In this document: positions 1 through 64,000 of the stretch, piece after piece | Position numbering within the stretch: position 1 is the first letter of the stretch | Layout: each line of letters begins with the position of its first letter | NCBI RefSeq assembly: GCF_000427685.1 | Contig: NZ_KE386573.1 | Location: 2,836,938 to 2,900,937 of the forward strand | Direction: 5' to 3' | Source of the DNA: Haloplanus natans DSM 17983 | GTDB lineage: Archaea > Halobacteriota > Halobacteria > Halobacteriales > Haloferacaceae | Length of the DNA stretch: 64,000 nucleotides | Made by a program: the position numbers and the translations under genes | The notes under the pieces: generated by a model | Seen by the model: the letters and a program-made list of their open reading frames with translations, nothing else | The model's database searches: none | What the model was told of the DNA's origin: nothing

Positions 1-12
1 CATCTTCGGGAC

Positions 13-762
13 ATGGGTGAACCGATCCGCGTCCTCCACGTCGACGACGACCCGGACTTCGTGGAGTTGGCCGCGACGTTTCTCGAACGCGAGGACGAGC
101 GGTTCGCCGTCGAGACGGCGACGAGCGTCACGGAGGGTTTGGATCGGCTCGCGGAACTCCCCATCGACTGCATCGTCTCGGACTACGACATGCCGGCTCG
201 GAACGGCATCGAATTCCTCGAAACCGTGCGCGAGGAGCATCCGAAGCTTCCTTTCGTCCTGTTTACCGGACGCGGCTCGGAGGAGATCGCCAGCCGGGCG
301 ATCTCGGTCGGCGTCACCGAATACCTCCAGAAGCGGAGCGGAACGGATCAGTACACGGTGTTGGCCAACCGCATCGCGAACGGCGTCCGGGCCTATCGTG
401 CGGAAACGGCCGTGAGCCGGAGCGAGGAACGCTACCACAACCTCGTCGACACCGCTCCGATTCCGATCATCGTCTTCGGCCGCGATCGGGAGCTGGTCTA
501 CTCGAACGACGCGGCCGTCGACTTTTTCGACGCCGACGACCCCGCGGCACTCGACGGGCGAACGGTCACCGACTTCCTCCATCCGGACGACAGGGAGCGC
601 GCGCTCACGCGCTTCGAGCGTCTCATGGAGGAAGGAGAGCCACTCCCGGGGACCGAGTTCCGCCTCGTGACGGTCGACGGCGAGATCAAAACCGCCACCG
701 TCGCGACCGCACCCGGCTACTACCGGGGACGGAAGGTCGCACAGGCGATGGCGTACCGGTAG
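13..762 (+). CDS. Response regulator with C-terminal PAS domain
   Basis: A 249-residue cytoplasmic signalling protein. Residues 6-118 form a CheY-like receiver with the acidic cluster DDD at 11-13, the phosphoacceptor Asp57 (motif SDYDMP) and the conserved Thr in LFTGRGS. Residues 135-245 look like a PAS fold, followed directly by the stop. There is no histidine kinase, HTH or other output domain, so it probably relays a signal by protein contact or is a short version of the receiver-PAS-kinase proteins common in haloarchaea. The ATG at 13 is used; earlier sequence is outside the window. The sensed ligand and partner kinase are unknown. Confidence 0.85.
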   Translation: MGEPIRVLHVDDDPDFVELAATFLEREDERFAVETATSVTEGLDRLAELPIDCIVSDYDMPARNGIEFLETVREEHPKLPFVLFTGRGSEEIASRAISVGVTEYLQKRSGTDQYTVLANRIANGVRAYRAETAVSRSEERYHNLVDTAPIPIIVFGRDRELVYSNDAAVDFFDADDPAALDGRTVTDFLHPDDRERALTRFERLMEEGEPLPGTEFRLVTVDGEIKTATVATAPGYYRGRKVAQAMAYR

Positions 763-807
763 CCCCGGCTCGAAACGATTATCACCGTCGCTACGCGACT
801 CGGCGAT

Positions 808-1827
808 ATGACACAGGTCGGCGTCAACGGCTACGGAACCATCGGCAAGCGCGTCGCGGACGCGGTGGCGGCACAACCGGATATGGATCTCGTCGGCGTC
901 GCGAAGACGCGCCCGAACTTCGAGGCGGAGACGGCCGCGCGGAACGGCTACCCCCTCTACGCGGCCGTCCCGGAGCGGGTCGACCGCTTCGCCGAGGAGG
1001 GCCTCGACCTCGCCGGCGAAGTCGAGGGTCTCGTCGCCGCGGCGGACGTGATCGTCGACTGCACGCCCTCGGGGATCGGCGCCGAGAACGCCTCGCTCTA
1101 CACCGACCACGACACGCCCGCCATCTTCCAGGGCGGCGAGGACGCCGACGTGGCCGACGTGAGCTTCAACGCCCGTGCGAACTTTGACGAGGCGATCGGC
1201 GCCGACTCCGCGCGGGTCGTCTCCTGTAACACCACCGGGCTCTCGCGGGTTCTCGCGCCGCTCTCGGAGGCCTACGGCGTCGAGAAGGCCCGCGTCACGC
1301 TGGTGCGCCGCGGCGGTGACCCCGGCCAGACCGGGCGCGGACCCATCGACGACATCCTCCCCGACCCCGTCACCATCCCCTCGCATCACGGCCCGGACGT
1401 GAACACCATCTTCCCCGACCTCGACATCGACACGCTGGGCATGAAGGTGCCGGCGACGCTGATGCACACCCACAGCGTCAACGTGACCCTGGAGTCCGAC
1501 GCCGACGCCGAGGACGTTCGCGAACTCTTTGCCGACGAGACGCGCCTGTTCCAGATTCCGGCCGGCGCCGACATCGACGGCGCGGGCAAACTCAAGGAGT
1601 TCGCCCACGACGCCGGGCGCCCGCGGGGTGACCTCTGGGAGAACTGCATCTGGGCGGAGTCGATCACCGTCGAGGGCCGTGATCTCTACCTGTTCCAGGC
1701 CATCCATCAGGAGAGCGACGTGGTGCCGGAGAACGTGGACGCCATCCGCGCCCTGCGCGGCGACGCCGACGCCGCGGAGAGCATGGCGACCACCGAGGAC
1801 GCGATGGGCGTCGGCATCGACTACTGA
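808..1827 (+). CDS. gap: Type II glyceraldehyde-3-phosphate dehydrogenase
   Basis: Phosphorylating GAPDH of the archaeal type, interconverting glyceraldehyde 3-phosphate and 1,3-bisphosphoglycerate with NAD(P). The 339 residues match the family length. The N-terminus carries a Rossmann motif ([11 protein letters not shown], residues 5-15) and the catalytic Cys140 lies in SCNTTGLSR. It is followed 370 nt later by pgk on the opposite strand, so the two consecutive glycolytic/gluconeogenic steps are convergent rather than in one operon. Only 8 nt separate the 3' end of a short spacer from the next small gene's possible GTG, and no regulatory site was recognised. Confidence 0.96.
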
Positions 1828-1875
1828 TCGCGGCACCACGCGCAGCGCTTTGTGGTCTCGGCCCGTACGAGGGGT

Positions 1876-2196
1876 ATGAACGACCGCCCCCGTCGTCGAA
1901 CCAAACTGGTAGTAGTCGGCGTCCTGTTGCTGCTCGTCCCGGCCCTGATCCTCGTCGCCACGCTTGGCTTTCTACTCGTCGCCGAGGGCCTCGTCCTGGG
2001 GGAGCTATCCCTGCTCGAACTGCTCGAACTCTACGTGATCGAACTCCTCCTCATCGCGGCCATCGCGTACGCGCTCTACAGGCTCCTCGGACGCTCGATC
2101 CGGCGGGTCGTCCTCGCCCCGACAGATGCGGGACGGGCCGATGACGACGCGGACGCCGGTACCGGCGTCGGGGCGGCGAACCAGCCCCGCGAGTAG
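1876..2196 (+). CDS. Small two-helix membrane protein
   Basis: An unrecognised 106-residue protein. It begins with a basic segment (RPRRRTK, residues 4-10) followed by two hydrophobic helices (about 10-40 and 45-70), then an Arg-rich loop and an acidic, Gly/Ala-rich tail. This predicts a small integral membrane protein. A GTG at 1852 would add 8 residues, but the ATG at 1876 is favoured because it places the positive charges next to the first helix. It ends 2 nt before the convergent pgk gene. No function is assigned. Confidence 0.6.
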   Translation: MNDRPRRRTKLVVVGVLLLLVPALILVATLGFLLVAEGLVLGELSLLELLELYVIELLLIAAIAYALYRLLGRSIRRVVLAPTDAGRADDDADAGTGVGAANQPRE

Positions 2197-2198
2197 GG

Positions 2199-3404
2199 TC
2201 ACTCGTTTCGTGCCAGAACCTCGACGCCGGGGAGCGACTGTCCCGTGAGCGCCCGGACGTAGGCGCCGCCGGCGATGGAGACGTGCGAGAAGTACCCCTC
2301 GTCGAGGCCGTAGAGTTCGATGGCGCGGGAGGTGTCGCCGCCGCCGATGACCGAGAAACAGTCCGTGGTAGCGATGGTTTCGAGGAGGGCAACGGTGCCG
2401 TGAGAGAAGCGTTCGTCCTCGAAGACGCCGAGGGCGCCCTTGACGAACACGGCGGCCGACTCCTCGACGATCGCCCCGTAGCGCTCGACGGTGTCGGAGC
2501 CGACATCGAGGAGGGGCTGGGTTTTCGACACGCCGTCGACGGGGCACTCTGTGCGTTCGTTGTTCTCGTCTTCGTACGCCAGATCGAGGGGGAGGCTGAT
2601 CCGGGCGGCACGGTCGTCGAGGAGCGAGCGGATGCGCTCCGCGTTGCTCTCCCACTGGTGGTCGTACAGTTCCCCGTCGCCCACGTCGTAGCCGACGTCG
2701 TAGCCGGCGGCACGGAGGAAGAGTTCGCCGACGATCCCGCCGAGGAGGTAGTGGTCGATTTCGTCGTCGAGCGCGCTCATCACGTCGATCACGTCGGTCG
2801 CTTTGGCGCCGCCGAGCACCATCGTCACCGGGCCGTCGAACTCCCGGTTGGCGATGCTGGAGTTGGCCTCGTACTCCGCCGCCATGACACGCCCGGCGTA
2901 GGCGGGGAGGACGAGCGGAAAGCCGACGATGGAGGCGTGCGAGCGGTGGGCAACGGAGTAGGCATCGTCGACGTAGCAGTCGAACTCGGGGGCGAGCGTC
3001 CGGACGAACTCGCTGTTTGCGTGTTCCTCCGGGGACCGCTCCGGCAACTCGTCGTCGCACATCCGGACGTTCTCGAGCATGAGCACCTCGCCGGCGCCGA
3101 GCGATCGAACGGCGTCGATGGCGCGGTCACCGTACACGTCGTCGACGAAGGCGATGGGGCTCTCGACGTACTCCGCGAGCAGATCCGCGTGCTGGTCGAG
3201 CGAGACGAAGGAGTCCCGACCCGGCCGACCCTGATGGGCAACGACGACGACGCGGTGGTCGGACTCGACGAGTTCCCGAACGGTCCGGGCGTGGCGGGCG
3301 AACCGTCGGTTGTCCTTGACGATACCGTCCTCGACCGGCGAGTTGAGATCCAGTCGGACGAGGACGCGTTTCCCGGACCCGAGATCGTCGAGCGTCTTGA
3401 ACAT
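2199..3404 (-). CDS. pgk: Phosphoglycerate kinase
   Basis: Cytosolic kinase that converts 1,3-bisphosphoglycerate plus ADP to 3-phosphoglycerate plus ATP. The 401 residues are the usual length. The N-terminal domain contains the substrate loop VRLDLNSPVEDG near residue 16 and the HQGRPGRD basic motif near residue 58. The C-terminal nucleotide domain contains GGAKATDVIDVM near 200 and the GGGDTSRAIE phosphate loop near residue 350. It is convergent with the small membrane protein on its left and divergent from hsp20 on its right, with the two starts 119 nt apart. Confidence 0.96.
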   Translation of the reverse strand: MFKTLDDLGSGKRVLVRLDLNSPVEDGIVKDNRRFARHARTVRELVESDHRVVVVAHQGRPGRDSFVSLDQHADLLAEYVESPIAFVDDVYGDRAIDAVRSLGAGEVLMLENVRMCDDELPERSPEEHANSEFVRTLAPEFDCYVDDAYSVAHRSHASIVGFPLVLPAYAGRVMAAEYEANSSIANREFDGPVTMVLGGAKATDVIDVMSALDDEIDHYLLGGIVGELFLRAAGYDVGYDVGDGELYDHQWESNAERIRSLLDDRAARISLPLDLAYEDENNERTECPVDGVSKTQPLLDVGSDTVERYGAIVEESAAVFVKGALGVFEDERFSHGTVALLETIATTDCFSVIGGGDTSRAIELYGLDEGYFSHVSIAGGAYVRALTGQSLPGVEVLARNE

Positions 3405-3523
3405 GACCTTCGTGTCGTGGATGGCGGGACCAGTATTTCAAACGGGCGATTCCCGGCCGAACGACCGTGTCATTCCCTACCGGGGACAGAAGGCTTTTGA
3501 CCGGAACTTCCCTACAGTGGTCC

Positions 3524-3907
3524 ATGAGAGGCGACGACCGCGACGACCCGTTCGGCGACATTTTCGACGAGATCGAACGGATGATGAACGAGATGACGGG
3601 CACCGGAAACGGGGCCGTCGGCGACGGCTCCGGATTCACCTCCGAAACGCACGTGGACGTCTACGAGGAGGACGACCAGGTGCGACTCGTCGCCGACCTG
3701 CCGGGCGTCGAGAAGGAGGCCATCGGGCTGAAATGCGACGGCAAGACCCTCACCATCAGCGCTAGCTCCACTCACCGCGAGTACGACGAACGGGTTCGGC
3801 TCCCCGCCCGCGTCGACGAACACTCCGCCTCGGCCAGCTTCAACAACGGCATCCTCGAGGTCACCGTCGACAAGGTCGGGGACTCCGCAGCCATCGACGT
3901 AGAGTAG
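3524..3907 (+). CDS. hsp20: Hsp20/alpha-crystallin small heat-shock protein
   Basis: An ATP-independent holdase chaperone of 127 residues. After a short acidic N-terminus (RGDDRDDPFGDIF) the alpha-crystallin domain starts near residue 40 with VDVYEEDDQVRLVADLPGV and ends with the NGILEVTV core signature. The ATG at 3524 is chosen over an in-frame ATG 19 codons upstream because it follows a TTTTGA-rich promoter-like stretch at about 3491-3500 at leaderless spacing and begins the usual acidic leader. It lacks a clear C-terminal IxI anchor, so its oligomer may be small. It converges with the ATP-grasp gene 1 nt away. Confidence 0.9.
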   Translation: MRGDDRDDPFGDIFDEIERMMNEMTGTGNGAVGDGSGFTSETHVDVYEEDDQVRLVADLPGVEKEAIGLKCDGKTLTISASSTHREYDERVRLPARVDEHSASASFNNGILEVTVDKVGDSAAIDVE

Positions 3908-3908
3908 C

Positions 3909-4772
3909 TCACTTCTCTGCCGTCGTTCGAATCAACTCGGCCAGCCGATCGTAGAAGTCGTCGACGTACTTCGTCGCGGCGTCGACCGTCGGCCGCGCGT
4001 TCGTCTCCGCGACGACCACCCGGTCGTCCGTAACGAGGAGGTCGACCCCCAGATACGACACGTCGAGTGCCGCCGCCGCGCGTTCGGCGAGGCGTCGATA
4101 CTCGACGGGCAGGTCGACGCCCGTCGCCTCGGCACCGCGGTGGACGTTGTGTTTCCAGCGGCCCGCCTCGCGGTCGGCGTCGTCGAGTCGGCGTTCCACC
4201 GCGCCGGCGTACGCGCCGTCGACGACCATCACCCGATAGTCGCGGGCGTCGGGCAGGTACTCCTGGAGGAGAAACGTCTTGTCGCCGGTCGCGCGGTAGT
4301 CGTGGACCAGATCGAGGTAGTCGACGACGCCGGACAGTGAGTCGAGGTCGCCCGCCTTCGCCACGCCGGTCCCGCGCGTCGTCGAGTTGGGTTTGACGAC
4401 GACCGGCCAGCCGAGGCGGTCGGCGGCGGCCGCGAGAGCGTCGTCGTCGACGGGGCTCGCGGCCATCGTCGTCTTCGGCGTCGGGAGGCCGGTGGCACGA
4501 AGCGTCGCGAGGACGCCGCCCTTGTTCCGCGAGGTGAGGACGGCGGCGCGGTCGTTCACCCACGAGAGATCGTACAGCGCCGAGAGCGCGACGCCCGACT
4601 GGGTGCGAGCGGGGAAGACGAAGCCGGCGTCGAACGTCTCGGTCGGCGGAGTGTCGAGGTCGATCGTTCGCCCCTCCGCGGAGAGGTGGGCGACCTCGAT
4701 TCCCCGGTCGGCAAGGGGTGCCCGGAGCCGGTCGAACGTCTCGGCTTCGGTGGTCACGGCGAGACGGAGCAT
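3909..4772 (-). CDS. RimK-type ATP-grasp ligase
   Basis: A 287-residue enzyme of the RimK/LysX ATP-grasp family, which joins an amino acid to a carboxylate through an acyl-phosphate. The N-terminal pre-ATP-grasp domain covers residues 1-90. The ATP-grasp core starts near 95 with PTPKTTMA, then PVVVKPNSTTRGTGV (nucleotide loop), LLQEYLPDARDYRVMV, and the Mg-binding ETNARPT near residue 255. It is not next to lysine or arginine biosynthesis genes, so the substrate is unknown. Candidates by family are modification of a ribosomal protein, a coenzyme or a small amino acid. The following gene downstream of its start, rpl10e, is on the same strand but 88 nt away. Confidence 0.8.
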   Translation of the reverse strand: MLRLAVTTEAETFDRLRAPLADRGIEVAHLSAEGRTIDLDTPPTETFDAGFVFPARTQSGVALSALYDLSWVNDRAAVLTSRNKGGVLATLRATGLPTPKTTMAASPVDDDALAAAADRLGWPVVVKPNSTTRGTGVAKAGDLDSLSGVVDYLDLVHDYRATGDKTFLLQEYLPDARDYRVMVVDGAYAGAVERRLDDADREAGRWKHNVHRGAEATGVDLPVEYRRLAERAAAALDVSYLGVDLLVTDDRVVVAETNARPTVDAATKYVDDFYDRLAELIRTTAEK

Positions 4773-4860
4773 AGGCTGGGTGGGGAGTGAGAACGGAAAA
4801 GGCCGCGGGTGGTCGGCCCGGACTGTCGGCCGTCGGTGCCGGGCGGATGCGACGACCCGA

Positions 4861-5391
4861 TCAGGCGACGAGCAGCTTTTCGCCCTTCTCGACGACGATC
4901 CGACACGGCGGCGAAATCTTGTTGTAGGAGCGCCGGAAGGCGTCTTTGACCGTGGCGGCGTCCTCGGGGTTGCAGTAACAGGTGAACACCGTCTCGTTCG
5001 TCCCGATGCGGGCGGCGGTACCGACCGGCTTGCCGAACGCCTGGCGCATACCGTCGGAGACGCGGTCCGCGCCCGCGCCGGTCGCCTGCTTGTTCTCCCG
5101 GATGATCTGGTGGGGGAACTTCCGGAGGACCATCTTGTAGTTCTCCTGGCCGACCTCCTTCAGGAGGCGGCGGTTGGCGGAGAGCCGCGAGGCTTCGAGG
5201 GCGCCGTGGCGGAGCTGGCACTCCTCCTCGACTTCGAGGCTGATGTGAACCGGGTAGTCCTCGGGGCCGGTCTGCAGGTTACCCATGTTGTGCTGTGCGA
5301 TCTTGGAACCCGGGATGCCCGTGACGTACTCGCGTCGGGTGTACGAGGGCTTGCTGATCTCCCGGTACATCGAGGCGGGTTTGTCGCTCAT
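4861..5391 (-). CDS. rpl10e: Ribosomal protein L10e (uL16 family)
   Basis: Large-subunit ribosomal protein of 176 residues, the archaeal/eukaryotic counterpart of bacterial L16, located near the central protuberance and P-site. It starts with [20 protein letters not shown], typical of archaeal L10e, and continues with the internal [15 protein letters not shown] segment. A TATA-like TTTATTC lies 32-38 nt upstream of the ATG, so it probably has its own promoter and a very short leader. It stands alone rather than in a ribosomal protein cluster. Confidence 0.95.
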
Positions 5392-5422
5392 GGTTACTTG
5401 TCAAAGCCGAAGCCGACGCGGT

Positions 5423-5429
5423 GAATAAA
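5423..5429 (-). promoter_or_regulatory. TATA box of rpl10e
   Basis: TTTATTC on the minus strand, 32-38 nt before the rpl10e ATG. This fits an archaeal TATA box giving a leader of only a few nucleotides. The position is inferred from sequence, not from mapped transcripts. Confidence 0.5.
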
Positions 5430-5498
5430 CCCTTCGATGCCGTACGGCGGCCCCAAACCGCCGATACCGAGTGCTGTCCCCGGCTCCGACACAGCCGA

Positions 5499-8192
5499 CT
5501 ATCCCGTGCTTTTCATCCCCGCGGCGATCCCTTTGACCGTCAGGCGGAGGGTGCGCTCCTCCGAGGGCGTGCGCTCGTCGCGGGCCAACAGACGCGTCTG
5601 CAAGTAGTTCAACGGATCGACGTAGGGGTTGCGTCGGTCGAGGCTCTCGCGGAGCCACGGTCGCCGGAGCGTGTCGTCACGGCCCGTGATCTCCAAGACG
5701 AGTTCCACGGCGCGTTCGTGTTCCCCACGGATGCGCGGGAAGAAGCGTTCGCGAAGCTCCGTCGGCGCGAGGGCCGCGTACTCCTCGGCGATCTCCATGT
5801 CGGTCTTCGCCATCGCCTGGGCGGCGTTGTCGAGTGTCGTCCGGAAGAAGGGCCACCTCTCGTACATCTCCCGGAGCGTCTCCATCGACCCGCCGTCGTC
5901 GAGGTAGGCGTCGATCCCCGTCGCCAGTCCGTACCAGCCGGGGATGATACAGCGGGACTGCGTCCACGAGAACACCCACGGGATCGCCCGGAGGTCCTCG
6001 ACGGTCCGCTCGCCCGACCGGGAGGCGGGTCGCGAGCCGAGGTTGAGGTCCTCGATGACCGTGATGGGCGTCGCCGTCTCGAAGTAGGGGATGAACCCAT
6101 CGGTCTCTAAGAGGTCGGTGTAGGCCGTCCGCGCCGCGGGCGCCATCGCCTCCATCGCGTCGGTCCACGCCTCGGGCGTCTCCTCCACCGGGCCGTCGAG
6201 CGCCTGGTGACGGGCGCGGGCCTCGGCGTCGAGCATCCGTTCGAGGTTGCGCTCGGCGATTCGAGGGTTGCCGTACTTCTCGGCGATGGCTTCGCCCTGT
6301 TCGGTGAACTTGATCTCGCCGGTGACGGTCTCTAAGGGGAGCGCGAGCATCGCCTCGTGCATCGGGCCGCCGCCCCGCGAGATGGACCCGCCGCGGCCGT
6401 GGAACAGGCGCATCGTGACACCGAACTCGTCGGTGATGTTCGCGAGGCGCCGCTGGTTCCGGTAGAGACTCCAGTTGGCGGCCAGGAAGCCGTTTTCCTT
6501 GTTGGAGTCGGAGTAGCCCAGCATGATCTCCTGCGTGTTGTCGCGACAGTCCAAGGCGGCCGAATACGCCTCGTTCTCGAACAGCGTCCCCATGATGCGT
6601 CGGGCGCCGTCGAGGGCGCGTTCGGTCTCCAGCAAGGGGACCACGTCGAGGCCGCTGTACTCGGGGAGGGAGACGACGCCCGCCTGATCGGCCAGAAAGA
6701 GCACTTCGAGGACGTGACTCGGCTCGTCGGTCATGCTGATGCAGTAGGTGTCGATGGCGTCGGCGCCGTACTCGCGCTGCCAGCGGCGGAGCGCCGCGAA
6801 GCGCTCACAGACGCGAGCGGTCGTGTCGCTCACGTCGCCGGGGTTCGAGAGGTCGACCACCGGCGCGTCTTGCATGATCGCCTCGGTCAGCACCTCGATG
6901 CGCCCCGCCTCGTCGCGGTCACGGTAGTCGAGTCCCTGCCCCTCGAGCAGTTCGCCGACTGTCTGCGTGTGGTTTTTCTGGTGGTCGCGCAGGTCGAGGC
7001 TGGCGAGCGAGAAGCCGAACGTCTCTACCTTCCGGATCACGGGTTCGACGTAGGCGTCCGCGATGGATTCGGCGTCGTTGAGCCGCAGACTCTCGTCGAT
7101 GGCTTCGAGGTCGGCGACGAGTTCGTCGGCGTCGTCGTAGCCACCGGGACGCACGTCGTCGACGCGTTCGAGGCGTTCGCGCATCAGCTTCAGCTTCTGT
7201 CGGTAGAACTCGTGGGGGTACCGCTCTTGAGCCTCACTCGCGATCTCCGGGAAGCGCTCGCGGTCGTCGAGAAGCGACGACTCGAAGCGGTCGCCGGGGG
7301 TGATCCACGCCGCGTCCTGGCTCAGGATGCCCGAGAGCCGTTTCAGATCCTCTCGGTACTTCGAGAGGACGACGGAACGCTGTCGGTCGAGCGTCTCGCT
7401 CGTCACGTCGACGGTGACGGCGGGGTTGCCGTCGCGGTCGCTGCCGGCCCACGATCGGAACTCGAAGAGCTTCGGCACGTCCACCTCCGGATACTCCTCG
7501 GCGAGAGTGCCCTCCAGATCGGCGTAGACATCCCCCACCACGTCGAACAGCGTGTTCTCGAGATACCACTGGACGTTGCGCGCCTCGTCTTCCGGTTCCG
7601 GCGCACGGTCACGAACCTGCGGCGTCTGCCAGAGGCTCGTCACTTCCGCCTCCAACTGGTTCCACGCCGACCCACGCTCGGCGTCCGTCTGTCGGCGTTC
7701 GTCGAGGTCCTCGAGCAGTCCGGTGATCGCCCTCAGTTTCGCCTTGACCGTCTTGCGGTGGGCCTCGGTCGGGTGGGCGGTGAACGTCGGCTGGATGAGT
7801 ACGTCGTCGAGCACACGCTGGACCGTCTCGGCGTCGGCGTCGCGTTCGACCAGCGAGGCGACCGTCTCCGTCTGGCTGTCCTCGATGCGACCCTCCTGTT
7901 CGTCGCGGCGGATGGCGCGGACGCGTTCGCGCTCCTCCGCGAGGTTGATGAGTTCGAAGTACGTCGTGAACGCGCGGGCGGCGGCCGCCTCCATATCGGA
8001 GTCGAGCGATCCCAGCGTCGTCCGGAGTGGTTCACGCGTCCGGAGCGTGCCGTCGCGGTAGTCGATGGCCGCGGTGCGGAGGTCTTCGACCGCTTCGAAA
8101 GCCGCCGTCGAGGACTGCTCCTCGAGTACGTCGCCGAGGAGGGCCCCGAGTTCACGGACATCCTGTCGAACCGTCCGGTGGTGCAAGTCCAT
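5499..8192 (-). CDS. ppc: Phosphoenolpyruvate carboxylase
   Basis: Anaplerotic enzyme that carboxylates PEP to oxaloacetate. The 897 residues match the bacterial/haloarchaeal PpcA type, not the shorter archaeal PpcA variant. Visible signatures are the catalytic-His region TAHPTEAHRKTV near residue 145, LGYSDSNKENGF near 550, the mobile-loop FHGRGGSISRGGGP near 585, and the conserved C-terminal end STG. The start is set at 8192 because this Met opens the family N-terminus (DLHHRTVRQDVRELG) and a TTTAATG box lies 25 nt upstream; the open frame extends further, but that part is unlike PEPC. Confidence 0.96.
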   Translation of the reverse strand: MDLHHRTVRQDVRELGALLGDVLEEQSSTAAFEAVEDLRTAAIDYRDGTLRTREPLRTTLGSLDSDMEAAAARAFTTYFELINLAEERERVRAIRRDEQEGRIEDSQTETVASLVERDADAETVQRVLDDVLIQPTFTAHPTEAHRKTVKAKLRAITGLLEDLDERRQTDAERGSAWNQLEAEVTSLWQTPQVRDRAPEPEDEARNVQWYLENTLFDVVGDVYADLEGTLAEEYPEVDVPKLFEFRSWAGSDRDGNPAVTVDVTSETLDRQRSVVLSKYREDLKRLSGILSQDAAWITPGDRFESSLLDDRERFPEIASEAQERYPHEFYRQKLKLMRERLERVDDVRPGGYDDADELVADLEAIDESLRLNDAESIADAYVEPVIRKVETFGFSLASLDLRDHQKNHTQTVGELLEGQGLDYRDRDEAGRIEVLTEAIMQDAPVVDLSNPGDVSDTTARVCERFAALRRWQREYGADAIDTYCISMTDEPSHVLEVLFLADQAGVVSLPEYSGLDVVPLLETERALDGARRIMGTLFENEAYSAALDCRDNTQEIMLGYSDSNKENGFLAANWSLYRNQRRLANITDEFGVTMRLFHGRGGSISRGGGPMHEAMLALPLETVTGEIKFTEQGEAIAEKYGNPRIAERNLERMLDAEARARHQALDGPVEETPEAWTDAMEAMAPAARTAYTDLLETDGFIPYFETATPITVIEDLNLGSRPASRSGERTVEDLRAIPWVFSWTQSRCIIPGWYGLATGIDAYLDDGGSMETLREMYERWPFFRTTLDNAAQAMAKTDMEIAEEYAALAPTELRERFFPRIRGEHERAVELVLEITGRDDTLRRPWLRESLDRRNPYVDPLNYLQTRLLARDERTPSEERTLRLTVKGIAAGMKSTG

Positions 8193-8216
8193 GAGACAGT
8201 GTATCAGGACCAACCA

Positions 8217-8223
8217 CATTAAA
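8217..8223 (-). promoter_or_regulatory. TATA box of ppc
   Basis: TTTAATG on the minus strand, 25 nt before the ppc ATG at 8192. Transcription would start at or next to the ATG, giving a leaderless mRNA as is common in haloarchaea. Confidence 0.5.
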
Positions 8224-8283
8224 CGCCGGGATGTGCAGTGTTGGCCCCCACACGTCCAGTTTGTGGATGTTCGATCCGGACAG

Positions 8284-9033
8284 TTACTCGGCGGGCGCGT
8301 CGTCGGGAGGCCGACCAGTCGCCGGGTCGAGCGCGACGAACTCCAACCCCTCGCGCTCGATGAGCGTCGCCGCCCGGTCGGTGACCGAGGGGGCGACGAG
8401 GACGCCCCGAATCTCGACGCCATCACCGAGTTCACGGCCGAGCGCGTCGACGTAGCGGCGGAGTTGGCCAACCGCGTCCGGTCCGACGCGCCGCCGCTTC
8501 AACTCCACGACGACGGGCCGCCCGTCGGCGTCTTCACCGAACACGTCCATCGGGCCGGCGTCGGTCTCGCGTTCGGTCGCGGTCGGTTCGAACCCGGGGA
8601 CGATCCGTTCCGGATTGGCGAGTACGTGCTCTTTGAGGTCGGCCTCGCTCCCGTAGAGGTCGAGGTCGTCGGAATCGGTGACGTCGTAGGTGACGAGGTG
8701 GTGGACGCGGTCGAAGCGAACGTCGAGGAGTTCCTCGGGGGAGCGACGGACGCTCCGCACGCGCAGGCGGCCGTCGCGGACGCTGGCGAAGTGATCACAC
8801 CCGGGCGGTTGCCAGTTGACCGGCGTGCGCCCCTCGTCGGTGTGAACCAGCGCCGAGCCGTCGGGTTTGAGGAGGAGGAGGCGGTCGCCGGGACCGAGGC
8901 TACTCGATGCACGCCCGTCGTACTCGACGCGACAGCGGCCGAAGGCGGTGATCAGGTCGCCGCGTCGGAAGGCGTCTTCGAGGTGTGCCAGCGCGTCGCG
9001 GTGGGCCGGACGGTGGAGCGTGGTGACCGGCAT
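8284..9033 (-). CDS. nucS: Mismatch endonuclease NucS (EndoMS)
   Basis: A 249-residue RecB-like nuclease. In the NucS/EndoMS family it binds mispaired DNA or flaps and cuts both strands. The N-terminal DNA-binding domain (residues 1-125) includes RLLLLKPDGSALVHTDEG and the WQPPG motif. The C-terminal nuclease shows PMDVFGED near 160 and VVVELKRRR near 172, giving the D-ExK metal site, followed by AVGQLRRYV. The start at 9033 (MPVTTLHRP) is preferred over an upstream Met 24 codons earlier because the extra part is not family-like. The same window also encodes MutS and MutL, so two mismatch-repair routes coexist. Confidence 0.92.
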   Translation of the reverse strand: MPVTTLHRPAHRDALAHLEDAFRRGDLITAFGRCRVEYDGRASSSLGPGDRLLLLKPDGSALVHTDEGRTPVNWQPPGCDHFASVRDGRLRVRSVRRSPEELLDVRFDRVHHLVTYDVTDSDDLDLYGSEADLKEHVLANPERIVPGFEPTATERETDAGPMDVFGEDADGRPVVVELKRRRVGPDAVGQLRRYVDALGRELGDGVEIRGVLVAPSVTDRAATLIEREGLEFVALDPATGRPPDDAPAE

Positions 9034-9134
9034 CCAGCGGGTGTACGCCGTCGGCGTACAAAAGGGGCGCGTCGACGATACGTCAGTTTGCCGGCATAAA
9101 AGCACAAATAGCGGCCGCTCGTTTGTCCGGCCGA

Positions 9135-9890
9135 ATGGGGCTGTTCGAGATCATCGCCGCGGTCGACGACGCGGAGAAGACGCTGACGGTGTTCAACCCC
9201 GAGGCGGGCGTACCGACGGCGCTCCGAGAGCATTTCGCGGACCGCAACCTCTCGATCGAGGAGGCGGAGAGCGCCGCCGGCCCCCGAAACTACGCGGTGT
9301 TGAGCAGCGGCGAGGAGTTTCTGGCCGCGATCGACGTAAGCGACGTGCTCGCCCCCACGAACGGCGTCGCCCCGGATTTCACCCGCGAGACGTACGAGGT
9401 GGTGCTCGACGAACTCGACGAGACGATGTTCACCTCCTACGACACCCAGCGGATGGTCGCCGCTTCGAAGGAAATAGAGGACCGCGCGTGGCGTGGGGCG
9501 GCGGGCGAACTCCACGCGGGCTTCCAGACCTGCGGCCGGTTCGCGTCGCAGGCCGACGTCTACGACCACATCGCCGACCGCGGCAGTCTCGAGGTCCACG
9601 TCTACGCGCATCCGGAAGGGGGCGAGGCGTTCGACCCGCCGGCCGCGCCGACGCTCCACCTCTCGACCGAGACGGAGATCCACGACACCTGGTTCGTCGC
9701 CTACGACGGCGGCGGGGTCGACGCCGCGAAATGTGCGCTACTGGCCGAAGAGCGCCTCCCCGGTTCTTTCTACGGCTTCTGGACGTACGACGCCGAGACT
9801 GTCGGCGAGATCATCGACTACCTCCGGACGGCGTACGCCCTCCCCGAAGCGGACGGCACCGCGACCGACGGCGGTGCGGACGAACGATAA
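9135..9890 (+). CDS. DICT-domain sensory protein
   Basis: A 251-residue soluble protein resembling haloarchaeal DICT-domain proteins (a sensory domain found with diguanylate cyclases and two-component systems). The first 85 residues (MGLFEIIAAVDDAEKTLTVF) form an N-terminal segment of the same family and residues 100-225 form the DICT region, with the RMVAASKEIEDRAWR helix and TWFVAYDGGG strand. It has no HTH, kinase or membrane segment. The ATG at 9135 is used; a TTG 4 codons earlier is less likely. The ligand and output are unknown. It stands alone and is followed by an AT-rich spacer. Confidence 0.7.
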   Translation: MGLFEIIAAVDDAEKTLTVFNPEAGVPTALREHFADRNLSIEEAESAAGPRNYAVLSSGEEFLAAIDVSDVLAPTNGVAPDFTRETYEVVLDELDETMFTSYDTQRMVAASKEIEDRAWRGAAGELHAGFQTCGRFASQADVYDHIADRGSLEVHVYAHPEGGEAFDPPAAPTLHLSTETEIHDTWFVAYDGGGVDAAKCALLAEERLPGSFYGFWTYDAETVGEIIDYLRTAYALPEADGTATDGGADER

Positions 9891-10022
9891 CGCGCCACCG
9901 TCGTCGGTTCGGGGCTCACGTATCTGCCGACCGATGAGCGGCGGCGTCGCAACGGAGTCAATTTCGCCTACTCACTGCCCGTAACCGAACCAAAGATTTA
10001 TATTTAGTAGAAAAACCTTATT

Positions 10023-10059
10023 TCGAATCGTTGTTCGACTAAAAATGCATATTTATGCA
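10023..10059 (+). promoter_or_regulatory. Two inverted repeats in the AT-rich region upstream of tctC
   Basis: The spacer 9891-10154 is unusually AT-rich. It holds two palindromes close together: TCGAA-N6-TTCGA at 10023-10038 and the perfect TGCATATTTATGCA at 10046-10059. They lie 95-130 nt before the tctC ATG, a position suited to an activator or repressor of the transporter operon. No regulator gene is adjacent, so the binding protein is unknown. Confidence 0.4.
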
Positions 10060-10154
10060 GTTTCAGAACGTATACGTCGTTGTCAAATTTAGTTGTATCG
10101 AGTGATCTTTTATTAGTAAACTATTTACCCTCTAGGATATGTTAACGATTGTCT

Positions 10155-11231
10155 ATGCGATCGAAACTCAGCAGACGGCGGATGTTGCAGACAGCAGGGA
10201 CGGTTGGTCTCGTTGGCGTCGCGGGCTGTTCCGGCGGCGGGGGGGGCGGCGGCAGTGGCGACGGAGGCAGCGGCGGCGACGGCGGGAGCGATGGCGATAC
10301 CAGCGTGGAGTTCACCGACACCTCGTGGCGTCCGAACCGCAACGTCCGTGTCATCATTCCGTGGGGTGCCGGCGGCGGCACCGACACCATGACACGTGGA
10401 GTCATGAACCCCGCTCAGGAGCTCGCATCCGAGCAGGGCGTCAACGTCAACCTGACCTTCGAGAACATCACCGGGGCGAACGGGCTGAACGCGGCACGCC
10501 GTGTCCTGAACAACCCCGCGGACGGCTACACGCTCTTCCCGAGTACGAACTCTATCTCCCCGCATATCGCGACGGGGCAGGCGGACTTCACGCTCGACGA
10601 CTGGGGCTACGTCGCCCGCGTCCAGCACGACACCAGTTGGCTCTACTCCAGCGGTCGTGACGGCACCGGCCACGACAACATCAGCTCGCTCGTCGAGAAG
10701 GCCGAGGGCGGCGACACCGTCAACATCGGCGCCGTCGGCGGCGTCACCGGCGCGGCATTCGCCGTGCTGGTGGCCGAGGCGGCCGGCATCACCGACAACA
10801 CCAACATCGTCACCTACCAGGACGCGGGCCGGATGACGACGGACACCATCTCCGGCGAAATCGACGCCGCGTACGGCGAGATCCAGGAGCTACAGTCGCA
10901 GTACGAGGCCGGCGACATCAGCCTGATCGTCGTCGGCGTCGAGGACCGACTCGACGACTTCCCGGACGTGCCGACGACCGTCGAGAACGGCTGGGACGTG
11001 ACCTACGGCCTCTCGCGAGGCTTCAACGTCAAAGCGGGGACGCCGGACGATGCCACGCAGTTCTGGTCCGACTTCGTCCAGCTGGGCATGGGCAGCGACC
11101 AGTACCAGCAGCTCGAACAGGAGACACTCCTGTACTTCCGTGAGGGGTACCAGGGCCCCGATGGCTTCCGTGAGACGATGGCCAACGAGGTCTCGATCTA
11201 CCAAGAAGTCGTCAGCGCGCTCGATATGTAA
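10155..11231 (+). CDS. tctC: Tripartite tricarboxylate transporter substrate-binding protein TctC
   Basis: A 358-residue extracellular solute receptor of a tripartite tricarboxylate transporter. The N-terminus has a Tat-type motif SRRRMLQTAG and a lipobox VAGC followed by a Gly/Ser/Asp linker, so the protein is probably exported folded and lipid-anchored outside the membrane. The mature part carries the family features VRVIIPWGAGGGTDTMTRG, TGANGLNAARRVL and a C-terminal SIYQEVVSAL. The ATG at 10155 gives a canonical Tat signal; a TTG two codons earlier is possible. It heads tctC-tctA-tctB. The substrate is a carboxylate by family, not identifiable from sequence. Confidence 0.92.
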   Translation: MRSKLSRRRMLQTAGTVGLVGVAGCSGGGGGGGSGDGGSGGDGGSDGDTSVEFTDTSWRPNRNVRVIIPWGAGGGTDTMTRGVMNPAQELASEQGVNVNLTFENITGANGLNAARRVLNNPADGYTLFPSTNSISPHIATGQADFTLDDWGYVARVQHDTSWLYSSGRDGTGHDNISSLVEKAEGGDTVNIGAVGGVTGAAFAVLVAEAAGITDNTNIVTYQDAGRMTTDTISGEIDAAYGEIQELQSQYEAGDISLIVVGVEDRLDDFPDVPTTVENGWDVTYGLSRGFNVKAGTPDDATQFWSDFVQLGMGSDQYQQLEQETLLYFREGYQGPDGFRETMANEVSIYQEVVSALDM

Positions 11232-11418
11232 GCGACGGCGCCGTCGACCGGCGCACAGCTTCCCGCTTCGAAACGCACACCGAGTACCTCAGAACATCGA
11301 GATACCACATGAGTCATACGAAAACTGTAATCACGGCATCCAAACACGCACGGCTAGCCTGGGCAGGGAGCATCGGCTCCCCTCGGGCGACGGGGCCACC
11401 CGAACGGAGAGGTAGCGA

Positions 11419-13020
11419 ATGGTAGGCGGTCTGCTCGTCGGGGTCGGAAACGGCCTCGTCCCGCTGATCGTCCAGGATCTGATCGCCGGGTTCGGGAACG
11501 TCCTCACACCGTTCAACATGTTCCTGTTTTTGGTCGGGATCACGCTGGGCATGATGAGCGGCGCGATTCCGGGCCTGAACGGCACGATGACCGTCGTCCT
11601 GATGGTCCCCATCACGTACGCGATGGCGCCGGACTCGGGCATCATGATGCTCGCGGTTATCTACGCGGCGGCGGTGTACGCGGGGTCGATCAGCGCCATC
11701 CTGTTCAAGGTTCCCGGCGCACCGGAAGCGATCATGACGACCCTCGATGGCTACCCGATGAACCAGAACGGGCAGTTGCGGGAAGCGATCAGTACGGCGG
11801 TGTTCGCCTCGGCCTTTGGCGGCATCGTCGGCACGCTCATCCTGATTTTCTTCTCGCCCGTCCTCGCCGAGTTCGCGATCCAACTCTCCGATCCCGAGTT
11901 CTTCGCGGTCATCCTGCTGGGCCTCGCGCTCGTCTCGACCATCGGCGCGGGCAACATCACGAAGGCGACGATGATGATGTGTTTCGGCCTCTTTCTCGGC
12001 GTGTTCGGGTTCGACCCCCTCACGGGTGTCCCCCGGTTCACGTTCGACAGTAACTACCTCGCCAGCGGGATCGACTTCATCCCCGTCATCCTCGGCGTGT
12101 TCGCGTTCTCCGAGGTGCTGAAACAGATCCAGAGCGGCGGGAACCTGATCGGTGGCGGCGGCGAGGGCGGCGGCTCCGATTTCAGCCAGGCCACGTCCGG
12201 CTCGATGTTTCCCCCGCTCAGCTACTTCAAGCGCTTCGGTCGTATCCTCGGTGTCAACTCAGTGATGGGGACTATCATCGGCGTCCTGCCCGGCGCGGGC
12301 GCGACGACGGGCGCGCTGTTCGGATACACCTTCGGTCAGCGGCTGGTGCCCAAAAACGTCCGCGAAAAGTTCGGTACCGGCGTCCCCGAGGGCGTCGCCG
12401 CCCCGGAGACGGCGAACAACGCCGCCGCGAGCGGGGCGTTCGTCCCGCTCCTGACGCTCGGCATCCCCGGCAGCGCGACCACCGCAGTCATCCTCGCGGC
12501 CTTTATTCTGCACGGCATCCGGCCCGGTCCCTCGCTGATCGAGCAGCAGGGGCCGCTGGTGTACACCATCTTCGCCGCGCTCCTGCTGGCGAACGTGGCG
12601 ATTCTCCTGTTGAACAAGCCGGTCGTCAAGCTGTTCTTGCAGGTGCGGCACATCCCGCGGGAGCTGTTGTTATCGCTCATCGTCATCTTCACCGTGGTGG
12701 GGGCGTTCGCTACCCGGAACATCATGGCCGACCTGTGGACGATGTTCCTCTTCGGCGTCGCCGCCTACTACCTGGAGAAGTACAACTACTCCGTGGCACC
12801 CATGGTCATCGGCCTGGTACTGGGACCGCTGGCCGAACCCAGCTTACGCCGCAGCCTCACCAAGGCCGGTGGCGACTGGATGGTGTTCTTCCAGCGGCCG
12901 GTGTCGGCCCTGATGATCATCCTCGCGGTGTTCACGTTCTTTATCCCACTGATTATGGACAGCACACAGTTCGGTGATCGAATCCGCGAACAGCTCGGCC
13001 TAACGGAGATGGAACAATGA
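11419..13020 (+). CDS. tctA: Tripartite tricarboxylate transporter large permease TctA
   Basis: A 533-residue polytopic permease with about 11-12 hydrophobic helices, the transport subunit that uses an ion gradient. Family hallmarks are GMMSGAIPGLNGTMTVVLM near residue 35, the duplicated pore motif GIPGSATTAVILAAF near 350, and the GIRPGP loop. A central hydrophilic Gly-rich loop (residues 235-255) is typical of haloarchaeal versions. It starts 187 nt after tctC and overlaps tctB by 4 nt (ATGA), indicating translational coupling. Confidence 0.94.
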   Translation: MVGGLLVGVGNGLVPLIVQDLIAGFGNVLTPFNMFLFLVGITLGMMSGAIPGLNGTMTVVLMVPITYAMAPDSGIMMLAVIYAAAVYAGSISAILFKVPGAPEAIMTTLDGYPMNQNGQLREAISTAVFASAFGGIVGTLILIFFSPVLAEFAIQLSDPEFFAVILLGLALVSTIGAGNITKATMMMCFGLFLGVFGFDPLTGVPRFTFDSNYLASGIDFIPVILGVFAFSEVLKQIQSGGNLIGGGGEGGGSDFSQATSGSMFPPLSYFKRFGRILGVNSVMGTIIGVLPGAGATTGALFGYTFGQRLVPKNVREKFGTGVPEGVAAPETANNAAASGAFVPLLTLGIPGSATTAVILAAFILHGIRPGPSLIEQQGPLVYTIFAALLLANVAILLLNKPVVKLFLQVRHIPRELLLSLIVIFTVVGAFATRNIMADLWTMFLFGVAAYYLEKYNYSVAPMVIGLVLGPLAEPSLRRSLTKAGGDWMVFFQRPVSALMIILAVFTFFIPLIMDSTQFGDRIREQLGLTEMEQ

Positions 13021-13586
13021 GCGAGAAAGAGAGCAGCATCGAGACGCTTCGCGAACAGGCACCGCCGAGTGTCTCCCGGGACATCGGCATCACGGTGTTG
13101 TTCCTCCTCTTCGCCGTGGTGTTTCTCGTCCTCTCGGAGCAGTTCGCGGGCAACCGCATCTCGCAGTACGATCCCGGCTCGTCCCTCTGGCCGCGCGCGG
13201 CGCTGCTCGTCATCGTCGCCGCCGGCCTGTTGAACCTCCTCTTGCTCTACAAACGGGCACAGAAGAGCGGCGAGTCCGTCATCCCCTCGTTCTCCAGCGA
13301 AGTGAGGACTCTCACGAGGAAACAGCGGGAGTACATCCTCGCCATCGCGCTCTCCGTCGTGTTCTTCCTCTCGCAGAACTACATCGGCTTTTTTGTCTCG
13401 GCGCCGGTCTTCCTGTTCGCGTTCTCCTACGCCATCGGCTACCGCAACCTTCTGAAGCTGACGGTGTTCAGCCTCGTGACCGGACTCGTCGTCTTCTTCC
13501 TCTTCCGGAACGTGGTGAACATCGCACTCCCGTACGGTACGGGACCGTTCCGCGAGATCAGCATCTGGGCCGCGAACCTGTTCTGA
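13017..13586 (+). CDS. tctB: Tripartite tricarboxylate transporter small permease TctB
   Basis: A 189-residue membrane protein with four helices: about 25-45, 60-80, 108-128 and a long pair at 133-170. This matches the TctB small subunit that completes the TTT complex with TctA and TctC. It overlaps the tctA stop by 4 nt. In bacteria tctB usually precedes tctA; here it follows, an order also seen in other prokaryotes. The gene ends 58 nt before an 82-bp nested palindrome that separates it from the convergent CoA-transferase gene. Confidence 0.88.
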   Translation: MSEKESSIETLREQAPPSVSRDIGITVLFLLFAVVFLVLSEQFAGNRISQYDPGSSLWPRAALLVIVAAGLLNLLLLYKRAQKSGESVIPSFSSEVRTLTRKQREYILAIALSVVFFLSQNYIGFFVSAPVFLFAFSYAIGYRNLLKLTVFSLVTGLVVFFLFRNVVNIALPYGTGPFREISIWAANLF

Positions 13587-13643
13587 TTCGCGGCCGCGGT
13601 TTCGGTTTCGTCACGGTGACAGTGGCGCCTCGGCACCGGGCTC

Positions 13644-13725
13644 ATAGTGATTATTGTAAGTCAGTACCGGTGGTTCGCTGACCCGTTCTGGCGAACCACC
13701 GGTAAACAGTTACAATAATCACTAT
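13644..13725. repeat. 82-bp nested palindromic element, copy 1
   Basis: Two nested perfect stems. The outer arms are ATAGTGATTATTGTAA (13644-13659) and its complement at 13710-13725. The inner arms are CCGGTGGTTCGC (13667-13678) and 13691-13702. A 7/7-nt internal loop (GTCAGTA opposite TAAACAG) separates them and a 12-nt apical loop closes the structure. It lies between convergent tctB and a CoA-transferase gene, whose TAG stop is inside the right arm (13722-13724). A second copy of identical length is at 42968-43049. Possible roles are a bidirectional terminator, an mRNA 3'-end protector or a protein-binding site. Confidence 0.9.
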
Positions 13726-14912
13726 CGGTCGTCGCCGAAGGCGCCGCCCTCACGCCACGCCTCGACTTGCTCCTCGTCGGCGACGGCGCCGAAGACTTCG
13801 TCGACATCGTCGCCGAGTCGCGGCGCCGGCGACCGGATCGACGTGTCGTGGTCGGGGAAGTGGATCGGATGCCCGGGCATGAGACACTCGCCCCAGTCGG
13901 GGTCGTCGTGTTCCTCGACGAGTCCGCGCGCCTCGCTCTGTTCGTTCTCGACGACGTCCTCGACGTTGTTCATCGGGCCGTTGGGGAAGCCGTACTCGGT
14001 GAGTCGATCGAGCCAGTAGTCGGTCGTCTCCGCGCGGAACTCCTCTTGGATGATGGAGACGACGGTCTCTTGCTGTTCGACGCGGTCGGCGTTGGTCGGG
14101 TAGTCGGCGAGTTCCTCGCGCCCGATCGCCTCGACGAAGTCGCCCCAGCGCTCGTCGCTCCCGACGCCGGTCACGATGTGGCTGTCCTTCGTCTCGAATA
14201 GCTGGTACGGCACGGAGGTCTGGTGACTCGTGCCCTGGGGACCCGGCACGTCGCCGGTCATCGAGTAGTTGGTGATGTACTCGTTGAGGAACGACACCAC
14301 GGCGTCGTACAGTCCAACGTCGAACTCGCCGCCCTCGCCGGTTCGCTCGCGCTCGTAGAGGCGCGCGAGGATGCCGATGGTGGTGAGTAGGCCGGTGTTG
14401 AGGTCGCCGAGTGCCTGTCCCACCTTCACGGGGTCGCCGCCCTCGGGACCCGTGACGCTCATGATGCCGCCCTCGGCCTGGAGGATCAGATCGAGCCCTT
14501 TCTTCTCTTTCAGCGGGCCGGTCTTCCCGTAGCCCTTGATGCTGGCGTAGATGATGTCGTCGTTGACCGCGCGCACGTCCTCGTACCCGACCCCGAGTCG
14601 CTCGGGGACGCCCAGCGAGAAGTTCTCGATGAACACGTCGGCGTCGGCGAGGAGTTCGAGCACCGCCTCCTGCCCAGCCTCGGATTTCAGGTCGAGCGTG
14701 ACCGACTTCTTGTTACGGTTGTTCACCATGAAGTACGCGGACTTCCCGTCGGGGCCGACGCCCTGACTGCGCGCCGGGTCGCCGACACCCGGCCGCTCCA
14801 CTTTGATCACGTCGGCGCCCATGTCGGCGAGGAGGGCGCCACAGAACGGCGCCGCCCGGTGGACGGTGAGTTCGACGACGGTCAGATCGGACAGTGGACC
14901 AGTGCCTCTCAT
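13722..14912 (-). CDS. CaiB/BaiF class III CoA-transferase (copy 1)
   Basis: A 396-residue family III CoA-transferase, which moves CoA between carboxylic acids through aspartyl anhydride intermediates. Visible features are the N-terminal Rossmann part (LLADMGADVIKVERPG, residues 28-42), NNRNKKSVTLDL at 64-75, and the likely catalytic Asp170 in QALGDLNTG. The start at 14912 (MRGTGPLSDLTVVEL) is the family N-terminus and lies just after a TATA box and palindrome. It is divergent from a sugar-phosphate-isomerase-like gene. The paralogue at 21433 in the same cluster suggests a pathway using one or two acyl-CoA activations; the acid is unknown. Confidence 0.9.
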   Translation of the reverse strand: MRGTGPLSDLTVVELTVHRAAPFCGALLADMGADVIKVERPGVGDPARSQGVGPDGKSAYFMVNNRNKKSVTLDLKSEAGQEAVLELLADADVFIENFSLGVPERLGVGYEDVRAVNDDIIYASIKGYGKTGPLKEKKGLDLILQAEGGIMSVTGPEGGDPVKVGQALGDLNTGLLTTIGILARLYERERTGEGGEFDVGLYDAVVSFLNEYITNYSMTGDVPGPQGTSHQTSVPYQLFETKDSHIVTGVGSDERWGDFVEAIGREELADYPTNADRVEQQETVVSIIQEEFRAETTDYWLDRLTEYGFPNGPMNNVEDVVENEQSEARGLVEEHDDPDWGECLMPGHPIHFPDHDTSIRSPAPRLGDDVDEVFGAVADEEQVEAWREGGAFGDDR

Positions 14913-14924
14913 ACCCCCCGTTCC

Positions 14925-14941
14925 ATCACTGTAGTGATAAA
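14925..14941 (-). promoter_or_regulatory. TATA box overlapped by a palindromic operator
   Basis: On the minus strand TTTATCAC (14934-14941) is the likely TATA box of the CoA-transferase gene starting at 14912. The perfect palindrome ATCACTGTAGTGAT (14925-14938) overlaps it on the downstream side. A protein bound there should block TBP/TFB or the polymerase. The divergent isomerase gene has a TTTATAT box about 60 nt away, so one regulator could act on both. Confidence 0.5.
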
Positions 14942-15036
14942 CACTTCCAGACCCTCGGTGAAGCTTCCAATCGACCGACATTGGCGGGTCGTGTGGCTTT
15001 ATATCTGTCTGCATCCAACCCGGGAAAGATACCCAT

Positions 15037-15858
15037 ATGAGCCTCAGAGAGCGGATCGGCGTCGACACCGGACAGCGACTGAGCATCGCGGCGGCCGTCG
15101 AGTGGGCGGCCGACAACGACGTTCACTACGTCGACGTCTGTCTCGACGGGACGCCAATCGACCCCGACGGCTACGACGACGAGGTGGCGTCGATCCGGGC
15201 GACCTGCGCGGAAAACGACGTGAGCCTCGGCCTCCACACGCTGTCGGCGGTGAACGTCGCCGAAACGTCGGCACACATCGCCGACGCCGTCGATGACTAC
15301 CTGCGTGCGTACGTCGACATCGGCGACCTGGTCGGGGCGGACCGGATCATCGTCCACGGCGGCTACCACTTCACCGACGACCGCGAGGACCGAGTCGCGG
15401 CGAGCAAGGCCCGCCTCCGCCGGGCCATCGAGTACGCCGCGGACGCCCACCCCGACCTCCTCCTCGAGAACCACAACGTCGAACCCGACACCTCCGAGAT
15501 GCATTACGTCCCCGTCACCCTCGAGGAGGTGACCGACTACTTCGACGCTCTCGCGGCCCCGAATCTGGGCTGGGCGTTCAATCCACCCCACGCTCGCCAG
15601 TTCCCGGCGGACATCGAGGGCTACTTCGAGGCGCTGGGGCCGGACATCTGTGGCGAAGTCCGCCTCAACGACAACGACGGAGAGATAGAGGAACATCTCG
15701 CCCCCGGCGAGGGCACCCTCGATTTCGACGCGATGTTCCAACTGATCGAGAGCAGCGGCTACGACGGCCACTACATGCTCGCGTTCGGCACGCTGGAGGA
15801 TATGCTCGACGGGCGGGAGTACTTGCTGGAGCGGTATTCGGGGCTTCCGAGCGCTTGA
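15037..15858 (+). CDS. Sugar-phosphate isomerase/epimerase family TIM-barrel protein
   Basis: A 273-residue member of the xylose-isomerase-like TIM-barrel (AP-endonuclease 2) superfamily. Acidic and His metal-site candidates appear in LGLHTLSAV near residue 65, IIVHGGYHF near 105, DLLLENHNVEP near 142 and DICGEVRLNDNDG near 205, the pattern that binds a divalent metal. Members isomerise hydroxypyruvate, epimerise keto-sugars or dehydrate inositol derivatives; the sequence does not tell which. Its place beside CoA-transferase and hydroxyacid dehydrogenase genes suggests a hydroxy- or keto-acid substrate. A TTTATAT box lies 33-39 nt upstream. Confidence 0.8.
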   Translation: MSLRERIGVDTGQRLSIAAAVEWAADNDVHYVDVCLDGTPIDPDGYDDEVASIRATCAENDVSLGLHTLSAVNVAETSAHIADAVDDYLRAYVDIGDLVGADRIIVHGGYHFTDDREDRVAASKARLRRAIEYAADAHPDLLLENHNVEPDTSEMHYVPVTLEEVTDYFDALAAPNLGWAFNPPHARQFPADIEGYFEALGPDICGEVRLNDNDGEIEEHLAPGEGTLDFDAMFQLIESSGYDGHYMLAFGTLEDMLDGREYLLERYSGLPSA

Positions 15859-15996
15859 GGTCGGTCGTCGCCGGCGTCAGGCCGAGTCCCGGAACCTGAC
15901 GGATCGGGGAGAAATTGGCATTCGATTGTATGTTATTCCAACACGAACCAACACACTTAGGCAGGCCCAAAGCGAGTCAGTAGTAATCTTCATATC

Positions 15997-18966
15997 ATGG
16001 CGAACGGCGACACCTCGTTCGGCGGCGGCGGTCCGATGAGCGACTCCCGGGCGAACTACGATCACCGTAACGAGTCGGTCGAACGACCCGGACTGGCGAG
16101 TGACCTCGACGACCTGATCGACGGCGACGTGCGGTTCGACGACTACTCCCGGGAGCTCTACGCGACGGACGCGAGTATCTACGAAGTGACGCCGATGGGC
16201 GTGGTCTACCCCACGGCGACGGCCGACGTGGCCGCGGTCGTGGAGTACTGTGCCGACCGCGAAATACCCGTCCTTCCGCGGGGCGGCGGCACCAGCCTCG
16301 CCGGTCAGAGCGTCAACGAGGCGGTCGTCCTCGATTTCACGCGGTATATGGATTCGGTGCTGGAGGTCGACCCCGACGACCGGCTGGCGCGCACGCAGTC
16401 CGGCACCATCCTCGCGGAGCTCAACCGGGCGCTCGAACCCCACAGCCTGAAGTTCGCGCCCGATCCCTCCACCGCGAACCGGAGCGCGATGGGGGGCGCC
16501 GTCGGCAACAACACGACCGGCGCCCACTCCCTGCTGTACGGCAAGACCGACGCCTACGTCGAAGAACTCGAAGTCGTCCTCGCGGACGGGACGGTGACGA
16601 CCCTCGGTGAGGTGACCCTGGCGGAACTCGAAGCCGGCGCCGACCCCGATGGAGATCCGGAGGAACGCCTCTACGCCGAGGTCCACCGGATCGTCGAGGA
16701 GGAGAGCAACCACGTCGAGGAGCGGTTCCCGGACCTGAAACGCAACGTCTCCGGCTACGCCCTCGACGTAGTGGTCGAGGAGGCCGAGTCGGGGTCGGTC
16801 AACCTCGCCCGTCTGATCGTCGGCAGCGAAGGGACACTCGCCGTCGTGACGGAGGTGACCGTCTCGCTCGAACCCCTGCCGGAGACGAAAGCGCTCGGCC
16901 TCCTGACCTACGACAGCCTCCTCGACGCGATGGAAGACGTAGACGCCATCCTCGACCACGAACCCGCGGCACTGGAGGTGCTCGACGGCGTCCTCGTCGA
17001 CCTCGCCCGCGAGTTGGAGGAGTTCAAGGACGTACTCGCCCTGCTTCCGGATCGGACGGACACGTTCCTGCTCGTGGAGTTCTACGCCGACACCGACGCG
17101 GAACGCCGCGAGAAGGTCGAGGCGCTCCTGGAGGACCGCGTCGGCGACATCGCGTTCGACGGGCTCGAAGCCTACGAGGAGGGCGATCAGAAGGACTTCT
17201 GGAAGATGCGCAAGGCGTCGACACCGATCCTGCTCTCGCGAACGACGGACGCGAAACACATCGCGTTCATCGAAGACGTGGCGGTGCCGCCGAAACACCT
17301 CCCGGAGTTCATCGCGGACTTCCAGCAGGTGTTCGAGGACCACGACACCATCGGCAGTTTCTACGCCCACGCCGGTCCCGGCTGCATCCACGTCCGCCCG
17401 CTGGTCAACACCAAGACCGAGGAGGGCATCGCGCAGATGGAGTCCATCGCCGACGCCGCGACCGACCTCGCGGTTCGGTACGACGGCTCGGTGTCGGGCG
17501 AACACGGCGACGGCCGGGCGCGCACCCAGTGGAACCGGAAGCTGTACGGCGACCACCTCTGGCAGGTGTTCCGCGACCTGAAGACCGCCGTCGATCCCGA
17601 CTGGCTGCTCAATCCGGGAACCGTCTGTGGCGACGTCGACATGACCGAACACCTCCGGTTCGACGCCGACTACGAGTTCGACGCCGGCTTCGACCCCGCG
17701 CTCAACTGGGACATCGACAACGGGTTCCAGGGCATGGCCGAACTCTGTCACGGCTGTGGCGGCTGTCGCGGGACCCAGGAGACCACCGGCGGCGTCATGT
17801 GCCCCACCTACCGCGCCAGCCAGGAGGAAATCACCGCCACCCGCGGCCGGGCCAACCTGCTCAGACAGGCCATGAGCGGGAACCTCGACGACGAGGCCAC
17901 CGACGTGGAGTTCATGCACGAGGTGCTCGACCTCTGTATCGGCTGTAAGGGCTGTTCGAAGGACTGCCCCAGCGAGGTCGACCTCGCGAAACTGAAAGTC
18001 GAAGTCGCCAACGAGTACCACCAGCGCCACGGCTCCAGCCTCCGGGACGAACTGTTCGCGAACATCGACGCGCTGAACGCGCTCGGGTCGAAACTCGCGC
18101 CCCTCTCGAACTGGGCGGCGAAGGTGCCCGGCGCCCGCCTGCTGATGGAGAAGACGGTCGGCATCGCGCGGGACCGCTCGCTCCCCACCTTCCACCGCGA
18201 GTCGCTGGTCGACTGGTTCGACGCCCGTGGCGGCGCGCGAGTGGGCGAAGACGAGGCCGACCACCGCGTCCTCCTCTTTCCCGACACGTACACGACGTAC
18301 AACGCGCCGGAGGCGGGGAAGGCGGCGGTTCGCGTCCTCGAAGCCGCCAACGTCCGCGTCGAGATTCCCGAGGCCGTGACCGGGAGCGGCCGCCCACCTC
18401 ACTCGAAGGGCTTTCTCGACTTGGCCCGGGAGCAGGCGGCGACGAACGTCGACGCCCTCGCGCCCCGGGTTCGGAACGGCTGGGACGTGGTCGTCGTCGA
18501 ACCCTCCGACGCCGTAATGTTCCAGTCGGATTATCTGGACCTCCTCTCGGGGCCGGACGTGGAGACGGTGGCCGCCAACAGCTACGGCATCATTGAGTAC
18601 GTCGACGCCCACCGCCTCGACGAGGCCCTCGACGTCGACGCGCCCGACGAGACGTTGACCTACCACGGCCACTGCCACCAGAAAGCGACGAAGAAGGACC
18701 ACCACGCAGTCGGCGTGTTGCGGCGGGCAGGCTACGGCGTCGACCCCCTCGATTCGGGCTGCTGTGGCATGTCGGGATCGTTCGGCTACGAGGCCGAGCA
18801 TTTCTCGATGAGCACGGCCATCGGTTCCATCCTGTTCGATCAGGTCGACGCCAGTTCGGGCGACCGGGTCGTCGCCCCCGGCGCCTCCTGTCGCACCCAA
18901 CTCGGCGACCACTACGACGGGAAGCCCCCGACACCCGTCGAGGCGCTGGCCGAGGCGCTCGTCTGA
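15997..18966 (+). CDS. FAD-linked oxidase / Fe-S fusion, D-lactate or 2-hydroxyacid dehydrogenase type
   Basis: A 989-residue fusion of a flavin dehydrogenase and a GlpC/GlcF-like electron-transfer part. Residues 45-230 are the FAD-binding PCMH domain (LPRGGGTSLAGQS), and 240-520 the C-terminal FAD-oxidase domain. Two 4Fe-4S motifs follow: CHGCGGC...C near residue 583 and CIGCKGCSKDC near 645. The C-terminal CCG domain has HGHCHQKAT near 890 and SGCCGMSGSFG near 925. Such proteins oxidise D-lactate, glycolate or D-2-hydroxyglutarate and pass electrons to quinone at the membrane. It probably performs the oxidative step of the surrounding carboxylic-acid island. Confidence 0.9.
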   Translation: MANGDTSFGGGGPMSDSRANYDHRNESVERPGLASDLDDLIDGDVRFDDYSRELYATDASIYEVTPMGVVYPTATADVAAVVEYCADREIPVLPRGGGTSLAGQSVNEAVVLDFTRYMDSVLEVDPDDRLARTQSGTILAELNRALEPHSLKFAPDPSTANRSAMGGAVGNNTTGAHSLLYGKTDAYVEELEVVLADGTVTTLGEVTLAELEAGADPDGDPEERLYAEVHRIVEEESNHVEERFPDLKRNVSGYALDVVVEEAESGSVNLARLIVGSEGTLAVVTEVTVSLEPLPETKALGLLTYDSLLDAMEDVDAILDHEPAALEVLDGVLVDLARELEEFKDVLALLPDRTDTFLLVEFYADTDAERREKVEALLEDRVGDIAFDGLEAYEEGDQKDFWKMRKASTPILLSRTTDAKHIAFIEDVAVPPKHLPEFIADFQQVFEDHDTIGSFYAHAGPGCIHVRPLVNTKTEEGIAQMESIADAATDLAVRYDGSVSGEHGDGRARTQWNRKLYGDHLWQVFRDLKTAVDPDWLLNPGTVCGDVDMTEHLRFDADYEFDAGFDPALNWDIDNGFQGMAELCHGCGGCRGTQETTGGVMCPTYRASQEEITATRGRANLLRQAMSGNLDDEATDVEFMHEVLDLCIGCKGCSKDCPSEVDLAKLKVEVANEYHQRHGSSLRDELFANIDALNALGSKLAPLSNWAAKVPGARLLMEKTVGIARDRSLPTFHRESLVDWFDARGGARVGEDEADHRVLLFPDTYTTYNAPEAGKAAVRVLEAANVRVEIPEAVTGSGRPPHSKGFLDLAREQAATNVDALAPRVRNGWDVVVVEPSDAVMFQSDYLDLLSGPDVETVAANSYGIIEYVDAHRLDEALDVDAPDETLTYHGHCHQKATKKDHHAVGVLRRAGYGVDPLDSGCCGMSGSFGYEAEHFSMSTAIGSILFDQVDASSGDRVVAPGASCRTQLGDHYDGKPPTPVEALAEALV

Positions 18967-19019
18967 GCGCCGCCATCGGCACAACACTTAATCTCTCACC
19001 CGTCGCGCGGTGAGTAGAG

Positions 19020-19448
19020 ATGGTAGTCGTCGCTGCAGTCGACCGATCGGGTGGGGAACGGATCGTCGCGGAAGGGCGAAAGACGGCCGACGCGCACGGT
19101 CTGGCGCTGCACGTCGTGCATACGCTCTCGGAGGCCGACTTCCGCGATCTCGAACGGGCGTCGTACGAGACGAGCGGGACGAGTCTCGACATGGAGCAGA
19201 TCGAGTCGGTGGCGATCACGATCGCCCGCGAGGCCACCTCGAACGCCGGCGTCGAGGCGGACGAGGTGGTCGGTCTCGTCGGCAAGCCGTCCCAGCGCGT
19301 CATCGAGTACGCCGCGGACGTGGACGCGGACTACCTCGTCGTCGGCGGGCGGAAACGCTCCTCGGTGGGCAAGGTCCTCTTCGGGAGCGTCACCCAGTCC
19401 ATCCTGTTGAACGCCGACTGCCCCGTGGTGACCGTTATGGAGGAGTGA
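19020..19448 (+). CDS. Universal stress protein UspA family
   Basis: A 142-residue single-domain UspA protein. The C-terminal nucleotide-binding signature G-x2-G-x9-G-S/T is seen in VVGGRKRSSVGKVLFGSVTQ (residues 108-127), so it probably binds ATP. It is inserted between the flavin dehydrogenase and the crotonase-like gene on the same strand, 53 nt after the former, a frequent arrangement in haloarchaeal catabolic clusters. A second UspA protein with nearly the same signature is encoded at 43610-44029. Confidence 0.9.
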   Translation: MVVVAAVDRSGGERIVAEGRKTADAHGLALHVVHTLSEADFRDLERASYETSGTSLDMEQIESVAITIAREATSNAGVEADEVVGLVGKPSQRVIEYAADVDADYLVVGGRKRSSVGKVLFGSVTQSILLNADCPVVTVMEE

Positions 19449-19603
19449 GACGGCTCGGTGTGACCGTGTCCCGATGGGTCGCCGAACCGGCTCGACGACC
19501 CGCCGGTGTCGACGGACGACGGCCCGTACGAGGCGGACTACCGGACATCTCGGGAAGGCGATAATTCCGGTAACTCTACGGTAATCGTTTCCCCTTCGCA
19601 CCA

Positions 19604-19612
19604 CTTTATTAG
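19604..19612 (+). promoter_or_regulatory. TATA box upstream of the crotonase gene
   Basis: CTTTATTAG centred about 27 nt before the ATG at 19635. It suggests a leaderless transcript starting the crotonase - hydroxyacid dehydrogenase - CoA-transferase block and supports the chosen start codon. Confidence 0.5.
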
Positions 19613-19634
19613 AGCCTTCGGAGTCAGGATCGAC

Positions 19635-20417
19635 ATGGCATACGAAGCGTACGAGAGCATCTCCGTAGACGTATCCGGCGGCGTCGCGGTGATCACCTTC
19701 CATCGGCCGGAGAAGTACAACGCCCTGAGCACCGAGGTGTACTTCGATCTGGCGCGAGCGTTCGCCGAAATCCAGCTCGACCGCACCATCGACGTGACGG
19801 TCATCACGGGCGAGGGCGAGAAGGCGTTCTGTGCGGGCGCGGACATCCAGCAGTACGCCGGGCCGGCGGCGGAGCACGACCCGCGACAGAAGGACCGACA
19901 GGAGTTCTTCTACGAGGACGTTTACAAACGCGTCTACGACCTGCACTGCCCGGTGATCGCCAAGATCAACGGCTACTGCGTCGGAGGTGGCCTCATCCTC
20001 GCGGCCTTCTGTGACCTGCGCATCGCGGTCGACGACGCCAAGTTCGGCGTCCCGGTCACCGACATCGGCCAGATTCCCGGCGGCGGCTCGACCCACCGCG
20101 TCTCCCAGTTGATCGGCGAGGCCAAGGTCAAAGAACTCGTCTACACCGCCGGTATGGCGGAAGCCGACGAGGCGGAGGACATCGGCTTCGTCAACCACGT
20201 CGTCCCACGCGAGGACCTCGACGAGACGGTCGACGGCATCGTCGAGGCCATCCAGAACACCGGCCGGAAAGCCGTCAAGAACTCGAAGCGGGCGATCAAC
20301 TACAGCGTGAACGCCCCGGACCTCGATACGGCACACGAGTACGAATCGGCGGTCTGGTGGGAGCAGTTCGCCACCGAGGAACGGGAGCGACTCGTCGACG
20401 AGTTCAACGCGGAATGA
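19635..20417 (+). CDS. Crotonase (enoyl-CoA hydratase/isomerase) superfamily protein lacking both catalytic Glu
   Basis: A 260-residue crotonase-fold protein acting on an acyl-CoA. The oxyanion-hole segments are present: AFCAGADIQQY (residues 65-74) and GYCVGGGLILAAF (113-125). The positions of the two catalytic glutamates of classic hydratase (Glu144 and Glu164 in rat mitochondrial enzyme, 20 residues apart) are Ile121 and Val141 here. A simple water addition is therefore unlikely; isomerase, hydrolase, decarboxylase or ring-opening activity is possible. The start at 19635 is supported by the promoter. It overlaps the next gene by 4 nt (ATGA), so the two are co-translated. Confidence 0.88.
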   Translation: MAYEAYESISVDVSGGVAVITFHRPEKYNALSTEVYFDLARAFAEIQLDRTIDVTVITGEGEKAFCAGADIQQYAGPAAEHDPRQKDRQEFFYEDVYKRVYDLHCPVIAKINGYCVGGGLILAAFCDLRIAVDDAKFGVPVTDIGQIPGGGSTHRVSQLIGEAKVKELVYTAGMAEADEAEDIGFVNHVVPREDLDETVDGIVEAIQNTGRKAVKNSKRAINYSVNAPDLDTAHEYESAVWWEQFATEERERLVDEFNAE

Positions 20418-21379
20418 CCGACCGAATCGTCGTCACCGACTACGACTTCCCCGATCTGTCGATCGAGTCGGGGGTCGTCGATGGCGCGGCCGACGTGGAA
20501 CTGCGCGGCGAGTACGCCCGGACGCCCGACGAGGTTATCGAGGCCGCCGAGGGCGCCGACGCCCTCCTCGTCCAGTACGCCGAGATCACCGATGCGGTGT
20601 TCGAAGCACTCCCGGACCTGCGGGCCGTTGGCCGGTACGGCATCGGCGTCGACTCCATCGACCTCGACGCCGCGACGGCCCACGGCGTCCCGGTCGTGAA
20701 CGTCCCCGACTACTGCATCGAGGAGGTGCCGACCCATACCCTCGCGCTTCTGCTCGCCTGCGTCCGCAAGGTGCCGAGCTACGACCGGGCGATCAAGGGC
20801 GGCGAGTGGGACTGGACGGCCGGCAAGCCGATCCGCCGGTTCACGGGGGCGACACTCGGCCTCGTCGGCTTCGGCAAACTTCCGCGGCGTCTGATCGAAC
20901 TCGTCGAGGGGTTCGACCTCGAAATCCTCGTCTACGACCCCTACGTCGACGCCGCGACGGTCGACGCGGCGGGCGCCGAAACGGTCGACCTCGACGAACT
21001 GCTCGATCGGTCGCGATACGTCTCCGTCCACGCGCCCCTCACCGACGAGACGCGGGGGTTGATCGACGCCGACGCGCTCGACCGGATGCGCGAGGACGCC
21101 ATCCTCATCAACACGGCCCGCGGCCCGGTGGTCGATTACGAAGCGCTCGCCGTGGCCGTCGAGGCGGGCGACATCGCCGGCGCGGGGCTCGACGTGCTTC
21201 CCGAGGAACCGCCGTCGACGCCGCCGCTCGATCACGACGCCATCGTTTACACTCCCCACGTCGCCTTCTACTCCGAGGAATCCGAGGAGACGATGCGCCG
21301 GACGGTGACCGAGGACATCCTCGGGATTCTGGGCGGCTCGGACCCGACGAACCCCGTAAACGACCTCGACGGGAACTGA
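20414..21379 (+). CDS. D-isomer-specific 2-hydroxyacid dehydrogenase
   Basis: A 321-residue NAD(P)-dependent dehydrogenase interconverting a 2-keto acid and a D-2-hydroxy acid. The nucleotide domain has LGLVGFGKLPRRLIE near residue 155 followed by the acidic YDPY turn. The catalytic set is visible: Arg in NTARGPVVDYE (near 235), Glu in LDVLPEEPP (near 265) and His in YTPHVAFYS (near 285). The start overlaps the crotonase stop (ATGA), defining an operon with that gene and probably the CoA-transferase 53 nt downstream. Likely substrates by family include glyoxylate, hydroxypyruvate or phosphoglycerate; none is proven. Confidence 0.9.
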   Translation: MTDRIVVTDYDFPDLSIESGVVDGAADVELRGEYARTPDEVIEAAEGADALLVQYAEITDAVFEALPDLRAVGRYGIGVDSIDLDAATAHGVPVVNVPDYCIEEVPTHTLALLLACVRKVPSYDRAIKGGEWDWTAGKPIRRFTGATLGLVGFGKLPRRLIELVEGFDLEILVYDPYVDAATVDAAGAETVDLDELLDRSRYVSVHAPLTDETRGLIDADALDRMREDAILINTARGPVVDYEALAVAVEAGDIAGAGLDVLPEEPPSTPPLDHDAIVYTPHVAFYSEESEETMRRTVTEDILGILGGSDPTNPVNDLDGN

Positions 21380-21432
21380 CCGCTCGCCCCAAATCTCGGA
21401 AGGATTTTACCCGATTCGACCAAGGGGCCGAT

Positions 21433-22698
21433 ATGGACGCAAACGACGACGCTGCGGACAAAATCCTCGACGGGATTACCGTCGTGGACCTGACGACGTT
21501 CGTCACCGGCGGGTTCGCGACGCTGATGCTCGCCAACCAGGGTGCGGAGGTAATCAAGGTCGAACGACCCGAACTCGGCGACGACAACCGCCACTCCGGA
21601 CCGCCGTTCGTCGAACCGAACCCCGACTACGACGGCCCCGGCCGCACCGCCGACGCGAACGGCGAGTCGCCGTACTTCTGGACGATCAACTACGACAAGC
21701 TGAGCGTCGAGTTCAACCTGAAGACCGACTCGGGGCTTCAGGCGCTCTACGACCTCGTTGAAAAAGCGGACGTGGTCGTCGAGAACTTCCGGCCGGGGAC
21801 GGCTGAGCGCCTCGGAATCGGCTACGACGACCTTCGCGAGGTGAACGACGATATCGTCTACTGCTCTATCTCGGCGTTCGGCGAGACGGGGCCGTGGAGC
21901 CGGCGACCCGGCTACGACCTGCTCGTTCAGGGGACGAGCGGCATCATGTCGGTGACGGGACCGGAGGACGGCGACCCCGTCAAGGTGGGCCTCCCCCAGA
22001 CCGACCTCATCACCGCGATGTGGGCGGCCTTTGGCATCGTCGGCTCCCTGTTCCGCCGCGAACTCACGGGCGAGGGCGACCGGATCGAGATCGGGATGCA
22101 CGACGCCGCGCTCCCGTGGCTGACCAAGCAGGCGGGGAAGGCGTTCGTCGGCGAGGAGACGAAACGGATGGGGACGAAAGACCCCGTCCTCGCGCCGTAC
22201 CAGGCGTATCCGACCGCGGACGGCTACCTCAACGTCGGGTGTGCGAACCAGAAGCTCTGGAGCGAACTCTGTGAGGCCATCGACCGGCCCGATCTGATCG
22301 ACGACGACCGCTTCGCCTCCAACCCCGACCGCGTCGCGAACATGGACGAGTTGGAGGAGGAACTGTCGGCGGTGTTTCGCGAACGGCCGACCGAGGAGTG
22401 GGTCGACCTGCTGGCCGAGGACCACGGCCTCCCCGTCGGCCCCGTCTACGACGTGGCGACCGCCCTCGACAACGAGCAGACGGAGGCCCGCGGCGTGATC
22501 CGGGAGCTAGAGCATCCGGCCCTCGGCACCGTGCCCGTCGTCGAACATCCGCTCAACTACGAACACGCGACGGCCGGGTTCGAGGAGGCGCCGCCGCTAC
22601 TGGGTGAGGACACCGAGGCGATCCTCGATGGACTGGGATACGACGAGGGTGAGATCGACCGCCTCCGCGAGGAAGGTGCGATTCCGGGCGACGAGTAA
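21433..22698 (+). CDS. CaiB/BaiF class III CoA-transferase (copy 2)
   Basis: A 421-residue family III CoA-transferase. It has LANQGAEVIKVERPELGDDN (residues 33-52), a longer loop to WTINYDKLSVEFNL (83-96), NFRPGTAERLG (118-128) and the likely catalytic Asp191 in PQTDLITAMW. The C-terminal small domain begins near residue 260 with LAPYQAYPTADGYLNVG. It differs clearly from copy 1 (13722-14912), so the two probably serve different acids or steps. A GATTTTACC box lies about 30 nt upstream of the ATG at 21433, so it may also be transcribed alone. Confidence 0.9.
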   Translation: MDANDDAADKILDGITVVDLTTFVTGGFATLMLANQGAEVIKVERPELGDDNRHSGPPFVEPNPDYDGPGRTADANGESPYFWTINYDKLSVEFNLKTDSGLQALYDLVEKADVVVENFRPGTAERLGIGYDDLREVNDDIVYCSISAFGETGPWSRRPGYDLLVQGTSGIMSVTGPEDGDPVKVGLPQTDLITAMWAAFGIVGSLFRRELTGEGDRIEIGMHDAALPWLTKQAGKAFVGEETKRMGTKDPVLAPYQAYPTADGYLNVGCANQKLWSELCEAIDRPDLIDDDRFASNPDRVANMDELEEELSAVFRERPTEEWVDLLAEDHGLPVGPVYDVATALDNEQTEARGVIRELEHPALGTVPVVEHPLNYEHATAGFEEAPPLLGEDTEAILDGLGYDEGEIDRLREEGAIPGDE

Positions 22699-22731
22699 GG
22701 TGAGTCGGTCGCAGACGAATCCGTAACGCGG

Positions 22732-22929
22732 TCACACCGACCGATCGACGACGAACGTCACGCCGTCGCAGGCCGGGCACTCGATCGCATCGGCGTTGTC
22801 GACGGTAACCGTCGTACTCGACGAATGCACGAGCAGGTGGTCGGTCGGCCTCGCGATCTGCCGACCGCAAAGCGGGCACTCGACGACGCCCGCACGGACC
22901 TGCTCACGGAGGACGACGTTTCCGGACAC
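22732..22929 (-). CDS. Small zinc-ribbon protein
   Basis: A 65-residue protein with two CxxC knuckles, CPLCGR near residue 19 and CPACDG near 54, separated by about 30 residues containing an HLLVH segment. This is a zinc-ribbon layout. The start is a GTG at 22929 (VSGNVVLREQVRAGV); the longer open frame upstream is not protein-like. No DNA-binding or catalytic domain accompanies it. Small zinc-finger proteins of this size are common in haloarchaea and often act through protein or nucleic-acid contact. Its role here is unknown. Confidence 0.65.
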   Translation of the reverse strand: MSGNVVLREQVRAGVVECPLCGRQIARPTDHLLVHSSSTTVTVDNADAIECPACDGVTFVVDRSV

Positions 22930-23047
22930 GTGACCGATCCTCTCAGGTAGGTAGGTTGCGTACAGTGAGGAATAGGCGTGGCGGTCCCGACCCCTCGAAC
23001 GCATCGGTCGCTGCGTTCGGTCCCGGGACGGCGAGCGTGCGGCGCGT

Positions 23048-24103
23048 TCAGAGCCGGCCTCGTAGCTCCGTCGCGACGGCTTCGGTCCCCGCACTCCCAC
23101 CGAGGTCGGCCGTCCGGGGCGCGTCGGCGTCGGCCAACTGCGCGGCCACCGCGTCCCACAGCGCCTCGGCGGCGGCGTCCTCGCCGAGGTGTTCGAACAT
23201 GAGCGACCCCGAGAGCACGGTCGCGAGGGGGTTGGCGACGCCCTCACCCATGATGTCGAACGCGCTGCCGTGGACGGGTTCGAACATCGAGGGGTTGTCG
23301 CGACCGGGGTCGATATTCGCCGACGGCGCGAGGCCCATACTCCCCGTGACGATGGCGCCCACATCGGTGAGGATATCGCCGAAGAGATTCGAGCAGACGA
23401 CCACGTCGAACGCCTCGGGCCGCCGAACCAGATCCATGCTCGCGGCGTCGACGAGGAGGCGTTCCACCTCGACGCCGGGGTACTCCTCGCTCACCTCCGC
23501 GACGATGTCGTCCCAGAACACCATGCCGTGGGCCTGCGCGTTCGACTTGGTGACGTTCGTCAGGTGGCCCGAGCGCTCGGTCGCCGCCTCGAACGCCGCG
23601 CGGACGATGCGCTCGGTGCTGCGGCGGGTGTAGACGGCGCTCTGGACCGCCACCTCGTTCGCGTAGCCGGCGTGTTCCCGGCCGCCGATGTCAGCGTACT
23701 CGCCCTCGGTGTTCTCGCGGAAGACGAGGATGTCGATGTCGCCGCCGGCGTAGCCTTTCAGCGGACTGTTGACGCCCTCGAAGAGGACCGCCGGGCGCTC
23801 ACAGATCGTCTGGTCGAAACCCTTGCGGATGGGAAGCAGGAGGCCATTGAGCGTGACGTGATCCGGCACCTCGGGGTGGCCAACGGCGCCGAGGAGGATG
23901 GCGTCGTGGGGCGCCAACTGATCGAGGCCGTCGTCGGGCATCATCGCGCCCGTGGACAGATAGCGGTCGGTACCCCAGTCGTAGCGCGTGGTCTCGACAT
24001 CGAAGCCGTGAGCCGCGGCGGCGGCGTCGAGAATCGGCAGCGTCGCGTCGACGACTTCCGGTCCGATCCCGTCGCCGGGGATGAGCGCGATATCGTACGA
24101 CAT
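23048..24103 (-). CDS. Tartrate / D-malate dehydrogenase-type beta-decarboxylating dehydrogenase
   Basis: A 351-residue member of the isocitrate/isopropylmalate dehydrogenase family. The N-terminus IALIPGDGIGPEV and the NAD-domain FEPVHGSAFDIMG are clear. The central sequence GAVGHPEVPDHVTLNGLLLP, the FRENTEGEYADIGGR loop, and SNLFGDILTDVGA resemble tartrate dehydrogenase/decarboxylase and D-malate dehydrogenase more than LeuB. It probably oxidises and decarboxylates D-malate or tartrate with NAD. The surrounding carboxylate island and absence of leuA, leuC and leuD nearby support that reading; isopropylmalate dehydrogenase remains the alternative. The Met at 24103 is chosen over one 9 codons upstream. 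Confidence 0.82.
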   Translation of the reverse strand: MSYDIALIPGDGIGPEVVDATLPILDAAAAAHGFDVETTRYDWGTDRYLSTGAMMPDDGLDQLAPHDAILLGAVGHPEVPDHVTLNGLLLPIRKGFDQTICERPAVLFEGVNSPLKGYAGGDIDILVFRENTEGEYADIGGREHAGYANEVAVQSAVYTRRSTERIVRAAFEAATERSGHLTNVTKSNAQAHGMVFWDDIVAEVSEEYPGVEVERLLVDAASMDLVRRPEAFDVVVCSNLFGDILTDVGAIVTGSMGLAPSANIDPGRDNPSMFEPVHGSAFDIMGEGVANPLATVLSGSLMFEHLGEDAAAEALWDAVAAQLADADAPRTADLGGSAGTEAVATELRGRL

Positions 24104-24166
24104 GACCGTCGACTCGACGGACGCATACAAAAAGGTGTGATACTTCCGCTGGAGCGATCCGGGCCG

Positions 24167-24760
24167 TTACGCGTCCGGACCGAAGGGAAGCAGGTCGTCG
24201 TCCCGGCCGCCATCCGTCGACGCCCGCCGGAGAAGCGGGTCGTCGAGGTGGTGAAGGTCGATCCGGGTCGCCAACTCCGAGAGTTCGGCTTCGAGGTCGG
24301 CGTACGTCCGGTCGTTCCGGAGTACGGAGCGAGACTCGGTTTCCAGCAACGCCGCCTGCTTCGAGAGATTCGAGAGATATCGCTCGACCGTCTCCGGGAC
24401 CGCCTCCCGCCGGAGCAGCGACTGCACGAGGTCGAGGTACGCGTCCCGTTCGACCGGCTTGGTCAGGTAGGCATCGATATCGAGGTCGACGATCCGAACG
24501 TCGGGGATCGCCGCCGACACGAACGCGACGCGAGGGGAGAGAGAGCTGTCACGGAGTTCGGCGAGCACCTCGTCACCCGAAACCCGGGGCATGTGTCTGT
24601 CGAGCATCACCACGTCGATCCCCTCGTCACACCGATCGAGCGCCTCGGCGCCACAGCCGGCGCAAACGACCGTCACGTCCAAATCCGCGAGCCACAACTC
24701 GTAGAGGTCGAGCAACGCCGGTTCGTCGTCAGCGATCAGCACACGAGGGGCCGACGTCAT
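24167..24760 (-). CDS. HalX-type response regulator
   Basis: A 197-residue regulator. Residues 5-115 form a receiver with DDE at 11-13, phosphoacceptor Asp in VVMLDRHMPRVSG near residue 52 and Lys in YLTKPV near 101. Residues 125-185 match the helical HalX domain found only in haloarchaeal regulators (LSKQAALLETE...LEAELSELATRID). No DNA-binding motif is evident. Its start overlaps the stop of the repeat-rich secreted protein by 4 nt (ATGA), so the two are co-transcribed and coupled, suggesting a shared envelope-related signal. Confidence 0.88.
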   Translation of the reverse strand: MTSAPRVLIADDEPALLDLYELWLADLDVTVVCAGCGAEALDRCDEGIDVVMLDRHMPRVSGDEVLAELRDSSLSPRVAFVSAAIPDVRIVDLDIDAYLTKPVERDAYLDLVQSLLRREAVPETVERYLSNLSKQAALLETESRSVLRNDRTYADLEAELSELATRIDLHHLDDPLLRRASTDGGRDDDLLPFGPDA

Positions 24761-25965
24761 CGGTTCCCCCCACGGTTGCCGGGACCGTCGTTGCCCGAGT
24801 TGCCCGCGTCGTCGCCGTCGCCGTCGTTGCCCGAGTTGCCCGCGTCGTCGCCGTCGCCGTCGTTGCCCGAGTTGCCCGCGTCGTCCGAGTTTCCGGAGTT
24901 ACTAGGGCTGTCGTCGCTGTCGTCTCCGTCGTCACTGTTACCTGTCTCGTCCGAGTTGCCCGCGTCGTCCGAGTTTCCGGAGTTACCGGGGCTGTCGTCG
25001 CCGTCCTCACCGTTGCCTGCCTCTCCCGAGTTTCCCGGCGCGTCCTCGTCGGCTTCGTCGGATTGGCCGGCTTCGTCGGCTTCGTCGGATTGGCCGGCTT
25101 CGTCGGCTTCGTCGGATTGGCCGGCTTCGTCGGCTTCGTCGGATTGGCCGGCTTCGTCGGATTGGCCGGCGCCGGTCGATCGGTTTCCGGACGCGCCGGC
25201 GTTCCCGTTACCCGGATCGTCGGGAGGTCCGGCGTCGTCGGCGTTCTCGGACCCCGACTCGCCGTTCTCGGACTCGTCCTCGTCGTCATCCCGCGCCGGT
25301 TCCGGCAGTTCGTCCGGGCCGCGTTCGGGGTCGAGTTCCCGGCCCTCGTCGTCGCCGGCGATGTCCCGCGCGATTTCGGCTACTTCGGGACCGCGGAGTT
25401 CGTCGGCGTCCGCGCGCAGTCGGTCGAGTTCCTCGCGGCTCACGCCGCGGGCTTCGAGTGCGGCGGCGGGGAGGTCACGCGAGACGGCCTCGCTGGAGTC
25501 GAGTTGGGTCTGCACCGCTCGAATCTGGGCGGCCGTGACCGCCATCCGAGCACGGTACTCGCCGCGCGAGATGTCGCCCGACCGTCTGGCCTCCCGGAGG
25601 TCGGTCTGGGTCTCGCGGAGCCGCTGGAGTCGGTCCCGGGCCGTGTTGAGTTCCGTCGCCACGACGGCGGCTTTCGACTCGTTCGACCCGGCACGGGAGA
25701 TCCGGGTCGCCAGCGTCCGCTCCTCGAGTTCGCCGTCGATCTCCGCTCCCTGCACGCCGACGACGGCGGCGAGTCGCTGGCCGGGCGCGAGCGATTCGGT
25801 CCCGTTCCCCGCCGTCTGCGGTGCCACCTGCTCGGTCCCCCCATCGGTCGCCATCGTCGTCCCCGCCGCCGGCCCCCCGAGAGCCGACACTGGCAGAGCC
25901 ACCGCGCTCACGACGACGACGGCGGTGAGCGCGAACGCGACGACGTCCGGAGCGTCTCTCATCAC
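24757..25965 (-). CDS. Secreted protein with acidic Asn/Ser/Gly/Asp repeats
   Basis: An unrecognised 402-residue protein. The first 30 residues are a signal peptide or membrane anchor (VVAFALTAVVVVSAVALPVSALG). Residues 45-215 are a charged helical region with a coiled-coil look (RDRLQRLRETQTDLREARRS). Residues 215-402 are low complexity: QSDEADEAG repeats, then NSGNSDDAG and NSGNDGDGDDAG repeats, ending in basic GNRGGNR. The tail is probably disordered and surface-exposed, suited to high salt. It is translationally coupled to the downstream HalX regulator. An ATG one codon later is equally possible. Confidence 0.65.
   Translation of the reverse strand: MMRDAPDVVAFALTAVVVVSAVALPVSALGGPAAGTTMATDGGTEQVAPQTAGNGTESLAPGQRLAAVVGVQGAEIDGELEERTLATRISRAGSNESKAAVVATELNTARDRLQRLRETQTDLREARRSGDISRGEYRARMAVTAAQIRAVQTQLDSSEAVSRDLPAAALEARGVSREELDRLRADADELRGPEVAEIARDIAGDDEGRELDPERGPDELPEPARDDDEDESENGESGSENADDAGPPDDPGNGNAGASGNRSTGAGQSDEAGQSDEADEAGQSDEADEAGQSDEADEAGQSDEADEDAPGNSGEAGNGEDGDDSPGNSGNSDDAGNSDETGNSDDGDDSDDSPSNSGNSDDAGNSGNDGDGDDAGNSGNDGDGDDAGNSGNDGPGNRGGNR
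24787..24900 (-). repeat. 36-bp coding tandem repeats
   Basis: Three consecutive 36-bp units (starting near 24791, 24827 and 24863 on the plus strand) encode NSGNDGDGDDAG repeats in the C-terminal tail of the secreted protein. The near-identity at DNA level suggests recent expansion by slippage or recombination. Confidence 0.85.
25054..25170 (-). repeat. 27-bp coding tandem repeats
   Basis: The 10-mer GATTGGCCGG recurs at 25061, 25088, 25115, 25142 and 25160, that is at 27, 27, 27 and 18-bp spacing. It encodes QSDEADEAG units of the secreted protein's tail. All spacings are multiples of 9, so the frame is kept. Confidence 0.85.
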
Positions 25966-26082
25966 GAACGGTCGTACGTGGGAGGACCCAATAAACCGCT
26001 ACGAACCTCAAGAACGCTTAATCCGGATTAAACCGGCCGTAGGGGGAGCCTGAACCGCTGCAGTCGATCGATTTGGGACGTG

Positions 26083-27222
26083 TTATTCCGATGACGAGTC
26101 CTCGTCCGGGAGTTTCAACACGTTCTCGCGGCCGAGGCGGAACCCTTCGAGACTGCCGTCGTCGCGCAGATCGCGGACGATCTGGCTCGTCCGCGCCTCC
26201 GTCCAGTCGAAGGCCTCGACGATCTCCTGTTGTTTGACCCGACCGCCCTGGTCGTGGACGAACTGGAGGACGCGTTCCTCGTTGCTCAGGAGGTCCTCGC
26301 GGGCGTCGGGAGGCGGCGCGGTGTCGTTGCCGTCGTCGGCGTCGTCGCCGTTCGCGGGCGCGGTGTCTTGGCTCGTGTCGTTGCCGAACCGATCCCGGTA
26401 GCGCCACGCGACGGCCCCGACGACGGCGAGGAGACCGGCGCCGAGGAGGGGAAGTATCGACCTCGAGCCACCATCCGGCGTGGGGGTCGGGGCCCCGCCA
26501 TCGCTGTCGCCACCACTACCGGCCGTCGTCGTCACCGCCGATGCCGGGCGAAGGACGACGCTCGGTTCGCCGGAGACGAAACTCGTCTCGGATCCGCGCC
26601 AGACGACCGCGTCGTCCCGACGCTCGTCGGGGTCGGGAGCAACGTCGGTCGTGGCGTACGTCGCCGGCCACTCGACGACGAGGCGGGTGCGCTCGTCGAG
26701 GAAGAGACCCTCGATGGCGTCGCCGACGCGGATCGTGTCGCCGTCGACGGCGGCGAAGCCCTCCCAGCGGAAGGTGTAGATGATGACGCCGTAGTCCGGC
26801 GGCGTCCGCCGCTCCGCCCGCACCTCGAAGCCGCTGGCGTTCATCTCCCGTCCGGTCGCGTTCTCGGCCGTTCGGACCGTCGAGCGCATGCGCGACGCGA
26901 AGCGATCGGAGAAGTTCGACGGGTTCGCCTCGATGTCGCTCCGGAGTGACTCGAACGCGTCGGTCGTGTTCTCGTCGTCGAGTCGCGTCCAGTACTGGAC
27001 GGTCCAGGTCGCCGAACCGTCCCCGTCGACCGAGACGATCAGTCGGACGGAGTCGGTGTCGACCCCTTGCTGGTAGACCGGAGTACCGCCGAGTTGTGCG
27101 GTCGACGGCGACGGCGACGTTGGCTGAGTCGACGCGACGACCCCGGCACCGAACGCAGGACCGACCGCCAGCGATAGAATCAGCACGACTGTCACGAGGC
27201 GATCCGACGAGCCCATCCACAT
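26083..27222 (-). CDS. Membrane-anchored protein with cytoplasmic winged helix
   Basis: A 379-residue type I membrane protein. A signal peptide (residues 1-27, VVLILSLAVGPAFGAGVV) is followed by an extracellular beta-rich domain to about 225 with the repeated pattern RLIVSVDGDGSATWTVQY and YTFRWEGFAA. A linker and one membrane helix (LLGAGLLAVVGAVAWRY, near 270) lead to an acidic spacer and a C-terminal winged helix (EERVLQFVHDQGGRVKQQEI, near 318). This topology, an outside sensor joined to an inside DNA-binding domain, is a recurring haloarchaeal class. Targets are unknown. The start at 27222 (MWMGSSDRL) or two codons later fits the signal peptide. Confidence 0.75.
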   Translation of the reverse strand: MWMGSSDRLVTVVLILSLAVGPAFGAGVVASTQPTSPSPSTAQLGGTPVYQQGVDTDSVRLIVSVDGDGSATWTVQYWTRLDDENTTDAFESLRSDIEANPSNFSDRFASRMRSTVRTAENATGREMNASGFEVRAERRTPPDYGVIIYTFRWEGFAAVDGDTIRVGDAIEGLFLDERTRLVVEWPATYATTDVAPDPDERRDDAVVWRGSETSFVSGEPSVVLRPASAVTTTAGSGGDSDGGAPTPTPDGGSRSILPLLGAGLLAVVGAVAWRYRDRFGNDTSQDTAPANGDDADDGNDTAPPPDAREDLLSNEERVLQFVHDQGGRVKQQEIVEAFDWTEARTSQIVRDLRDDGSLEGFRLGRENVLKLPDEDSSSE

Positions 27223-27297
27223 CTGCGTAGGCCTGCCTTCCAACCGACCGTAGATAGGTCTTGTCGCTTGGATCGGCGGCGATCCGCCCCATCACCG

Positions 27298-27305
27298 ATA
27301 AATAT
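27298..27305 (+). promoter_or_regulatory. TATA box upstream of the thiDN leader ORF
   Basis: ATAAATAT ends 22 nt before the ATG at 27327. Transcription is expected at or next to that ATG, which begins a 21-codon ORF and not thiDN itself. Confidence 0.5.
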
Positions 27306-27326
27306 CAGCCCGTAATACGCGTGAGT

Positions 27327-27392
27327 ATGGCAACGACATTGGATTCGCGGGACGGACGCCCGGCGGGCCGGATCGGGGTGACGACAGCGTGA
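27327..27392 (+). CDS. Possible 21-codon leader ORF of thiDN
   Basis: A short [24 protein letters not shown], starts 22 nt after a TATA box and ends with a TGA that overlaps the thiDN GTG start (GTGA at 27389-27392). A leaderless transcript would therefore be translated first in this ORF, and thiDN would be reached by termination-reinitiation. It may be a regulatory leader or a chance ORF. No thiamine-pyrophosphate riboswitch fold was recognised in the same stretch. Confidence 0.35.
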
Positions 27393-28765
27393 CGCGTCGT
27401 CGTGCCCCCGTCTCGCCGCCGGTCGCGCTCACGATTGCCGGCAGCGACTCCGGCGGCGGTGCGGGCGTGCAGGCGGACCTGAAGACGATGGAGGCCCACG
27501 GCGTCTTCGGCACGTCGGTCGTCACCGCCGTCACCGCACAGAACACCGTCGGTGTCGATCGATCGCACGTCCTGCCGGTCGACGAGATAGAGGCGCAGTA
27601 CCGCGCCGTCGACGACGATTTCGACCTCGGTGCGGCGAAGACGGGGATGCTCGCGGCCGAACCCGTGATCGAAGTGGTCGCGGACCGCGTCGCCGCCCTT
27701 GACGCACCGACCGTCGTCGACCCCGTGATGGTCGCGACGAGCGGCGACCGTCTGCTCGATGCGGACGCCGAAGCGGCCTACGAGGCGTTGATCGCCGAGG
27801 CGACGCTCGTCACGCCGAACGCCGACGAGGCCGCGGTGTTGACGGGAATCGAGCCGACCGACCGCGAGACGGCACGCGAGGCGGGCGAGGCGCTGGTGGC
27901 GATGGGCGCCGACGCCGCGCTCGTCAAAGGGGGGCACATCGACGGCGACGACGCGGTGACCGACACGCTCGTCGACACGCTTCCCGACGGGGAGCCGAGG
28001 GTACGCACGTTCGCCCACCCTCGGATCGACACCGAGGCCACCCACGGCTCGGGCTGTACGCTGTCGAGTGCCATCGCCGCCCACCTCGCACACGGCGAGA
28101 CGCTCGGGTACGCCGTCGAGGCTGGGACGGCGTTCATGGAGCGGGCGGTCCGCTACAGCCTCGACGTGGGGCAGGGACCGGGTGCGGTCCACCACCTCGC
28201 TGCGCTCCGCGAGGCTGCCGACCGCCACCGAACCATGACCGACGTGGCCGAAGTGGTCTCGGCCTTCGTCGACCGCGACGTGTCCCGACTCGTCCCCGAA
28301 GTCGGCATGAACGTCGTCGGCGCCACCGCGTACGCCGAGGCGGTCGGCGAGACGGCCGCCGTCGAGGGGCGAATCACGCGCACGTTCTCGGGTGTCGCGC
28401 CCAACCGTGGCGTCAGACTCGGCGCCTCCTCGCACGTCGCCCGCTTCCTGCTCGCGGCCCGGGAGTTCGATCCCGACCTCCGGTTCGCGGTCAACTGCCG
28501 CTTCGACGACGAAACCGAGGCGGCAACGACCGAACTCGACGGCCCCGTCACCGAGTACGACCGTGACGCCGAACCCGCGGACGCGAACGGGACGATGGGC
28601 TGGGGCGCCCGACAGGCGTTCGGCGCCGTCGACCCCGACGACCCGACGCCCGCCGCGGTGCTCGACCGCGGCGCGGTGGGCAAGGAGGCGATCATCAAGG
28701 TGGTCGGAAAGACCCCAGAGGAGTTGGGCGAGCGTGTGTTCACCCTGCTCGACGCCGTCGAATGA
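27389..28765 (+). CDS. thiD: Bifunctional HMP(-P) kinase / thiamine-phosphate synthase ThiDN
   Basis: A 458-residue fusion. Residues 12-265 are ThiD, which phosphorylates hydroxymethylpyrimidine twice ([20 protein letters not shown] near the N-terminus, [15 protein letters not shown] near 230). Residues 280-455 are the archaeal ThiN domain, which joins HMP-PP with thiazole phosphate to give thiamine phosphate ([37 protein letters not shown]). The GTG start at 27389 is coupled to the short upstream ORF. A thiamine-diphosphate enzyme lies 2.8 kb away on the other strand, but no direct link is implied. Confidence 0.94.
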
Positions 28766-28820
28766 CGTTCGACGAGCCATCGCCTCCCGCCGATGACGCC
28801 GTCGAATGACGTTCGACGAG
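28751..28820 (+). repeat. 26-bp direct repeat spanning the thiDN stop
   Basis: The same 26 bp occur at 28751-28776 and 28795-28820 (44-bp period). The first copy contains the last thiDN codons and its TGA stop. The unit itself contains the inverted repeat GTCGAA-TGACG-TTCGAC. This looks like a small tandem duplication that extended the 3' end. Confidence 0.9.
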
Positions 28821-28875
28821 CGGTCGGACGGCGCCCGACGACACGGTGGCGGCCGAAGGGGCGGAGACCCACAGC

Positions 28876-28882
28876 GTTTTAG
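28876..28882 (+). promoter_or_regulatory. TATA-like box of mutS
   Basis: GTTTTAG lies 24-30 nt before the ATG at 28906, the usual distance for a leaderless haloarchaeal transcript. It supports this start over the more upstream possibility at 28846. Confidence 0.4.
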
Positions 28883-28905
28883 CCACCCACGGCCCGGGTG
28901 TGAGT

Positions 28906-31542
28906 ATGACCGCGGACAGCATCGTGGGGGAGTTCCTCTCCCTGAAATCCGAGACGGACGCGGATCTGCTGGCGATGCAGTGTGGCGATTTCTACGAGTT
29001 CTTCGCGGAGGACGCCGAGTTCGTCGGCGACGAACTCGACCTGAAGGTGTCCGAGAAGTCCGCCCACGGCTCGACGTATCCGATGGCCGGCGTCCCAGTC
29101 GACGATCTGACGCCGTATCTGAAGGCGCTGGTCGAACGCGGCTACCGCGTCGCCGTCGCCGACCAGTACGAAACCGAAGACGGTCACGCCCGCGAGATAA
29201 CCCGTGTCGTCACGCCAGGGACCCTGCTGGAGACGACCGATCCGGCGGCGCAGTTTCTCGCCACCCTCGTCGCCGTCGACGGCCGGTACGGCCTCGCTCT
29301 CGCGGACGTGACGACCGGCGAGTTCCTCGTGACGACGACGGACGCGGCGACGGACGTGGCGGCGGAACTCCACCGGTTCGACCCCGTCGAGGTGGTGCCG
29401 GGACCGACCGTCCGCGACGACGACGACGGCCTGCTGGCACGGATTCGGGACCGCACCGGCGCCTCGGTAACCGACTACGACGACGCCGCCTTCGCCCCCG
29501 GCCGGGCCGAACACGCCCTGCGCGAGCAGTTCGGCGACGCGACCCTCGATAGCGTGGGGCTGAATCACCGCGCCGGCGTCGCCGCCGCGGGTGCCGTCCT
29601 CGCGTACGTCGAGGAGACGGGCGTGGGCGTCCTGGACGCGATGACACGCCTGCAGGCGTACGATCCCGGTGACCACCTCGACATCGACCCCACCACACAG
29701 CGGAACCTCGAACTCACGGAGACGATGCACGGCGACCGCGAGGGCTCGCTGTTCGGGACGGTGGATCACACCGTGACGAGCGCGGGCGGTCGTCGCCTGC
29801 GTGAGTGGCTGACCCGTCCCCGTCGGGACCGGGCGGTCATCGACCGCCGCCTCGACAGCGTCGACGCCCTGAAGGACGCGGCGCTCGCTCGCGACCGGGT
29901 CCGGGAAGTGCTTGGCGACGCCTACGACCTCGAACGCCTCGCGGCGCGGGCGACGGGCGGGAGCGCGGGCGCGTCCGACCTCCTGTCGGTCAGGGACACC
30001 CTCGGAGTCCTCCCGGCGCTCGCGGAGGCGGTGGCCGACACCCGACTGGCCGACTCGCCGTTGCCGGCGGTCGTGAGTCGGCCCGACCGGGAGGCGGCGG
30101 CCGACCTCCGAGCCGAACTCGACGCGGCGCTCGCCGAGGACCCGCCGAAGTCGGTGACCGAGGGCGGCCTCCTCCGGCGCGGCTACGACGACGAACTCGA
30201 CGACCTGCTCGACCGGTACGAGGAGGCCCGCGAGTGGCTGGACGGCCTCGCCGACCGCGAGAAAGAACGGACGGACATCACCCACCTGCAGGTCGACCGC
30301 AACAAGACCGACGGCTACTACATACAGGTCGGGAAGTCCGAAACCGACCGCGTGCCCGACGAGTATCGCGAGATCAAGACGCTGAAGAACTCGCGTCGGT
30401 ACACGACCGACGAGTTGGCCGAGCGGGAACGCGAGATACTCCGCCTAGAGGAGGCCCGCGGCGAGTTGGAGTACGAACTCTTTCGGGAGTTGCGCGAGCG
30501 GGTGGCCGACCGCGCCGAACTCCTGCAGGACGTGGGGCGGACGCTGGCGACGGTGGACGCCCTCGCCTCGCTGGCGACCCACGCGGCGAGTCAGAACTGG
30601 TGTCGGCCGGCAGTGGTCGAGCCCGGACCGCTCGTCGTCGAGGCGGGACGCCATCCGGTCGTCGAGACGACGACGGAGTTCGTGCCAAACGGCGTCGAAC
30701 TGGGGAACGGCCGGGGCTTTCTCCTCGTCACCGGGCCGAACATGTCCGGGAAGTCGACGTACATGCGCCAGGCGGCGTTGATCGTCCTCCTCGCCCAGGC
30801 GGGGAGTTTCGTCCCGGCCCGGTCCGCGACGGTGGGCGTCGTCGACGGCATCTACACCCGCGTCGGCGCGCTCGACGAACTCGCCGGCGGGCGCTCGACG
30901 TTCATGGTCGAGATGCAGGAACTGAGCAACATTCTCCACTCCGCGACCGAGGAGTCGCTGGTCGTCTTAGACGAGGTGGGGCGCGGGACGGCGACGTACG
31001 ACGGAATCTCTATCGCGTGGGCGACGACGGAGTACATTCACAACGAAATCGGCTGTAAGTGCCTGTTCGCCACCCACTACCACGAACTGACGGCGCTCGC
31101 CGACCACCTGCCACGGGTGGCGAACGTTCACGTCGCCGTCGCGGGCGAGGACGGCGACGACGAGGACATCACCTTCCTGCGGACCATCGAGGACGGGCCG
31201 ACCGATCGGAGCTACGGCGTCCACGTCGCAGAGCTAGCGGGCGTCCCCGCGCCGGTCGTGGATCGGTCGCGGGACGTACTCGACCGCCTGCGTGAGGAAC
31301 GGGCGATCGAAGCACGGGGCGCCGAGACGGGGAGTGGCGGAACGACCCAGGCCGTCTTCGACCTGAGCGCCGGGACGATGCGAACCGGGGCGGACGGGGG
31401 AACTGAGCCGGAGCCGGAGCCGGTGCTATCACCCGAAACCGAGGCGGTGCTCGACGAACTCGAATCGGTGAACGTCGAGGAGACGCCGCCGATCGAACTG
31501 CTGTCGAAGGTGCAGTCGTGGCAGCGGCGGCTAGAGGATTAA
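28906..31542 (+). CDS. mutS: DNA mismatch repair protein MutS
   Basis: An 878-residue MutS1-type mismatch sensor. The N-terminal mismatch-binding domain has the diagnostic GDFYEFFAEDA (Phe-x-Glu wedge, near residue 27). The connector, lever and clamp domains follow (RRLREWLTRP near 300). The ATPase domain carries Walker A GPNMSGKST near 613, Walker B VVLDEVGRGT near 690 and ATHYHELT. Start 28906 is supported by a TATA-like box at leaderless distance. The C-terminus ends in a helical dimerisation segment. It converges with the ThDP enzyme, sharing the 4 bp TTAA at their stops. mutL is 3.4 kb downstream on the same strand. Confidence 0.96.
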   Translation: MTADSIVGEFLSLKSETDADLLAMQCGDFYEFFAEDAEFVGDELDLKVSEKSAHGSTYPMAGVPVDDLTPYLKALVERGYRVAVADQYETEDGHAREITRVVTPGTLLETTDPAAQFLATLVAVDGRYGLALADVTTGEFLVTTTDAATDVAAELHRFDPVEVVPGPTVRDDDDGLLARIRDRTGASVTDYDDAAFAPGRAEHALREQFGDATLDSVGLNHRAGVAAAGAVLAYVEETGVGVLDAMTRLQAYDPGDHLDIDPTTQRNLELTETMHGDREGSLFGTVDHTVTSAGGRRLREWLTRPRRDRAVIDRRLDSVDALKDAALARDRVREVLGDAYDLERLAARATGGSAGASDLLSVRDTLGVLPALAEAVADTRLADSPLPAVVSRPDREAAADLRAELDAALAEDPPKSVTEGGLLRRGYDDELDDLLDRYEEAREWLDGLADREKERTDITHLQVDRNKTDGYYIQVGKSETDRVPDEYREIKTLKNSRRYTTDELAEREREILRLEEARGELEYELFRELRERVADRAELLQDVGRTLATVDALASLATHAASQNWCRPAVVEPGPLVVEAGRHPVVETTTEFVPNGVELGNGRGFLLVTGPNMSGKSTYMRQAALIVLLAQAGSFVPARSATVGVVDGIYTRVGALDELAGGRSTFMVEMQELSNILHSATEESLVVLDEVGRGTATYDGISIAWATTEYIHNEIGCKCLFATHYHELTALADHLPRVANVHVAVAGEDGDDEDITFLRTIEDGPTDRSYGVHVAELAGVPAPVVDRSRDVLDRLREERAIEARGAETGSGGTTQAVFDLSAGTMRTGADGGTEPEPEPVLSPETEAVLDELESVNVEETPPIELLSKVQSWQRRLED

Positions 31543-33146
31543 TCCAAGTCCGGCCGCGACAACTCCGTCTCGTGGCACGTGATGAACTCGAGCAGCACGG
31601 GCGTGCCGGCCTCGGTTTTTTTAATGCCGCGCTCGATTGCGTCGGCCACCTCTTTCGGCTCCTCGATCCGCTCGCCGTAGCCGCCGAGGCCCTCCGCGAC
31701 GGTGGCGAAGTCGCCACCGAAGGGCGTGTCGTATCCCGCCATCTCGTAGTTGTTCAGCAGGATCGAGAGGATGGGGAGGTCGTATCGGACGGCCGTCTCG
31801 AAGTCGAGGCCGGTCATGCCGATGGCGCCGTCGCCCCAGACGTTGATACAGAGCTTCTCGGGGTGGGCGAGCTTCGCGCCCATCGCGAGCCCGAGGCCGT
31901 AGCCGAGCTGAGTGGTCTTCCCCCAGCCAATGTAGCCGAGCGGCTCCGGGGACTCCCAGAACGGTGCGAGGAAGTCGCGAGCGTTGCCCGCGTCGTGGGT
32001 GATGATCGCCTCGGACGCGTCGACGACGTTCGTCAGTTCGTCGATGACGCGGTAGGGGTTGATCGGTGCCTCGTTCGATTCGAGTTTGGGCTGCCACTCG
32101 TCGAGCCAGGCCTCCTTGACCGAAGCGATTTCGGCGGCGACATCGTCGGCACGGCCGCGGGGGCCGTCGAGGCGCGCGTCGGCCGCCTCGACCATCGCTT
32201 CGAGGACGAGTTTAGCATCGCCGAGGACGGCGTGGTCCGCCTCGATGTCCTTGTTCACGTCCGTCGCGTCGAGCGTCGAGTGGATGATCGTGTTGTCCGT
32301 CGGGACGGTAATGCCGTAGGCGGTGTCGGTAAAGCTGGTGCCGACGCCGAAGAGGAGATCACACTCGTCGAGGAAGTGTGCGAGCTGTCCGGGTTCGCTC
32401 TTCGAGCCCGCGCCGAGCGAGAACCGGTGATCCTCGGGGAAGGCGCTCTTGCCGTTGAGGCTGGTGGCGACGGGCGCCTCGACGAGTTCCGCGAGTTCTC
32501 GCAACGCCGCCCAGCCCTCGGCGTAGTGGACGCCCTGCCCGGCGTAGATGACCGGGCGCTCGGCGTCGAGCAGGCGGTCGACCGCGGCCGAGACGGCCTC
32601 GGGGTCGGCCCCGGGTCGGGAGGTGGGACCCGGCGTGTAGTCGAAGGGTGCGACCTCGTGGTAGAATACGTCTTTCGGGATTTCGACGACGGCCGGGCGC
32701 GGGCGACCGTTTCGCGCGGCGCTGAACGCCCGTCGAACCGTCTCGACGACGGCGTTCGCGTCCGTCAACTGCTCGCAGGACTTCGAAATCCCCTGGTAGT
32801 TGACGAGCGAACTGAACTTCGGGTCGGTGTCGTTGTTCGACTGGTCGTAGCCCGCGGGGAAAGCAACGAGCGGAACGGATTCGCCGTAGGCCTGGGCGAT
32901 CCCCCCGAAGGAGTTCTCGGTGCCCGGGCCGTGCTGGCAGGCGAAGACGCCGACGGTGTTGCCCGACGTGACCCGACTTAGCGCGTCGGCCATGTGGGCG
33001 CCCGTGCGCTCCTGTCGGACGATTATCTTCTGAATCCCCTTCTCCGCGAGAATGCCCGTATCGAAGATCGGGTTCGACGGAAACCCGAAGACGTACTCCA
33101 CTCCCTCCTCGACCAGAATATCCGCGATGGCTTCGGTGACATCCAT
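31539..33146 (-). CDS. Thiamine-diphosphate-dependent enzyme, acetolactate-synthase-like
   Basis: A 535-residue enzyme with the three-domain ThDP fold. The N-terminal PYR domain has the catalytic Glu46 in VRQERTGAHMADALSR. A central domain spans about 190-320. The PP domain binds ThDP-Mg through WGDGAIGMTGLDFETA and ILLNNYEMAGYD near residues 437-470. It resembles acetolactate synthase, sulfopyruvate decarboxylase and related decarboxylases but has no small regulatory subunit gene nearby, so biosynthetic IlvB is unlikely. The substrate is unknown. A TTATATAAC box lies 20-28 nt upstream of its ATG, indicating a leaderless message. Confidence 0.88.
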   Translation of the reverse strand: MDVTEAIADILVEEGVEYVFGFPSNPIFDTGILAEKGIQKIIVRQERTGAHMADALSRVTSGNTVGVFACQHGPGTENSFGGIAQAYGESVPLVAFPAGYDQSNNDTDPKFSSLVNYQGISKSCEQLTDANAVVETVRRAFSAARNGRPRPAVVEIPKDVFYHEVAPFDYTPGPTSRPGADPEAVSAAVDRLLDAERPVIYAGQGVHYAEGWAALRELAELVEAPVATSLNGKSAFPEDHRFSLGAGSKSEPGQLAHFLDECDLLFGVGTSFTDTAYGITVPTDNTIIHSTLDATDVNKDIEADHAVLGDAKLVLEAMVEAADARLDGPRGRADDVAAEIASVKEAWLDEWQPKLESNEAPINPYRVIDELTNVVDASEAIITHDAGNARDFLAPFWESPEPLGYIGWGKTTQLGYGLGLAMGAKLAHPEKLCINVWGDGAIGMTGLDFETAVRYDLPILSILLNNYEMAGYDTPFGGDFATVAEGLGGYGERIEEPKEVADAIERGIKKTEAGTPVLLEFITCHETELSRPDLD

Positions 33147-33165
33147 ACGACCGTCACTGGAGCAT

Positions 33166-33174
33166 GTTATATAA
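33166..33174 (-). promoter_or_regulatory. TATA box of the ThDP enzyme gene
   Basis: Minus-strand TTATATAAC ends 20 nt before the ATG at 33146. It is one of the strongest TATA-like sequences in the window. Confidence 0.5.
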
Positions 33175-33335
33175 TGATATACGTCTCATCCCTCACGAAT
33201 GTTTACTCTTAACCCACTCTAACGTCCGAAAACGTCGGATTAGCAGCACGACCGCCCGAAAATATCGACCGTCGATACCGGCGACCGGTTCGCCCGACAA
33301 CAGGTCTATGAGCCTCCATCTCGATGTGTGCGAGT

Positions 33336-33923
33336 ATGACACACGTAGCTGTCGTCGGTGGTGGTCCCGCAGGACTGAGCGCGGCGTTGTTCACGGCGAA
33401 AAACGGCCTCGAGACGACCGTCTTCGACACCGACGGGACGTGGATGCACAAGGCCCATCTGTTCAACTACCCCGGCATCGGCTCCATCGGTGGCGACGCG
33501 TTCATAAGCGTGACCCGCCAGCAGGTCGACGACTTCGGCGTCGACCGTCGGCAGGGGTCGGAGGTGACGGGCGTCTCGGCGGACGGGGACGGCTTCGTCG
33601 TCACGACCGGAAGCGAGGAGGTCGACGCCGACTACGTCGTTCTGGCGACGGGAGCGGACCGGAGCCTCGCCGAGGATCTGGACTGTGAGACGACAGAGGA
33701 CGGCACCGTCGACGTGGGCGTCGAGATGGAGACGAGCGTCGCCGACGCCTACGCCACGGGCGCGATGGTGCGCGCCGAGGAGTGGCAGGCGGTCATCGCC
33801 GCGGGCGACGGCGCCGCGGCGGCGCTCAACATCCTGAGTAAAGAAAAAGGCGAACATTACCACGACTTCGACGTGCCGGGGGATGCGACCGAGACGTTCG
33901 GCGGGATGGTCGACGAGGGGTAG
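33336..33923 (+). CDS. Short thioredoxin-reductase-like FAD oxidoreductase
   Basis: A 195-residue flavoprotein. It begins with the FAD Rossmann motif [19 protein letters not shown] and has a second FAD contact region [11 protein letters not shown] near residue 108 and the C-terminal [22 protein letters not shown]. It lacks the inserted NAD(P)H domain and the CxxC redox centre of true thioredoxin reductase (usually about 300-350 residues). It is thus a compact variant that may reduce a partner by another route. The chosen ATG at 33336 precedes the Rossmann strand by one residue pair. Its 3' end runs into a 63-bp tandem duplication. Confidence 0.8.
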
Positions 33924-34034
33924 GCGGTGGGGAACGTCTCGGTCGCCACGGCCGAGACGGTCGGCGGGATGGTCGACGAGGGGTAGGCGGTGGGGAACGT
34001 CTCGGTCGCCACGGCCGAGACGGTCGGCGACAGG
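33891..34034 (+). repeat. 63-bp tandem duplication with hairpin
   Basis: Two 63-bp units (33891-33953 and 33954-34016) differ at a single base and are followed by a partial third. The first unit starts in the last codons of the flavoprotein gene and includes its TAG stop. Each unit contains the hairpin CGTCTCGG-N9-CCGAGACG. Because 63 is a multiple of three, the original 3' end and frame are repeated exactly. The hairpins could act in transcript termination. Confidence 0.9.
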
Positions 34035-34080
34035 GAGTAGCGACCCAACGTACAAGCCGCCCGCGGCCCTACCCCTTCAT

Positions 34081-34434
34081 ATGTCCTCACTCGCGGACGA
34101 ACCGTGCGAAGCCTGTACGAGCGACGACGAACCCCTCACCAGCGACGAGTACTCGGAGTATCTCGATAGCGTCCGGTCGGACGTGTGGGAAGTCGTGGAC
34201 GACCACCACCTGACGGCCCACTACGAGTTCGACGACTTCCGTGACGCCCTGGAGTTCACGTACGAGATCGGCGAACTCGCGGAGGAGGAGTGGCACCACC
34301 CCGATATCGCGCTCGCGTGGGGGGAAGTCGAGGTGGAGATGTGGACCCACAAGATCGACGGCCTCCACAAGACGGACTTCGTGATGGCGGCGCGGATGGA
34401 CCGCCTCTACGGGCCGTACGAACCCGAGGAGTAA
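34081..34434 (+). CDS. phhB: Pterin-4a-carbinolamine dehydratase family protein
   Basis: A 117-residue protein of the PCD/DCoH family, which dehydrates 4a-hydroxytetrahydropterins. The active-site signature HHPDIALAW (near residue 73), followed by Trp/His spacing [13 protein letters not shown], is complete. The N-terminus includes CEAC, a small insertion typical of haloarchaeal members. No aromatic amino-acid hydroxylase is nearby; in archaea the enzyme may serve pterin or molybdopterin metabolism. ATG at 34081 follows the duplicated hairpin region by about 50 nt. Confidence 0.9.
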
Positions 34435-34475
34435 CCGATCCCAGTCCTTATCCCTCCGACAGCCGACGAACGGGT

Positions 34476-34943
34476 ATGGCTATCACTACTGGCGATACGG
34501 TTACCATCGAGTACACCGGCCGTCTCGACGACGGCTCCGTGTTCGACACGACGGACGAATCGGTCGCCGAGGAGGCCGGTCTACTCGACGAACAGCCAAA
34601 CCGGGAGTTCGAACCGCTCACCGTCGAGGTGGGCGAGGGTAATCTCATCGAAGGGATGGAGGAGGGTCTGCTGGGGCTCGAAGCGGGCGATTCGGAGACG
34701 CTCACCATCCCCCCCGCGGAGGCGTACGGTGAGGCCTCGGACGACCAGACCCGCGAGTTCGAGCGGGGCCGATTCGAGGAGATGGTCGGCCAAGAAGCCG
34801 CCGAAGGGATGCAGGTGCAGGCACAGGGCGGAGCGAGCGGGACGGTCACCACCATCTCCGACGACGCCGTCGAGGTGAGCTTTCAGCACCCGCTCGCGGG
34901 CGAGACGCTGACGTTCGAAATCGACGTCCTGTCGGTCGAATAG
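34476..34943 (+). CDS. FKBP-type peptidyl-prolyl isomerase, SlyD-like
   Basis: A 155-residue folding helper. The FKBP domain (residues 1-35 and 95-155) begins with GDTVTIEYTGRLDDGSVFDT and is interrupted by an insert-in-flap chaperone domain (about 80-130), the layout of archaeal short FKBPs and SlyD. The catalytic-pocket residues Tyr and Asp are in YTGRLDDG. It lacks the His-rich metal tail of bacterial SlyD. It lies 41 nt after phhB and 29 nt before mutL on the same strand, so readthrough transcription is possible. Confidence 0.92.
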   Translation: MAITTGDTVTIEYTGRLDDGSVFDTTDESVAEEAGLLDEQPNREFEPLTVEVGEGNLIEGMEEGLLGLEAGDSETLTIPPAEAYGEASDDQTREFERGRFEEMVGQEAAEGMQVQAQGGASGTVTTISDDAVEVSFQHPLAGETLTFEIDVLSVE

Positions 34944-34972
34944 TTCAATAGCCCGCCGACCGTCGTGCCCCC

Positions 34973-37096
34973 GTGAGCGAGACGCCGACCATCCACGCGC
35001 TCGACGACGCGACGGTGCGCCGAATCGCCGCCGGCGAGGTGGTCGAGCGCCCCGCTAGCGTCGTGAAGGAACTGCTCGAAAACAGCCTCGACGCCGACGC
35101 CTCGCGGGTGACCGTCGCCGTCGAGGGCGGTGGCGTCGAAGGTGTGCGCGTCCGCGACGACGGCGTCGGGATGACAGCCGCGGACCTCGAACGCGCGGTC
35201 GAAGAACACACGACGAGCAAGATCAGCGACGGCGACGACCTCGAAGCCGTGGGTACCCTCGGCTTCCGGGGCGAGGCGCTCCACACCATCGGCGCCGTCT
35301 CGCGGCTGACGATCCGCTCCCGACCCCGCGCGGGCGGGCGCGGACACGAACTCACGGTTGAGGGGGGCAACGCAGGCGACATCGAACCGTCGGGCTGTCC
35401 GCCCGGAACCGCCGTCGAGGTGGCGGACCTGTTTTACAACACGCCGGCGCGACGGAAGTTCCTCAAAACCGAGGCGACGGAGTTCGACCACGTCAACCGC
35501 GTGGTGACGCAGTACGCCCTCGCCAACCCGGACGTGGCGACGACGCTCGAACACGACGGACGCGAGGTGTTCTCGACGGAGGGTAGCGGCGACCTCGAAT
35601 CGACGGTGCTTGCCGTCTACGGCCGGGAAGTCGCGTCGGCGATGGTGAGCATCGACGCCGAACCCGAGAGTGGCTCCGTTACCGCGGTGTCGGGGGTGGT
35701 GAGCCATCCCGAGACGACGCGGGCCGGCCGGGAGTACCTCTCGACGTTCGTCAACGGCCGCTACGTCACCGCTGGGACGCTCCGCGAGGCGGTGCTTTCG
35801 GCCTACGGTGGCCAACTCGCGCCGGATCGCTTCCCCTTCGCCGTCCTCTTCGTCGAGGTGCCGCCGGACGAAGTCGACGTCAACGTCCATCCCCGAAAGA
35901 TGGAAGTCAGGTGGGAGCAAGAAGACGCCGTCGCCGACGCGGTGGAGACGGCAGTGCGCGAGGCGTTGTTAGCGGAGGGACTCGTCCGCTCGTCGGCGCC
36001 GCGGGGACGGTCCGCACCCGCGGAGACGGAGATCGACCCCGAGTCGCCGGCACGGGAGGTGGCGGGCGGCGAGGCCGCCGAGGCGGACGACGAGGCGGCC
36101 ACGCCGACCGACGACGCGCCATCGGCCGACGCGTCGGGGCGTGATGACGGGACGACGACGGATTCGGAGACGCCGGACGCCGACGGCGAGACGGCGCGGA
36201 CACACACGTCGACACTCGACGACGTGACCGGGGCGGCGCGGACGGCCGACTCGGCCGCGAAATCGGACACAACGGGGTCTGCACCGCCGTTGACGGACGA
36301 GTCGGATTCGCGTCGGGACGCCGGCGACGCGAGCGCGAGAACGAACGATCGGGCAGTTGCCGACGAGGGCGTGACCGCGCATCCGGCGACCGACGATACG
36401 GACCGGGACTGGTGCGGCGGCGCCGTCGCGCCCACCGACCAACGGACCCTCGACGGCGAGACGGCGACGCCGGACCGCGAGTTCGACCGCTTGCCCGCGA
36501 TGCGCGTCCTCGGCCAGTTCGACGAGACGTACGTCGTCGCGGAGACGCCGGATGGCCTGGTCCTGATCGACCAGCACGCGGCGGACGAACGGATCAACTA
36601 CGAACGGCTCCAGGGGAAGCTGAGCGGCGAAACGCCGACGCAGGCGCTCGCCGAGCCGGTCGAACTCGAACTCACGGGGCGGGAGTCGGAGCTGTTCGCG
36701 ACCTACCGCGACGCGCTGGCGGCGTTGGGCTTTCACGCCGACCGGGTCGCCGACCGGACCGTCGAGGTGCGGACGGTGCCGACGGTGTTCGATTCGGCGC
36801 TCGACCCGTCGCTCCTGCGCGATGCGCTGACGGGCTTTGCGGACGGATCGGCGGGCGAGACGGTCGACGCCGTGGCCGACGCCCTCCTCGCGGATCTGGC
36901 GTGCTATCCCTCCATTACGGGCAACACGTCGCTGACGGAGGGATCGGTGGTCGACTTACTCGGCGCCCTCGACGACTGTGAGAACCCCTTCGCCTGCCCG
37001 CACGGGCGGCCGGTCGTCGTCGCGTTCGATCGCGTGGAGATCGAGGATCGGTTCGAACGCGATTATCCGGGGCACGCCGGGCGGCGGGCGGAGTGA
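34973..37096 (+). CDS. mutL: DNA mismatch repair protein MutL with nicking endonuclease motif
   Basis: A 707-residue MutL. The N-terminal GHKL ATPase has RRIAAGEVVERPASVVKELL (near 14-33), ENSLDADA and GFRGEALHTIGAVS, with DVNVHPRKMEVRW near 303. Residues 340-490 are a long acidic Asp/Thr/Ser linker, expected to be disordered. The C-terminal domain carries DQHAADERINYE (near 533), matching the metal-binding endonuclease motif DQHA-x2-E-x4-E. It therefore should nick DNA itself, consistent with no mutH. The start is GTG at 34973. It works with MutS encoded 3.4 kb upstream. Confidence 0.95.
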   Translation: MSETPTIHALDDATVRRIAAGEVVERPASVVKELLENSLDADASRVTVAVEGGGVEGVRVRDDGVGMTAADLERAVEEHTTSKISDGDDLEAVGTLGFRGEALHTIGAVSRLTIRSRPRAGGRGHELTVEGGNAGDIEPSGCPPGTAVEVADLFYNTPARRKFLKTEATEFDHVNRVVTQYALANPDVATTLEHDGREVFSTEGSGDLESTVLAVYGREVASAMVSIDAEPESGSVTAVSGVVSHPETTRAGREYLSTFVNGRYVTAGTLREAVLSAYGGQLAPDRFPFAVLFVEVPPDEVDVNVHPRKMEVRWEQEDAVADAVETAVREALLAEGLVRSSAPRGRSAPAETEIDPESPAREVAGGEAAEADDEAATPTDDAPSADASGRDDGTTTDSETPDADGETARTHTSTLDDVTGAARTADSAAKSDTTGSAPPLTDESDSRRDAGDASARTNDRAVADEGVTAHPATDDTDRDWCGGAVAPTDQRTLDGETATPDREFDRLPAMRVLGQFDETYVVAETPDGLVLIDQHAADERINYERLQGKLSGETPTQALAEPVELELTGRESELFATYRDALAALGFHADRVADRTVEVRTVPTVFDSALDPSLLRDALTGFADGSAGETVDAVADALLADLACYPSITGNTSLTEGSVVDLLGALDDCENPFACPHGRPVVVAFDRVEIEDRFERDYPGHAGRRAE

Positions 37097-37167
37097 GCCG
37101 CGTCGGCGGCGAGACGCGGCGCGTCGAGCGGGCACATCTTTTTGCGCCACTCTGCCGAAATGCGCTC

Positions 37168-38118
37168 GTGACCGATCTGGTAACCGTCGGCGAAGCCACC
37201 CTCCGGTTCTCGCCGCCACGTGGCGAACGCATCGAGACGGCGGGGACGTTCGCGGCCCACGTGGGCGGTCCGGAGAGCAACGTCGCGGCCGCGGCGGCGA
37301 CGATGGGGCTCGACGCCGTCTGGCTGTCGAAACTCCCCGACACGGCGCTCGGGCGGCGGGTGGTCGGCGACCTGCGCCGGCACGGCGTCCGGACGGGCGT
37401 GGTGTGGACCGACGCCGACGACGGCCGGCTGTCGACCGCGTTCGTCGAGCGCGGCGGGACCGCCGGGGCGACGACCGTTACGGACCGCGACGACGCCGCG
37501 GTGACGACGATGACCGAAGACGACGTGCCACTCGGCGTGCTCCGCGACGCCGAGACGGTGTTCGTCGGCGGCGCGACGCCCGCCCGCTCGGAGACGCTCT
37601 TGGAGACGACGGAGTGGCTCCTGTCGGTGGCGAGCGACGCGGGGGCGACGTGCGCGTTCGACACGCGGTTCGGGGCGACGGGGCTCGACGCCGCGACGGC
37701 CCGTGAACTGTACGACCGCCTGCTCGACGACGTGGACGTGTTGATCGTCGACGAGACGGACGCCGAGGCGGTGTACGGCCTCGACGGCGACGTGGTGCCG
37801 ACGGGCCACAGCCTCCGGACGCGGTACGACTGCGAGACGGTGGTCGTCACCCGCGAGGACCCGACCCACGCGGTCGTCGGGCTGGAAGGCGAGTCGATCT
37901 ACGAAGTACCGCCGTACGAAGCCGACACGCGGGACCCTGCGGGCGTCCACGACGCGTTCGTCGGTGGCTTTCTGTCGGGACGACACCGCGGCGCCGGCGT
38001 ACGGGAGGCGTTGCGCGACGGCGCGGCGACCGCGGCGCTCAAACGGACCATCGTCGGTGACGCCGTCGTCGGCTCGCGCCGGGACGTCGTGGAGATACAG
38101 GCTCGCCGGGAGCGGTAG
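37168..38118 (+). CDS. PfkB-family sugar kinase, KDG-kinase-like
   Basis: A 316-residue ribokinase-family protein related to haloarchaeal 2-keto-3-deoxygluconate kinase by its N-terminus (LVTVGEATLRFSPPRGERIE) and AAHVGGPESNVAAAAATMG (near 30-45). The usual anion-hole/catalytic signature DTTGAGD is altered to TRDPAGVHDAFVGGF (near 255): the Asp base is kept but the GAG loop is not. ATP-site VVVTREDPTHAVVG is present. It may have a changed substrate or reduced activity. The start is GTG at 37168. The gene begins 71 nt after mutL with no clear functional link. Confidence 0.78.
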   Translation: MTDLVTVGEATLRFSPPRGERIETAGTFAAHVGGPESNVAAAAATMGLDAVWLSKLPDTALGRRVVGDLRRHGVRTGVVWTDADDGRLSTAFVERGGTAGATTVTDRDDAAVTTMTEDDVPLGVLRDAETVFVGGATPARSETLLETTEWLLSVASDAGATCAFDTRFGATGLDAATARELYDRLLDDVDVLIVDETDAEAVYGLDGDVVPTGHSLRTRYDCETVVVTREDPTHAVVGLEGESIYEVPPYEADTRDPAGVHDAFVGGFLSGRHRGAGVREALRDGAATAALKRTIVGDAVVGSRRDVVEIQARRER

Positions 38119-38404
38119 GCTGGAAAAGCGGCAGCAGCCGACCCACACCCGGTCGGGGAGACGGGTGGGGCCGGACGGAACGTCGGTCGGGGAGACGCTG
38201 CGGGGACCGACGCCACCGGCACACGGGGAGGTCGTCCGGAAGGCGTCGGCAGTTCCACGTACACCCGGTGGGCGCATAAATCCATCAAAGGCTTAGATTC
38301 GCGTTTCAGTCTCGAGGGGCCTTCGGATGTCGGACGCCCCGATGGGCGGGCACGCCGGCGACGGACGGAGTGACCGTCGACGTTGGGAGCCGGCCGAGGG
38401 GCGA

Positions 38405-38734
38405 TCACTCGATGTCGACGTGTTCCGAGCCATCGAACGCCCCGTCGAGTTCGTCGCTGGGATTCTGCGCGACGGCCGAGCCGAGCGCGCCGATACCGCC
38501 GAGATCGCCGGTGATCCACGTGATGCTCCCGCTGGATTCGAGGAATCCGAACCGCCCGTTCGCCTCGTCGATAACGAGGACGCCAGCGAAGAAGCCGTTC
38601 TGGCCTTCCGCGATAGTCGCGTCGTACCCCTGTGCTTCGAGCTGTGGCCGGTAGCGCTCCAGCCGTTCTTCGAGCCGTTCTCGCTCCGCGTTCGTGAGCT
38701 GATCGAAATACTGGGTCAGTGGTTCGTCGGTCAT
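38405..38734 (-). CDS. Small protein, last gene of the DUF2589 operon
   Basis: An unrecognised 109-residue acidic protein. Residues 1-35 are helical with many charges (QLTNAERERLEERLERYRPQ), and 40-95 are beta/Gly-rich (GFFAGVLVIDEANGRFGF, ITWITGDLGGIGALGSAV). It has no signal peptide or clear membrane helix, though the Gly-rich stretch is mildly hydrophobic. Its ATG overlaps the stop of the helix-hairpin-helix gene by 4 nt, so it is co-translated. This makes it a constant-looking fourth part of the cassette. No function is assigned. Confidence 0.6.
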   Translation of the reverse strand: MTDEPLTQYFDQLTNAERERLEERLERYRPQLEAQGYDATIAEGQNGFFAGVLVIDEANGRFGFLESSGSITWITGDLGGIGALGSAVAQNPSDELDGAFDGSEHVDIE

Positions 38735-39612
38735 GTCTCCTCTTCCGTCGTGTCGGGTTCGTCGCTCGATTCGTCGGCCTCGGTCCCGGGACGCATCGCC
38801 GCTGCGTCCTCGAGAGCCCGGAGTTTGGTGCTTGCTTCGTCGATCCATCGCTCCGCACGCTCGGACGAGACGCTCACCGACTCGGAAGTCGTCGCCTCGG
38901 CTATCTCCTCGGGTGAGCGCTCGACCAGCGACGAGAGCGCCGTGATCCCCGCGTCCCGGAGCCGGGTCCCGAACACGGGACCGATCCCGTCGACGAGTTC
39001 GACCGGAAGCGCCTCGTCGTCCGCCGACAGGAGCGCGATCAACCCACGGGCTTCGTCGAGCCAGGCCGCCGTCGTCTCCGGTGACACGTCGACGCCTTCG
39101 CGCTCGACGGCCGCGGAGAGCTCCGTCGGCGATCGATCGACGAGATCCGTCAGCCGTTCGATGCCCACGGCTTCGAGCGCCGCCCGATGCTCCGGGTCGA
39201 TGTCCTCGACGGCGTCGATCGATTCGTCCACGACCGTCGAGGCGTCCTCGTCCACGCGCTCGCGTGCCTTCGACGGACCGTCGTCGGTCGGGACGAGTCC
39301 GTCCAGGTCGTCGAGGTCCCCCCGTTCGAGGAGTTCGAGCAGATCGACGGTGAAGGTGAGTTGCGAGGCGTCCGCCTCGCCGGCGTCGGTCACGAACACC
39401 TCGGTTCCGCGTTTCGTCTCCTCGGCGACCAACCCCACGTCGAGGGTGATTTCCACCTCGCTCGCGTGGTAGACTGGGACGGCGACGTCGTCGGGGACGG
39501 TCCCCGATTCCAGAAGCTCCGCCAGTCGCTGGTGTCCGTGCTGGAGTGCCTGCATCTCCGCCTCGGAGAACGAGTCGTACAGCGACGCGAGGAACTCGGT
39601 GAGTTCAGTCAT
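38731..39612 (-). CDS. Helix-hairpin-helix protein with DUF2589-like N-terminus
   Basis: A 293-residue cytoplasmic protein. Residues 1-30 are a helix, and 40-90 contain VPVYHASEVEITLDVGL, which resembles the VPLL...IPYFEVSRVTVDFNVKL core of the DUF2589 protein two genes upstream. Residues 140-265 contain two helix-hairpin-helix repeats (ALEAVGIERLTDLVDRSP; LVDGIGPVFGTRLRDAGITAL), a fold used for DNA or protein contact. The tail is acidic. It overlaps its upstream gene by 8 nt and its downstream gene by 4 nt. A role as adaptor between the beta-sandwich proteins and another target is an inference. Confidence 0.65.
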   Translation of the reverse strand: MTELTEFLASLYDSFSEAEMQALQHGHQRLAELLESGTVPDDVAVPVYHASEVEITLDVGLVAEETKRGTEVFVTDAGEADASQLTFTVDLLELLERGDLDDLDGLVPTDDGPSKARERVDEDASTVVDESIDAVEDIDPEHRAALEAVGIERLTDLVDRSPTELSAAVEREGVDVSPETTAAWLDEARGLIALLSADDEALPVELVDGIGPVFGTRLRDAGITALSSLVERSPEEIAEATTSESVSVSSERAERWIDEASTKLRALEDAAAMRPGTEADESSDEPDTTEEET

Positions 39613-40222
39613 CGCGGTTGTCCGACTCGGCTTCGTGCACCCGTTCCGGCGTGATCGACGACGCCCGACGACGCTTCTCGAGGCGTTCGGTTCGCTTCTC
39701 GTCGACCCGTTCGAAGACGGCGTTGTTCGCCGCCCGTTCCAACATCTCCATGCCGGTCGATCCGTTCTCGAGTTCGGCGACCATCCGGATGTTCATGTCG
39801 AACTGTGCTTTCGTCGTCCGGTCGAGCGTCGTCGACTGGCCGGCCGGTTTGACGTTCAGACGGCGGGGCGCCGAGACGCGACCCAGTTTCGTCGATCGAT
39901 CGGTCCCTTCGGTCTCCGTGATCCGCGCGGAGAACTCCTCCTCGATCTTGCTGACCTGTAGGTTCGGCAACGAGAGGAACAACAGGAGGGGAACGTCGAT
40001 CTCCTTGCTGACGCGTCGCTCCCGTCCGGTCTCCGGGTCGACCTCGGTCGTCGTGTAGCCGAACGTCACCGTGACCAGGTCGCCGTCCGAATCGAACCCG
40101 GTTTCCAGCAGCATCTCGATCGTCTCGGACTGAGACTGAATGCTGGCGTCGATAGCCGCCACCAGCGGCCCGGAAAAGAGGACCGAGAGCGGCAGGTTCT
40201 CCAGATCGTCGAGTCCCGTCAC
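39605..40222 (-). CDS. DUF2589 family protein (second gene of operon)
   Basis: A 205-residue protein of the uncharacterised DUF2589 family. The family pattern is visible: LSVLFSGPLVAAIDASIQ (residues 12-29) with METGF-like LLETGF, the beta segment DLVTVTFGYTT, VPLLLFLSLPNLQVSKIEEE near 77, and the C-terminal FDMNIRMVAELENGSTGMEM near 145. The end is charged and helical (RTERLEKRRRASS). It has no export signal. It follows a paralogue by 7 nt and overlaps the helix-hairpin-helix gene by 8 nt, indicating an obligate set. Confidence 0.75.
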   Translation of the reverse strand: MTGLDDLENLPLSVLFSGPLVAAIDASIQSQSETIEMLLETGFDSDGDLVTVTFGYTTTEVDPETGRERRVSKEIDVPLLLFLSLPNLQVSKIEEEFSARITETEGTDRSTKLGRVSAPRRLNVKPAGQSTTLDRTTKAQFDMNIRMVAELENGSTGMEMLERAANNAVFERVDEKRTERLEKRRRASSITPERVHEAESDNRDD

Positions 40223-40229
40223 GCTTCAC

Positions 40230-40838
40230 CTACGGACTCGGCGACGACTCGGTCGTCTCCGTTTCGGTGATCGTCTCTTCCAGAACGTCGAACACTCTGG
40301 TGACGCCCGTCGGCGGTTCGACGCTCTCCGCCTCGACGTGGACGCTCTGGTCGTAGGTCCGCTCGATCTTCTGGGACTGGCTCTTCTGTTTCTGGTAACT
40401 CGCACTCACCTTCCACTTGACGTTGCCCGTGAACCAGCCCTGTTTGCCCTTGACCTCGCTGTCGATATCGAACTTGCTCGACGTCGCGTACGTCTGGACG
40501 GAGTTCAGTTTGACGTTGAAATCGACGGTGACCCGGCTGACTTCGAAGTACGGAATGTTGACCAGCAACAGGAGCGGCACCCGCATCTCGAACTCCTTTG
40601 TCGACTCGGCGCCCGATTCGTCGTCGATGACCGTCTTCTTGTACGAAAACGTCACGTACACCGGCTTCCGCGACGACTCCCAGTCGTCGGCCGCGTCCTG
40701 GAAGCCGACGTCCTGGATGAACTTCGCGGCCGTCATCGACGCGTCGGCGTTCGCCTCGACGGCCGCGTTGAGTGGCCCGCCGATGATCGTCCCGTAGGGA
40801 ATACTACCTAACTCGCCGGGGAAGTTTGGATTGGGCAT
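40230..40838 (-). CDS. DUF2589 family protein (first gene of operon)
   Basis: A 202-residue DUF2589 protein, closer to the family consensus than its neighbour. It has IIGGPLNAAVEANADASMTA (residues 18-37) and FIQDVGF, then VYVTFSYKKTV, RVPLLLLVNIPYFEVSRVTV near 87, VDFNVKLNSV, a polar middle part, and the C-terminal HVEAESVEPPTGVTRVFDVL near 170. The chosen ATG at 40838 gives a short MPNPNFPGEL leader; an upstream Met 8 codons earlier is possible. It heads a four-gene operon (40838 to 38405). DUF2589 has no known function. Confidence 0.8.
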   Translation of the reverse strand: MPNPNFPGELGSIPYGTIIGGPLNAAVEANADASMTAAKFIQDVGFQDAADDWESSRKPVYVTFSYKKTVIDDESGAESTKEFEMRVPLLLLVNIPYFEVSRVTVDFNVKLNSVQTYATSSKFDIDSEVKGKQGWFTGNVKWKVSASYQKQKSQSQKIERTYDQSVHVEAESVEPPTGVTRVFDVLEETITETETTESSPSP

Positions 40839-40954
40839 ATGATACCTCAAACAGCTTGACACTCGGAGAGATGTTAAGTGTTTTCGCCGTTACCGGCACT
40901 GAACGGCGCGTTCCGACCGGCTAACCTTATGCTGTCAGCCAGCGTCCGAGTGTC

Positions 40955-41695
40955 ATGCAGTGGAATCGTTTGGTCACGCTGGGTGTCGCCGTACTGATGC
41001 TGACGGCCGGCTGTCTCGGTGGCGGCACTCCCGCCGACGGTCCGGAGCTGACCGATCCGGAGGCGGCGCTACGTGACGCCGGGAGCTTCACGGTCACGTG
41101 GCAGTACGCCGGCGTCGACGCGAGCGGAGCCCGAACCGAGGTGCACCAGAAGTACTACGCCGACCTGCGTGGCGAACGCTCGCTTGCGAGTACGTCGTCG
41201 TTCCGCGACGGCCAACCCGACGGCACCACCGAGCAGTTCGTCGCCGACGGGACGATCTACCTCCGCACGGGCCCGGCGGACGCGCCCTCGTACGCCGCCT
41301 ACCCCGGCACCGCGGACGTGGTCGGCACCGCCATCGCGCTCTCGCAGGCTCGCGCCTACGGCGCGAACGAGGACATGACAAAGCGCGGCACCGAGCGCTT
41401 CGACGGCGTGACCGTCACCCGCTACGAACTCTCCGAAGCCGATTCGCAGTTGATCCAAGCCGGCTCCGCGGCGACGGGCGGCGCGCCCGGCACCGCCGAA
41501 ATCACCGACTTCCACTACGTCGTCCTCGTCGACGCGGACGGCCTCTCGCGATACGAGTCGTGGTCGTTCACCGGTCGAACCGCGGAAGGCCGGACGGTGA
41601 GCGGCGAGTGGGAGTACTCGCTGACGACGGTCGGATCGACGGCAGTCGAAGACCCCGGGTGGCTGGCGGCGGCGCAGGCGACGGTGAACGCGTGA
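40955..41695 (+). CDS. Haloarchaeal lipoprotein of unknown function
   Basis: A 246-residue exported lipoprotein. The signal peptide ends in the lipobox LTAGC at residue 20, followed by GGGTPADGP. The mature domain is beta-rich (SFTVTWQYAGVDASGAR, YYADLRGERSLAST, VTRYELSEADSQLIQAG, YVVLVDADGLSRYESWSF) and resembles LolA/LppX-like lipoprotein folds seen widely in haloarchaea. A role in carrying or sensing a hydrophobic ligand at the outer face is possible but unproven. It is divergent from the DUF2589 operon with 116 nt between starts. Confidence 0.8.
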   Translation: MQWNRLVTLGVAVLMLTAGCLGGGTPADGPELTDPEAALRDAGSFTVTWQYAGVDASGARTEVHQKYYADLRGERSLASTSSFRDGQPDGTTEQFVADGTIYLRTGPADAPSYAAYPGTADVVGTAIALSQARAYGANEDMTKRGTERFDGVTVTRYELSEADSQLIQAGSAATGGAPGTAEITDFHYVVLVDADGLSRYESWSFTGRTAEGRTVSGEWEYSLTTVGSTAVEDPGWLAAAQATVNA

Positions 41696-42185
41696 GTATC
41701 GAACATATATAAGAAATAAATGTATTTTTTATTTCCTACATATTTGTGTACTGTCGATCGGCAGCGGAGTCGGCGGAAAACCCGCTATTCTGTATCGTAG
41801 GCGCTCGAAAAGCGACGTTTCGGACGGTGAACGGCGGTCGAACGCCGGTCGAGTTGGGATTCGTCACATCCGTCGGTCGACGCCGGCCGTATCAATACGA
41901 GAACCACCACGAAACTCCGTCTATCGTTCGAAAATCATCGACCGCCGCTGGAACAGTGACGAGCAGATCGGATGCCCGTCGAGTTTTCTGTTTCGATACA
42001 CTTCTTTTGAACAGAGTATTATCTGATATTTGTAGAGGCCGGTAGAGCCCGACCACGTGAACGACTTCGTGCGGCGTCGATCCGCCGACCCTCGGCGTGA
42101 TCGGTTCTCGACCGAACGGACCGACCCACGGCCGGCCGTGTCGAATGGGAGTCTTTTTTGAGCTAGCACCTGCATAGTTCCCTGT
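41696..42185. other. 490-bp gene-free AT-richer spacer
   Basis: No convincing gene is seen. The stretch starts with a very AT-rich run (41700-41745), which may serve as terminator, and has promoter-like runs near 42010-42035 (AGAGTATTATCTGATATTTG) and a T-rich TCTTTTTTGAG about 30 nt before the VOC gene's ATG. Short open frames here show no codon or protein features of a real gene. It marks the left edge of the accessory region. Confidence 0.6.
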
Positions 42186-42968
42186 ATGAGTTACATTCTC
42201 GACCACACGATGATGCGGGTGGGCGACCTAGAGGCGTCGCTCGACTGGTACCGGACACATCTGGCGTACGAGGAGAAAGACCGCTTCGAGGGGGACGGGT
42301 TCACCATCGTCTACCTCGGGCCGGAGGGTATGCACGAGGACGGGGCGATGCTCGAACTCACGCACAACGAGGGCGAGACGCCCAAGTTCGGCGACGCGTG
42401 GGGACACATCGCGGTGCGCGTCGAGGACGTCTACGAGGCCTACGAGGAACTGATGGACGGGGGCGTCGAGGACTACCGCGACCCCGACTCCTGTGGCGGG
42501 GGGTACGCGTTCGTGAAAGATCCCGACGGACACGAGGTGGAGTTGGTCGAACGCGACCACGGCGCACGGTGGAGCCTCGATCACACGATGATCCGCGTCG
42601 AGGACGCCGACGCGGCGATCGGTTTCTGGGGTCGGAAGTTCGAGTACGAAGGGACCGGGCGCTGGGAGGCCGACACCTTCGCCAACTACTTCATGAAGCC
42701 CGCGGGGGCCCCCGAAGAGGCGATGGCGGTCGAACTCACCTACAACTACGACGGGCGCACGTACGAACACGGCGACGCGTGGGGACATCTCTGTGTCCGG
42801 GTCGACGACCTCCACGACGACTGGGAGACGCTGTTGAAACGCGAAGCGCCGGACTACCGCGATCCGGCCTCGTGTGACGATATGTACGCGTTCACGAAAG
42901 ACGGCGACGAACACGAGATCGAACTCATAGAGCGCGACGGGATCGACGGCGACCTCTTCCCGTTCTGA
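42186..42968 (+). CDS. Two-domain glyoxalase/VOC protein
   Basis: A 260-residue tandem of two vicinal-oxygen-chelate domains, residues 1-125 and 130-255. Each begins with LDHTMMRV or LDHTMIRV (metal His) and ends with PDGHEVELVERD or GDEHEIELIERD (metal Glu); the middle has MLELTHN and AVELTYNYD. This matches lactoylglutathione-lyase-like proteins that isomerise the methylglyoxal-thiol hemithioacetal. Haloarchaea lack glutathione, so the thiol is probably gamma-glutamylcysteine. Its TGA stop is the first base pair of the second 82-bp palindrome. Confidence 0.88.
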   Translation: MSYILDHTMMRVGDLEASLDWYRTHLAYEEKDRFEGDGFTIVYLGPEGMHEDGAMLELTHNEGETPKFGDAWGHIAVRVEDVYEAYEELMDGGVEDYRDPDSCGGGYAFVKDPDGHEVELVERDHGARWSLDHTMIRVEDADAAIGFWGRKFEYEGTGRWEADTFANYFMKPAGAPEEAMAVELTYNYDGRTYEHGDAWGHLCVRVDDLHDDWETLLKREAPDYRDPASCDDMYAFTKDGDEHEIELIERDGIDGDLFPF

Positions 42969-43049
42969 TACGGTTTATTGTAAGTCATTGCCGGTGGTTC
43001 GCCGGGCCGTCCCGGCGAACCACCGGTAAACAGTTACAATAATCCGTAT
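42968..43049. repeat. 82-bp nested palindromic element, copy 2
   Basis: Same length and plan as the copy at 13644-13725. Outer arms 42968-42983 and 43034-43049 pair with one mismatch (ATACGG... with ...CCGTAT). The inner stem is 16 bp, CCGGTGGTTCGCCGGG at 42991-43006 with 43011-43026, closed by a CCGT loop. The 7-nt internal-loop strand TAAACAG is identical in both copies. It overlaps the stop of the VOC gene by one base and lies 47 bp from the stop of the convergent Lrp gene. Confidence 0.9.
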
Positions 43050-43096
43050 GAGCCACGGCGGCGCCACACGGCGATCGGCCGGGTCCGACACCTCGG

Positions 43097-43585
43097 CTAC
43101 CGAAATCCGGAAGAGCTCCGTCGGCCTGCGTCCTCCTCTGTCCATCGGTCGTGGACGCTCGGGGTGCGACCCGTGTTGGTGACGATCTTTATTCGGATGT
43201 CGCGTAGTCGCTCGCTACCGAGGGTTTCGGCGATCCACTTGTGTGGAGTGTCCCGCGGGAGTTTGCCGAACACGTACAGCGAGGAGTCGGCGGAGACGAA
43301 ATACTGGTCGACGTTCTCGCTCGTCTCCAGTGCCGCCTGGAGTTCGGCGACACGGTTCGGAACGGCGTCGAGAATCATCAGTACGTTCGTTCCCCCGCCG
43401 ACCAGTTCGTAGTCGATGTCGATGGTGAACCGGCGGATAACCCCCTGCTCTTTGAGCCGGTTGATGCGATCCGAGACGGCTGGGGGGGAGAGATCGACCG
43501 CCGACGAGATTTCGTTGTACGTGCGGCGTGCATCTTCCGACAGTAGTTGGAGGATGATGACATCGGTTTCGTCCAGTTCTTGCAT
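43097..43585 (-). CDS. Lrp/AsnC-family transcriptional regulator
   Basis: A 162-residue regulator. The N-terminal winged HTH is residues 3-60 (LDETDVIILQLLSEDARRTY, ISSAVDLSPPAVSDRINRL). The C-terminal RAM-like effector domain covers 65-145. The tail EEDAGRRSSSGFR is extra. Members bind amino acids or small metabolites and act as dimers or octamers. It is followed upstream by a UspA gene on the same strand, 24 nt away, so the two form a probable stress-related pair. Its target genes are not visible. Confidence 0.9.
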   Translation of the reverse strand: MQELDETDVIILQLLSEDARRTYNEISSAVDLSPPAVSDRINRLKEQGVIRRFTIDIDYELVGGGTNVLMILDAVPNRVAELQAALETSENVDQYFVSADSSLYVFGKLPRDTPHKWIAETLGSERLRDIRIKIVTNTGRTPSVHDRWTEEDAGRRSSSGFR

Positions 43586-43609
43586 ATCCTTTCTCCAGAC
43601 GGGGTTGGG

Positions 43610-44029
43610 TTACCGGCTCTCCGAGGCTCCGCCGGTCACCGTCACCGGCAGATCCGTGTTGAGGATGACACCCTGCGTGACGCTTCCGAACAGCGCCTTG
43701 CCCGCGGGGGAGCGCTTGCGTCCACCGAGAACGATGTGGTCGACGTTGGCTCGCTCCGCCAGATCCACGATGCCTTCCTCGGGCGGGGAGTGCGCACTCC
43801 GGACGGTGACCGAGAACCCCTCGTCGTCCAACCGCTCCCGTGCCTCCTTGACGAGGGCGACCCGTTCCGGGCGTTGCATCTCCTTCGGTGCTCGTTCCTC
43901 CTCGCCCGTCAGGACGTGTGTGAGCACGACTTCAACCTCGTCCCTGTCGACGGGGAGGTCGATCAGCGCGGATATCTGCGTTCGTTCACGCTCTCTACTG
44001 CTGTCGAGTGGTACGAGCACCGTGTACAT
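43610..44029 (-). CDS. Universal stress protein UspA family
   Basis: A 139-residue UspA protein. It starts MYTVLVPLDSSRERERTQ and ends with the nucleotide-binding signature VLGGRKRSPAGKALFGSVTQ (residues 106-125), nearly identical to that of the UspA at 19020. Start 44029 is chosen because further upstream sequence belongs to the region invaded by the IS6-type element. It is co-directional with the Lrp gene 24 nt downstream. Confidence 0.9.
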   Translation of the reverse strand: MYTVLVPLDSSRERERTQISALIDLPVDRDEVEVVLTHVLTGEEERAPKEMQRPERVALVKEARERLDDEGFSVTVRSAHSPPEEGIVDLAERANVDHIVLGGRKRSPAGKALFGSVTQGVILNTDLPVTVTGGASESR

Positions 44030-44096
44030 ACCCGCAACTGCTTGGTCGCGTAAAGTTGAGCGTAGAGAGTGGGGCGTGCTGATTTCTAAGTTGTCC

Positions 44097-44735
44097 ATGC
44101 ACGAAATCACACGCCTCAGCGACGGTAGCGACTGGATCGAATTAGAGTTTGTGAAGCGTCAGCTGACACCCGAGTTCGCGATCCGGCTCGGTATTCGGAT
44201 GCACGTGGCAGGACTATCACTTTCGAATACTACCTCGATTCTTGAAAGGTTGGGTGTCGAACGCTCTCGAGCGGCCGTCCACAGCCGGGTGCAGAAGGCC
44301 GACCTACAGCCCGAAGGCGGTGCGAGTCCGGATCACGTTGCACTCGACGAAACCGTGATTCGAATCAACGGACAGCAGTATTGGCTGTATGCTGCCGTCG
44401 ATCCTGAAACGAACGCATTCCTTCATATCCGGCTTCTTAGCACGTATACGACCGTCCTAACCGAAATCTTCCCGAGTGAATTACGCGAGAAACACGATGT
44501 CGAAACCACCGTGTTTCTCGTCGACGATGCTCAGTGGCTCCAAACTGCCCTCGACCGACACGGCCTCGATTGCAGACACGAATTCCATGGCAATCGGAAT
44601 ACCGCCGAACGTATATTTAGAGAAGTGAAAGGCCAAACAGTTTTGTTTTCAAATACGTTCAACCACGTAGAGCCGACGACCGTAGAAACGTGGCTTCAAG
44701 CCCTTGCCGTCTGGTAGAATCGATGCCAAGGTTAA
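44097..44735 (+). mobile_element. IS6-family transposase with early stop
   Basis: DDE transposase of the haloarchaeal IS6 type. The 206-residue product (44097-44717) has the N-terminal HTH (IRMHVAGLSLSNTTSILERL), the first Asp in HVALDETVIRING, the second in TVFLVDDAQWLQ and the Glu in NRNTAERIFREVKG. It stops at TAG after VETWLQALAVW. In the same frame five more codons (NRCQG) and TAA follow at 44718-44735, which look like the normal family ending. The stop is thus probably a late nonsense mutation. No terminal inverted repeats were found at either side, so the element is likely degenerate. An IclR gene fragment abuts its right end. Confidence 0.8.
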
Positions 44736-44739
44736 TCCG

Positions 44740-44856
44740 ACCGTCAGTATCGCCGGGCCGGCGAGTCGCTTTCAGGGCGACTACTTCGAGGAGGAACTCG
44801 CCCGACTCGTCTCCGACGCGGCGAACATGATCGAACTGAAAATTCAGGAGTACTGA
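44740..44856 (+). pseudogene. C-terminal fragment of an IclR-family regulator
   Basis: The frame reads TVSIAGPASRFQGDYFEEEL followed by ARLVSDAANMIELKI and a TGA stop at 44854-44856. This matches the last 35-40 residues of haloarchaeal IclR effector domains (GP-S-R--G-YF-EE...ANVIEL). No HTH or remaining effector part is present; the left neighbour is the IS6-type transposase. The rest of the gene was probably removed in an IS-mediated deletion. It cannot be expressed as a functional regulator. Confidence 0.7.
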
Positions 44857-45542
44857 ACCGGCGAGCGAACACGCGAGGGTGGACGACGCCACAAAATTTC
44901 TAACAACATTATGTCTGTTACGAAGATGGGAGCGCTCGGCCGAGGTGAAACCGGTGGAGCCGAGCGGTCACACCCGCACTAATTATTTTTATTTTGGTAT
45001 TTAAATCGTCTTATAGTATTTTTGGTAAATATATCCCGAGGCCAGCAGTATCGTAAAATCCACGCAGAGAAGTTGCGTATTAGCCCATTTAGATTCTATT
45101 TTCCGGCGATAAACGGCATACACTTCGATCAGAATCACCGGGATCGACAAAGGTGTGTACAGCGCCCGAGAATGCGCCGACTGTCGTGATACCACGGCCA
45201 CATCGGACGGCATTTCGGATATTCGATATTGCATTTTTGGCGATTTAAGCACTCTAAATCCGAATACTATGCTTCTTCGACGATCCGCTACCCTCAACTG
45301 CAGCGGCCGGCTTCCACATCGACTGATCTACACACGGTAGTTCAAAAGTATAAATTTTCAGTGTATATCATAATTATGGATTTTTCGTTACAGGCTCATA
45401 TCACATCGAATGGGTCGTTCGGCTGCGACCGACTGGACCGAGTCGGCTCGACGGCGTGGCGTTACCTGCTCGCTCCGTTCACAGGGTATGTCGAATAGAC
45501 GAGTCCGTCAAACCTACATCGACGAAGTGTCGGAACTCGTCG
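44857..45542. other. AT-rich accessory spacer
   Basis: This 686-bp stretch has clearly lower GC than its surroundings, notably 44985-45070 and 45340-45385, and no confident gene apart from the doubtful ORF at 45001-45297. An inverted repeat CGCTCGGC / GCCGAGCG (44933-44940 and 44959-44966) is present. Composition and neighbours (IS remnants, toxin-antitoxin pair) suggest acquired, decaying DNA. Confidence 0.6.
45001..45297 (-). CDS. Doubtful small membrane ORF
   Basis: A possible 98-residue product, with real coding most likely from an internal Met onward. Its second half has two hydrophobic runs (LYTPLSIPVILIEVYAVY and TQLLCVDFTILLASGYIY) separated by a charged loop. The codon use is AT-rich and unlike that of neighbouring haloarchaeal genes. 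It may be a fragment of a foreign membrane protein gene or a chance frame. Confidence 0.25.
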   Translation of the reverse strand: MRVADRRRSIVFGFRVLKSPKMQYRISEMPSDVAVVSRQSAHSRALYTPLSIPVILIEVYAVYRRKIESKWANTQLLCVDFTILLASGYIYQKYYKTI

Positions 45543-46055
45543 ATGGATAGTCTGAGCGGGCGTGAGCGTGTCCGGCACGTCGTCGAGTTGCTGGACGAGC
45601 CAACGCCGGTGCAGGAGATCGCCGACCGAGCAGATGTCTCGCGCCCAACGGCCGACGATGAACTCCAGCGACTGCGGAGTGATGACTGGGTCACCGAAAC
45701 GACAGTCGACGGGACGAAAGCCTACGACCTGAATCCCGTGCGGATGCTCTTCGATGAAGTGACGGACCTGATCGAAGCCCACTCGCGCGACGAACTGGAG
45801 AGCCAGCTCACGGAGCTGAAGGAGGAACAGGAAGAGCTGGCGACGGCGTACGACGTGAGTTCGCTCGGCGAGTTCCGAGGAGAACTCGCTGACGAGGAGT
45901 TCTCGGCTGAGGAGCGTCGCGAGCGTCGCAACGTGATCGCCACGTGGGAGGCGATCAACACGGAACTCGGGCTCGTGAAGCACGCCCTCCAACTGTACGA
46001 TGACGTCGTGGAACTCCCGTCACCGTGGACTGACTCCCCCTCGACACTCGCCTAA
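45543..46055 (+). CDS. HTH protein, putative antitoxin partner of a TumE-like toxin
   Basis: A 170-residue protein. The N-terminal winged HTH spans residues 5-65 (RVRHVVELLDEPTPVQEIAD, RADVSRPTADDELQRL). A long helical region (70-150) follows, with a coiled-coil pattern (DELESQLTELKEEQEELATA). The stop overlaps the start of the next gene by one base (TAATG), a typical toxin-antitoxin layout. The partner resembles TumE toxins, so this is likely the TumA-type antitoxin that represses the pair. The ATG at 45543 begins the HTH helix; earlier Met codons are less likely. Confidence 0.7.
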   Translation: MDSLSGRERVRHVVELLDEPTPVQEIADRADVSRPTADDELQRLRSDDWVTETTVDGTKAYDLNPVRMLFDEVTDLIEAHSRDELESQLTELKEEQEELATAYDVSSLGEFRGELADEEFSAEERRERRNVIATWEAINTELGLVKHALQLYDDVVELPSPWTDSPSTLA

Positions 46056-46519
46056 TGGTCGGTTTCCTCGCTAATCGGGCAAATTTGCAGAGCAAGCGGC
46101 TCCCCGACCGCATCCAGAACCGACTCGGCGGTGAGTTCGAGAGCGTTCGGCGGCGACGTGCTGAGCCACGTGAAGCTGGCCCGTACCGGGTCGTTGCCGA
46201 CGTGAACCCACGGCTCGATGACGACGAGTACCCAGTGACGGCCGCACGAGTCGAAATCGGATTTCAACTGCAGACTCGGGAGCCCCACGAGTACTACTGG
46301 TTCAACTGGATCGAGCCAGACCGAAGTCTGCTGGTCGGCTGGCATCAAGACGATACGCACGACGGCCTCGGACCAGTCCATCTGCAAGTGAACGACTGCG
46401 CGACACCCGTCGCGCACGAACCGGCCGAATTCATCGACTCACACAGAATCGAGGAGGAAGCCCACGGCTTTAGCCGTGGGCGGAATCCGACAAGGCTCGG
46501 AACAAACCACGAGCGATAG
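46055..46519 (+). pseudogene. TumE-like toxin with C-terminus replaced at an IS200/IS605-type end
   Basis: The first 130 residues resemble haloarchaeal TumE-type toxin proteins: VEIGFQLQTREPHEYYWFNW, RSLLVGWHQDDTHDGLGPVH and EPAEFIDSH. At about 46455 the frame runs into the hairpin AAGCCCACGGC-TTTA-GCCGTGGG, characteristic of IS200/IS605-type elements, and ends in unrelated codons (HGFSRGRNPTRLG). The natural C-terminal helix is missing. The toxin is probably inactive, while its HTH partner is intact. The assignment to TumE is from remembered family features, not a search. Confidence 0.6.
46461..46480 (+). mobile_element. IS200/IS605-type terminal hairpin
   Basis: CCCACGGC (46461-46468), loop TTTA, GCCGTGGG (46473-46480): a perfect 8-bp stem of the kind used by TnpA to recognise element ends. 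It lies about 100 bp before the decayed tnpB and marks the junction with the toxin gene. Whether it is the left end of this element or a separate remnant is not clear. Confidence 0.65.
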
Positions 46520-46583
46520 CAACCCGACTCCCCCACGCCAGTCGTTGAAATCATAAAGAGAAAATACGATATGTGAAATACGG

Positions 46584-47521
46584 GTGGAGGACGTGATTCG
46601 CACCGTCAAGGTCAAACTCGACGTACCCACAGAGCGGTGCGACGACCTCCATCGGACGAAAGACCAGTTTCTCCACTGCGCGAACACCACCGCAGCGTGG
46701 GCGTGGAGACACCCGAACGACTACTGTGTAACCTCGAAACAAAAAGCCGAGAACGCCCTTTACGACCAACTCCGCAACGAGACGGAGTTGACGGCAAACC
46801 TCGTCCAGAAAGGGATTCGGCGTGCTATGAGGCCACAAAAAGCGGTGTCGCCCGACTCCAGAAAGAAGACAACACCAGCCAACCGCACTTCGATGCGTGG
46901 AGCGTCGTGTACGACAAACGGAGTGCGACGTTCTACCGCGACCACGTTTCCCTTTCCACAGTGAACGGTCGCATCGAGTGCGACTACGTGCTTCCCGATG
47001 ACGCAGAGAGGACACCGATTGGTGAGTACCTGCTGAACGAGGACTACGAGTTCAGAATGTCCACGTTACAGTACGACCGCCAAACAGAGTCGTTCTACCT
47101 CCACGCCCGAATGCGCCGAACCACGGATGAACAAGAGCAATCCACGACTTCCTCGTCCGACGCCACGCACAGAACAGTCCTTGGTGTTGACCTGAACGTG
47201 GACGGCTCGCTCGCCGTGACTTCCACAGACGCGTTCATCGGGAACGCCGACGAGATGAACCATCAACGCCGAGAGTTCGAGAAGACTCGCGGGTCGATGC
47301 AACAGGCGGGAACGCGGTCGGCGCACCTGTCGATTCAGTCGATGAACGACCGCGAACACCGCTGGATGCAAGACGAACTCCACCGTGCCTCAAACCAAAT
47401 CCTCGAAGAAGCCCGCGACCACGGGTGTACGCATATCACGTTCGGGAACCTGACCGATATTCGTGACCGGATGGTTGGGGCGAAGCGGTTCCACGCGTGG
47501 GCGTTCCGTCGCTGGACATGA
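46584..47521 (+). pseudogene. tnpB: Decayed tnpB (IS200/IS605-type RNA-guided nuclease)
   Basis: Haloarchaeal TnpB remains. Frame 1 from the GTG at 46584 reads VIRTVKVKLDVPTERCDDLH to LVQKGIRRA; after a one-base loss near 46827 the reading continues in another frame (EATKSGVARLQKEDN) to 47521. The RuvC-I Asp is present in VLGVDLNVDG, but the RuvC-II Glu is Gly in HITFGNLTDIRDRM. The frame stops after FHAWAFRRW, so the zinc finger and RuvC-III are missing. Three independent lesions make it inactive. No tnpA is present. Confidence 0.85.
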
Positions 47522-47533
47522 GAAGACCAAATA

Positions 47534-47590
47534 CCGCGCCGAGCGGAGCGAGGCGCGGTTTCACCGGACGCGACCGGAGGGAGCGTCCGG
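47534..47590 (+). other. Two tandem stem-loops with similar 11-nt loops
   Basis: Stem CCGCGCC/GGCGCGG (47534-47540 with 47552-47558) with loop GAGCGGAGCGA, then CCGGACGC/GCGTCCGG (47564-47571 with 47583-47590) with loop GACCGGAGGGA. The run GTCGTTTTTCCCC follows, as expected of an intrinsic terminator. Stems differ while loops are similar, so the loop may be the recognised part. Two more hairpins of the inverse orientation follow at 47723-47812. Confidence 0.75.
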
Positions 47591-47679
47591 GTCGTTTTTC
47601 CCCAAGTTTTTACGAGGAGTGGTGCCCGCAGGCCGCCGGAGGTGGCCGAGGACACCCGACGAAATAAAAAGTGGGAGTG

Positions 47680-47700
47680 TGCCGCCTCCCCGATTTGAAC
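47680..47700 (-). repeat. 21-bp duplicate of the tRNA-Phe 3' end (att scar)
   Basis: These 21 bp are identical to 47821-47841, the 3' end and T-arm of the tRNA-Phe gene. Integrases of mobile elements commonly use this part of tRNA genes as attB, and the far end of an inserted element keeps such a partial copy. Only 120 bp lie between the copies, so the element is nearly gone or the repeat comes from a nested event. Confidence 0.8.
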
Positions 47701-47722
47701 TCACCGAGACGGTCCGGGCATG

Positions 47723-47812
47723 CGGCTCGCTTCGCTCGCCGTTCCGGGCTGCGACTCGTCTGCTCAAATCGGTTCGGCGTCGTTTCCGTGACCGCTCGCT
47801 ACGCTCGCGGTC
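47723..47812 (-). other. Two more stem-loops, loop motif in inverse orientation
   Basis: CGGC/GCCG (47723-47726 with 47738-47741) and GACCGC/GCGGTC (47790-47795 with 47807-47812) each enclose an 11-nt loop. On the minus strand the loops read GAGCGAAGCGA and GAGCGTAGCGA. They match the loops of the two hairpins at 47534-47590, giving a consensus GAGCGNAGCGA. Confidence 0.7.
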
Positions 47813-47820
47813 TTGGAATA

Positions 47821-47894
47821 TGCCGCCTCCCCGATTTGAACGGGGGACAGCTCGATCTTCAGTCGAGTGCTCTCCCAGTCTGAGCTAAGGCGGC
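47821..47894 (-). tRNA. tRNA-Phe (anticodon GAA)
   Basis: A complete 74-nt cloverleaf on the minus strand. The acceptor stem pairs GCCGCCT with AGGCGGC plus discriminator A; the D-arm is GCTC/GAGC; the anticodon stem CTCGA/TCGAG encloses CTGAAGA with anticodon GAA; the T-arm is CCCCG/CGGGG with loop TTCAAAT. No intron is present and CCA is not encoded. Its 3' half is duplicated at 47680-47700, showing use as an integration site. Confidence 0.97.
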
Positions 47895-47949
47895 GCAGTT
47901 CTGACGAGGGGGATAGTAGTCAAAAGGATTTCGGAACACGGCGGGGCGA

Positions 47950-48543
47950 TCACGATACGTCGCGGCGTTCGGTGAAGACGCGCGTCCCGTTCGCGGTGCG
48001 GACCGTCGTCTCGATCCGGACGACGCCGTCGTTGGCCTCGATGCGCGCCGCGTCGAGGTAGCCCACGTCGACGGTGCGCGTCCGCATCACCGTCTCCCCC
48101 GCAACGAGACGGCCCACGTCGGACCGGCCTTGCCAGACGAGACTACCGTCGGTCGTAATCCGCGTCGTGACGGACACATCGCGGGCGGGCGCCGAGCCGC
48201 CGTTGGTCAGCGCGACCGTCACCTCACGACAGCGGGTGCTACACGACTCGATGGACCGAACCTGCATGGTGATCGTCGGCGGGGATTCGGCCGCCGCCTC
48301 CGTGCCCGTCGTCGCCGGCGTCGGCGTCGCCGTCGACACACTATCGGCCCCCGCCGCCGCAGAGGTTCCACCACCGCTCGCACCGATAGCGACGGCCACG
48401 AGCAACGCCACGACGAGACCGCCGAGCAGGACGGCAGTACCACGGTCCAGCGACGGGAACGCACCGGTGGCGGCCGACACCCCCTCGTCGTCGCTCCCGC
48501 TACTCGTCCCCGAAGGCGGTCGCTCGTCGTCCCCCGAGCCCAT
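47950..48543 (-). CDS. Single-pass membrane protein with external beta domain
   Basis: An unrecognised 197-residue protein. Residues 1-32 are polar and acidic (cytoplasmic), 33-58 form one membrane helix (GTAVLLGGLVVALLVAVAIG), 60-90 are an Ala/Thr/Pro linker, and 92-197 are a beta-sandwich-like domain (MQVRSIESCSTRCREVTVAL, GGSAPARDVSVTTRI). The pattern suggests a surface-exposed domain similar to those found on archaeal pilus or transport accessory proteins. Two Cys (SCSTRC) may form a disulfide. It lies next to the tRNA-Phe gene and is not part of a visible operon. Confidence 0.65.
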   Translation of the reverse strand: MGSGDDERPPSGTSSGSDDEGVSAATGAFPSLDRGTAVLLGGLVVALLVAVAIGASGGGTSAAAGADSVSTATPTPATTGTEAAAESPPTITMQVRSIESCSTRCREVTVALTNGGSAPARDVSVTTRITTDGSLVWQGRSDVGRLVAGETVMRTRTVDVGYLDAARIEANDGVVRIETTVRTANGTRVFTERRDVS

Positions 48544-48623
48544 ATCTCAACGTTGGCCGTCGGCGCGGATAGCTCTGATGGCCCCGATGGAGAGCCTTTT
48601 GCCGTGGCACGACAACAACCCAC

Positions 48624-48755
48624 ATGGAAGGGTCGTTCGTCTGCCCCATCTGTGAACACGAATGCAAGACTCGGAACCATCTACGCGAACACCTCCACGA
48701 CCACCACCACAAAAGCGACATCATCGACCGGTATCTGGCGGAAGTAGAGGGATGA
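48624..48755 (+). CDS. C2H2 zinc-finger microprotein
   Basis: A 43-residue protein, essentially one zinc finger. The spacing Cys7-x2-Cys10-x12-His23-x3-His27 is the canonical C2H2 layout (FVCPICEHECK, HLREHLHDHHH). Small zinc-finger proteins of this kind are frequent in haloarchaea and some influence lipids, biofilm or stress responses. The stop overlaps the start of the next gene by 4 nt (ATGA), so both are made together. It is too short for most automatic gene callers. Confidence 0.75.
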   Translation: MEGSFVCPICEHECKTRNHLREHLHDHHHKSDIIDRYLAEVEG

Positions 48756-49078
48756 GTCCGAGCCACAGGTGGTGGGCGAATACGGCCGTGGAGTTATCGT
48801 CGCTGGGCGACTTCGATCCGACCGGAAAACGGCAGTTTCGGCGGGCGGTCGCCGAGGACCTGCGGACCACGCTGGACATCGAGGCGTACCGGCGAACGGT
48901 CGAACGTGAACCGGAGACCGAAGAGTTCGACGGTGGGTCGTCGCTCGAGTCCTCCGATATCGTGCCCGAGCCGATAGGGACCGCACGACGAGGAGACGAT
49001 GGGATGGACGCCATTCGGTTCGAAATCATCCGAGACGCCCTCGGGACGGATCTCGCGGACGCGCTGGACCTCCCGTAG
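48752..49078 (+). CDS. Hypothetical acidic protein coupled to the zinc-finger microprotein
   Basis: An unrecognised 108-residue soluble protein. The N-terminal half is helical (WWANTAVELSSLGDFDPTGK, RRAVAEDLRTTLDIEAYRR), then a Glu/Ser-rich linker and a C-terminal helix (DAIRFEIIRDALGTDLADAL). No signal peptide or membrane segment is present. Because it overlaps the zinc-finger gene (ATGA), it is a likely functional partner. It converges with the proteasome-like gene 50 nt away. Confidence 0.6.
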   Translation: MSPSHRWWANTAVELSSLGDFDPTGKRQFRRAVAEDLRTTLDIEAYRRTVEREPETEEFDGGSSLESSDIVPEPIGTARRGDDGMDAIRFEIIRDALGTDLADALDLP

Positions 49079-49128
49079 TGTCGGGACCGTTGCAGTGCGG
49101 ATCGCGTGTCGGCGACGACCCGTCCGAG

Positions 49129-49647
49129 TCACGCCGGGAGTCGGTACACGTCGAACTCGGTCCCCGTCCCGGCGTCGCGTTCGGCGGCCGCCGAGAGCGC
49201 GTCGCGGGCGAGCGTCGTCGCCTCGTCGAGGGTCGCGTCGGGGTCGTGGCCCGCTTCGAGGGCACCCAGGACCACCGACGTGCCGCTTCCGAACGCCGCC
49301 ACGTCGTCGGTAGCGACGCCACCGTTGGCGGTGACGGCTCGGAGACACGGCCCGCCGTCGGCGGCGGCGAGGACGACCGACGCGTCGAACTCGTCGGCGA
49401 GGTCGCTCGCCAGGCGGGTGAACGGGTCGATTCCCAGATCGCCGCGTTCGGTACGGTAGGCACGCACGTCGCCGGCGAGTCGGTCGGCGAAGCCGTCCAC
49501 GTCCGCGGCCACGACGGCGGCGCCGGCGCGGCCGAAGTCGAAGACGTGTCGGCGGGACCGGCTGCGAACCTGTCCTCGATACACCGCCACGCGGTCGCCC
49601 GCGAGGACGACGCCACCGGCACACGCAACGCCGAGGACGGTGCTCAT
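49129..49647 (-). CDS. Proteasome beta-subunit-like Ntn hydrolase
   Basis: A 172-residue protein with the proteasome/HslV fold. The N-terminus MSTVLGVACAGGVVLAGDR aligns with the mature beta subunit (TTTVG...), with no propeptide: the nucleophile would be Thr3 or Ser2. The equivalent of catalytic Lys33 reads Arg in RSRSRRHVFDF by my alignment, whereas the FGSGTSVVLGALE and AAERDAGTG segments (Ser129 and Asp166 regions) are kept. It is shorter than PsmB (about 200-240 residues). It may be an inactive or altered homologue acting apart from the 20S core. It lies 38 nt from ftsY. Confidence 0.75.
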   Translation of the reverse strand: MSTVLGVACAGGVVLAGDRVAVYRGQVRSRSRRHVFDFGRAGAAVVAADVDGFADRLAGDVRAYRTERGDLGIDPFTRLASDLADEFDASVVLAAADGGPCLRAVTANGGVATDDVAAFGSGTSVVLGALEAGHDPDATLDEATTLARDALSAAAERDAGTGTEFDVYRLPA

Positions 49648-49685
49648 AGGGAGTGATTGAGCGGGCAGACGGGTAGGGATGTCGC

Positions 49686-50768
49686 CTACCCGACGAGGTC
49701 GGCGACCAGTTCCTCGGGGTCGAACCGATCGAGGTCGTCGTACCCCTGTCCGGTGCCGAGAAAGAGGACTGGCTTGCCGGTCACGTAGGCGACGGAGATG
49801 GCGGCGCCGCCCTGCGAGTCGGCGTCGGCTTTCGTCAGCACCGCGCCGTCGATTTCGGCGGCGTCGTCGAACTGCTTGGCGCGTTCGACGGCGTCCTGAC
49901 CCGCGACCGCCTCGTCGACGAAGATGGTGAGGTCGGGATCGACGACGCGGTCGATCTTCTCCAACTGCGCCATGAGGTCGCTCGACGTGTGCAGGCGGCC
50001 GGCGGTGTCGCCGAGGACGACATCCACGTCGTTGGCCTCGGCGTACTCCACGCCGTCGTAGATGACGGCCGCGGGATCGCCGCCCTGTTCGTGAGCGATC
50101 AGCCGCTTGCCGAGCGCCTCGGCGTGTTCACGGATCTGCTCGTTCGCGCCCGCGCGGTAGGTATCACCGTTGGCGAGCACCGAGGAGTAGCCCCGCTCCT
50201 CCAGATACCGGGCCATCTTCGCGATGGTCGTCGTCTTGCCGACGCCGTTGACGCCGGTGAAGACGATGGTGACGGGCTTGTCCGCCTCGGCGATACGGGC
50301 CTCGAAATCGAACTGGCCGACGCTGATCACGTCGAGCAGGGCATCCCGGAGGGCGTCGGCGACGAGGTCGCCGGTGCTCGCCATCTGGGATTTGGTCTCG
50401 CCGATCAGACTCTCGCGAAGGTCGTCGAGGATGGCCTCGGCGACTCCCATCTCCACGTCGCTCTCCAGCAGGGCCATCTCGAGGTTCCAGAGCGGATCTT
50501 CGAGGTCTTCCTCCTCGAGGACGACTTTGCCGGTGGCGAAGGCCTTGGCCCGCTGGAGGCGACCGGGTCCGGAGTCGTCCGAGCCGTCGGCGTCCGCCGT
50601 GGCTTCGGCTTCGGGTTCCGCCTCGGCGGTCGAGTCGGGGTCGGGGTCCGATTCCGATTCCGATTCCGATTCGACCGCGTCGGCCTCGGACTCCATCTCG
50701 GCGGCGTCGGCACTCTCCTCCACGTCGCTCCGGAAACTGTCTAGCTTCTCTTTCAGTCCGTCGAACAT
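49686..50768 (-). CDS. ftsY: Signal recognition particle receptor FtsY
   Basis: A 360-residue SRP GTPase that docks ribosome-SRP complexes at the membrane. Residues 1-75 form the acidic A domain with Glu/Asp/Ser/Ala repeats. The N domain follows, and the G domain carries GVNGVGKTTTIAK (near 175), DTYRAGANEQ, DTAGRLH (near 255) and TKADAD (near 312). It is the last gene of the ribosomal/translation operon that runs rpl39e-rpl31e-tif6-rpl18a-pfdA-ftsY, an order conserved in many archaea. Confidence 0.96.
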   Translation of the reverse strand: MFDGLKEKLDSFRSDVEESADAAEMESEADAVESESESESDPDPDSTAEAEPEAEATADADGSDDSGPGRLQRAKAFATGKVVLEEEDLEDPLWNLEMALLESDVEMGVAEAILDDLRESLIGETKSQMASTGDLVADALRDALLDVISVGQFDFEARIAEADKPVTIVFTGVNGVGKTTTIAKMARYLEERGYSSVLANGDTYRAGANEQIREHAEALGKRLIAHEQGGDPAAVIYDGVEYAEANDVDVVLGDTAGRLHTSSDLMAQLEKIDRVVDPDLTIFVDEAVAGQDAVERAKQFDDAAEIDGAVLTKADADSQGGAAISVAYVTGKPVLFLGTGQGYDDLDRFDPEELVADLVG

Positions 50769-50777
50769 CGGCGTTCG

Positions 50778-51242
50778 CTACTCGTCGCCCTGCTCTTGCT
50801 GTTGCTGGAGCTGCTGCATCTGCTGTTGCTGCATCTGCTGTTGCATCTGCTGGGCCTGCTGTTCGATCTCGCTGCTCTCGGCTTCGAGTTCGGAGATTTC
50901 GTCCTGCACGTCTTCGATCCGGTCGTCGAGGACGCCCTTCTTGCGTTCGAGCGCGTCGACGGCACCGTCCTGCTCCTGTTCGGCCGCGTAGCCGCCACCG
51001 AGGTCGACGATCACCTCGTCGATGTCCTGGATTTCCGCGCGGAGGTACGCGCCGCCGCCGAGCGGGACCTGCACCGTGGAGCCGCTGTCGAGCGTCTCGA
51101 TGGCCTCGATGGCCTCGTCGATCTCGCTCTGACGGGTCCGGAGCCCCTCGATTTCGCTTTCCAGCTCTTCGATCTCCTCGTCGATCGCTTCGAGTTCCTG
51201 GGAGAGCTGCTGAAGTTGCTGCTGACCGCCGCCACCCATCAT
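50778..51242 (-). CDS. pfdA: Prefoldin alpha subunit
   Basis: A 154-residue chaperone subunit that with prefoldin beta captures unfolded proteins and hands them to the thermosome. Two long coiled coils (residues 6-50 and 95-140) flank a beta-hairpin (TVQVPLGGGAYLRAEI, residues 56-72). The C-terminus is an unusual Gln/Met-rich tract (QQMQQQQMQQLQQQQEQ). The start overlaps the rpl18a stop. The thermosome gene at 60940 is a likely partner. Confidence 0.94.
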   Translation of the reverse strand: MMGGGGQQQLQQLSQELEAIDEEIEELESEIEGLRTRQSEIDEAIEAIETLDSGSTVQVPLGGGAYLRAEIQDIDEVIVDLGGGYAAEQEQDGAVDALERKKGVLDDRIEDVQDEISELEAESSEIEQQAQQMQQQMQQQQMQQLQQQQEQGDE

Positions 51243-51415
51243 GCCGCGCTCACCTCGCTGATCTCGACCTGCGTGCGCTTGAGGCCGTGCTCGCTGCCGA
51301 GCTGTGAGAGCGTGTGCTCGCGCGCGACGTTCTCGTTGGGTGCGTCGATCGTCTTTTCGAAGTCCCGGTGACCGAGTCGATCCTGAAAGCGCCCGCTGAC
51401 GACGTACTGACTCAT
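51239..51415 (-). CDS. rpl18a: Ribosomal protein L18Ae (eL20, LX)
   Basis: A 58-residue large-subunit protein, the short archaeal LX form of eukaryotic L18A. It begins MSQYVVSGRFQDRLGHRDF and contains APNENVAREHTLSQLGSEHG and the final VEISEVSAA. It was found by reading the gap between pfdA and tif6. Its stop overlaps the pfdA start by 4 nt (ATGA), and its start lies 36 nt after tif6. Confidence 0.92.
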   Translation of the reverse strand: MSQYVVSGRFQDRLGHRDFEKTIDAPNENVAREHTLSQLGSEHGLKRTQVEISEVSAA

Positions 51416-51451
51416 GTATTGGAGGGTCGTGAGGAAGCGGGAAGTATCTTC

Positions 51452-52117
51452 CTACTCGATGTAGCCGAGCGTCTCCTCGATGCGACCCAGTTCCGGGCCG
51501 GTGGTGTCGGTCCCAACGACGTAGCCCGAATCGTTGGCGACGAGGCCGGAGCCGACCAGCGGCGCGCCGTAGTTGACGGTGCCGATGTCGGCGCGCACGT
51601 CGAGTACGTCCTCGATGGCCTCCAACTCCGGTTCCCGTGCTTTCGGGTGACAGAGGACGCCCTCGTTGGTCGCGACAGCGGCGGTGCCGACAGTGCGCAC
51701 GTCGGCGAGGTCACCGCGCTCGACGGGCACGTCGAGCGCCGATTTGACGGCCCGAACGGCCTCCCGGCTCAGGTCCGGGTGGACGTACGCGCCGTAATCG
51801 TTCGCGAGAACGACGTTGCCGGCGGCGTTGATGCGACCGGGAAGTTCGGTCACGGGCAGGTCCGTCGCCTCCTCGATGGCGTCTATCTCGCGGCCGGTCG
51901 CCCGGCCGGAGACGAGCAGGCCGGTCTCGTTGCCGGCCGCGAGGGCGCCGACGGTGCCGGAGCCACCGACCGTCGTCGGCACGGCGTCGATGTCGAGTTC
52001 CGATGCCATGGCGGCGACGGTGTCTTCGTCGGCGTCGGGGCGCACGAGCAGACAGTCGTTCGTCGCCCGCGCGAACACCCCGACGTAGGACGACCCGGCG
52101 AAGGAGGCGCGTAACAC
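51452..52117 (-). CDS. tif6: Translation initiation factor aIF-6
   Basis: A 221-residue anti-association factor that binds the large subunit and prevents premature joining. The pentein fold is recognisable in five pseudo-repeats, for example [16 protein letters not shown] at the start, [34 protein letters not shown] and [15 protein letters not shown] near the end. The start is GTG at 52117, one base after the rpl31e stop. This tight spacing implies coupled translation. Confidence 0.95.
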
Positions 52118-52118
52118 G

Positions 52119-52397
52119 TTAGTCGGCGATCTCGGCTTCGACGGTCGGTTCCCCGTCCTCGACGAAGCGGGCAGCGCGAACGCGAAGCTTGCTTGGCGGG
52201 TTGTTGCGGCCCTGCGCCCACATCGCCTCGTTGATGCCGGGGTCGAGTCGGACCTCGCTCTCGTCGACCTTGAAGTGTTTCGCGAGATGCTCGCGAACGA
52301 GTTTCATCGCGCGGTCGGCGCGCTTGTTCGACGGCGCGGCCTTCGCATCGCGAAGCGGAACGGTGACGACGCGCTCCTCGAAGTCGTTCGCGCTCAT
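52119..52397 (-). CDS. rpl31e: Ribosomal protein L31e
   Basis: A 92-residue large-subunit protein located near the exit tunnel. It shows the family core [36 protein letters not shown] and [19 protein letters not shown]. It directly follows rpl39e with the start codon adjacent to that gene's stop, and precedes tif6 by 1 nt. Confidence 0.96.
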
Positions 52398-52550
52398 CTA
52401 TTCGTCCGTGTCGTTCCGGCGCCAGTTGCGCCGCTTGGGGTTGCGCGTTACCTGTCGGTCCGTCTTGAGCATGACCCAGGCGGGCACGCGGCTGTTCTGG
52501 TTCTCCAGTTTCGCGAGGCGCTTCTTTTTCGCCTTCGATTTCTTGCCCAT
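52398..52550 (-). CDS. rpl39e: Ribosomal protein L39e
   Basis: A 50-residue very basic protein at the wall of the ribosomal exit tunnel, and the first gene of the operon. The sequence [18 protein letters not shown] and the ending [11 protein letters not shown] are typical. It is short enough to be missed by length cut-offs. A promoter is likely in the AT-richer stretch just upstream (TTTATGCAG on the minus strand near 52574). Confidence 0.95.
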
Positions 52551-52627
52551 AGTGGGCACCACTACCCGGTGGCTGCATAAAATCTTGTTCGTTCGGCCGT
52601 CGCCGCGGGACGCGACGCAGACCCCCG

Positions 52628-53170
52628 TCAGGCGCCGTCGAACGGGTCCGAGAAGCCGTTCCGGGCGTAGTAGCGGACGAAGTTCCCGTAGGTTCGGTCG
52701 CCAGGGTGGTCCGCGACCTGTTCGTAGCGGACGATACCGTCGGTGTCGATCACGTACGTCGCCGCGATGCCGGTCAGCCCGTGGCTCGTCTCCTCGGTCC
52801 CGCTGTACTGCCCGGCCACCTCACCGGCGGGGTCGGCGAGCAACTGCACGTCGGGGTCGTAGCGGTCCCGCATCTCGGTAACCGTTCCGAGCGAGTCGGT
52901 CACGACCGGGAGAACGCCCACGCTGTCGTGGAACCAGAGGTGGTAGGACACCTCGCTGAACGTCTGGAGCTGTTCGGCACAGAAACTGCACCAGTGTCCG
53001 CGGTTGATCAGGACTACCGTCGGTCCGTCGTCGAGTGTCTCCGAGAGCGTGACCGGTTCGCCGGCGGTGCTGTCGAGCGTGAAATCGGGGGCGTCGTCGT
53101 GTTCGAGACATACGTGGATCGGTGGGCGGCGCCCTCTTGACTTCCCAGCGGCTGGACTCGGGGCGAACAC
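52628..53170 (-). CDS. Redoxin / peroxiredoxin-like protein
   Basis: A 180-residue thioredoxin-fold protein of the AhpC/TSA-redoxin type. The active-site region is [17 protein letters not shown] (near residue 53), with Cys-x2-Cys. The peroxiredoxin Thr/Pro-x3-T/S-x2-C pattern is replaced by a thioredoxin-like CSFC, so it may reduce disulfides or peroxides. The C-terminal strand [16 protein letters not shown] is conserved. The start is uncertain: GTG at 53170 is the only suitable codon upstream of the conserved domain. It is separate from the ribosomal operon (77 nt). Confidence 0.78.
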
Positions 53171-53694
53171 AACCGCAGGCTGTTCGCTATCGCAACATAC
53201 GATTTATCCACCGCACACCGCCGAATCGGCGGGACCACCGTCTCCGAAGCGGGAGGGCGCTTCGACGCCGGAATCGGGAATAGAGTCCACACCCCAAGCG
53301 TCTCGCCGCAAGACAGGTCTGCGACTCGATCCGTCTCGACCGACCTCTTGGCGAGCAGTTCTCCTGATCCGCGGTGTGTCGAGAGGTTCAGACCCCGAGC
53401 GCTCCGGCCCCGGGGTGGCTCACAACAGCGGTTCGTGACCGTCCGGGTCGAGGGGACGGTTTTCGCGTCCGTGTCAGCCGGCAACGGCCCACGCGGCGGG
53501 AGGCATCCCGCCTCGGCACGGGAGACCCGTGAGCGCGTGTTCGACGTACCGCCGACACCGAAGACGTTCGAGAGGTCCCCCACGAATCGCTCGGACTCCC
53601 TACCGTTGATTAGCCGCCGCTACATCCGGTCGTCGCCGGGGACGACCGTCGCTCATAAATCACATATCGCGATACGAAATGGAGTCCACCACAG
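53171..53694. other. 524-bp spacer without recognised gene
   Basis: No convincing gene on either strand. Its left part is the upstream region of the redoxin gene (minus-strand box TAAATCG near 53202). Its right part has the TATA-like ATAAATC (53655-53661) just before the decayed hydrolase. A 29-bp segment here (about 53655-53683) resembles 54648-54676 on the other side of that pseudogene. Confidence 0.5.
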
Positions 53695-54439
53695 ATGCCA
53701 CCGGACGAACCGGCCGCGTATCGGACCGACGACTACACCCACGAAGCGCCGGACAGTACCGACCTCGCGATTCGGATCTTCCGGCCGGCCGAGGCGAACC
53801 TACCGTTCCCGACCCTGCTCCAGCGGGCGCCGTATGGGTCCCGAGACGCCCGACGGCCTCGGCGTGGCCGTTTCCGCCCTCGACGCCGGCTACGCCGTCG
53901 CCGCCGATACCGTCGACCGGCTCCACAGCGCGGGACGGCTCGACGACGGAACAGCCGCGGCGGCCCACGACGCCATCGAGTCGGCGACCGACGACCTGCT
54001 GGAGACGGCAACGACGCGGCCGCTGATCGAACTTCCTGCGTCCGTCTTCGCGGACGTGGCGCCCCCGTCCGGCGTGGTGCCGGCGGACCTCGTCCACCGG
54101 ACCGACGATGCGGCGTACACCCTCACGAGCGGGGTACGGCGGGTGCGCTACCGGCGGGGTCGGGACCGCGAGACGCCGGTTCCGGACGGGCCGATGCGCG
54201 TTGCCGTCGACATGTGGGACGTACACCACCGCGTGCCCGCGGGCGATTGCCTCCGGCTGGAGGTGGCGAGCAGCGACGCGCCGCGATTCGACCCGCATCC
54301 GGGGACGACGCGTCCGTGGGAGGCGACGGACGAGGCGGTGTGTACGGCCGAACAGACGTTGTTTCACGAACTGGATCGCGAGAGCACGCTGACGGTGACA
54401 CATCGCAGGGCGAGCCAGCCACCCACGATTTCGATATAG
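53695..54439 (+). pseudogene. Decayed CocE/NonD-family hydrolase
   Basis: Two frames are needed to read it. From 53695 the frame gives YTHEAPDSTDLAIRIFRPAE and FPTLLQRAPYG, the N-terminus of CocE/NonD (X-Pro dipeptidyl-peptidase-like) hydrolases. Near 53833 the reading shifts, and the other frame gives VAVSALDAGYAVAADTVD and, at the end, VAVDMWDVHHRVPAGDCLRL and SSDAPRFDPHPGTTRPW, the family's C-terminal beta domain, finishing at 54439. The catalytic Ser, Asp and His region and much of the middle are missing (about 245 residues against 550-600). It is clearly inactive. Confidence 0.8.
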
Positions 54440-54682
54440 CGGACTGAAATATATCGTGGCCGCGAATCGGAAGAATCGGCGGCGACGAAAGCGTGAGAGT
54501 TGCTGAACGGCGCTCGACCGGAGAAATCGCAACCCGCTCGGAAGCCCATCCTGGCGTCGGAGGCATCCGTTCACTGGTTGCCGGGTCGACCGGCGTACGT
54601 CTCCCTCGAGGGCCGCCGTCGCCGCTCTCCGGTACGGCCTCGACTCGATAAACTACACTTCGCGATACGAAACGCCCGGAGC

Positions 54683-55237
54683 TCACGCGAACGGGACCCG
54701 TGCCACCGTCTCGTACACGGGGCCGTCGTCGGTCAGTCGGCTCTCGGTGAGACGGATCTCGGTCACGTCGAGACGCCCGACGGTCGGATCGGCTTCCTGG
54801 ACGACTCGCTGTACCGCCTCTTTGCCCCGGGCGTCGTTCATCCGAGCGAGCGTGACGTGGGGCGTAAAGTCGTGGTCGGCTGGGTCGAAGCCGAGGGCCG
54901 TCGTCTCGCGTTCGACCGCGTCGTGGAGGCGGGTGAGTTCGGGGCCGCCCTCACGGACGCCGGCCCAGACGACGCTGATGTAGTCGAGCGAGGGAAAGAC
55001 GCCGAGTCCGCCAACCACCATCGTGAAGCGACCGACGCCGGCGTCGTCGACGGCCGTGGTGAGGGCGGCCTCCAGGTCGTCGAGGCGGTCGGGAGCGACC
55101 TCGCCCAGGAACTCGAGCGTGACGTGGGCGCCCGCAGGGTCGACGGGGCGGAGGCTCCCCGTCTCGGGCAGGCGAGCCTGTGCGTCGGCGACCCCCTCGG
55201 CCAGTCCGTCGAGGTCGACGCTGACGAACAGTCGCAT
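54683..55237 (-). CDS. thpR: RNA 2',3'-cyclic phosphodiesterase (2'-5' RNA ligase family)
   Basis: A 184-residue 2H phosphoesterase that opens 2',3'-cyclic phosphates and can join tRNA halves through 2'-5' bonds in vitro. Both His-x-Thr motifs are visible: HVTLEFLG near residue 39 and HVTLARMN near 128, related by the two-fold repeat of the fold. It starts MRLFVSVDLDG at 55237; a longer frame upstream is not family-like. It is divergent from the TPR gene with 91 nt between starts. Confidence 0.93.
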   Translation of the reverse strand: MRLFVSVDLDGLAEGVADAQARLPETGSLRPVDPAGAHVTLEFLGEVAPDRLDDLEAALTTAVDDAGVGRFTMVVGGLGVFPSLDYISVVWAGVREGGPELTRLHDAVERETTALGFDPADHDFTPHVTLARMNDARGKEAVQRVVQEADPTVGRLDVTEIRLTESRLTDDGPVYETVARVPFA

Positions 55238-55328
55238 GGGAGGAGTTGGACGGTGAGCGGTCGTAAGTGCCACGGGGAGTCGAGTCGGTGACGCAGGTCT
55301 TAACCCACCTGACACCCAATCTCGGCGC

Positions 55329-56060
55329 ATGGACGACGACCGCCCCCACCGATTCTCGGAAGGGCAGGGCTTCGACGAGGAGTACGAGGAGTTCTCGCTC
55401 GACCCGCCCGAACTCTCCGTCGACCCGTCACAGGTCGACCCGGTCGACTCGCGGGTGTTGACCGACATGCTCGACGAGCGCAACGTCGCCAGCGACCAAG
55501 TCGACGCCGAACGCCTCGTCGACGTTGGACTCTCCTACATGGGGATCAACCGCTTCGAGGAGGCGACGGAGACGTTCGAGCGGGCAGCGAGTTTCGCCGA
55601 CGACGACCTAATCGAGCAGGAGGCGTGGGTGAACAAGGGCGCGGCCCACGCCCAACTGGAGGAGTTCGACGCGGCAGTCGGCGCCTACGAGGAAGCGCTG
55701 TCCATCGACGGGGACTCCGAACACGCCGCCGAGGCGCACACGAACCTCGCGTACGCGCTCTGGGAGTGGGGCCGGACGGAGCAGGCACTCGAACACGCGG
55801 AACGGGCGGTCGAGGTCGACCCCCGCTTCGGCCAGGCGTGGTACAACCGTGGCTTCTTCCTCTCGGAGCGCGGCCTACACGAGGAGGCGGTCGACTGCTT
55901 CGACAACGCCATCCGTCTCGGGATGCGCACCGCGGGCGTACTGGAGGAGAAGGCCATCGCGCTGGAGGAGGCCGGGCAGACGGAGGAGGCCGAGCGCGTC
56001 CAGCAACAGGCCGAGGAACTGCGCGAGGAGGCGGAGCGCGAACTGGTCGAGGATCGATAG
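55329..56060 (+). CDS. TPR-repeat protein
   Basis: A 243-residue protein with tandem tetratricopeptide repeats over residues 55-205 (for example VDVGLSYMGINRFEEATETF, WVNKGAAHAQLEEFDAAVGA, TNLAYALWEWGRTEQALEHA, AWYNRGFFLSERGLHEEAVD). The N-terminal 50 residues are acidic and unstructured; the C-terminal 40 form a charged helix. TPR proteins scaffold complexes. The stop is immediately followed by the DUF424 start, so the pair is an operon. Confidence 0.85.
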   Translation: MDDDRPHRFSEGQGFDEEYEEFSLDPPELSVDPSQVDPVDSRVLTDMLDERNVASDQVDAERLVDVGLSYMGINRFEEATETFERAASFADDDLIEQEAWVNKGAAHAQLEEFDAAVGAYEEALSIDGDSEHAAEAHTNLAYALWEWGRTEQALEHAERAVEVDPRFGQAWYNRGFFLSERGLHEEAVDCFDNAIRLGMRTAGVLEEKAIALEEAGQTEEAERVQQQAEELREEAERELVEDR

Positions 56061-56351
56061 ATGCTCGTTCGCGAGCGCGACACGCCCGAGGGGCTGCTGG
56101 TCGCCGTCTGCGACGAGGAGTGTCTCGGCGAAACCTACGGCGACGGCGAGGTGTCGCTGACGGTGACCGAGGATTTTTACGGCGGCAGGGAAGCCGACCG
56201 AGACGAGGTGGTCGATTCGCTGACGCGAGCGTCGGTCGCCAACCTCGTCGGTGAACGGTGTGTCACGGTCGCCATCGAAGCCGGCCTGGTCGACGAGGAA
56301 CGCGTCCTCGACCTCGACGGGGCGCTCCACGCCCAACTGCTCTGGCTCTAG
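56061..56351 (+). CDS. DUF424 family protein
   Basis: A 96-residue archaeal protein of the DUF424 family. It begins MLVRERDTPEGLLVAVCDEE and has CLGETYGDGEVSLTVTEDFY and the C-terminal LVDEERVLDLDGALHAQLLW. The family is conserved in archaea and has been suggested to contact RNA or ribosomes, but no function is established. Its ATG is the first base after the TPR stop. Its own stop overlaps that of the convergent lipoprotein by 4 nt. Confidence 0.85.
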   Translation: MLVRERDTPEGLLVAVCDEECLGETYGDGEVSLTVTEDFYGGREADRDEVVDSLTRASVANLVGERCVTVAIEAGLVDEERVLDLDGALHAQLLWL

Positions 56352-57043
56352 GTGAACGAACTCCGCAGTTCCTCGACACCGGAGACGGAGCCGACGGGCA
56401 CGTAATGTGTCTCGCCGGAGTCGCCGGTCGGGTTGACGCGAATCCAGTACGACCGGTCGGGATCGACGTCGAAGACGACGGCGCCGGTCTTGGAGCTCCC
56501 GGCGAGGACCGTTGCGGTCCCGATGGGCGTGACGTCGAGCCGGTCGTCGTCGCCGATCTTCGGGGTCGCTTCGTCGTCGAAATAGAGGATCTGCTCCTCG
56601 TTCCAGACGAGGAAGCTGTTGTTGGGGAACGAGATGGGCTCGTCCCGGGGGTTCGAGAGTTCGAGGATGACGATCAGATACGTCCCGTCGGCGGTCGAGT
56701 TGTTGGCGCTGCTGCCGATCCGATCGGCCCGAAAGAGTTCGGCGATCCGGTAACCGATGGCCTCGTCGCCGCTGCCGACGGTGAACGACTCCCCGATATC
56801 GTGGGTCGGGCCGTCCGGCCCGGCCGCCGCGGTGGTCGTCGGCTCGGCCGTCTCCGTCGCCGTCGGCTCGGCCGTCTCCGTCGCCGTCGGCTCGGCCGTC
56901 TCCGTCGCCGTCGGCTCGGCCGTCTCCGTCGCCGTCGGCTCGGCCGTCTCCGTCGCCGTCGCATCGCCGCCACCGCCGCCACAGCCGGCGAGCATCCCCG
57001 TGAGAACCGTTCCACACGCTGTCAGCACATGTCGACGTTCCAT
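56348..57043 (-). CDS. DUF4352-like lipoprotein with TATETAEP repeats
   Basis: A 231-residue exported lipoprotein. The signal peptide with ERRHVL and lipobox LAGC ends near residue 21, followed by a Gly run and five exact TATETAEP octapeptides (residues 29-68), a Thr-rich surface linker probably O-glycosylated. Residues 85-231 form a beta-sandwich like DUF4352/telokin-type domains (YLIVILELSNPRDEPISFPN, SKTGAVVFDVDPDRSYWI). A role in cell-surface adhesion or ligand binding is an inference. Confidence 0.78.
   Translation of the reverse strand: MERRHVLTACGTVLTGMLAGCGGGGGDATATETAEPTATETAEPTATETAEPTATETAEPTATETAEPTTTAAAGPDGPTHDIGESFTVGSGDEAIGYRIAELFRADRIGSSANNSTADGTYLIVILELSNPRDEPISFPNNSFLVWNEEQILYFDDEATPKIGDDDRLDVTPIGTATVLAGSSKTGAVVFDVDPDRSYWIRVNPTGDSGETHYVPVGSVSGVEELRSSFT
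56841..56960 (-). repeat. 24-bp tandem repeat, five units
   Basis: Five perfect or near-perfect 24-bp units starting at 56841, 56865, 56889, 56913 and 56937. They encode the TATETAEP linker of the lipoprotein. Copy number is likely to vary among strains, changing the distance of the domain from the membrane. Confidence 0.92.
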
Positions 57044-57175
57044 AGAGAGGTTACGTGTGAGTAACGGTAAAGAAGCTGTCGACCGTTCGGATCGGACGGC
57101 CGTGCAACCGGAATCGGTTCACGGCCGGTCGAGACACCGAAGGGGTGTTATCCCTCCGGACCCTAGCCGGTTCCA

Positions 57176-58453
57176 ATGGGAGTGCAGGAATCGTATCCGA
57201 TCGACGTGGAGGCCATCCGGGCCGATTTCCCCGTCCTGGAGCGACTGGTCGGGGGGGACGTGGAGACGCCCGGTCAGGGGCCGGACGACGACACGCCGCT
57301 GTGTTATCTGGACAACGCCGCGACGAGCCACACGCCGGACCAGGTGGTCGACGCAATCAGCGACTACTACCGGGGGTACAACGCGAACGTCCACCGAGGC
57401 ATCCACCAGTTGAGCCAGGAAGCCTCCGTCGCCTACGAGGAGGCACACGACACCGTCGCCGGGTTCATCGGTGCGAACGGGCGCGAGGAGGTCGTCTTCA
57501 CCAAAAACACCACCGAGAGTGAGAACCTCGTCGCCTACGCGTGGGGGCTGAACGAACTCGGCCCCGAGGATTCGGTCGTGATGACCGAGATGGAACACCA
57601 CGCGTCGCTGGTGACGTGGCAGCAGATTGCGAAAAAGACCGGCGCCGACGTGCGCTACATCCGGGTCGACGAGCAGGGCTACCTCGACATGGACCACGCC
57701 GCCGAGTTGATCGACGACTCGACGGCGATGGTGTCGGTCGTCCACGTCTCGAACACGCTGGGGACGGTGAACCCGGTGGCGGAACTCGCCGATATGGCCC
57801 ACGACCACGACGCCCTCGTCTTCGTCGACGGGGCGCAGTCGGCGCCGACGCGGCCGGTCGACGTGAAGGCGATGGACGCCGACTTCTTCGCGTTCTCCGG
57901 GCACAAGATGTGTGGCCCGACGGGGATCGGCGCGCTGTACGGCAAAGAGGCGATCTTAGAGGAGATGCAGCCGTATCTCTACGGCGGCGACATGATTCGG
58001 CGGGTCACCTACGACGACGCGACGTGGGAGGATCTCCCCTGGAAGTTCGAGGCGGGCACCCCCTCCATCGCCCAGGGAATCGCCTTCGCAGCCGCCGTCG
58101 ACTATCTGGGAGACATCGGCATGGCGAATGTCCAGGCCCACGAGGAACTGCTGGCGGCGTACGCCTACGACCGCCTGACCGAGTTCGAGGGCGTGGAGAT
58201 TTACGGCCCGCCGGGCGACGACCGCGGCGGCCTCGTCGCGTTCAACCTCGACGGCGTCCACGCCCACGACCTCTCCAGTATCGTCAACGAGTACGGCGTG
58301 GCGATCCGTGCCGGCGACCACTGCACGCAACCGCTCCACGACAAACTCGGCGCCGCCGCCTCCGCGCGTGCCTCCTTCTACATCTACAACACGCGCGAGG
58401 AGATCGATCGGTTGATCGACGCGCTCGTCGAGGCCCGCGACCTGTTCGCGTAG
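57176..58453 (+). CDS. sufS: Cysteine desulfurase (SufS/CsdA type)
   Basis: A 425-residue PLP enzyme that takes sulfur from cysteine as a persulfide for Fe-S clusters or tRNA thiolation. Landmarks are [11 protein letters not shown] near 45, [12 protein letters not shown] near 142, the PLP-binding Lys in [11 protein letters not shown] (near 243) and the persulfide Cys in [15 protein letters not shown] (near 383). Group II (SufS) features fit. No sufBCD or scaffold gene is adjacent. Residues 25-40 ([14 protein letters not shown]) form a haloarchaeal acidic insertion. Confidence 0.93.
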
Positions 58454-58521
58454 CTCGTCGAGTTATCACCGGTGATACACCGGGGCGTACCGTTATTAGC
58501 CGACGTTCGAATCGGGAGGTA

Positions 58522-60204
58522 ATGAGTTCACTCGCCGACGGGCAGTCGATCGGAATCGGAGACACATCCACGGAACAACTCGCCACCGAGATCGGGTTGA
58601 CGGACGAGGAAATCGCGTGGCGAAAGGACTTCCTCGGATTCACCGACGAGGACGCCGAGCGACTGGAATCGCTCCGTGAAGTCGTCGACGCACGCGAGGA
58701 CGACCTCGTGGACGCCTTCCTCGACCCCATCCACGAACACGATCGAACCGAGGAGATCCTCGATCGGTCCCCGCGGGACGAGGCGGCCCTCAGACGGATC
58801 GTTTCGGGCTACTTCCGGATGCTCACCGGCGGGCAGTACGACCGGGAGTATTTCAAACACCGCACCCGGATCGGCAGTCTCCACGACCGCCTCGACATGC
58901 CGCTGCATTATTTTGGCGGCATGTTCGGCAACCTCATCAACACCGTCCTCGACGAACTGGCGACGGTCACGGTGGAGTCGGCGACGGCGGACCTACCTCC
59001 CGACCACCGCGACGCGGTGGCCGACGCCATCGAGGAGGGGTTCGAGACGGCGAAATCGGGGGTTCGTGGCATGAACCTCGACATGCAGGTGGTCAACGAC
59101 ACGTACCTGCACTCCTACTCTCAGGACCTGTACGAGGAGATCGAGGCGTCGCGGGAGTTGCGCGAGGAGATCGCCGACTCCATCGACGAAGTGCAGACCG
59201 AGGCGGCGAATGCAACCAAGCGAATGACACAGATCGATCACCTCGTCGACGAGCAGTCCGAGGGGACGGCCGACCTGTCGGGCGAGATCGCGGATCTGAG
59301 TGCGACCATCGAGGAGATCGCGGCGACGACGGACGACGTGGCCGACACGAGCGAGGAGGCCCGCGAAGCCGCCGCGACGGGCGACGACGCCGCCGCCGGC
59401 GCGATGGCGGCGATGGAGCGCGTCGAGGCGAAACAGACCGACATCGGCGAGGACGTGGAGGCGCTGGTCGACGCCATCGACGAGGTGGAAGGCATCGTCG
59501 AGGTGATCAACGACATCGCGAACCAGACGAACATCCTCGCCCTGAACGCCTCCATCGAGGCGGCGCGGGCGGGCGAGGCCGGCGACGGCTTCGCCGTCGT
59601 CGCCAACGAGGTCAAAAGTCTCGCGGAGGACACCCAGGAGCAGGCGAGTCGCGTCGAGGACATCATCGGCGAGGTGACGGAGCGTATCGACGACACGGCG
59701 GACAGCCTCGACGAGGCGGACGAGGCCATCGACCACGGCGCGGCCCGCGTCGACGAGACGCAGGCGGCCTTAGAGAGCATCGTGGACTCCGTGGAGTCAG
59801 TGGCGACGGGCATCGAGGAGGTGGCGGCGGCCACCGACGAACAGGCCGCGTCGAGTTCGGAACTGTCCAACATGGTCGACGATATCGCCGCCCGCGCCGA
59901 CGAGGTGACCGACGAAGTGGCCGAGGCCCTCGAGAGCGTCCGCTCGCAGTCCCGGCAGATCACGGTCATCGACGACGCCGTCGGCGACCTCGGCTCGACC
60001 GAGGCGGTCGACCTGACGGCCGTCACCGACGCCAGCCGAAGCGGGAGCGCGTGGGCAACTGACGGGGGGCCCCGGGCCGACGGCGGCATTCCTGCCGCCC
60101 TGCGCGACGAGTTGCCGGACGGGATGCCCGACGCGGTGCTCGAAGGGATGGACGAGGCGACGCTTCGGAAGATTGCCCAAAGCGGCGCGGACCGGCCGTT
60201 CTGA
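58522..60204 (+). CDS. HemAT-type globin-coupled aerotaxis transducer
   Basis: A 560-residue soluble chemotaxis transducer. Residues 30-190 are a globin sensor that binds heme; the proximal His is probably in [20 protein letters not shown] (near 118). Residues 210-520 are the methyl-accepting signalling helices with the tip [20 protein letters not shown] and [20 protein letters not shown]. Heptad-rich methylation regions flank it. It has no membrane segment, as in known HemATs, and should signal oxygen to CheA. A strong Shine-Dalgarno GGGAGG lies just before the ATG, unusual in this window. Confidence 0.93.
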
Positions 60205-60270
60205 GCCGGACTCCGGCGTTCGAGTGACGTACCGGATGGGTTTTCAATCGCGTCGACCCAACGGTGGCCA

Positions 60271-60831
60271 ATGGACAGACGGACGGCGCTGGTTGCGCTC
60301 GGATCGGTGCTCCCGACCGGTGGGTTAGCTGGCTGTCTCGGCGGCGCGGATCGGCCGGAGCCGGTCGATCTCTCGGGCGGCAAGGCGGACGATCAGGGCG
60401 GCATGATCGTCGGCAAACACGGCGGCCCAAACGGGCAGATATTCTACGCGGACAACAGCCCGGACGGGCACGACAATCCGGCGTGGTTCCACACGCTCGC
60501 GTTCGGCCTGTTTCGGTACTACTTCCGACACGAGCGACGCGGCTGGGAGGCAACGGCAATCTACGTCACCGACTACTCGTCGCTCGACTACGAACTGACC
60601 GAGCGGGACGGACGGCTGTACATGCCCGCACCGACCGCCGCCGAGACGTTCGGCGACGCGACGGCGATGACGTACGTGATGGAGAGTGCGGTGTACGGCG
60701 GGATGGGGCCGGAGCTACACCCGTTTTCGGCGGCCGAGGACGCGCGGGCGTTCGTCGAGGAGTACGGCGGGCGGACGGTGACGTTCGACGACGTGACGCC
60801 CCCGCTCATTTCGGAGTATACGTCGCGCTGA
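60271..60831 (+). CDS. NosL-like lipoprotein
   Basis: A 186-residue exported lipoprotein. The N-terminus MDRRTALVALGSVLPTGGLAGC combines a twin-Arg-type start and a lipobox. The mature part resembles NosL: KADDQGGMIVGKHGGPNGQI, a WFHTLAFGLFRYY segment, YVTDYSSLDYEL, and VYGGMGPELHPFSAAEDARA with EEYGGRTVTFDDV at the end. NosL delivers copper to nitrous oxide reductase, but no nosZ, nosD or nosF is nearby, and Met/Cys metal ligands are fewer than usual. Another metal-carrying role is possible. Confidence 0.7.
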   Translation: MDRRTALVALGSVLPTGGLAGCLGGADRPEPVDLSGGKADDQGGMIVGKHGGPNGQIFYADNSPDGHDNPAWFHTLAFGLFRYYFRHERRGWEATAIYVTDYSSLDYELTERDGRLYMPAPTAAETFGDATAMTYVMESAVYGGMGPELHPFSAAEDARAFVEEYGGRTVTFDDVTPPLISEYTSR

Positions 60832-60939
60832 CAGGTGTCGGGACTGGCTGGGTCGTAGCATCGATAAAATGTGGGAGTTGGTCTGAAGCCGAGTCGACTC
60901 GCAGGCGTCGGGGGTAAGTGACTGAGGCGCGCGCCGAAC

Positions 60940-62628
60940 TTACATCGCGCCGCCCATGCCACCCATGCCACCCATGCCGCCGCCCATGCCGCCGCCCATG
61001 CCGCCGGCGCCGGGGCCGCCCTCGTCGCCGCCGTCGTCGCTGCCGCCGCCCTTGAGGTCGCCGGCCGCGATGACGTCGTCGATGCGGAGGATCATAACAG
61101 CTGCCTCGGTGGCGCTCTCGATGGCCTGGGTTTTGACGCGGAGGGGTTCTACGACACCGTCTTCCTCCATGTCGACCACGTCGCCGGTGTAGGCGTCGAG
61201 GCCGGCCGAAAGGTTGCCCTCACTGTGGCTGGCACGGAGTTCGACCAGCGAGTCGATGGGGTCGAGACCGGCGTTCTCGGCGAGGGTGCGCGGGATGATG
61301 TCCACGGCCTCGGCGAACGCCTCGACGGCGAGGGCCTCGCGGCCGTCGACGTCGTCGGCGTAGTCGCGCAGCCCGAGCGCGAGTTCCGACTCGGGGGCAC
61401 CGCCGCCGGGCAGGACCTTGCCGTCCTCCAGCGTGGTGCGGACGACGCCGAGCGAGTCCTCGACCGCGCGCTCGACTTCGTCGACGACGTGTTCGGTGCC
61501 GCCGCGGAGGACGAGCGTCACGGACTTGGCCTCGGCCACGTCCTCGACGAAGATGCGCTCGTCGCCACCGATGTCCTTCTGGGCGACGGAGCCGGCGAAG
61601 CCGAGGTCGTCCTCGGTCAGGTCGTCGACGCTCCCGACGACCGTGCCGCCGGTCGAGCGGGCGAGCCGCGAGAGGTCCGAATCCTTCGCGCGGCGGACGG
61701 CGAGGATGCCCTCCTGGGCCAGGTAGTGCTGGGCCATGTCGTCGATGCCGTTACCCACGAAGACGACGTCGGCGCCGACCTCCTTGAGGTGGTCGACCAT
61801 CTCCTTCAGCTGTTTCTCCTCCTGATCGAGGAACTGCTGGAGCTGGTCGGGGTCGGTGACGTTGACCTCGGCGTCGATCTCGGTCTCCTTGACTTCGAGC
61901 GCGCCGTCGATCAGCGCGATATCGGCGTCCTCGACCGCGTAGGGCATGCTGTCGCTGACGCGTTCCTTGTCGACGATGACGCCCTCGATGAGCTCGGAGT
62001 TGTCGATGGCGCCGCCGACGACCTTCTCGATGGAGACGTTGTCGGTGTCGACACCGTCGTCGTCGCGCACGGCGAGGACGGCGTCGACCACGAGATCCGC
62101 GAGCTGGTCCTTGGCGCTCTCGGCGCCCTTGCCCGTCATCGCCGTCGCGGCGATTTTGACGAGCGTCTCGCGGTCGTCCGGGGAGACGTCGATGGCGTTC
62201 TCTTCGAGGATCTCCTTTGCCTTCTCCGCGGCCCGGCGGTACCCCTGGGCCAGCGTCGTCGGGTGGATGTCCTGGTCGATGAGCTCTTCGGCCTCGTCGA
62301 GGAGTTCACCAGCGACGACGACGGCCGTCGTGGTGCCGTCGCCGACCTCGTCTTCCTGGGTCTCCGAGACCTCGACGATCATATTCGCGGCGGGGTGGTC
62401 GATGTCCATCTCCTTCAGGATCGTGACGCCGTCGTTCGTGACGACGACGCTCCCGCCGGAGTCGACGAGCATCTTGTCCATCCCTTTCGGGCCGAGTGTG
62501 GTCCGTACGGCCTCCGCGACGGCCTTGCCGGCCGTGATGTTCATCGTCTGGGCGTCTTTGCCCTGCGTTCGCTGGGAGTCCTCGCCGAGAATGATCATCG
62601 GCTGGCCTTGCTGCATTCGCTGAGACAT
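60940..62628 (-). CDS. cct: Thermosome subunit
   Basis: A 562-residue group II chaperonin subunit forming the double-ring folding chamber. It has the N-terminal [20 protein letters not shown], the ATPase motif [15 protein letters not shown] (near 98), the apical domain (about 215-370) and the conserved [17 protein letters not shown] near 405. The C-terminus is a Gly/Met tail ([12 protein letters not shown]), typical of haloarchaeal thermosomes and located inside the cavity. A TATA box 26-32 nt upstream marks its own promoter. Confidence 0.96.
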
Positions 62629-62653
62629 AATCGGTCGTTGATTGATTGTGATT

Positions 62654-62660
62654 CTATAAA
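62654..62660 (-). promoter_or_regulatory. TATA box of the thermosome gene
   Basis: Minus-strand TTTATAG, in the run CTTTTTTATAGAATC, ends 26 nt before the ATG at 62628. It is the clearest promoter of the window and predicts a nearly leaderless mRNA. Confidence 0.6.
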
Positions 62661-62811
62661 AAAGTTGTGTTTTGCTGTGTGGGATACCCTCACGCGGTCA
62701 CGGGATTAGCCGAATCGGGCAGCAACGTGAGGGTGGGGGTATATCGTTACTCGATACCACGGACCGAGCGGTGGCGGTGGCGGCTCGCGGGTCAAAAATG
62801 CGTCAGCCGCG

Positions 62812-63354
62812 TCAGTTCGACGGCTGGAGGTCCGCACCGCGGGTCAGTTCGTTGTGCTTGCGTTCGAGGAAGCCGTAGACGGCGCCGTGGGGCGCCCCGT
62901 CGAGCAACATCTCGGCGGCCCGGCGAACGGCCTGAACCTCCTCCGGCTGGCCGATGATACCGAGGGTCGTGCCGTAGATCACGACTTCGGCGCCCGTGAG
63001 CTCCTCCATCAGTTCGCGGGTCCGACCGTCCTCGCCGATGAGGCGGCCTTTCTGTCGCTGGAGGTCGTTTTTGTTTCGCGTGGCGTCGTCGATGTCGATG
63101 AGGTCGAACATCCGCATATCGTCGTCGAGCAGGGAGAGCGCCGCGTCGGGACGGAATCCACGACCGATGGCGCGGACGATGTCCGGCGCCACCAGCGCGG
63201 TGACGGGGTCACCGACGGCGTCGATGGCGACGCTCCCGCTCTCGCTGTCGATGTCGAGGCGGACATCGGCACGTCGCTCGATTTCGCGCATCGTCTCGCC
63301 ACCGTCGCCGATGAGAACGCCGAGACGGTCCTGCGGAACCTTCACGTGCTGCAT
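62812..63354 (-). CDS. KH-domain RNA-binding protein (Dim2/Krr1-like)
   Basis: A 180-residue protein with two KH domains (residues 5-60 and 95-165). The first has VLIGDGGETMREIERRADVR and the second GRLIGEDGRTRELMEELTGA, both with the GxxG-type RNA-binding loop. It corresponds to the archaeal homologue of eukaryotic Dim2/Krr1, which contacts pre-rRNA near the 3' end of 16S rRNA. The RIO1 kinase gene lies 45 nt upstream on the same strand; the pairing is conserved in archaea and suggests small-subunit maturation. Confidence 0.9.
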   Translation of the reverse strand: MQHVKVPQDRLGVLIGDGGETMREIERRADVRLDIDSESGSVAIDAVGDPVTALVAPDIVRAIGRGFRPDAALSLLDDDMRMFDLIDIDDATRNKNDLQRQKGRLIGEDGRTRELMEELTGAEVVIYGTTLGIIGQPEEVQAVRRAAEMLLDGAPHGAVYGFLERKHNELTRGADLQPSN

Positions 63355-63399
63355 ACCCGCCGATACCGGCCGTAGCGGTTTAAGCGTTCTCGCTCGGGG

Positions 63400-64000
63400 C
63401 TACGGCTCCGCGTCGACCGCCGTCACGAACGAACGCAGGTCCCCGGAGTCGACGTCGAGCCCCTGCCGGCTGAAAAAGGAGGCGACGTTCCGGCAGTCCC
63501 GTTCCAGAAAGTCGTCGGCGTTCGGGTGGTGGACCGTCACCGCCTGCCCCAGATCGATCACTACCAACTCGCCGTCGTGGATGATCAGGTTGTACTCCGA
63601 GAGGTCGCCGTGGACCAAACCGGCGCCGTAGAGCCGGCGCATATACTCCCGGACCACCTCGAACGCCGTCTCGGGGTTCTCCACTGTCACTTCGGCCAGC
63701 CGCCGGGCGCGCTCCTCGACCAGTCCCACTAACTCCATCACGAGAACGTTGCGCTCGACGGCGATAGGTTCCGGCACACGGACGCCCGCCTGCCGCGCAC
63801 GGCGCAGGTTCGCGAACTCCTTTTTCGTCCACGCGAGCACGATTTTTTTCTTGTCCGAGCCGATCCCCTCGAAGCGCGGATCGCCTTCCAGATACTCCCG
63901 CATCTGCTGGAAGTTCGAGGCGTTGATGCGGTAGATTTTGACCGCCACGTCCCGGTCGTCGGCTCCGAGCGCCTCGTAGACGTTCGCCTCCTTCCCCGTC
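63400..64000 (-). CDS. rio1: RIO1-type serine/threonine kinase, partial (5' end beyond the window)
   Basis: Atypical kinase/ATPase for late 40S-like subunit maturation. The visible 200 residues begin in TGKEANVYEALGADDRDVAV, the glycine-poor ATP loop, followed by KIYRINASNFQQMREYLEGD, the catalytic loop LVHGDLSEYNLII and the metal-binding VIDLGQAV. The N-terminal winged helix lies outside the window. The C-terminus ends soon after the kinase core with SFVTAVDAEP. It is followed by the KH gene on the same strand, and the initiation-factor gene eIF1A often precedes this pair in archaea. Confidence 0.93.
   Translation of the reverse strand, partial: TGKEANVYEALGADDRDVAVKIYRINASNFQQMREYLEGDPRFEGIGSDKKKIVLAWTKKEFANLRRARQAGVRVPEPIAVERNVLVMELVGLVEERARRLAEVTVENPETAFEVVREYMRRLYGAGLVHGDLSEYNLIIHDGELVVIDLGQAVTVHHPNADDFLERDCRNVASFFSRQGLDVDSGDLRSFVTAVDAEP

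Follow-up and report, generated by a model that had tools for sequence, protein, structure and literature searches.

Small mobile repeats (SMRs) of the haloarchaeon Haloquadratum walsbyi fall into SMR-A, of about 110 bp, and SMR-B, which includes the 80-bp HqIRS41, and their mobilisation has been called enigmatic (PMC3119063). The family of palindromes described here resembles SMRs in being haloarchaeal, 80-110 bp long, bounded by terminal inverted repeats and present in high copy number, in its strong target preference, and in that no transposase with matching ends is known. SMRs are described as making no target duplication and as inserting in other mobile elements, notably in IS605-type palindromes (PMC3119063), whereas the element described here duplicates a TNA triplet and is found at gene stops. 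By description rather than by sequence, SMRs are the closest described kind. Prokaryotic MITEs are non-autonomous, multicopy elements with terminal inverted repeats, target duplications and empty sites (PMC10969869), and our element shares these properties, being 80 bp long without a transposase gene, with terminal inverted repeats, a duplicated target and empty sites. It differs from MITEs in that no parent insertion sequence sharing its ends was found, and in its almost fully palindromic body with a covarying inner stem; placement at stop codons, seen here, was absent from the MITE review when that text was searched by term (PMC10969869). REP and BIME sequences, which are associated with RAYT transposases, are likewise short extragenic palindromes found in high copy number at gene ends (PMC2817692). 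The present element is longer, carries a target duplication and is so far linked to no Y1-type enzyme. A literature search by core sequence, stop-codon insertion and related topics returned no description of the element.

We consider it very probable that the two palindromes which drew attention to this locus are copies of a non-autonomous, MITE- or SMR-like haloarchaeal mobile element which inserts at GWC-TNA-GWC targets and persists where the adjacent gene has been spared.

Two palindromes and their flanking genes

The window analysed is a stretch of 64 kb from Haloplanus natans DSM 17983. It contains two 82-base palindromes exactly where the original prediction had placed them (13644-13725 and 42968-43049), and these are its two highest-ranking short-range inverted repeats. 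The predicted structure was also recovered: the outer arms pair at 16 of 16 positions in copy 1 and at 15 of 16 in copy 2, the core CCGGTGGTTCGC and the TAAACAG strand are common to both, and the 12-nt apical loop of copy 1 is replaced by a CCGT loop in copy 2. Both fold more stably than shuffled sequences (z = -11.2 and -11.5, with 0 of 200 shuffles as good). What had been missed, besides the many further copies in the genome, is that the triplets immediately flanking each palindrome are direct repeats rather than stem, namely TCA/TCG at copy 1 (probably TCA/TCA formerly) and TGA/TGA at copy 2. This leaves a mobile body of 80 bp in each case (13645-13724 and 42969-43048). The features of the two loci are as follows.

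13017..13586, plus strand: TctB gene (PF07331), convergent neighbour of copy 1
13642..13644, no strand: TCA, the left-hand target duplication flanking copy 1 (from the sequence and from the TNA duplication across copies)
13645..13724, plus strand: copy 1, 80-bp palindromic element of the TAGTG-end subfamily, with the GTCA strand on the left
13725..13727, no strand: right-hand target duplication flanking copy 1, at present TCG (reverse strand GGC GAC GAC CGA TAG)
13722..15122, minus strand: CoA-transferase family III gene, open frame (PF02515, E = 3.7e-119; start at 15116 in the ORF list)
42186..42968, plus strand: glyoxalase/VOC family gene, of which the duplicated TGA is the last codon (PF00903, E = 2e-26)
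42966..42968, plus strand: TGA, the left-hand target duplication flanking copy 2, which is also where the glyoxalase-family gene stops
42969..43048, plus strand: copy 2, 80-bp palindromic element of the TACGG-end subfamily
43049..43051, no strand: right target duplication of copy 2, TGA (from the sequence)
43097..43585, minus strand: AsnC-type regulator gene (PF13404), convergent neighbour of copy 2

At copy 1, the present stop codon of the CoA-transferase gene (TAG, 13722-13724) falls inside the end of the element. Given the intact TCA on the left, we infer that 13725..13727 was also TCA before a mutation; on the minus strand this would have been the TGA stop of the gene, which is now read as CGA, so that the gene extends as far as the TAG in the element's tip. 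The glyoxalase gene at copy 2 has its nearest homologues in Haloferacaceae archaeon XH8 and in Haloplanus. A frame with a weak match to an IS6-type transposase (DDE_Tnp_IS240) lies at 44028-44717, about 1 kb from copy 2. Apart from one tRNA, an Rfam search of the window gave no match above the gathering score.

Copy number, target duplication and mobility

The end motif TNATASNGNTTANTGTAANT, with at most two mismatches, occurs 131 + 130 times in the genome, as compared with 1 + 0 occurrences of a reversed control. At two ends per element, these 261 ends correspond to about 130 copies in 3.8 Mb. We read 67 distinct copies, which are the best matches to the two window copies rather than a full census. 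All 67 share one layout, consisting of TNA, TA(S)(N)G....TGTAA, GTCA.., one stem arm (CCGGTGG..CGCC), the loop, the opposite stem arm, ..ACAG, TTACA....C(N)(S)TA and TNA. Nearly the whole of the 80-bp body is palindromic, the exception being a conserved asymmetric internal loop in which GTCA faces ACAG, and a 15-bp outer helix, with 88.2% of cells paired, forms the terminal inverted repeat.

The middle bases of the two flanking TNA triplets are identical in 61 of the 67 copies and complementary in one. Membership in the stem would make these bases complementary; we therefore rejected that interpretation and treat the triplets as a target duplication around an 80-bp body. The original prediction had itself named target duplications as a sign that its hairpin reading was wrong, and they are present. 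The duplication was found in 28 of 29 elements from other genomes and in 19 of 20 copies from genome G142, where all 20 span exactly 86 bp, although in each case a 3-bp TNA duplication could equally be a 1-bp (N) duplication within a TNA target, the two being indistinguishable. Insertion of the IS630 type, which duplicates TA, was rejected because it would not produce TNA...TNA.

Mobility is shown by three loci at which joined-flank searches followed by alignment identified empty sites in congeners (17 comparisons). The outer arms are missing from these sites as well, which rules out insertion into a pre-existing palindrome. Identical 80-bp bodies are found at different sites in the H. natans genome and also in G142, where five of the 20 copies have the same body; identity of bodies at different sites points to recent movement. 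One pair of copies, at G000:C7:2252885 and 2258968 (loci L038 and L037), lies 6 kb apart, is identical in both bodies and flanks, and is a segmental duplication, not two separate insertions. Worn older copies adjoin intact ones in the flanks at L037 and L066, so gene ends have been targets more than once. A hybrid copy (G000:C7:1708391-1708480, L295) combines a TACGG-type left end with a TAGTG-type right end between TCA/TCA duplications, and indicates that ends from different subfamilies can join in one element.

A covariance-model search of haloarchaeal genomes, as the original prediction had proposed, recovered relatives in 33 of 67 sampled genera and in 68 of 195 Halobacteriales genomes, often with at least 22 matches per genome. 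In G142 we counted 161 ends, against none in the control. An exact pattern gave no match among the contigs of other genomes because it had been fitted to the H. natans subfamily, and viral contigs and phages searched for the element gave no match either. Elements of a second size class, measuring 113-115 bp when both triplets are counted, occur in three metagenome-assembled haloarchaea (L162:1502-1615, L163:4230-4342, L127:3807-3921 and L127:4604-4718). Their terminal repeats, of 15-17 bp, resemble those of the 80-bp element in type, TGA is duplicated around them, and their interior is folded but not palindromic.

Insertion at gene stop codons

Among the 67 copies, 22 lie between convergent genes, 37 between tandem genes and eight between divergent genes, and none lies inside any predicted gene. 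The expected placement between convergent genes is therefore true of both window copies and does not extend to copies generally. By our own heuristic gene calls, 42 of the 67 copies have a duplicated triplet that serves as stop codon for the neighbouring gene (39 TGA and three TAA). Stop codons account for 179 of 1598 non-coding TNA sites (179:1419; odds ratio 13, P = 4e-22), and for 16 of 88 sites matched for target context (16:72; odds ratio 7.6, P = 2e-8); across backgrounds, their share of non-coding TNA sites ranges from 11 to 19%. For all 42 copies, the frame in which the duplicated triplet is a stop is also the best coding frame, and in 40 of them it is preceded by at least 100 open codons. 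The orientation of the element relative to the gene is random (22 sense, 20 antisense).

The same placement is seen elsewhere, with 19 of 29 elements in other genomes and seven of 20 copies in G142 (using a codon model trained elsewhere) on a stop codon. Independently annotated genes end exactly on the duplication in plasmid records of Halomontanus rarus, Halomicrobium mukohataei, Natrialba magadii, Natrinema thermotolerans and Natronorubrum daqingense; these five records, the only ones in which gene calls were not our own, have incomplete gene tables, and they confirm single cases but give no rate.

Insertion sites differ from other stop codons at C(-1), G(+1), A(+2) and C(+3), which implies a target motif of roughly GWC-TNA-GWC. 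This motif alone does not yield the observed stop bias, and a part of the mechanism is thus missing from it. One explanation, compatible with a mobile element, is that the enzyme is indifferent to stop codons and that insertions elsewhere have been lost, so that placement reflects survival. The absence of copies from predicted genes agrees with this, as does the fact that an insertion on a stop codon preserves the reading frame. Regions between convergent genes, however, which contain no promoter to be damaged, should tolerate insertion at other TNA sites equally well, yet 19 of the 22 copies in such regions are on stops (19:3, against 72:173 for the available sites), and a specific motif that sets the targets apart from other stops also argues against it. 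We regard survival as a possible explanation, although not the likelier one.

Within five codons past the duplicated triplet, a further in-frame stop is present at 120 of 122 H. natans ends and, across genera, at 54 of 58. In the other two frames the corresponding counts are 24 and 0 of the 122 H. natans ends, and none across genera. These additional stops may be a mere consequence of the conserved TGTAA motif; furthermore, exchanges among TAA, TAG and TGA are transitions and so do not amount to proof of selection for a stop.

Arm pairing and the route of movement

The search for further compensating changes, suggested on the basis of the first two copies, was successful: across genera, two-sided changes affect 18 of 30 base pairs and amount to 114 cells, as compared with 41 in shuffles. 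Within the H. natans genome, two-sided changes are concentrated in four of the 30 column pairs (9/84, 10/83, 16/77 and 36/57), which define the subfamilies, and recent changes are mostly one-sided. When copies are read in mRNA orientation, G-U (35) and A-C (34) mismatches are equally frequent, from which it follows that pairing is not visibly maintained in RNA once a copy has inserted. A better explanation is that the pairing belongs to moving lineages rather than to the host sites. Shared recognition of both ends would account for pairing of the outer 15 bp. For the inner stem, either a folded intermediate or correction of one arm by the other has to be assumed, and the persistent GTCA/ACAG mismatch argues against frequent correction of this kind.

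Imperfect palindromes are known to undergo template-switch correction during replication, and such correction could keep the arms complementary in a mobile element without selection on pairing. It would explain two-sided changes shared by whole subfamilies with no need for a function. It should also erase the internal loop, yet the mismatch remains in nearly all copies; nor would it be expected to leave recent changes mostly one-sided, two-sided cells clustered in four of 30 pairs, and the hybrid with TACGG and TAGTG ends uncorrected. We consider this explanation of the pairing unlikely.

Far less probable is a host regulatory hairpin or cruciform at gene ends (a terminator, an RNA-stability element or a protein-binding cruciform) whose pairing is selected site by site. 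The original prediction argued for selection on a hairpin as opposed to a transposon, and one half of that argument stands: changes between subfamilies and genera keep pairing. The strong fold and the placement at gene 3' ends also speak for a host hairpin. The contrast with a transposon does not hold, in view of the target duplications, the empty sites and the identical bodies. Against selection at each site are the parity of G-U and A-C mismatches, the accumulation of one-sided breaks, the random orientation and the congeners, in which none of the three orthologous sites examined is occupied; in addition, a bacterial-type scan for intrinsic terminators (a hairpin followed by a T-rich tract) identified none at copy 1. 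We therefore reject a host terminator or RNA element as the main explanation, and regard use as a terminator at some sites as a possible secondary role.

Transposition through single-stranded DNA, with an IS200/IS605-like (RAYT) enzyme, would suit a short, palindromic, extragenic element with a conserved bulge and high copy number, but such chemistry leaves no target duplication whereas TNA is duplicated here, and REP units are shorter and carry a GTAG-type tag, which makes this the least probable of the alternatives.

A mobile element of the MITE or SMR kind would need an enzyme from elsewhere. Neither the H. natans genome nor the G142 loci yielded an autonomous element or a transposase with these ends, and no longer element was seen at the latter; solo ends read in the H. 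natans genome are worn miniature copies. The IS1031 group of the IS5 family makes a 3-bp TNA target duplication, as our element does. It differs in that our searches gave no transposase of this type with matching ends: DDE_Tnp_4 (PF13359) is absent from all 11 genomes searched, and DDE_Tnp_1 (PF01609) is absent from genome G169 despite 17 element matches there. A search for ISAzo13, the third transposase family covered, gave no match, in a search run with no positive control. A DDE-type enzyme acting in trans would be the simplest reading of the fixed 3-bp duplication.

We propose that an enzyme supplied in trans would recognise the 15-bp terminal repeat, TA(S)(N)G....TGTAA, and cut a TNA target in the preferred GWC-TNA-GWC context, with insertion duplicating the TNA. 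Insertions are mostly found at the TNA of a stop codon, usually TGA, where the duplication retains the stop and the end of the element supplies a second one in frame, either TAG at codon 1 or TAA, TAG or TGA by codon 5. Complementarity of the arms would be maintained in moving lineages, in which both ends must suit the same enzyme; a folded or cruciform form probably matters for movement, and the hairpin would have no host function at individual sites. A more specific and quite tentative version, which we think doubtful as it stands, is that of an order-wide mini-element homing to stop codons, whose hairpin is read by a host-encoded enzyme that belongs to no insertion sequence sharing those ends, and which is adapted to this niche by re-creating the stop and carrying a backup in-frame stop at each end.

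Mobile DNA whose insertions fall mostly on stop codons, with duplication of the stop, would represent an unusually clean form of harmless targeting in compact genomes. The present element is widespread in haloarchaea, recently active and, as far as the literature searched is concerned, apparently undescribed. It raises two testable questions: which enzyme moves haloarchaeal repeats that lack a transposase, and how the integration reaction favours the end of a reading frame. As its copies have altered the 3' ends of many genes, the element belongs in the annotation of haloarchaeal genomes.

What the first reader, a model, noticed from the sequence alone, without database searches (positions are those of the whole stretch)
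38405..40838. Four-gene DUF2589 cassette: two beta proteins, a helix-hairpin-helix protein and a small partner
Four genes on one strand are packed with 7-nt spacing and 8- and 4-nt overlaps. Two encode DUF2589 proteins with matching landmarks (GGPL or SGPL, VPLL...IPYFEVSRVTVDF, C-terminal TGVTRVFDVL). The third fuses a segment similar to the DUF2589 core to helix-hairpin-helix repeats. All lack export signals. The arrangement suggests a cytoplasmic complex in which related beta-sandwich subunits assemble and a helix-hairpin-helix subunit links them to nucleic acid or another protein. I know of no described function for this family.
Basis: partly seen in the sequence, partly recalled or inferred. 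Interest (0 to 1): 0.75.

Follow-up and report, generated by a model that had tools for sequence, protein, structure and literature searches.

The report
DUF2589 gene cassette with long hairpin
A salt-loving archaeon carries a four-gene block, related to blocks scattered through many bacteria and archaea, whose main protein has a long, regular, membrane-style beta-hairpin; nobody appears to have described what such blocks do, and they may be a new way to punch holes in cells or to organise enzymes.

Summary
The cassette is real. A (40230-40838) and B (39605-40222) are DUF2589 proteins; C (38731-39612) is a conserved ~100-aa domain plus two helix-hairpin-helix (HHH) units; D (38405-38734) matches no family.

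All four genes occur in 16 of 16 distinct haloarchaeal copies, and the block is gained or lost as a unit. Elsewhere DUF2589 heads other conserved operons: A-S2-S3 in most bacteria sampled (S2, S3: no Pfam match in the members scanned) and A-B-C' in methanogen/Archaeoglobus-type archaea. S2 and C' are homologous; C resembles them weakly. Among 395 Bacteroidota genomes, every strong S2 (17) sits with DUF2589 (28).

HHH is dispensable (8 of 16), so the nucleic-acid link is not supported. The conserved feature is A's ~75-residue amphipathic hairpin, whose length changes almost only in steps of four, two residues per arm; length and alternation resemble aerolysin-type pore hairpins. Some bacterial copies adjoin subtilase, caspase, papain, patatin or wall-hydrolase genes.

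Best reading: an accessory complex whose A subunit inserts or assembles through its hairpins, probably a regulated pore or killing module. Hairpin well supported; pore inferred (0.3). A scaffold is the main rival. No function was tested.

The parts
40230..40838 (-). Gene A (P0001, 202 aa): DUF2589 with N-terminal helix, four-stranded sheet and long hairpin
   Evidence: PF11655 E=2.7e-27; AF2 model pLDDT 70.9, pTM 0.54
40323..40547 (-). Part of A encoding residues 98-172, the proposed ~75-residue amphipathic beta-hairpin with a Gly-Trp tip at 134-135
   Evidence: strands E98-118 and E153-172 predicted, 116-155 low confidence; alternation and length quantisation
39605..40222 (-). Gene B (P0002, 205 aa): DUF2589 paralogue, GTG start, without the regular hairpin of A
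   Evidence: PF11655 E=2.4e-12; hairpin region of haloarchaeal B proteins
38731..39612 (-). Gene C (P0003, 293 aa): conserved N-terminal domain plus two HHH units
   Evidence: HHH_5 E=3.1e-8; alignment
39313..39612 (-). Conserved N-terminal ~100 aa of C, weakly related to S2/C' and through them to the DUF2589 core
   Evidence: conserved in all 8 aligned; E=0.014 to the S2 profile
38827..39222 (-). Two HHH units of C (residues 131-262); present in 8 of 16 haloarchaeal copies
38405..38734 (-). Gene D (P0004, 109 aa): small alpha/beta protein, conserved in all haloarchaeal copies, no known family
   Evidence: model pLDDT 63.7
38312..40926 (.). Unit of gain and loss: DNA similarity to same-genus relatives stops near 38,287-38,315 and resumes near 40,924-40,927 (one relative: 40,986)
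   Evidence: blastn

Best explanation
The cassette encodes a cytoplasmic hetero-oligomer built of DUF2589-type subunits. A is the active subunit: a compact cap (N-terminal helix and four-stranded sheet) carrying a ~75-residue amphipathic beta-hairpin. B (a DUF2589 paralogue without the regular hairpin) and C (half-core subunit) hold A soluble and regulate it; D and the C tail are lineage-specific accessories. When triggered, A hairpins from several copies associate, most likely into a beta-barrel that breaches a membrane, so the block acts as an accessory killing or self-killing (conflict) module; in some bacteria an adjacent protease may do the triggering. Shown here: co-occurrence, gain/loss as a unit, shared A/B ancestry, hairpin regularity. 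Inferred: complex formation, roles of B, C and D, oligomerisation, membrane insertion, trigger, biological role.
For: Hairpin: in 79 diverse A proteins the 98-172 segment is 74.6 +/- 2.3 residues, mean Ser+Thr 22.9%; hydrophobic alternation p=0.0004 (116-133) and 0.037 (137-152) by shuffling; F107-A170 length is 55, 59, 63, 67 or 65, i.e. 78 of 79 fall in steps of four. Over 138 distinct DUF2589 segments 117 lie in the series 55/59/63/67/71/79/83, and 17 of the 21 exceptions are B-type or second/third copies. Control: 0 of 579 other ORFs of 150 aa or more at the same loci reach the A median alternation; among the highest scorers are two proteins of outer-membrane type (L100, L106: same family by sequence; DcaP tally of 2). 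Passages of PMC4823867 give for aerolysin-family insertion strands plus loop a mean of 75 residues (s.d. 8) and Thr+Ser 23-44%. Conflict-like spread: 9 of 145, 25 of 392, 28 of 395, 9 of 398 genomes; clean empty sites. Neighbouring enzymes in 18 of 110 non-haloarchaeal loci, duplicates included.
Against: No structural match: no Foldseek PDB hit with E below 0.5; the hairpin tip has pLDDT 26-49. A regular hairpin need not insert into a membrane. Window A has 21% Ser+Thr, under the 23-44% range, and only 38 of 79 are at 23% or more. In several haloarchaeal A proteins (L019, L024-L026, L086, L088) the hairpin is Gly-rich, shortened or off-series. B of other archaea also alternates strongly (0.47-0.92), and window B scores 0.547, so alternation is not unique to A. 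No enzyme gene belongs to the haloarchaeal cassette. The enzyme association has no formal background test, and half of it is one Bacteroidota subtilase lineage. No PADLOC model hits A, B or C. The only functional datum, up-regulation on lactate in Archaeoglobus fulgidus (PMC3949148, one passage), does not suggest killing.
Confidence: 0.3

Rival explanations
1. A soluble scaffold or assembly (filament, shell or adaptor) in which the A hairpins make subunit-subunit sheets; enzymes, where present, are docked cargo.
For: Regular hairpins also build tubes and filaments; no export signal is apparent; several related subunits; varied neighbours with or without enzymes; charged or HHH tails on C suit docking.
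Against: Ser/Thr-rich, alternating, step-of-four hairpin with an aromatic tip is more than docking needs; no enzyme in the haloarchaeal cassette.
Confidence: 0.3
2. An adaptive, non-killing stress or metabolic complex (for example a chaperone) retained in some strains.
For: AF0414-AF0417, called DUF2589-related, rise on lactate (PMC3949148, one passage).
Against: Sparse, strain-level presence (9 of 145), clean empty sites, and no stable metabolic partner gene across loci.
Confidence: 0.2
3. One reading: the HHH subunit tethers the complex to nucleic acid.
For: C has two HHH units, HHH_5 above the Pfam cut-off; Desulfotignum and Geopsychrobacter operons have a fourth gene that looks HHH-like by eye (L092, L118; L118 E=0.25 against the haloarchaeal HHH profile).
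Against: HHH is absent from C in 8 of 16 haloarchaeal copies; no HHH match in C' or S2 members scanned.
Confidence: 0.1
4. A component of phage tails or contractile injection systems.
For: A few relatives on viral contigs (4 loci); weak NCBIfam CIS12 hit on C (E=5.6e-4, far under its cut-off).
Against: Sheath family PF04984 found in 25 of 145 genomes but in only 3 of the 9 with DUF2589, all one genus, and not in the window's own genome; no meaningful PHROG match.
Confidence: 0.05

Closest known systems
DUF2589 (Pfam PF11655)
   Same: A and B are members by score; the family has no known function.
   Different: The operon context (A-S2-S3, A-B-C', A-B-C-D) and the quantised hairpin were found in no paper located.
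Aerolysin-family beta-pore-forming proteins (lysenin; PMC4823867, passages read)
   Same: One ~75-residue alternating hairpin, Ser/Thr content near the same range, aromatic residues at the tip.
   Different: No sequence or significant fold match; helix-plus-sheet cap; no apparent export signal; made with paralogous partner subunits.
Bacterial gasdermin systems (PMC12881547, passages read; Johnson 2022 seen only as a citation)
   Same: Protease genes (subtilase, caspase, papain) beside some copies; a soluble, potentially membrane-acting protein.
   Different: No homology detected; no protease beside the haloarchaeal cassette; a minority of loci only.
HHH_5 domain (PF14520)
   Same: C carries two units.
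   Different: Replaced by charged tails in half of the haloarchaeal copies.

Membership tests
DUF2589 (PF11655) | profile score over the curated cut-off of 23 bits | tested here: met
   A 96.5, B 47.9 bits; C has no PF11655 hit at E<=1
Aerolysin-type beta-pore-forming protein | insertion strands plus loop of about 75 residues | tested here: met
   74.6 +/- 2.3 in 79 A proteins; yardstick
Aerolysin-type beta-pore-forming protein | Ser+Thr 23-44% in that segment | tested here: inconclusive
   mean 22.9%, 38 of 79 at 23% or more, window 21%
Aerolysin-type beta-pore-forming protein | aerolysin fold | tested here: inconclusive
   no significant Foldseek PDB match; the hairpin itself is not confidently modelled
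Aerolysin-type beta-pore-forming protein | oligomeric membrane pore | not testable with these tools
   needs protein
Gasdermin system | protease gene beside the pore gene | tested here: not met
   none of the four cassette proteins matches a protease family and the two flanking genes read as a sugar-kinase-like and a lipoprotein-like protein by eye; only some bacterial loci have a protease
Gasdermin system | gasdermin fold | tested here: inconclusive
   no match, modest model
Contractile injection system | sheath gene in the same genome | tested here: not met
   absent from own genome and from 6 of 9 DUF2589 genomes
Anti-phage defence system | accessory unit gained and lost cleanly | tested here: met
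Anti-phage defence system | match to a known defence model | tested here: not met
   A, B, C no PADLOC match; D only E=0.011
Anti-phage defence system | protection against phage | not testable with these tools
   needs a strain test
HHH nucleic-acid adaptor | HHH retained in the subunit across the family | tested here: not met
   8 of 16 copies

The most novel reading that the evidence does not exclude
DUF2589 founds a cytosolic, multi-subunit class of beta-hairpin membrane-breaching complexes shared by archaea and bacteria, with paralogous partners as safety catch and, in some lineages, a dedicated protease, lipase or wall hydrolase as trigger or co-effector.
Probability: 0.25. Interest if true: 0.9.

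Novelty: categorically new. Interest (0 to 1): 0.62.

Why it matters
Pfam lists DUF2589 as a family of unknown function, and the open-access library holds one paper that names it, in passing. Showing that it heads conserved operons across many bacterial and archaeal lineages, with partner families S2, S3 and D that no library named in the members scanned, turns a stray domain into a system that can be tested. If the hairpin inserts into membranes, archaea and bacteria share an unrecognised, multi-subunit pore or killing module; if it builds a scaffold, they share an unrecognised intracellular assembly.

Tried and rejected
PDB sequence searches with A (single and profile), D, S2 and S3 gave nothing significant. 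Folds of A and D: no PDB match; A best E 0.55 and best Z 3.7 (ribosomal small-subunit protein rows), D best E 1.6 and best Z 3.8. The viral library gave one match to A, E=9.7e-10, 26% identity, an unnamed protein, read here as a DUF2589 relative. The pore-former rows are noise-level and are not used as evidence. Contractile injection link: no association. PHROGs, NCBIfam, PADLOC: nothing useful.

Flanking genes of 67 co-directional neighbours: mostly varied; the largest Pfam group was Peptidase_S8 with 3 members. PADLOC hits there were mostly generic helicases and proteases. An HHH link to the L118-type fourth gene stays unproven (E=0.25). Enzyme neighbours were not compared with a genome background; the one internal control is that every subtilase hit among 5,624 ORFs at the loci lies beside the operon, though these are mostly related lineages. 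Patatin genes (L250, L254) lie about 330 and 670 bp upstream, outside the 250-bp list. Weak or by-eye calls (L259 C58 E=0.008; L265; L275; L108/L132 group; the 1493-aa subtilase-like frame upstream in L071/L126) were left out of the count of 18.

Error made: one search used a wrong start column, its numbers are discarded; redone.

Full report
OBSERVATION. The window is haloarchaeal by sequence character and by its relatives. Four minus-strand genes lie at 38405-40838 with a 7-nt gap and 8- and 4-nt overlaps. A and B pass the PF11655 cut-off, C passes HHH_5, D matches nothing.

CONSERVATION. PF11655 was found in 9 of 145 genomes of the class, always as an adjacent A-B pair. Tblastn and profile searches recovered A, B, C and D in all 9 and in 9 loci from named genomes (L080-L088). 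Two of these share a contig length with earlier ones (L081 with G097, L082 with G015), leaving 16 distinct copies, all with four genes. In C only the first ~100 residues are conserved; two HHH units are present in 8 of 16, and charged tails replace them in 8. D is about 50-70% identical to the window copy throughout and has no clear relative at other DUF2589 loci; one 133-aa ORF two genes upstream of a DUF2589 gene in an Opitutia MAG (L110) reaches E=0.013.

UNIT OF GAIN AND LOSS. Same-genus relatives keep the flanking kinase-like and lipoprotein-like genes without the cassette: 4 of 4 relatives with both flanks; similarity breaks at about 38,3xx and 40,92x. Two of them hold a Rieske-like gene and a dehydrogenase-like gene there, one also an ATP-grasp-like gene (by eye). 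In the genus of G009 (Halorubrum, judging by L081 and L082), 6 negative genomes hold both flanking genes; in 5 they are 81-185 bp apart and in one (G006) about 2.2 kb apart, against 2.7 kb with cassette. G008 aligned to L020 gives the cleanest empty site.

WIDER FAMILY. PF11655 occurs in 25 of 392 genomes of the phylum, 28 of 395 Bacteroidota, 9 of 398 Pseudomonadota (phylum names inferred from the locus titles of the centre genomes). A genome-contig scan gave 342 relatives, 80 kept, biased towards the query. Of the 71 non-haloarchaeal loci, 59 have S2 (~230 aa) and 53 have S3 (~190 aa, helical by appearance) (several contigs end too early to tell). Of 20 other-archaeal regions fetched, 12 show A-B-C' and 5 show A-S2-S3; one stops at a contig end and two are short N-terminal fragments. 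C' matches the S2 profile in 12 of 12 at E about 1e-4 or better. In the same 395 Bacteroidota genomes, S2 was found in 20: 17 strong hits (E<=1.5e-8), all in DUF2589-positive genomes, and 3 marginal partial hits in negative ones; 17 of 28 against 0 of 367 gives Fisher p=8e-23, without correction for kinship. Eleven positive genomes lack S2: short fragments, contig ends, or tandem A-A types.

STRUCTURE. AF2 of A with 79 sequences: pLDDT 70.9, pTM 0.54; helix 15-45, strands 61-71, 78-88, 98-118, 153-172, helix 177-187; 116-155 not confident. No PDB match. The unmodelled stretch is nevertheless regular: alternation, a Gly-Trp/Phe tip between arms (F107 to G 27 residues and G to A170 36 residues in 49 of 79; both two shorter, 25 and 34, in 9; other spacings in 11; no clear tip in 10), and lengths in steps of four: 78 of 79, 117 of 138 distinct segments. 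The four exceptions among first-copy A proteins are L019, L024, L123 and L248. Paired two-residue changes on both arms are what a two-faced hairpin permits. The alternation score of A (median 0.68; window 0.653) is reached by 0 of 579 control ORFs, which come from a crude caller and include S2, S3 and some spurious frames; the top control scored 0.653. Window B scores 0.547, C 0.333, D 0.187. D: pLDDT 63.7, helix, four strands, helix; no match.

NEIGHBOURS. Next to bacterial operons: subtilase at 9 loci (7-12 bp downstream in 6), caspase (L140, 18 bp upstream), papain-type (L089, 54 bp), M14 carboxypeptidase (L143), patatin (L250, L254), PG_binding_1 proteins (L114 and L286, the same genome, and L266), DUF922 (L272): 18 of 110 loci, duplicates included. 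Many other neighbours are ordinary genes.

MECHANISM. The shown facts are a co-inherited set of related subunits and a regular ~75-residue hairpin in A. The closest mechanistic parallel is the insertion hairpin of aerolysin-family pores (passages of PMC4823867), and the protease neighbours recall gasdermin loci (passages of PMC12881547). Neither homology is shown. I commit to a regulated hairpin-inserting or barrel-forming complex at 0.3, level with a scaffold at 0.3; the remaining probability is spread over the other readings. The only expression datum is induction on lactate in Archaeoglobus fulgidus (PMC3949148, one passage); that those genes are the A-B-C' type is inference.

NOVELTY. Library searches for DUF2589, PF11655 and AF0414 found one paper that names the family. 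The library is open-access only, so unseen descriptions may exist.

Noticed in passing
window 43416-44717 (+): Long ORF whose second half reads like an insertion-sequence transposase (by eye), 3 kb from the cassette.
   Followed up: no
window 33857-34100: Short tandem repeat visible as repeated peptide units in overlapping ORFs.
   Followed up: no
L183, L185 (same genus): The spot occupied by the cassette holds Rieske-like plus dehydrogenase-like genes (L183) and also an ATP-grasp-like gene (L185): a variable insertion spot.
   Followed up: partly
L074:6068-6361, L075:6163-6489, L277-L280: Short proteins (about 95-110 aa) that match only the DUF2589 N-terminal helix region, two of them read here with a signal-like start; a separate use of that segment.
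   Followed up: no
L092:2636-3358, L118:2685-3401: A fourth gene after A-S2-S3 in Desulfotignum and Geopsychrobacter MAGs that looks HHH-like by eye.
   Followed up: partly
L110:4833-5234: Possible relative of D outside haloarchaea (E=0.013), two genes upstream of a DUF2589 gene.
   Followed up: no
L276:2622-6818: A large SpvB/TcB-like reading frame (named by eye) 233 bp downstream of A-S2-S3.
   Followed up: no
L086:4560-6176, L088:4477-5994: C carries an extra domain of about 200 aa between its N-terminal part and the HHH units.
   Followed up: no
L056:5588-5979: B is split into two short reading frames in one archaeal genome, which may explain a four-gene annotation such as AF0414-AF0417.
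   Followed up: no
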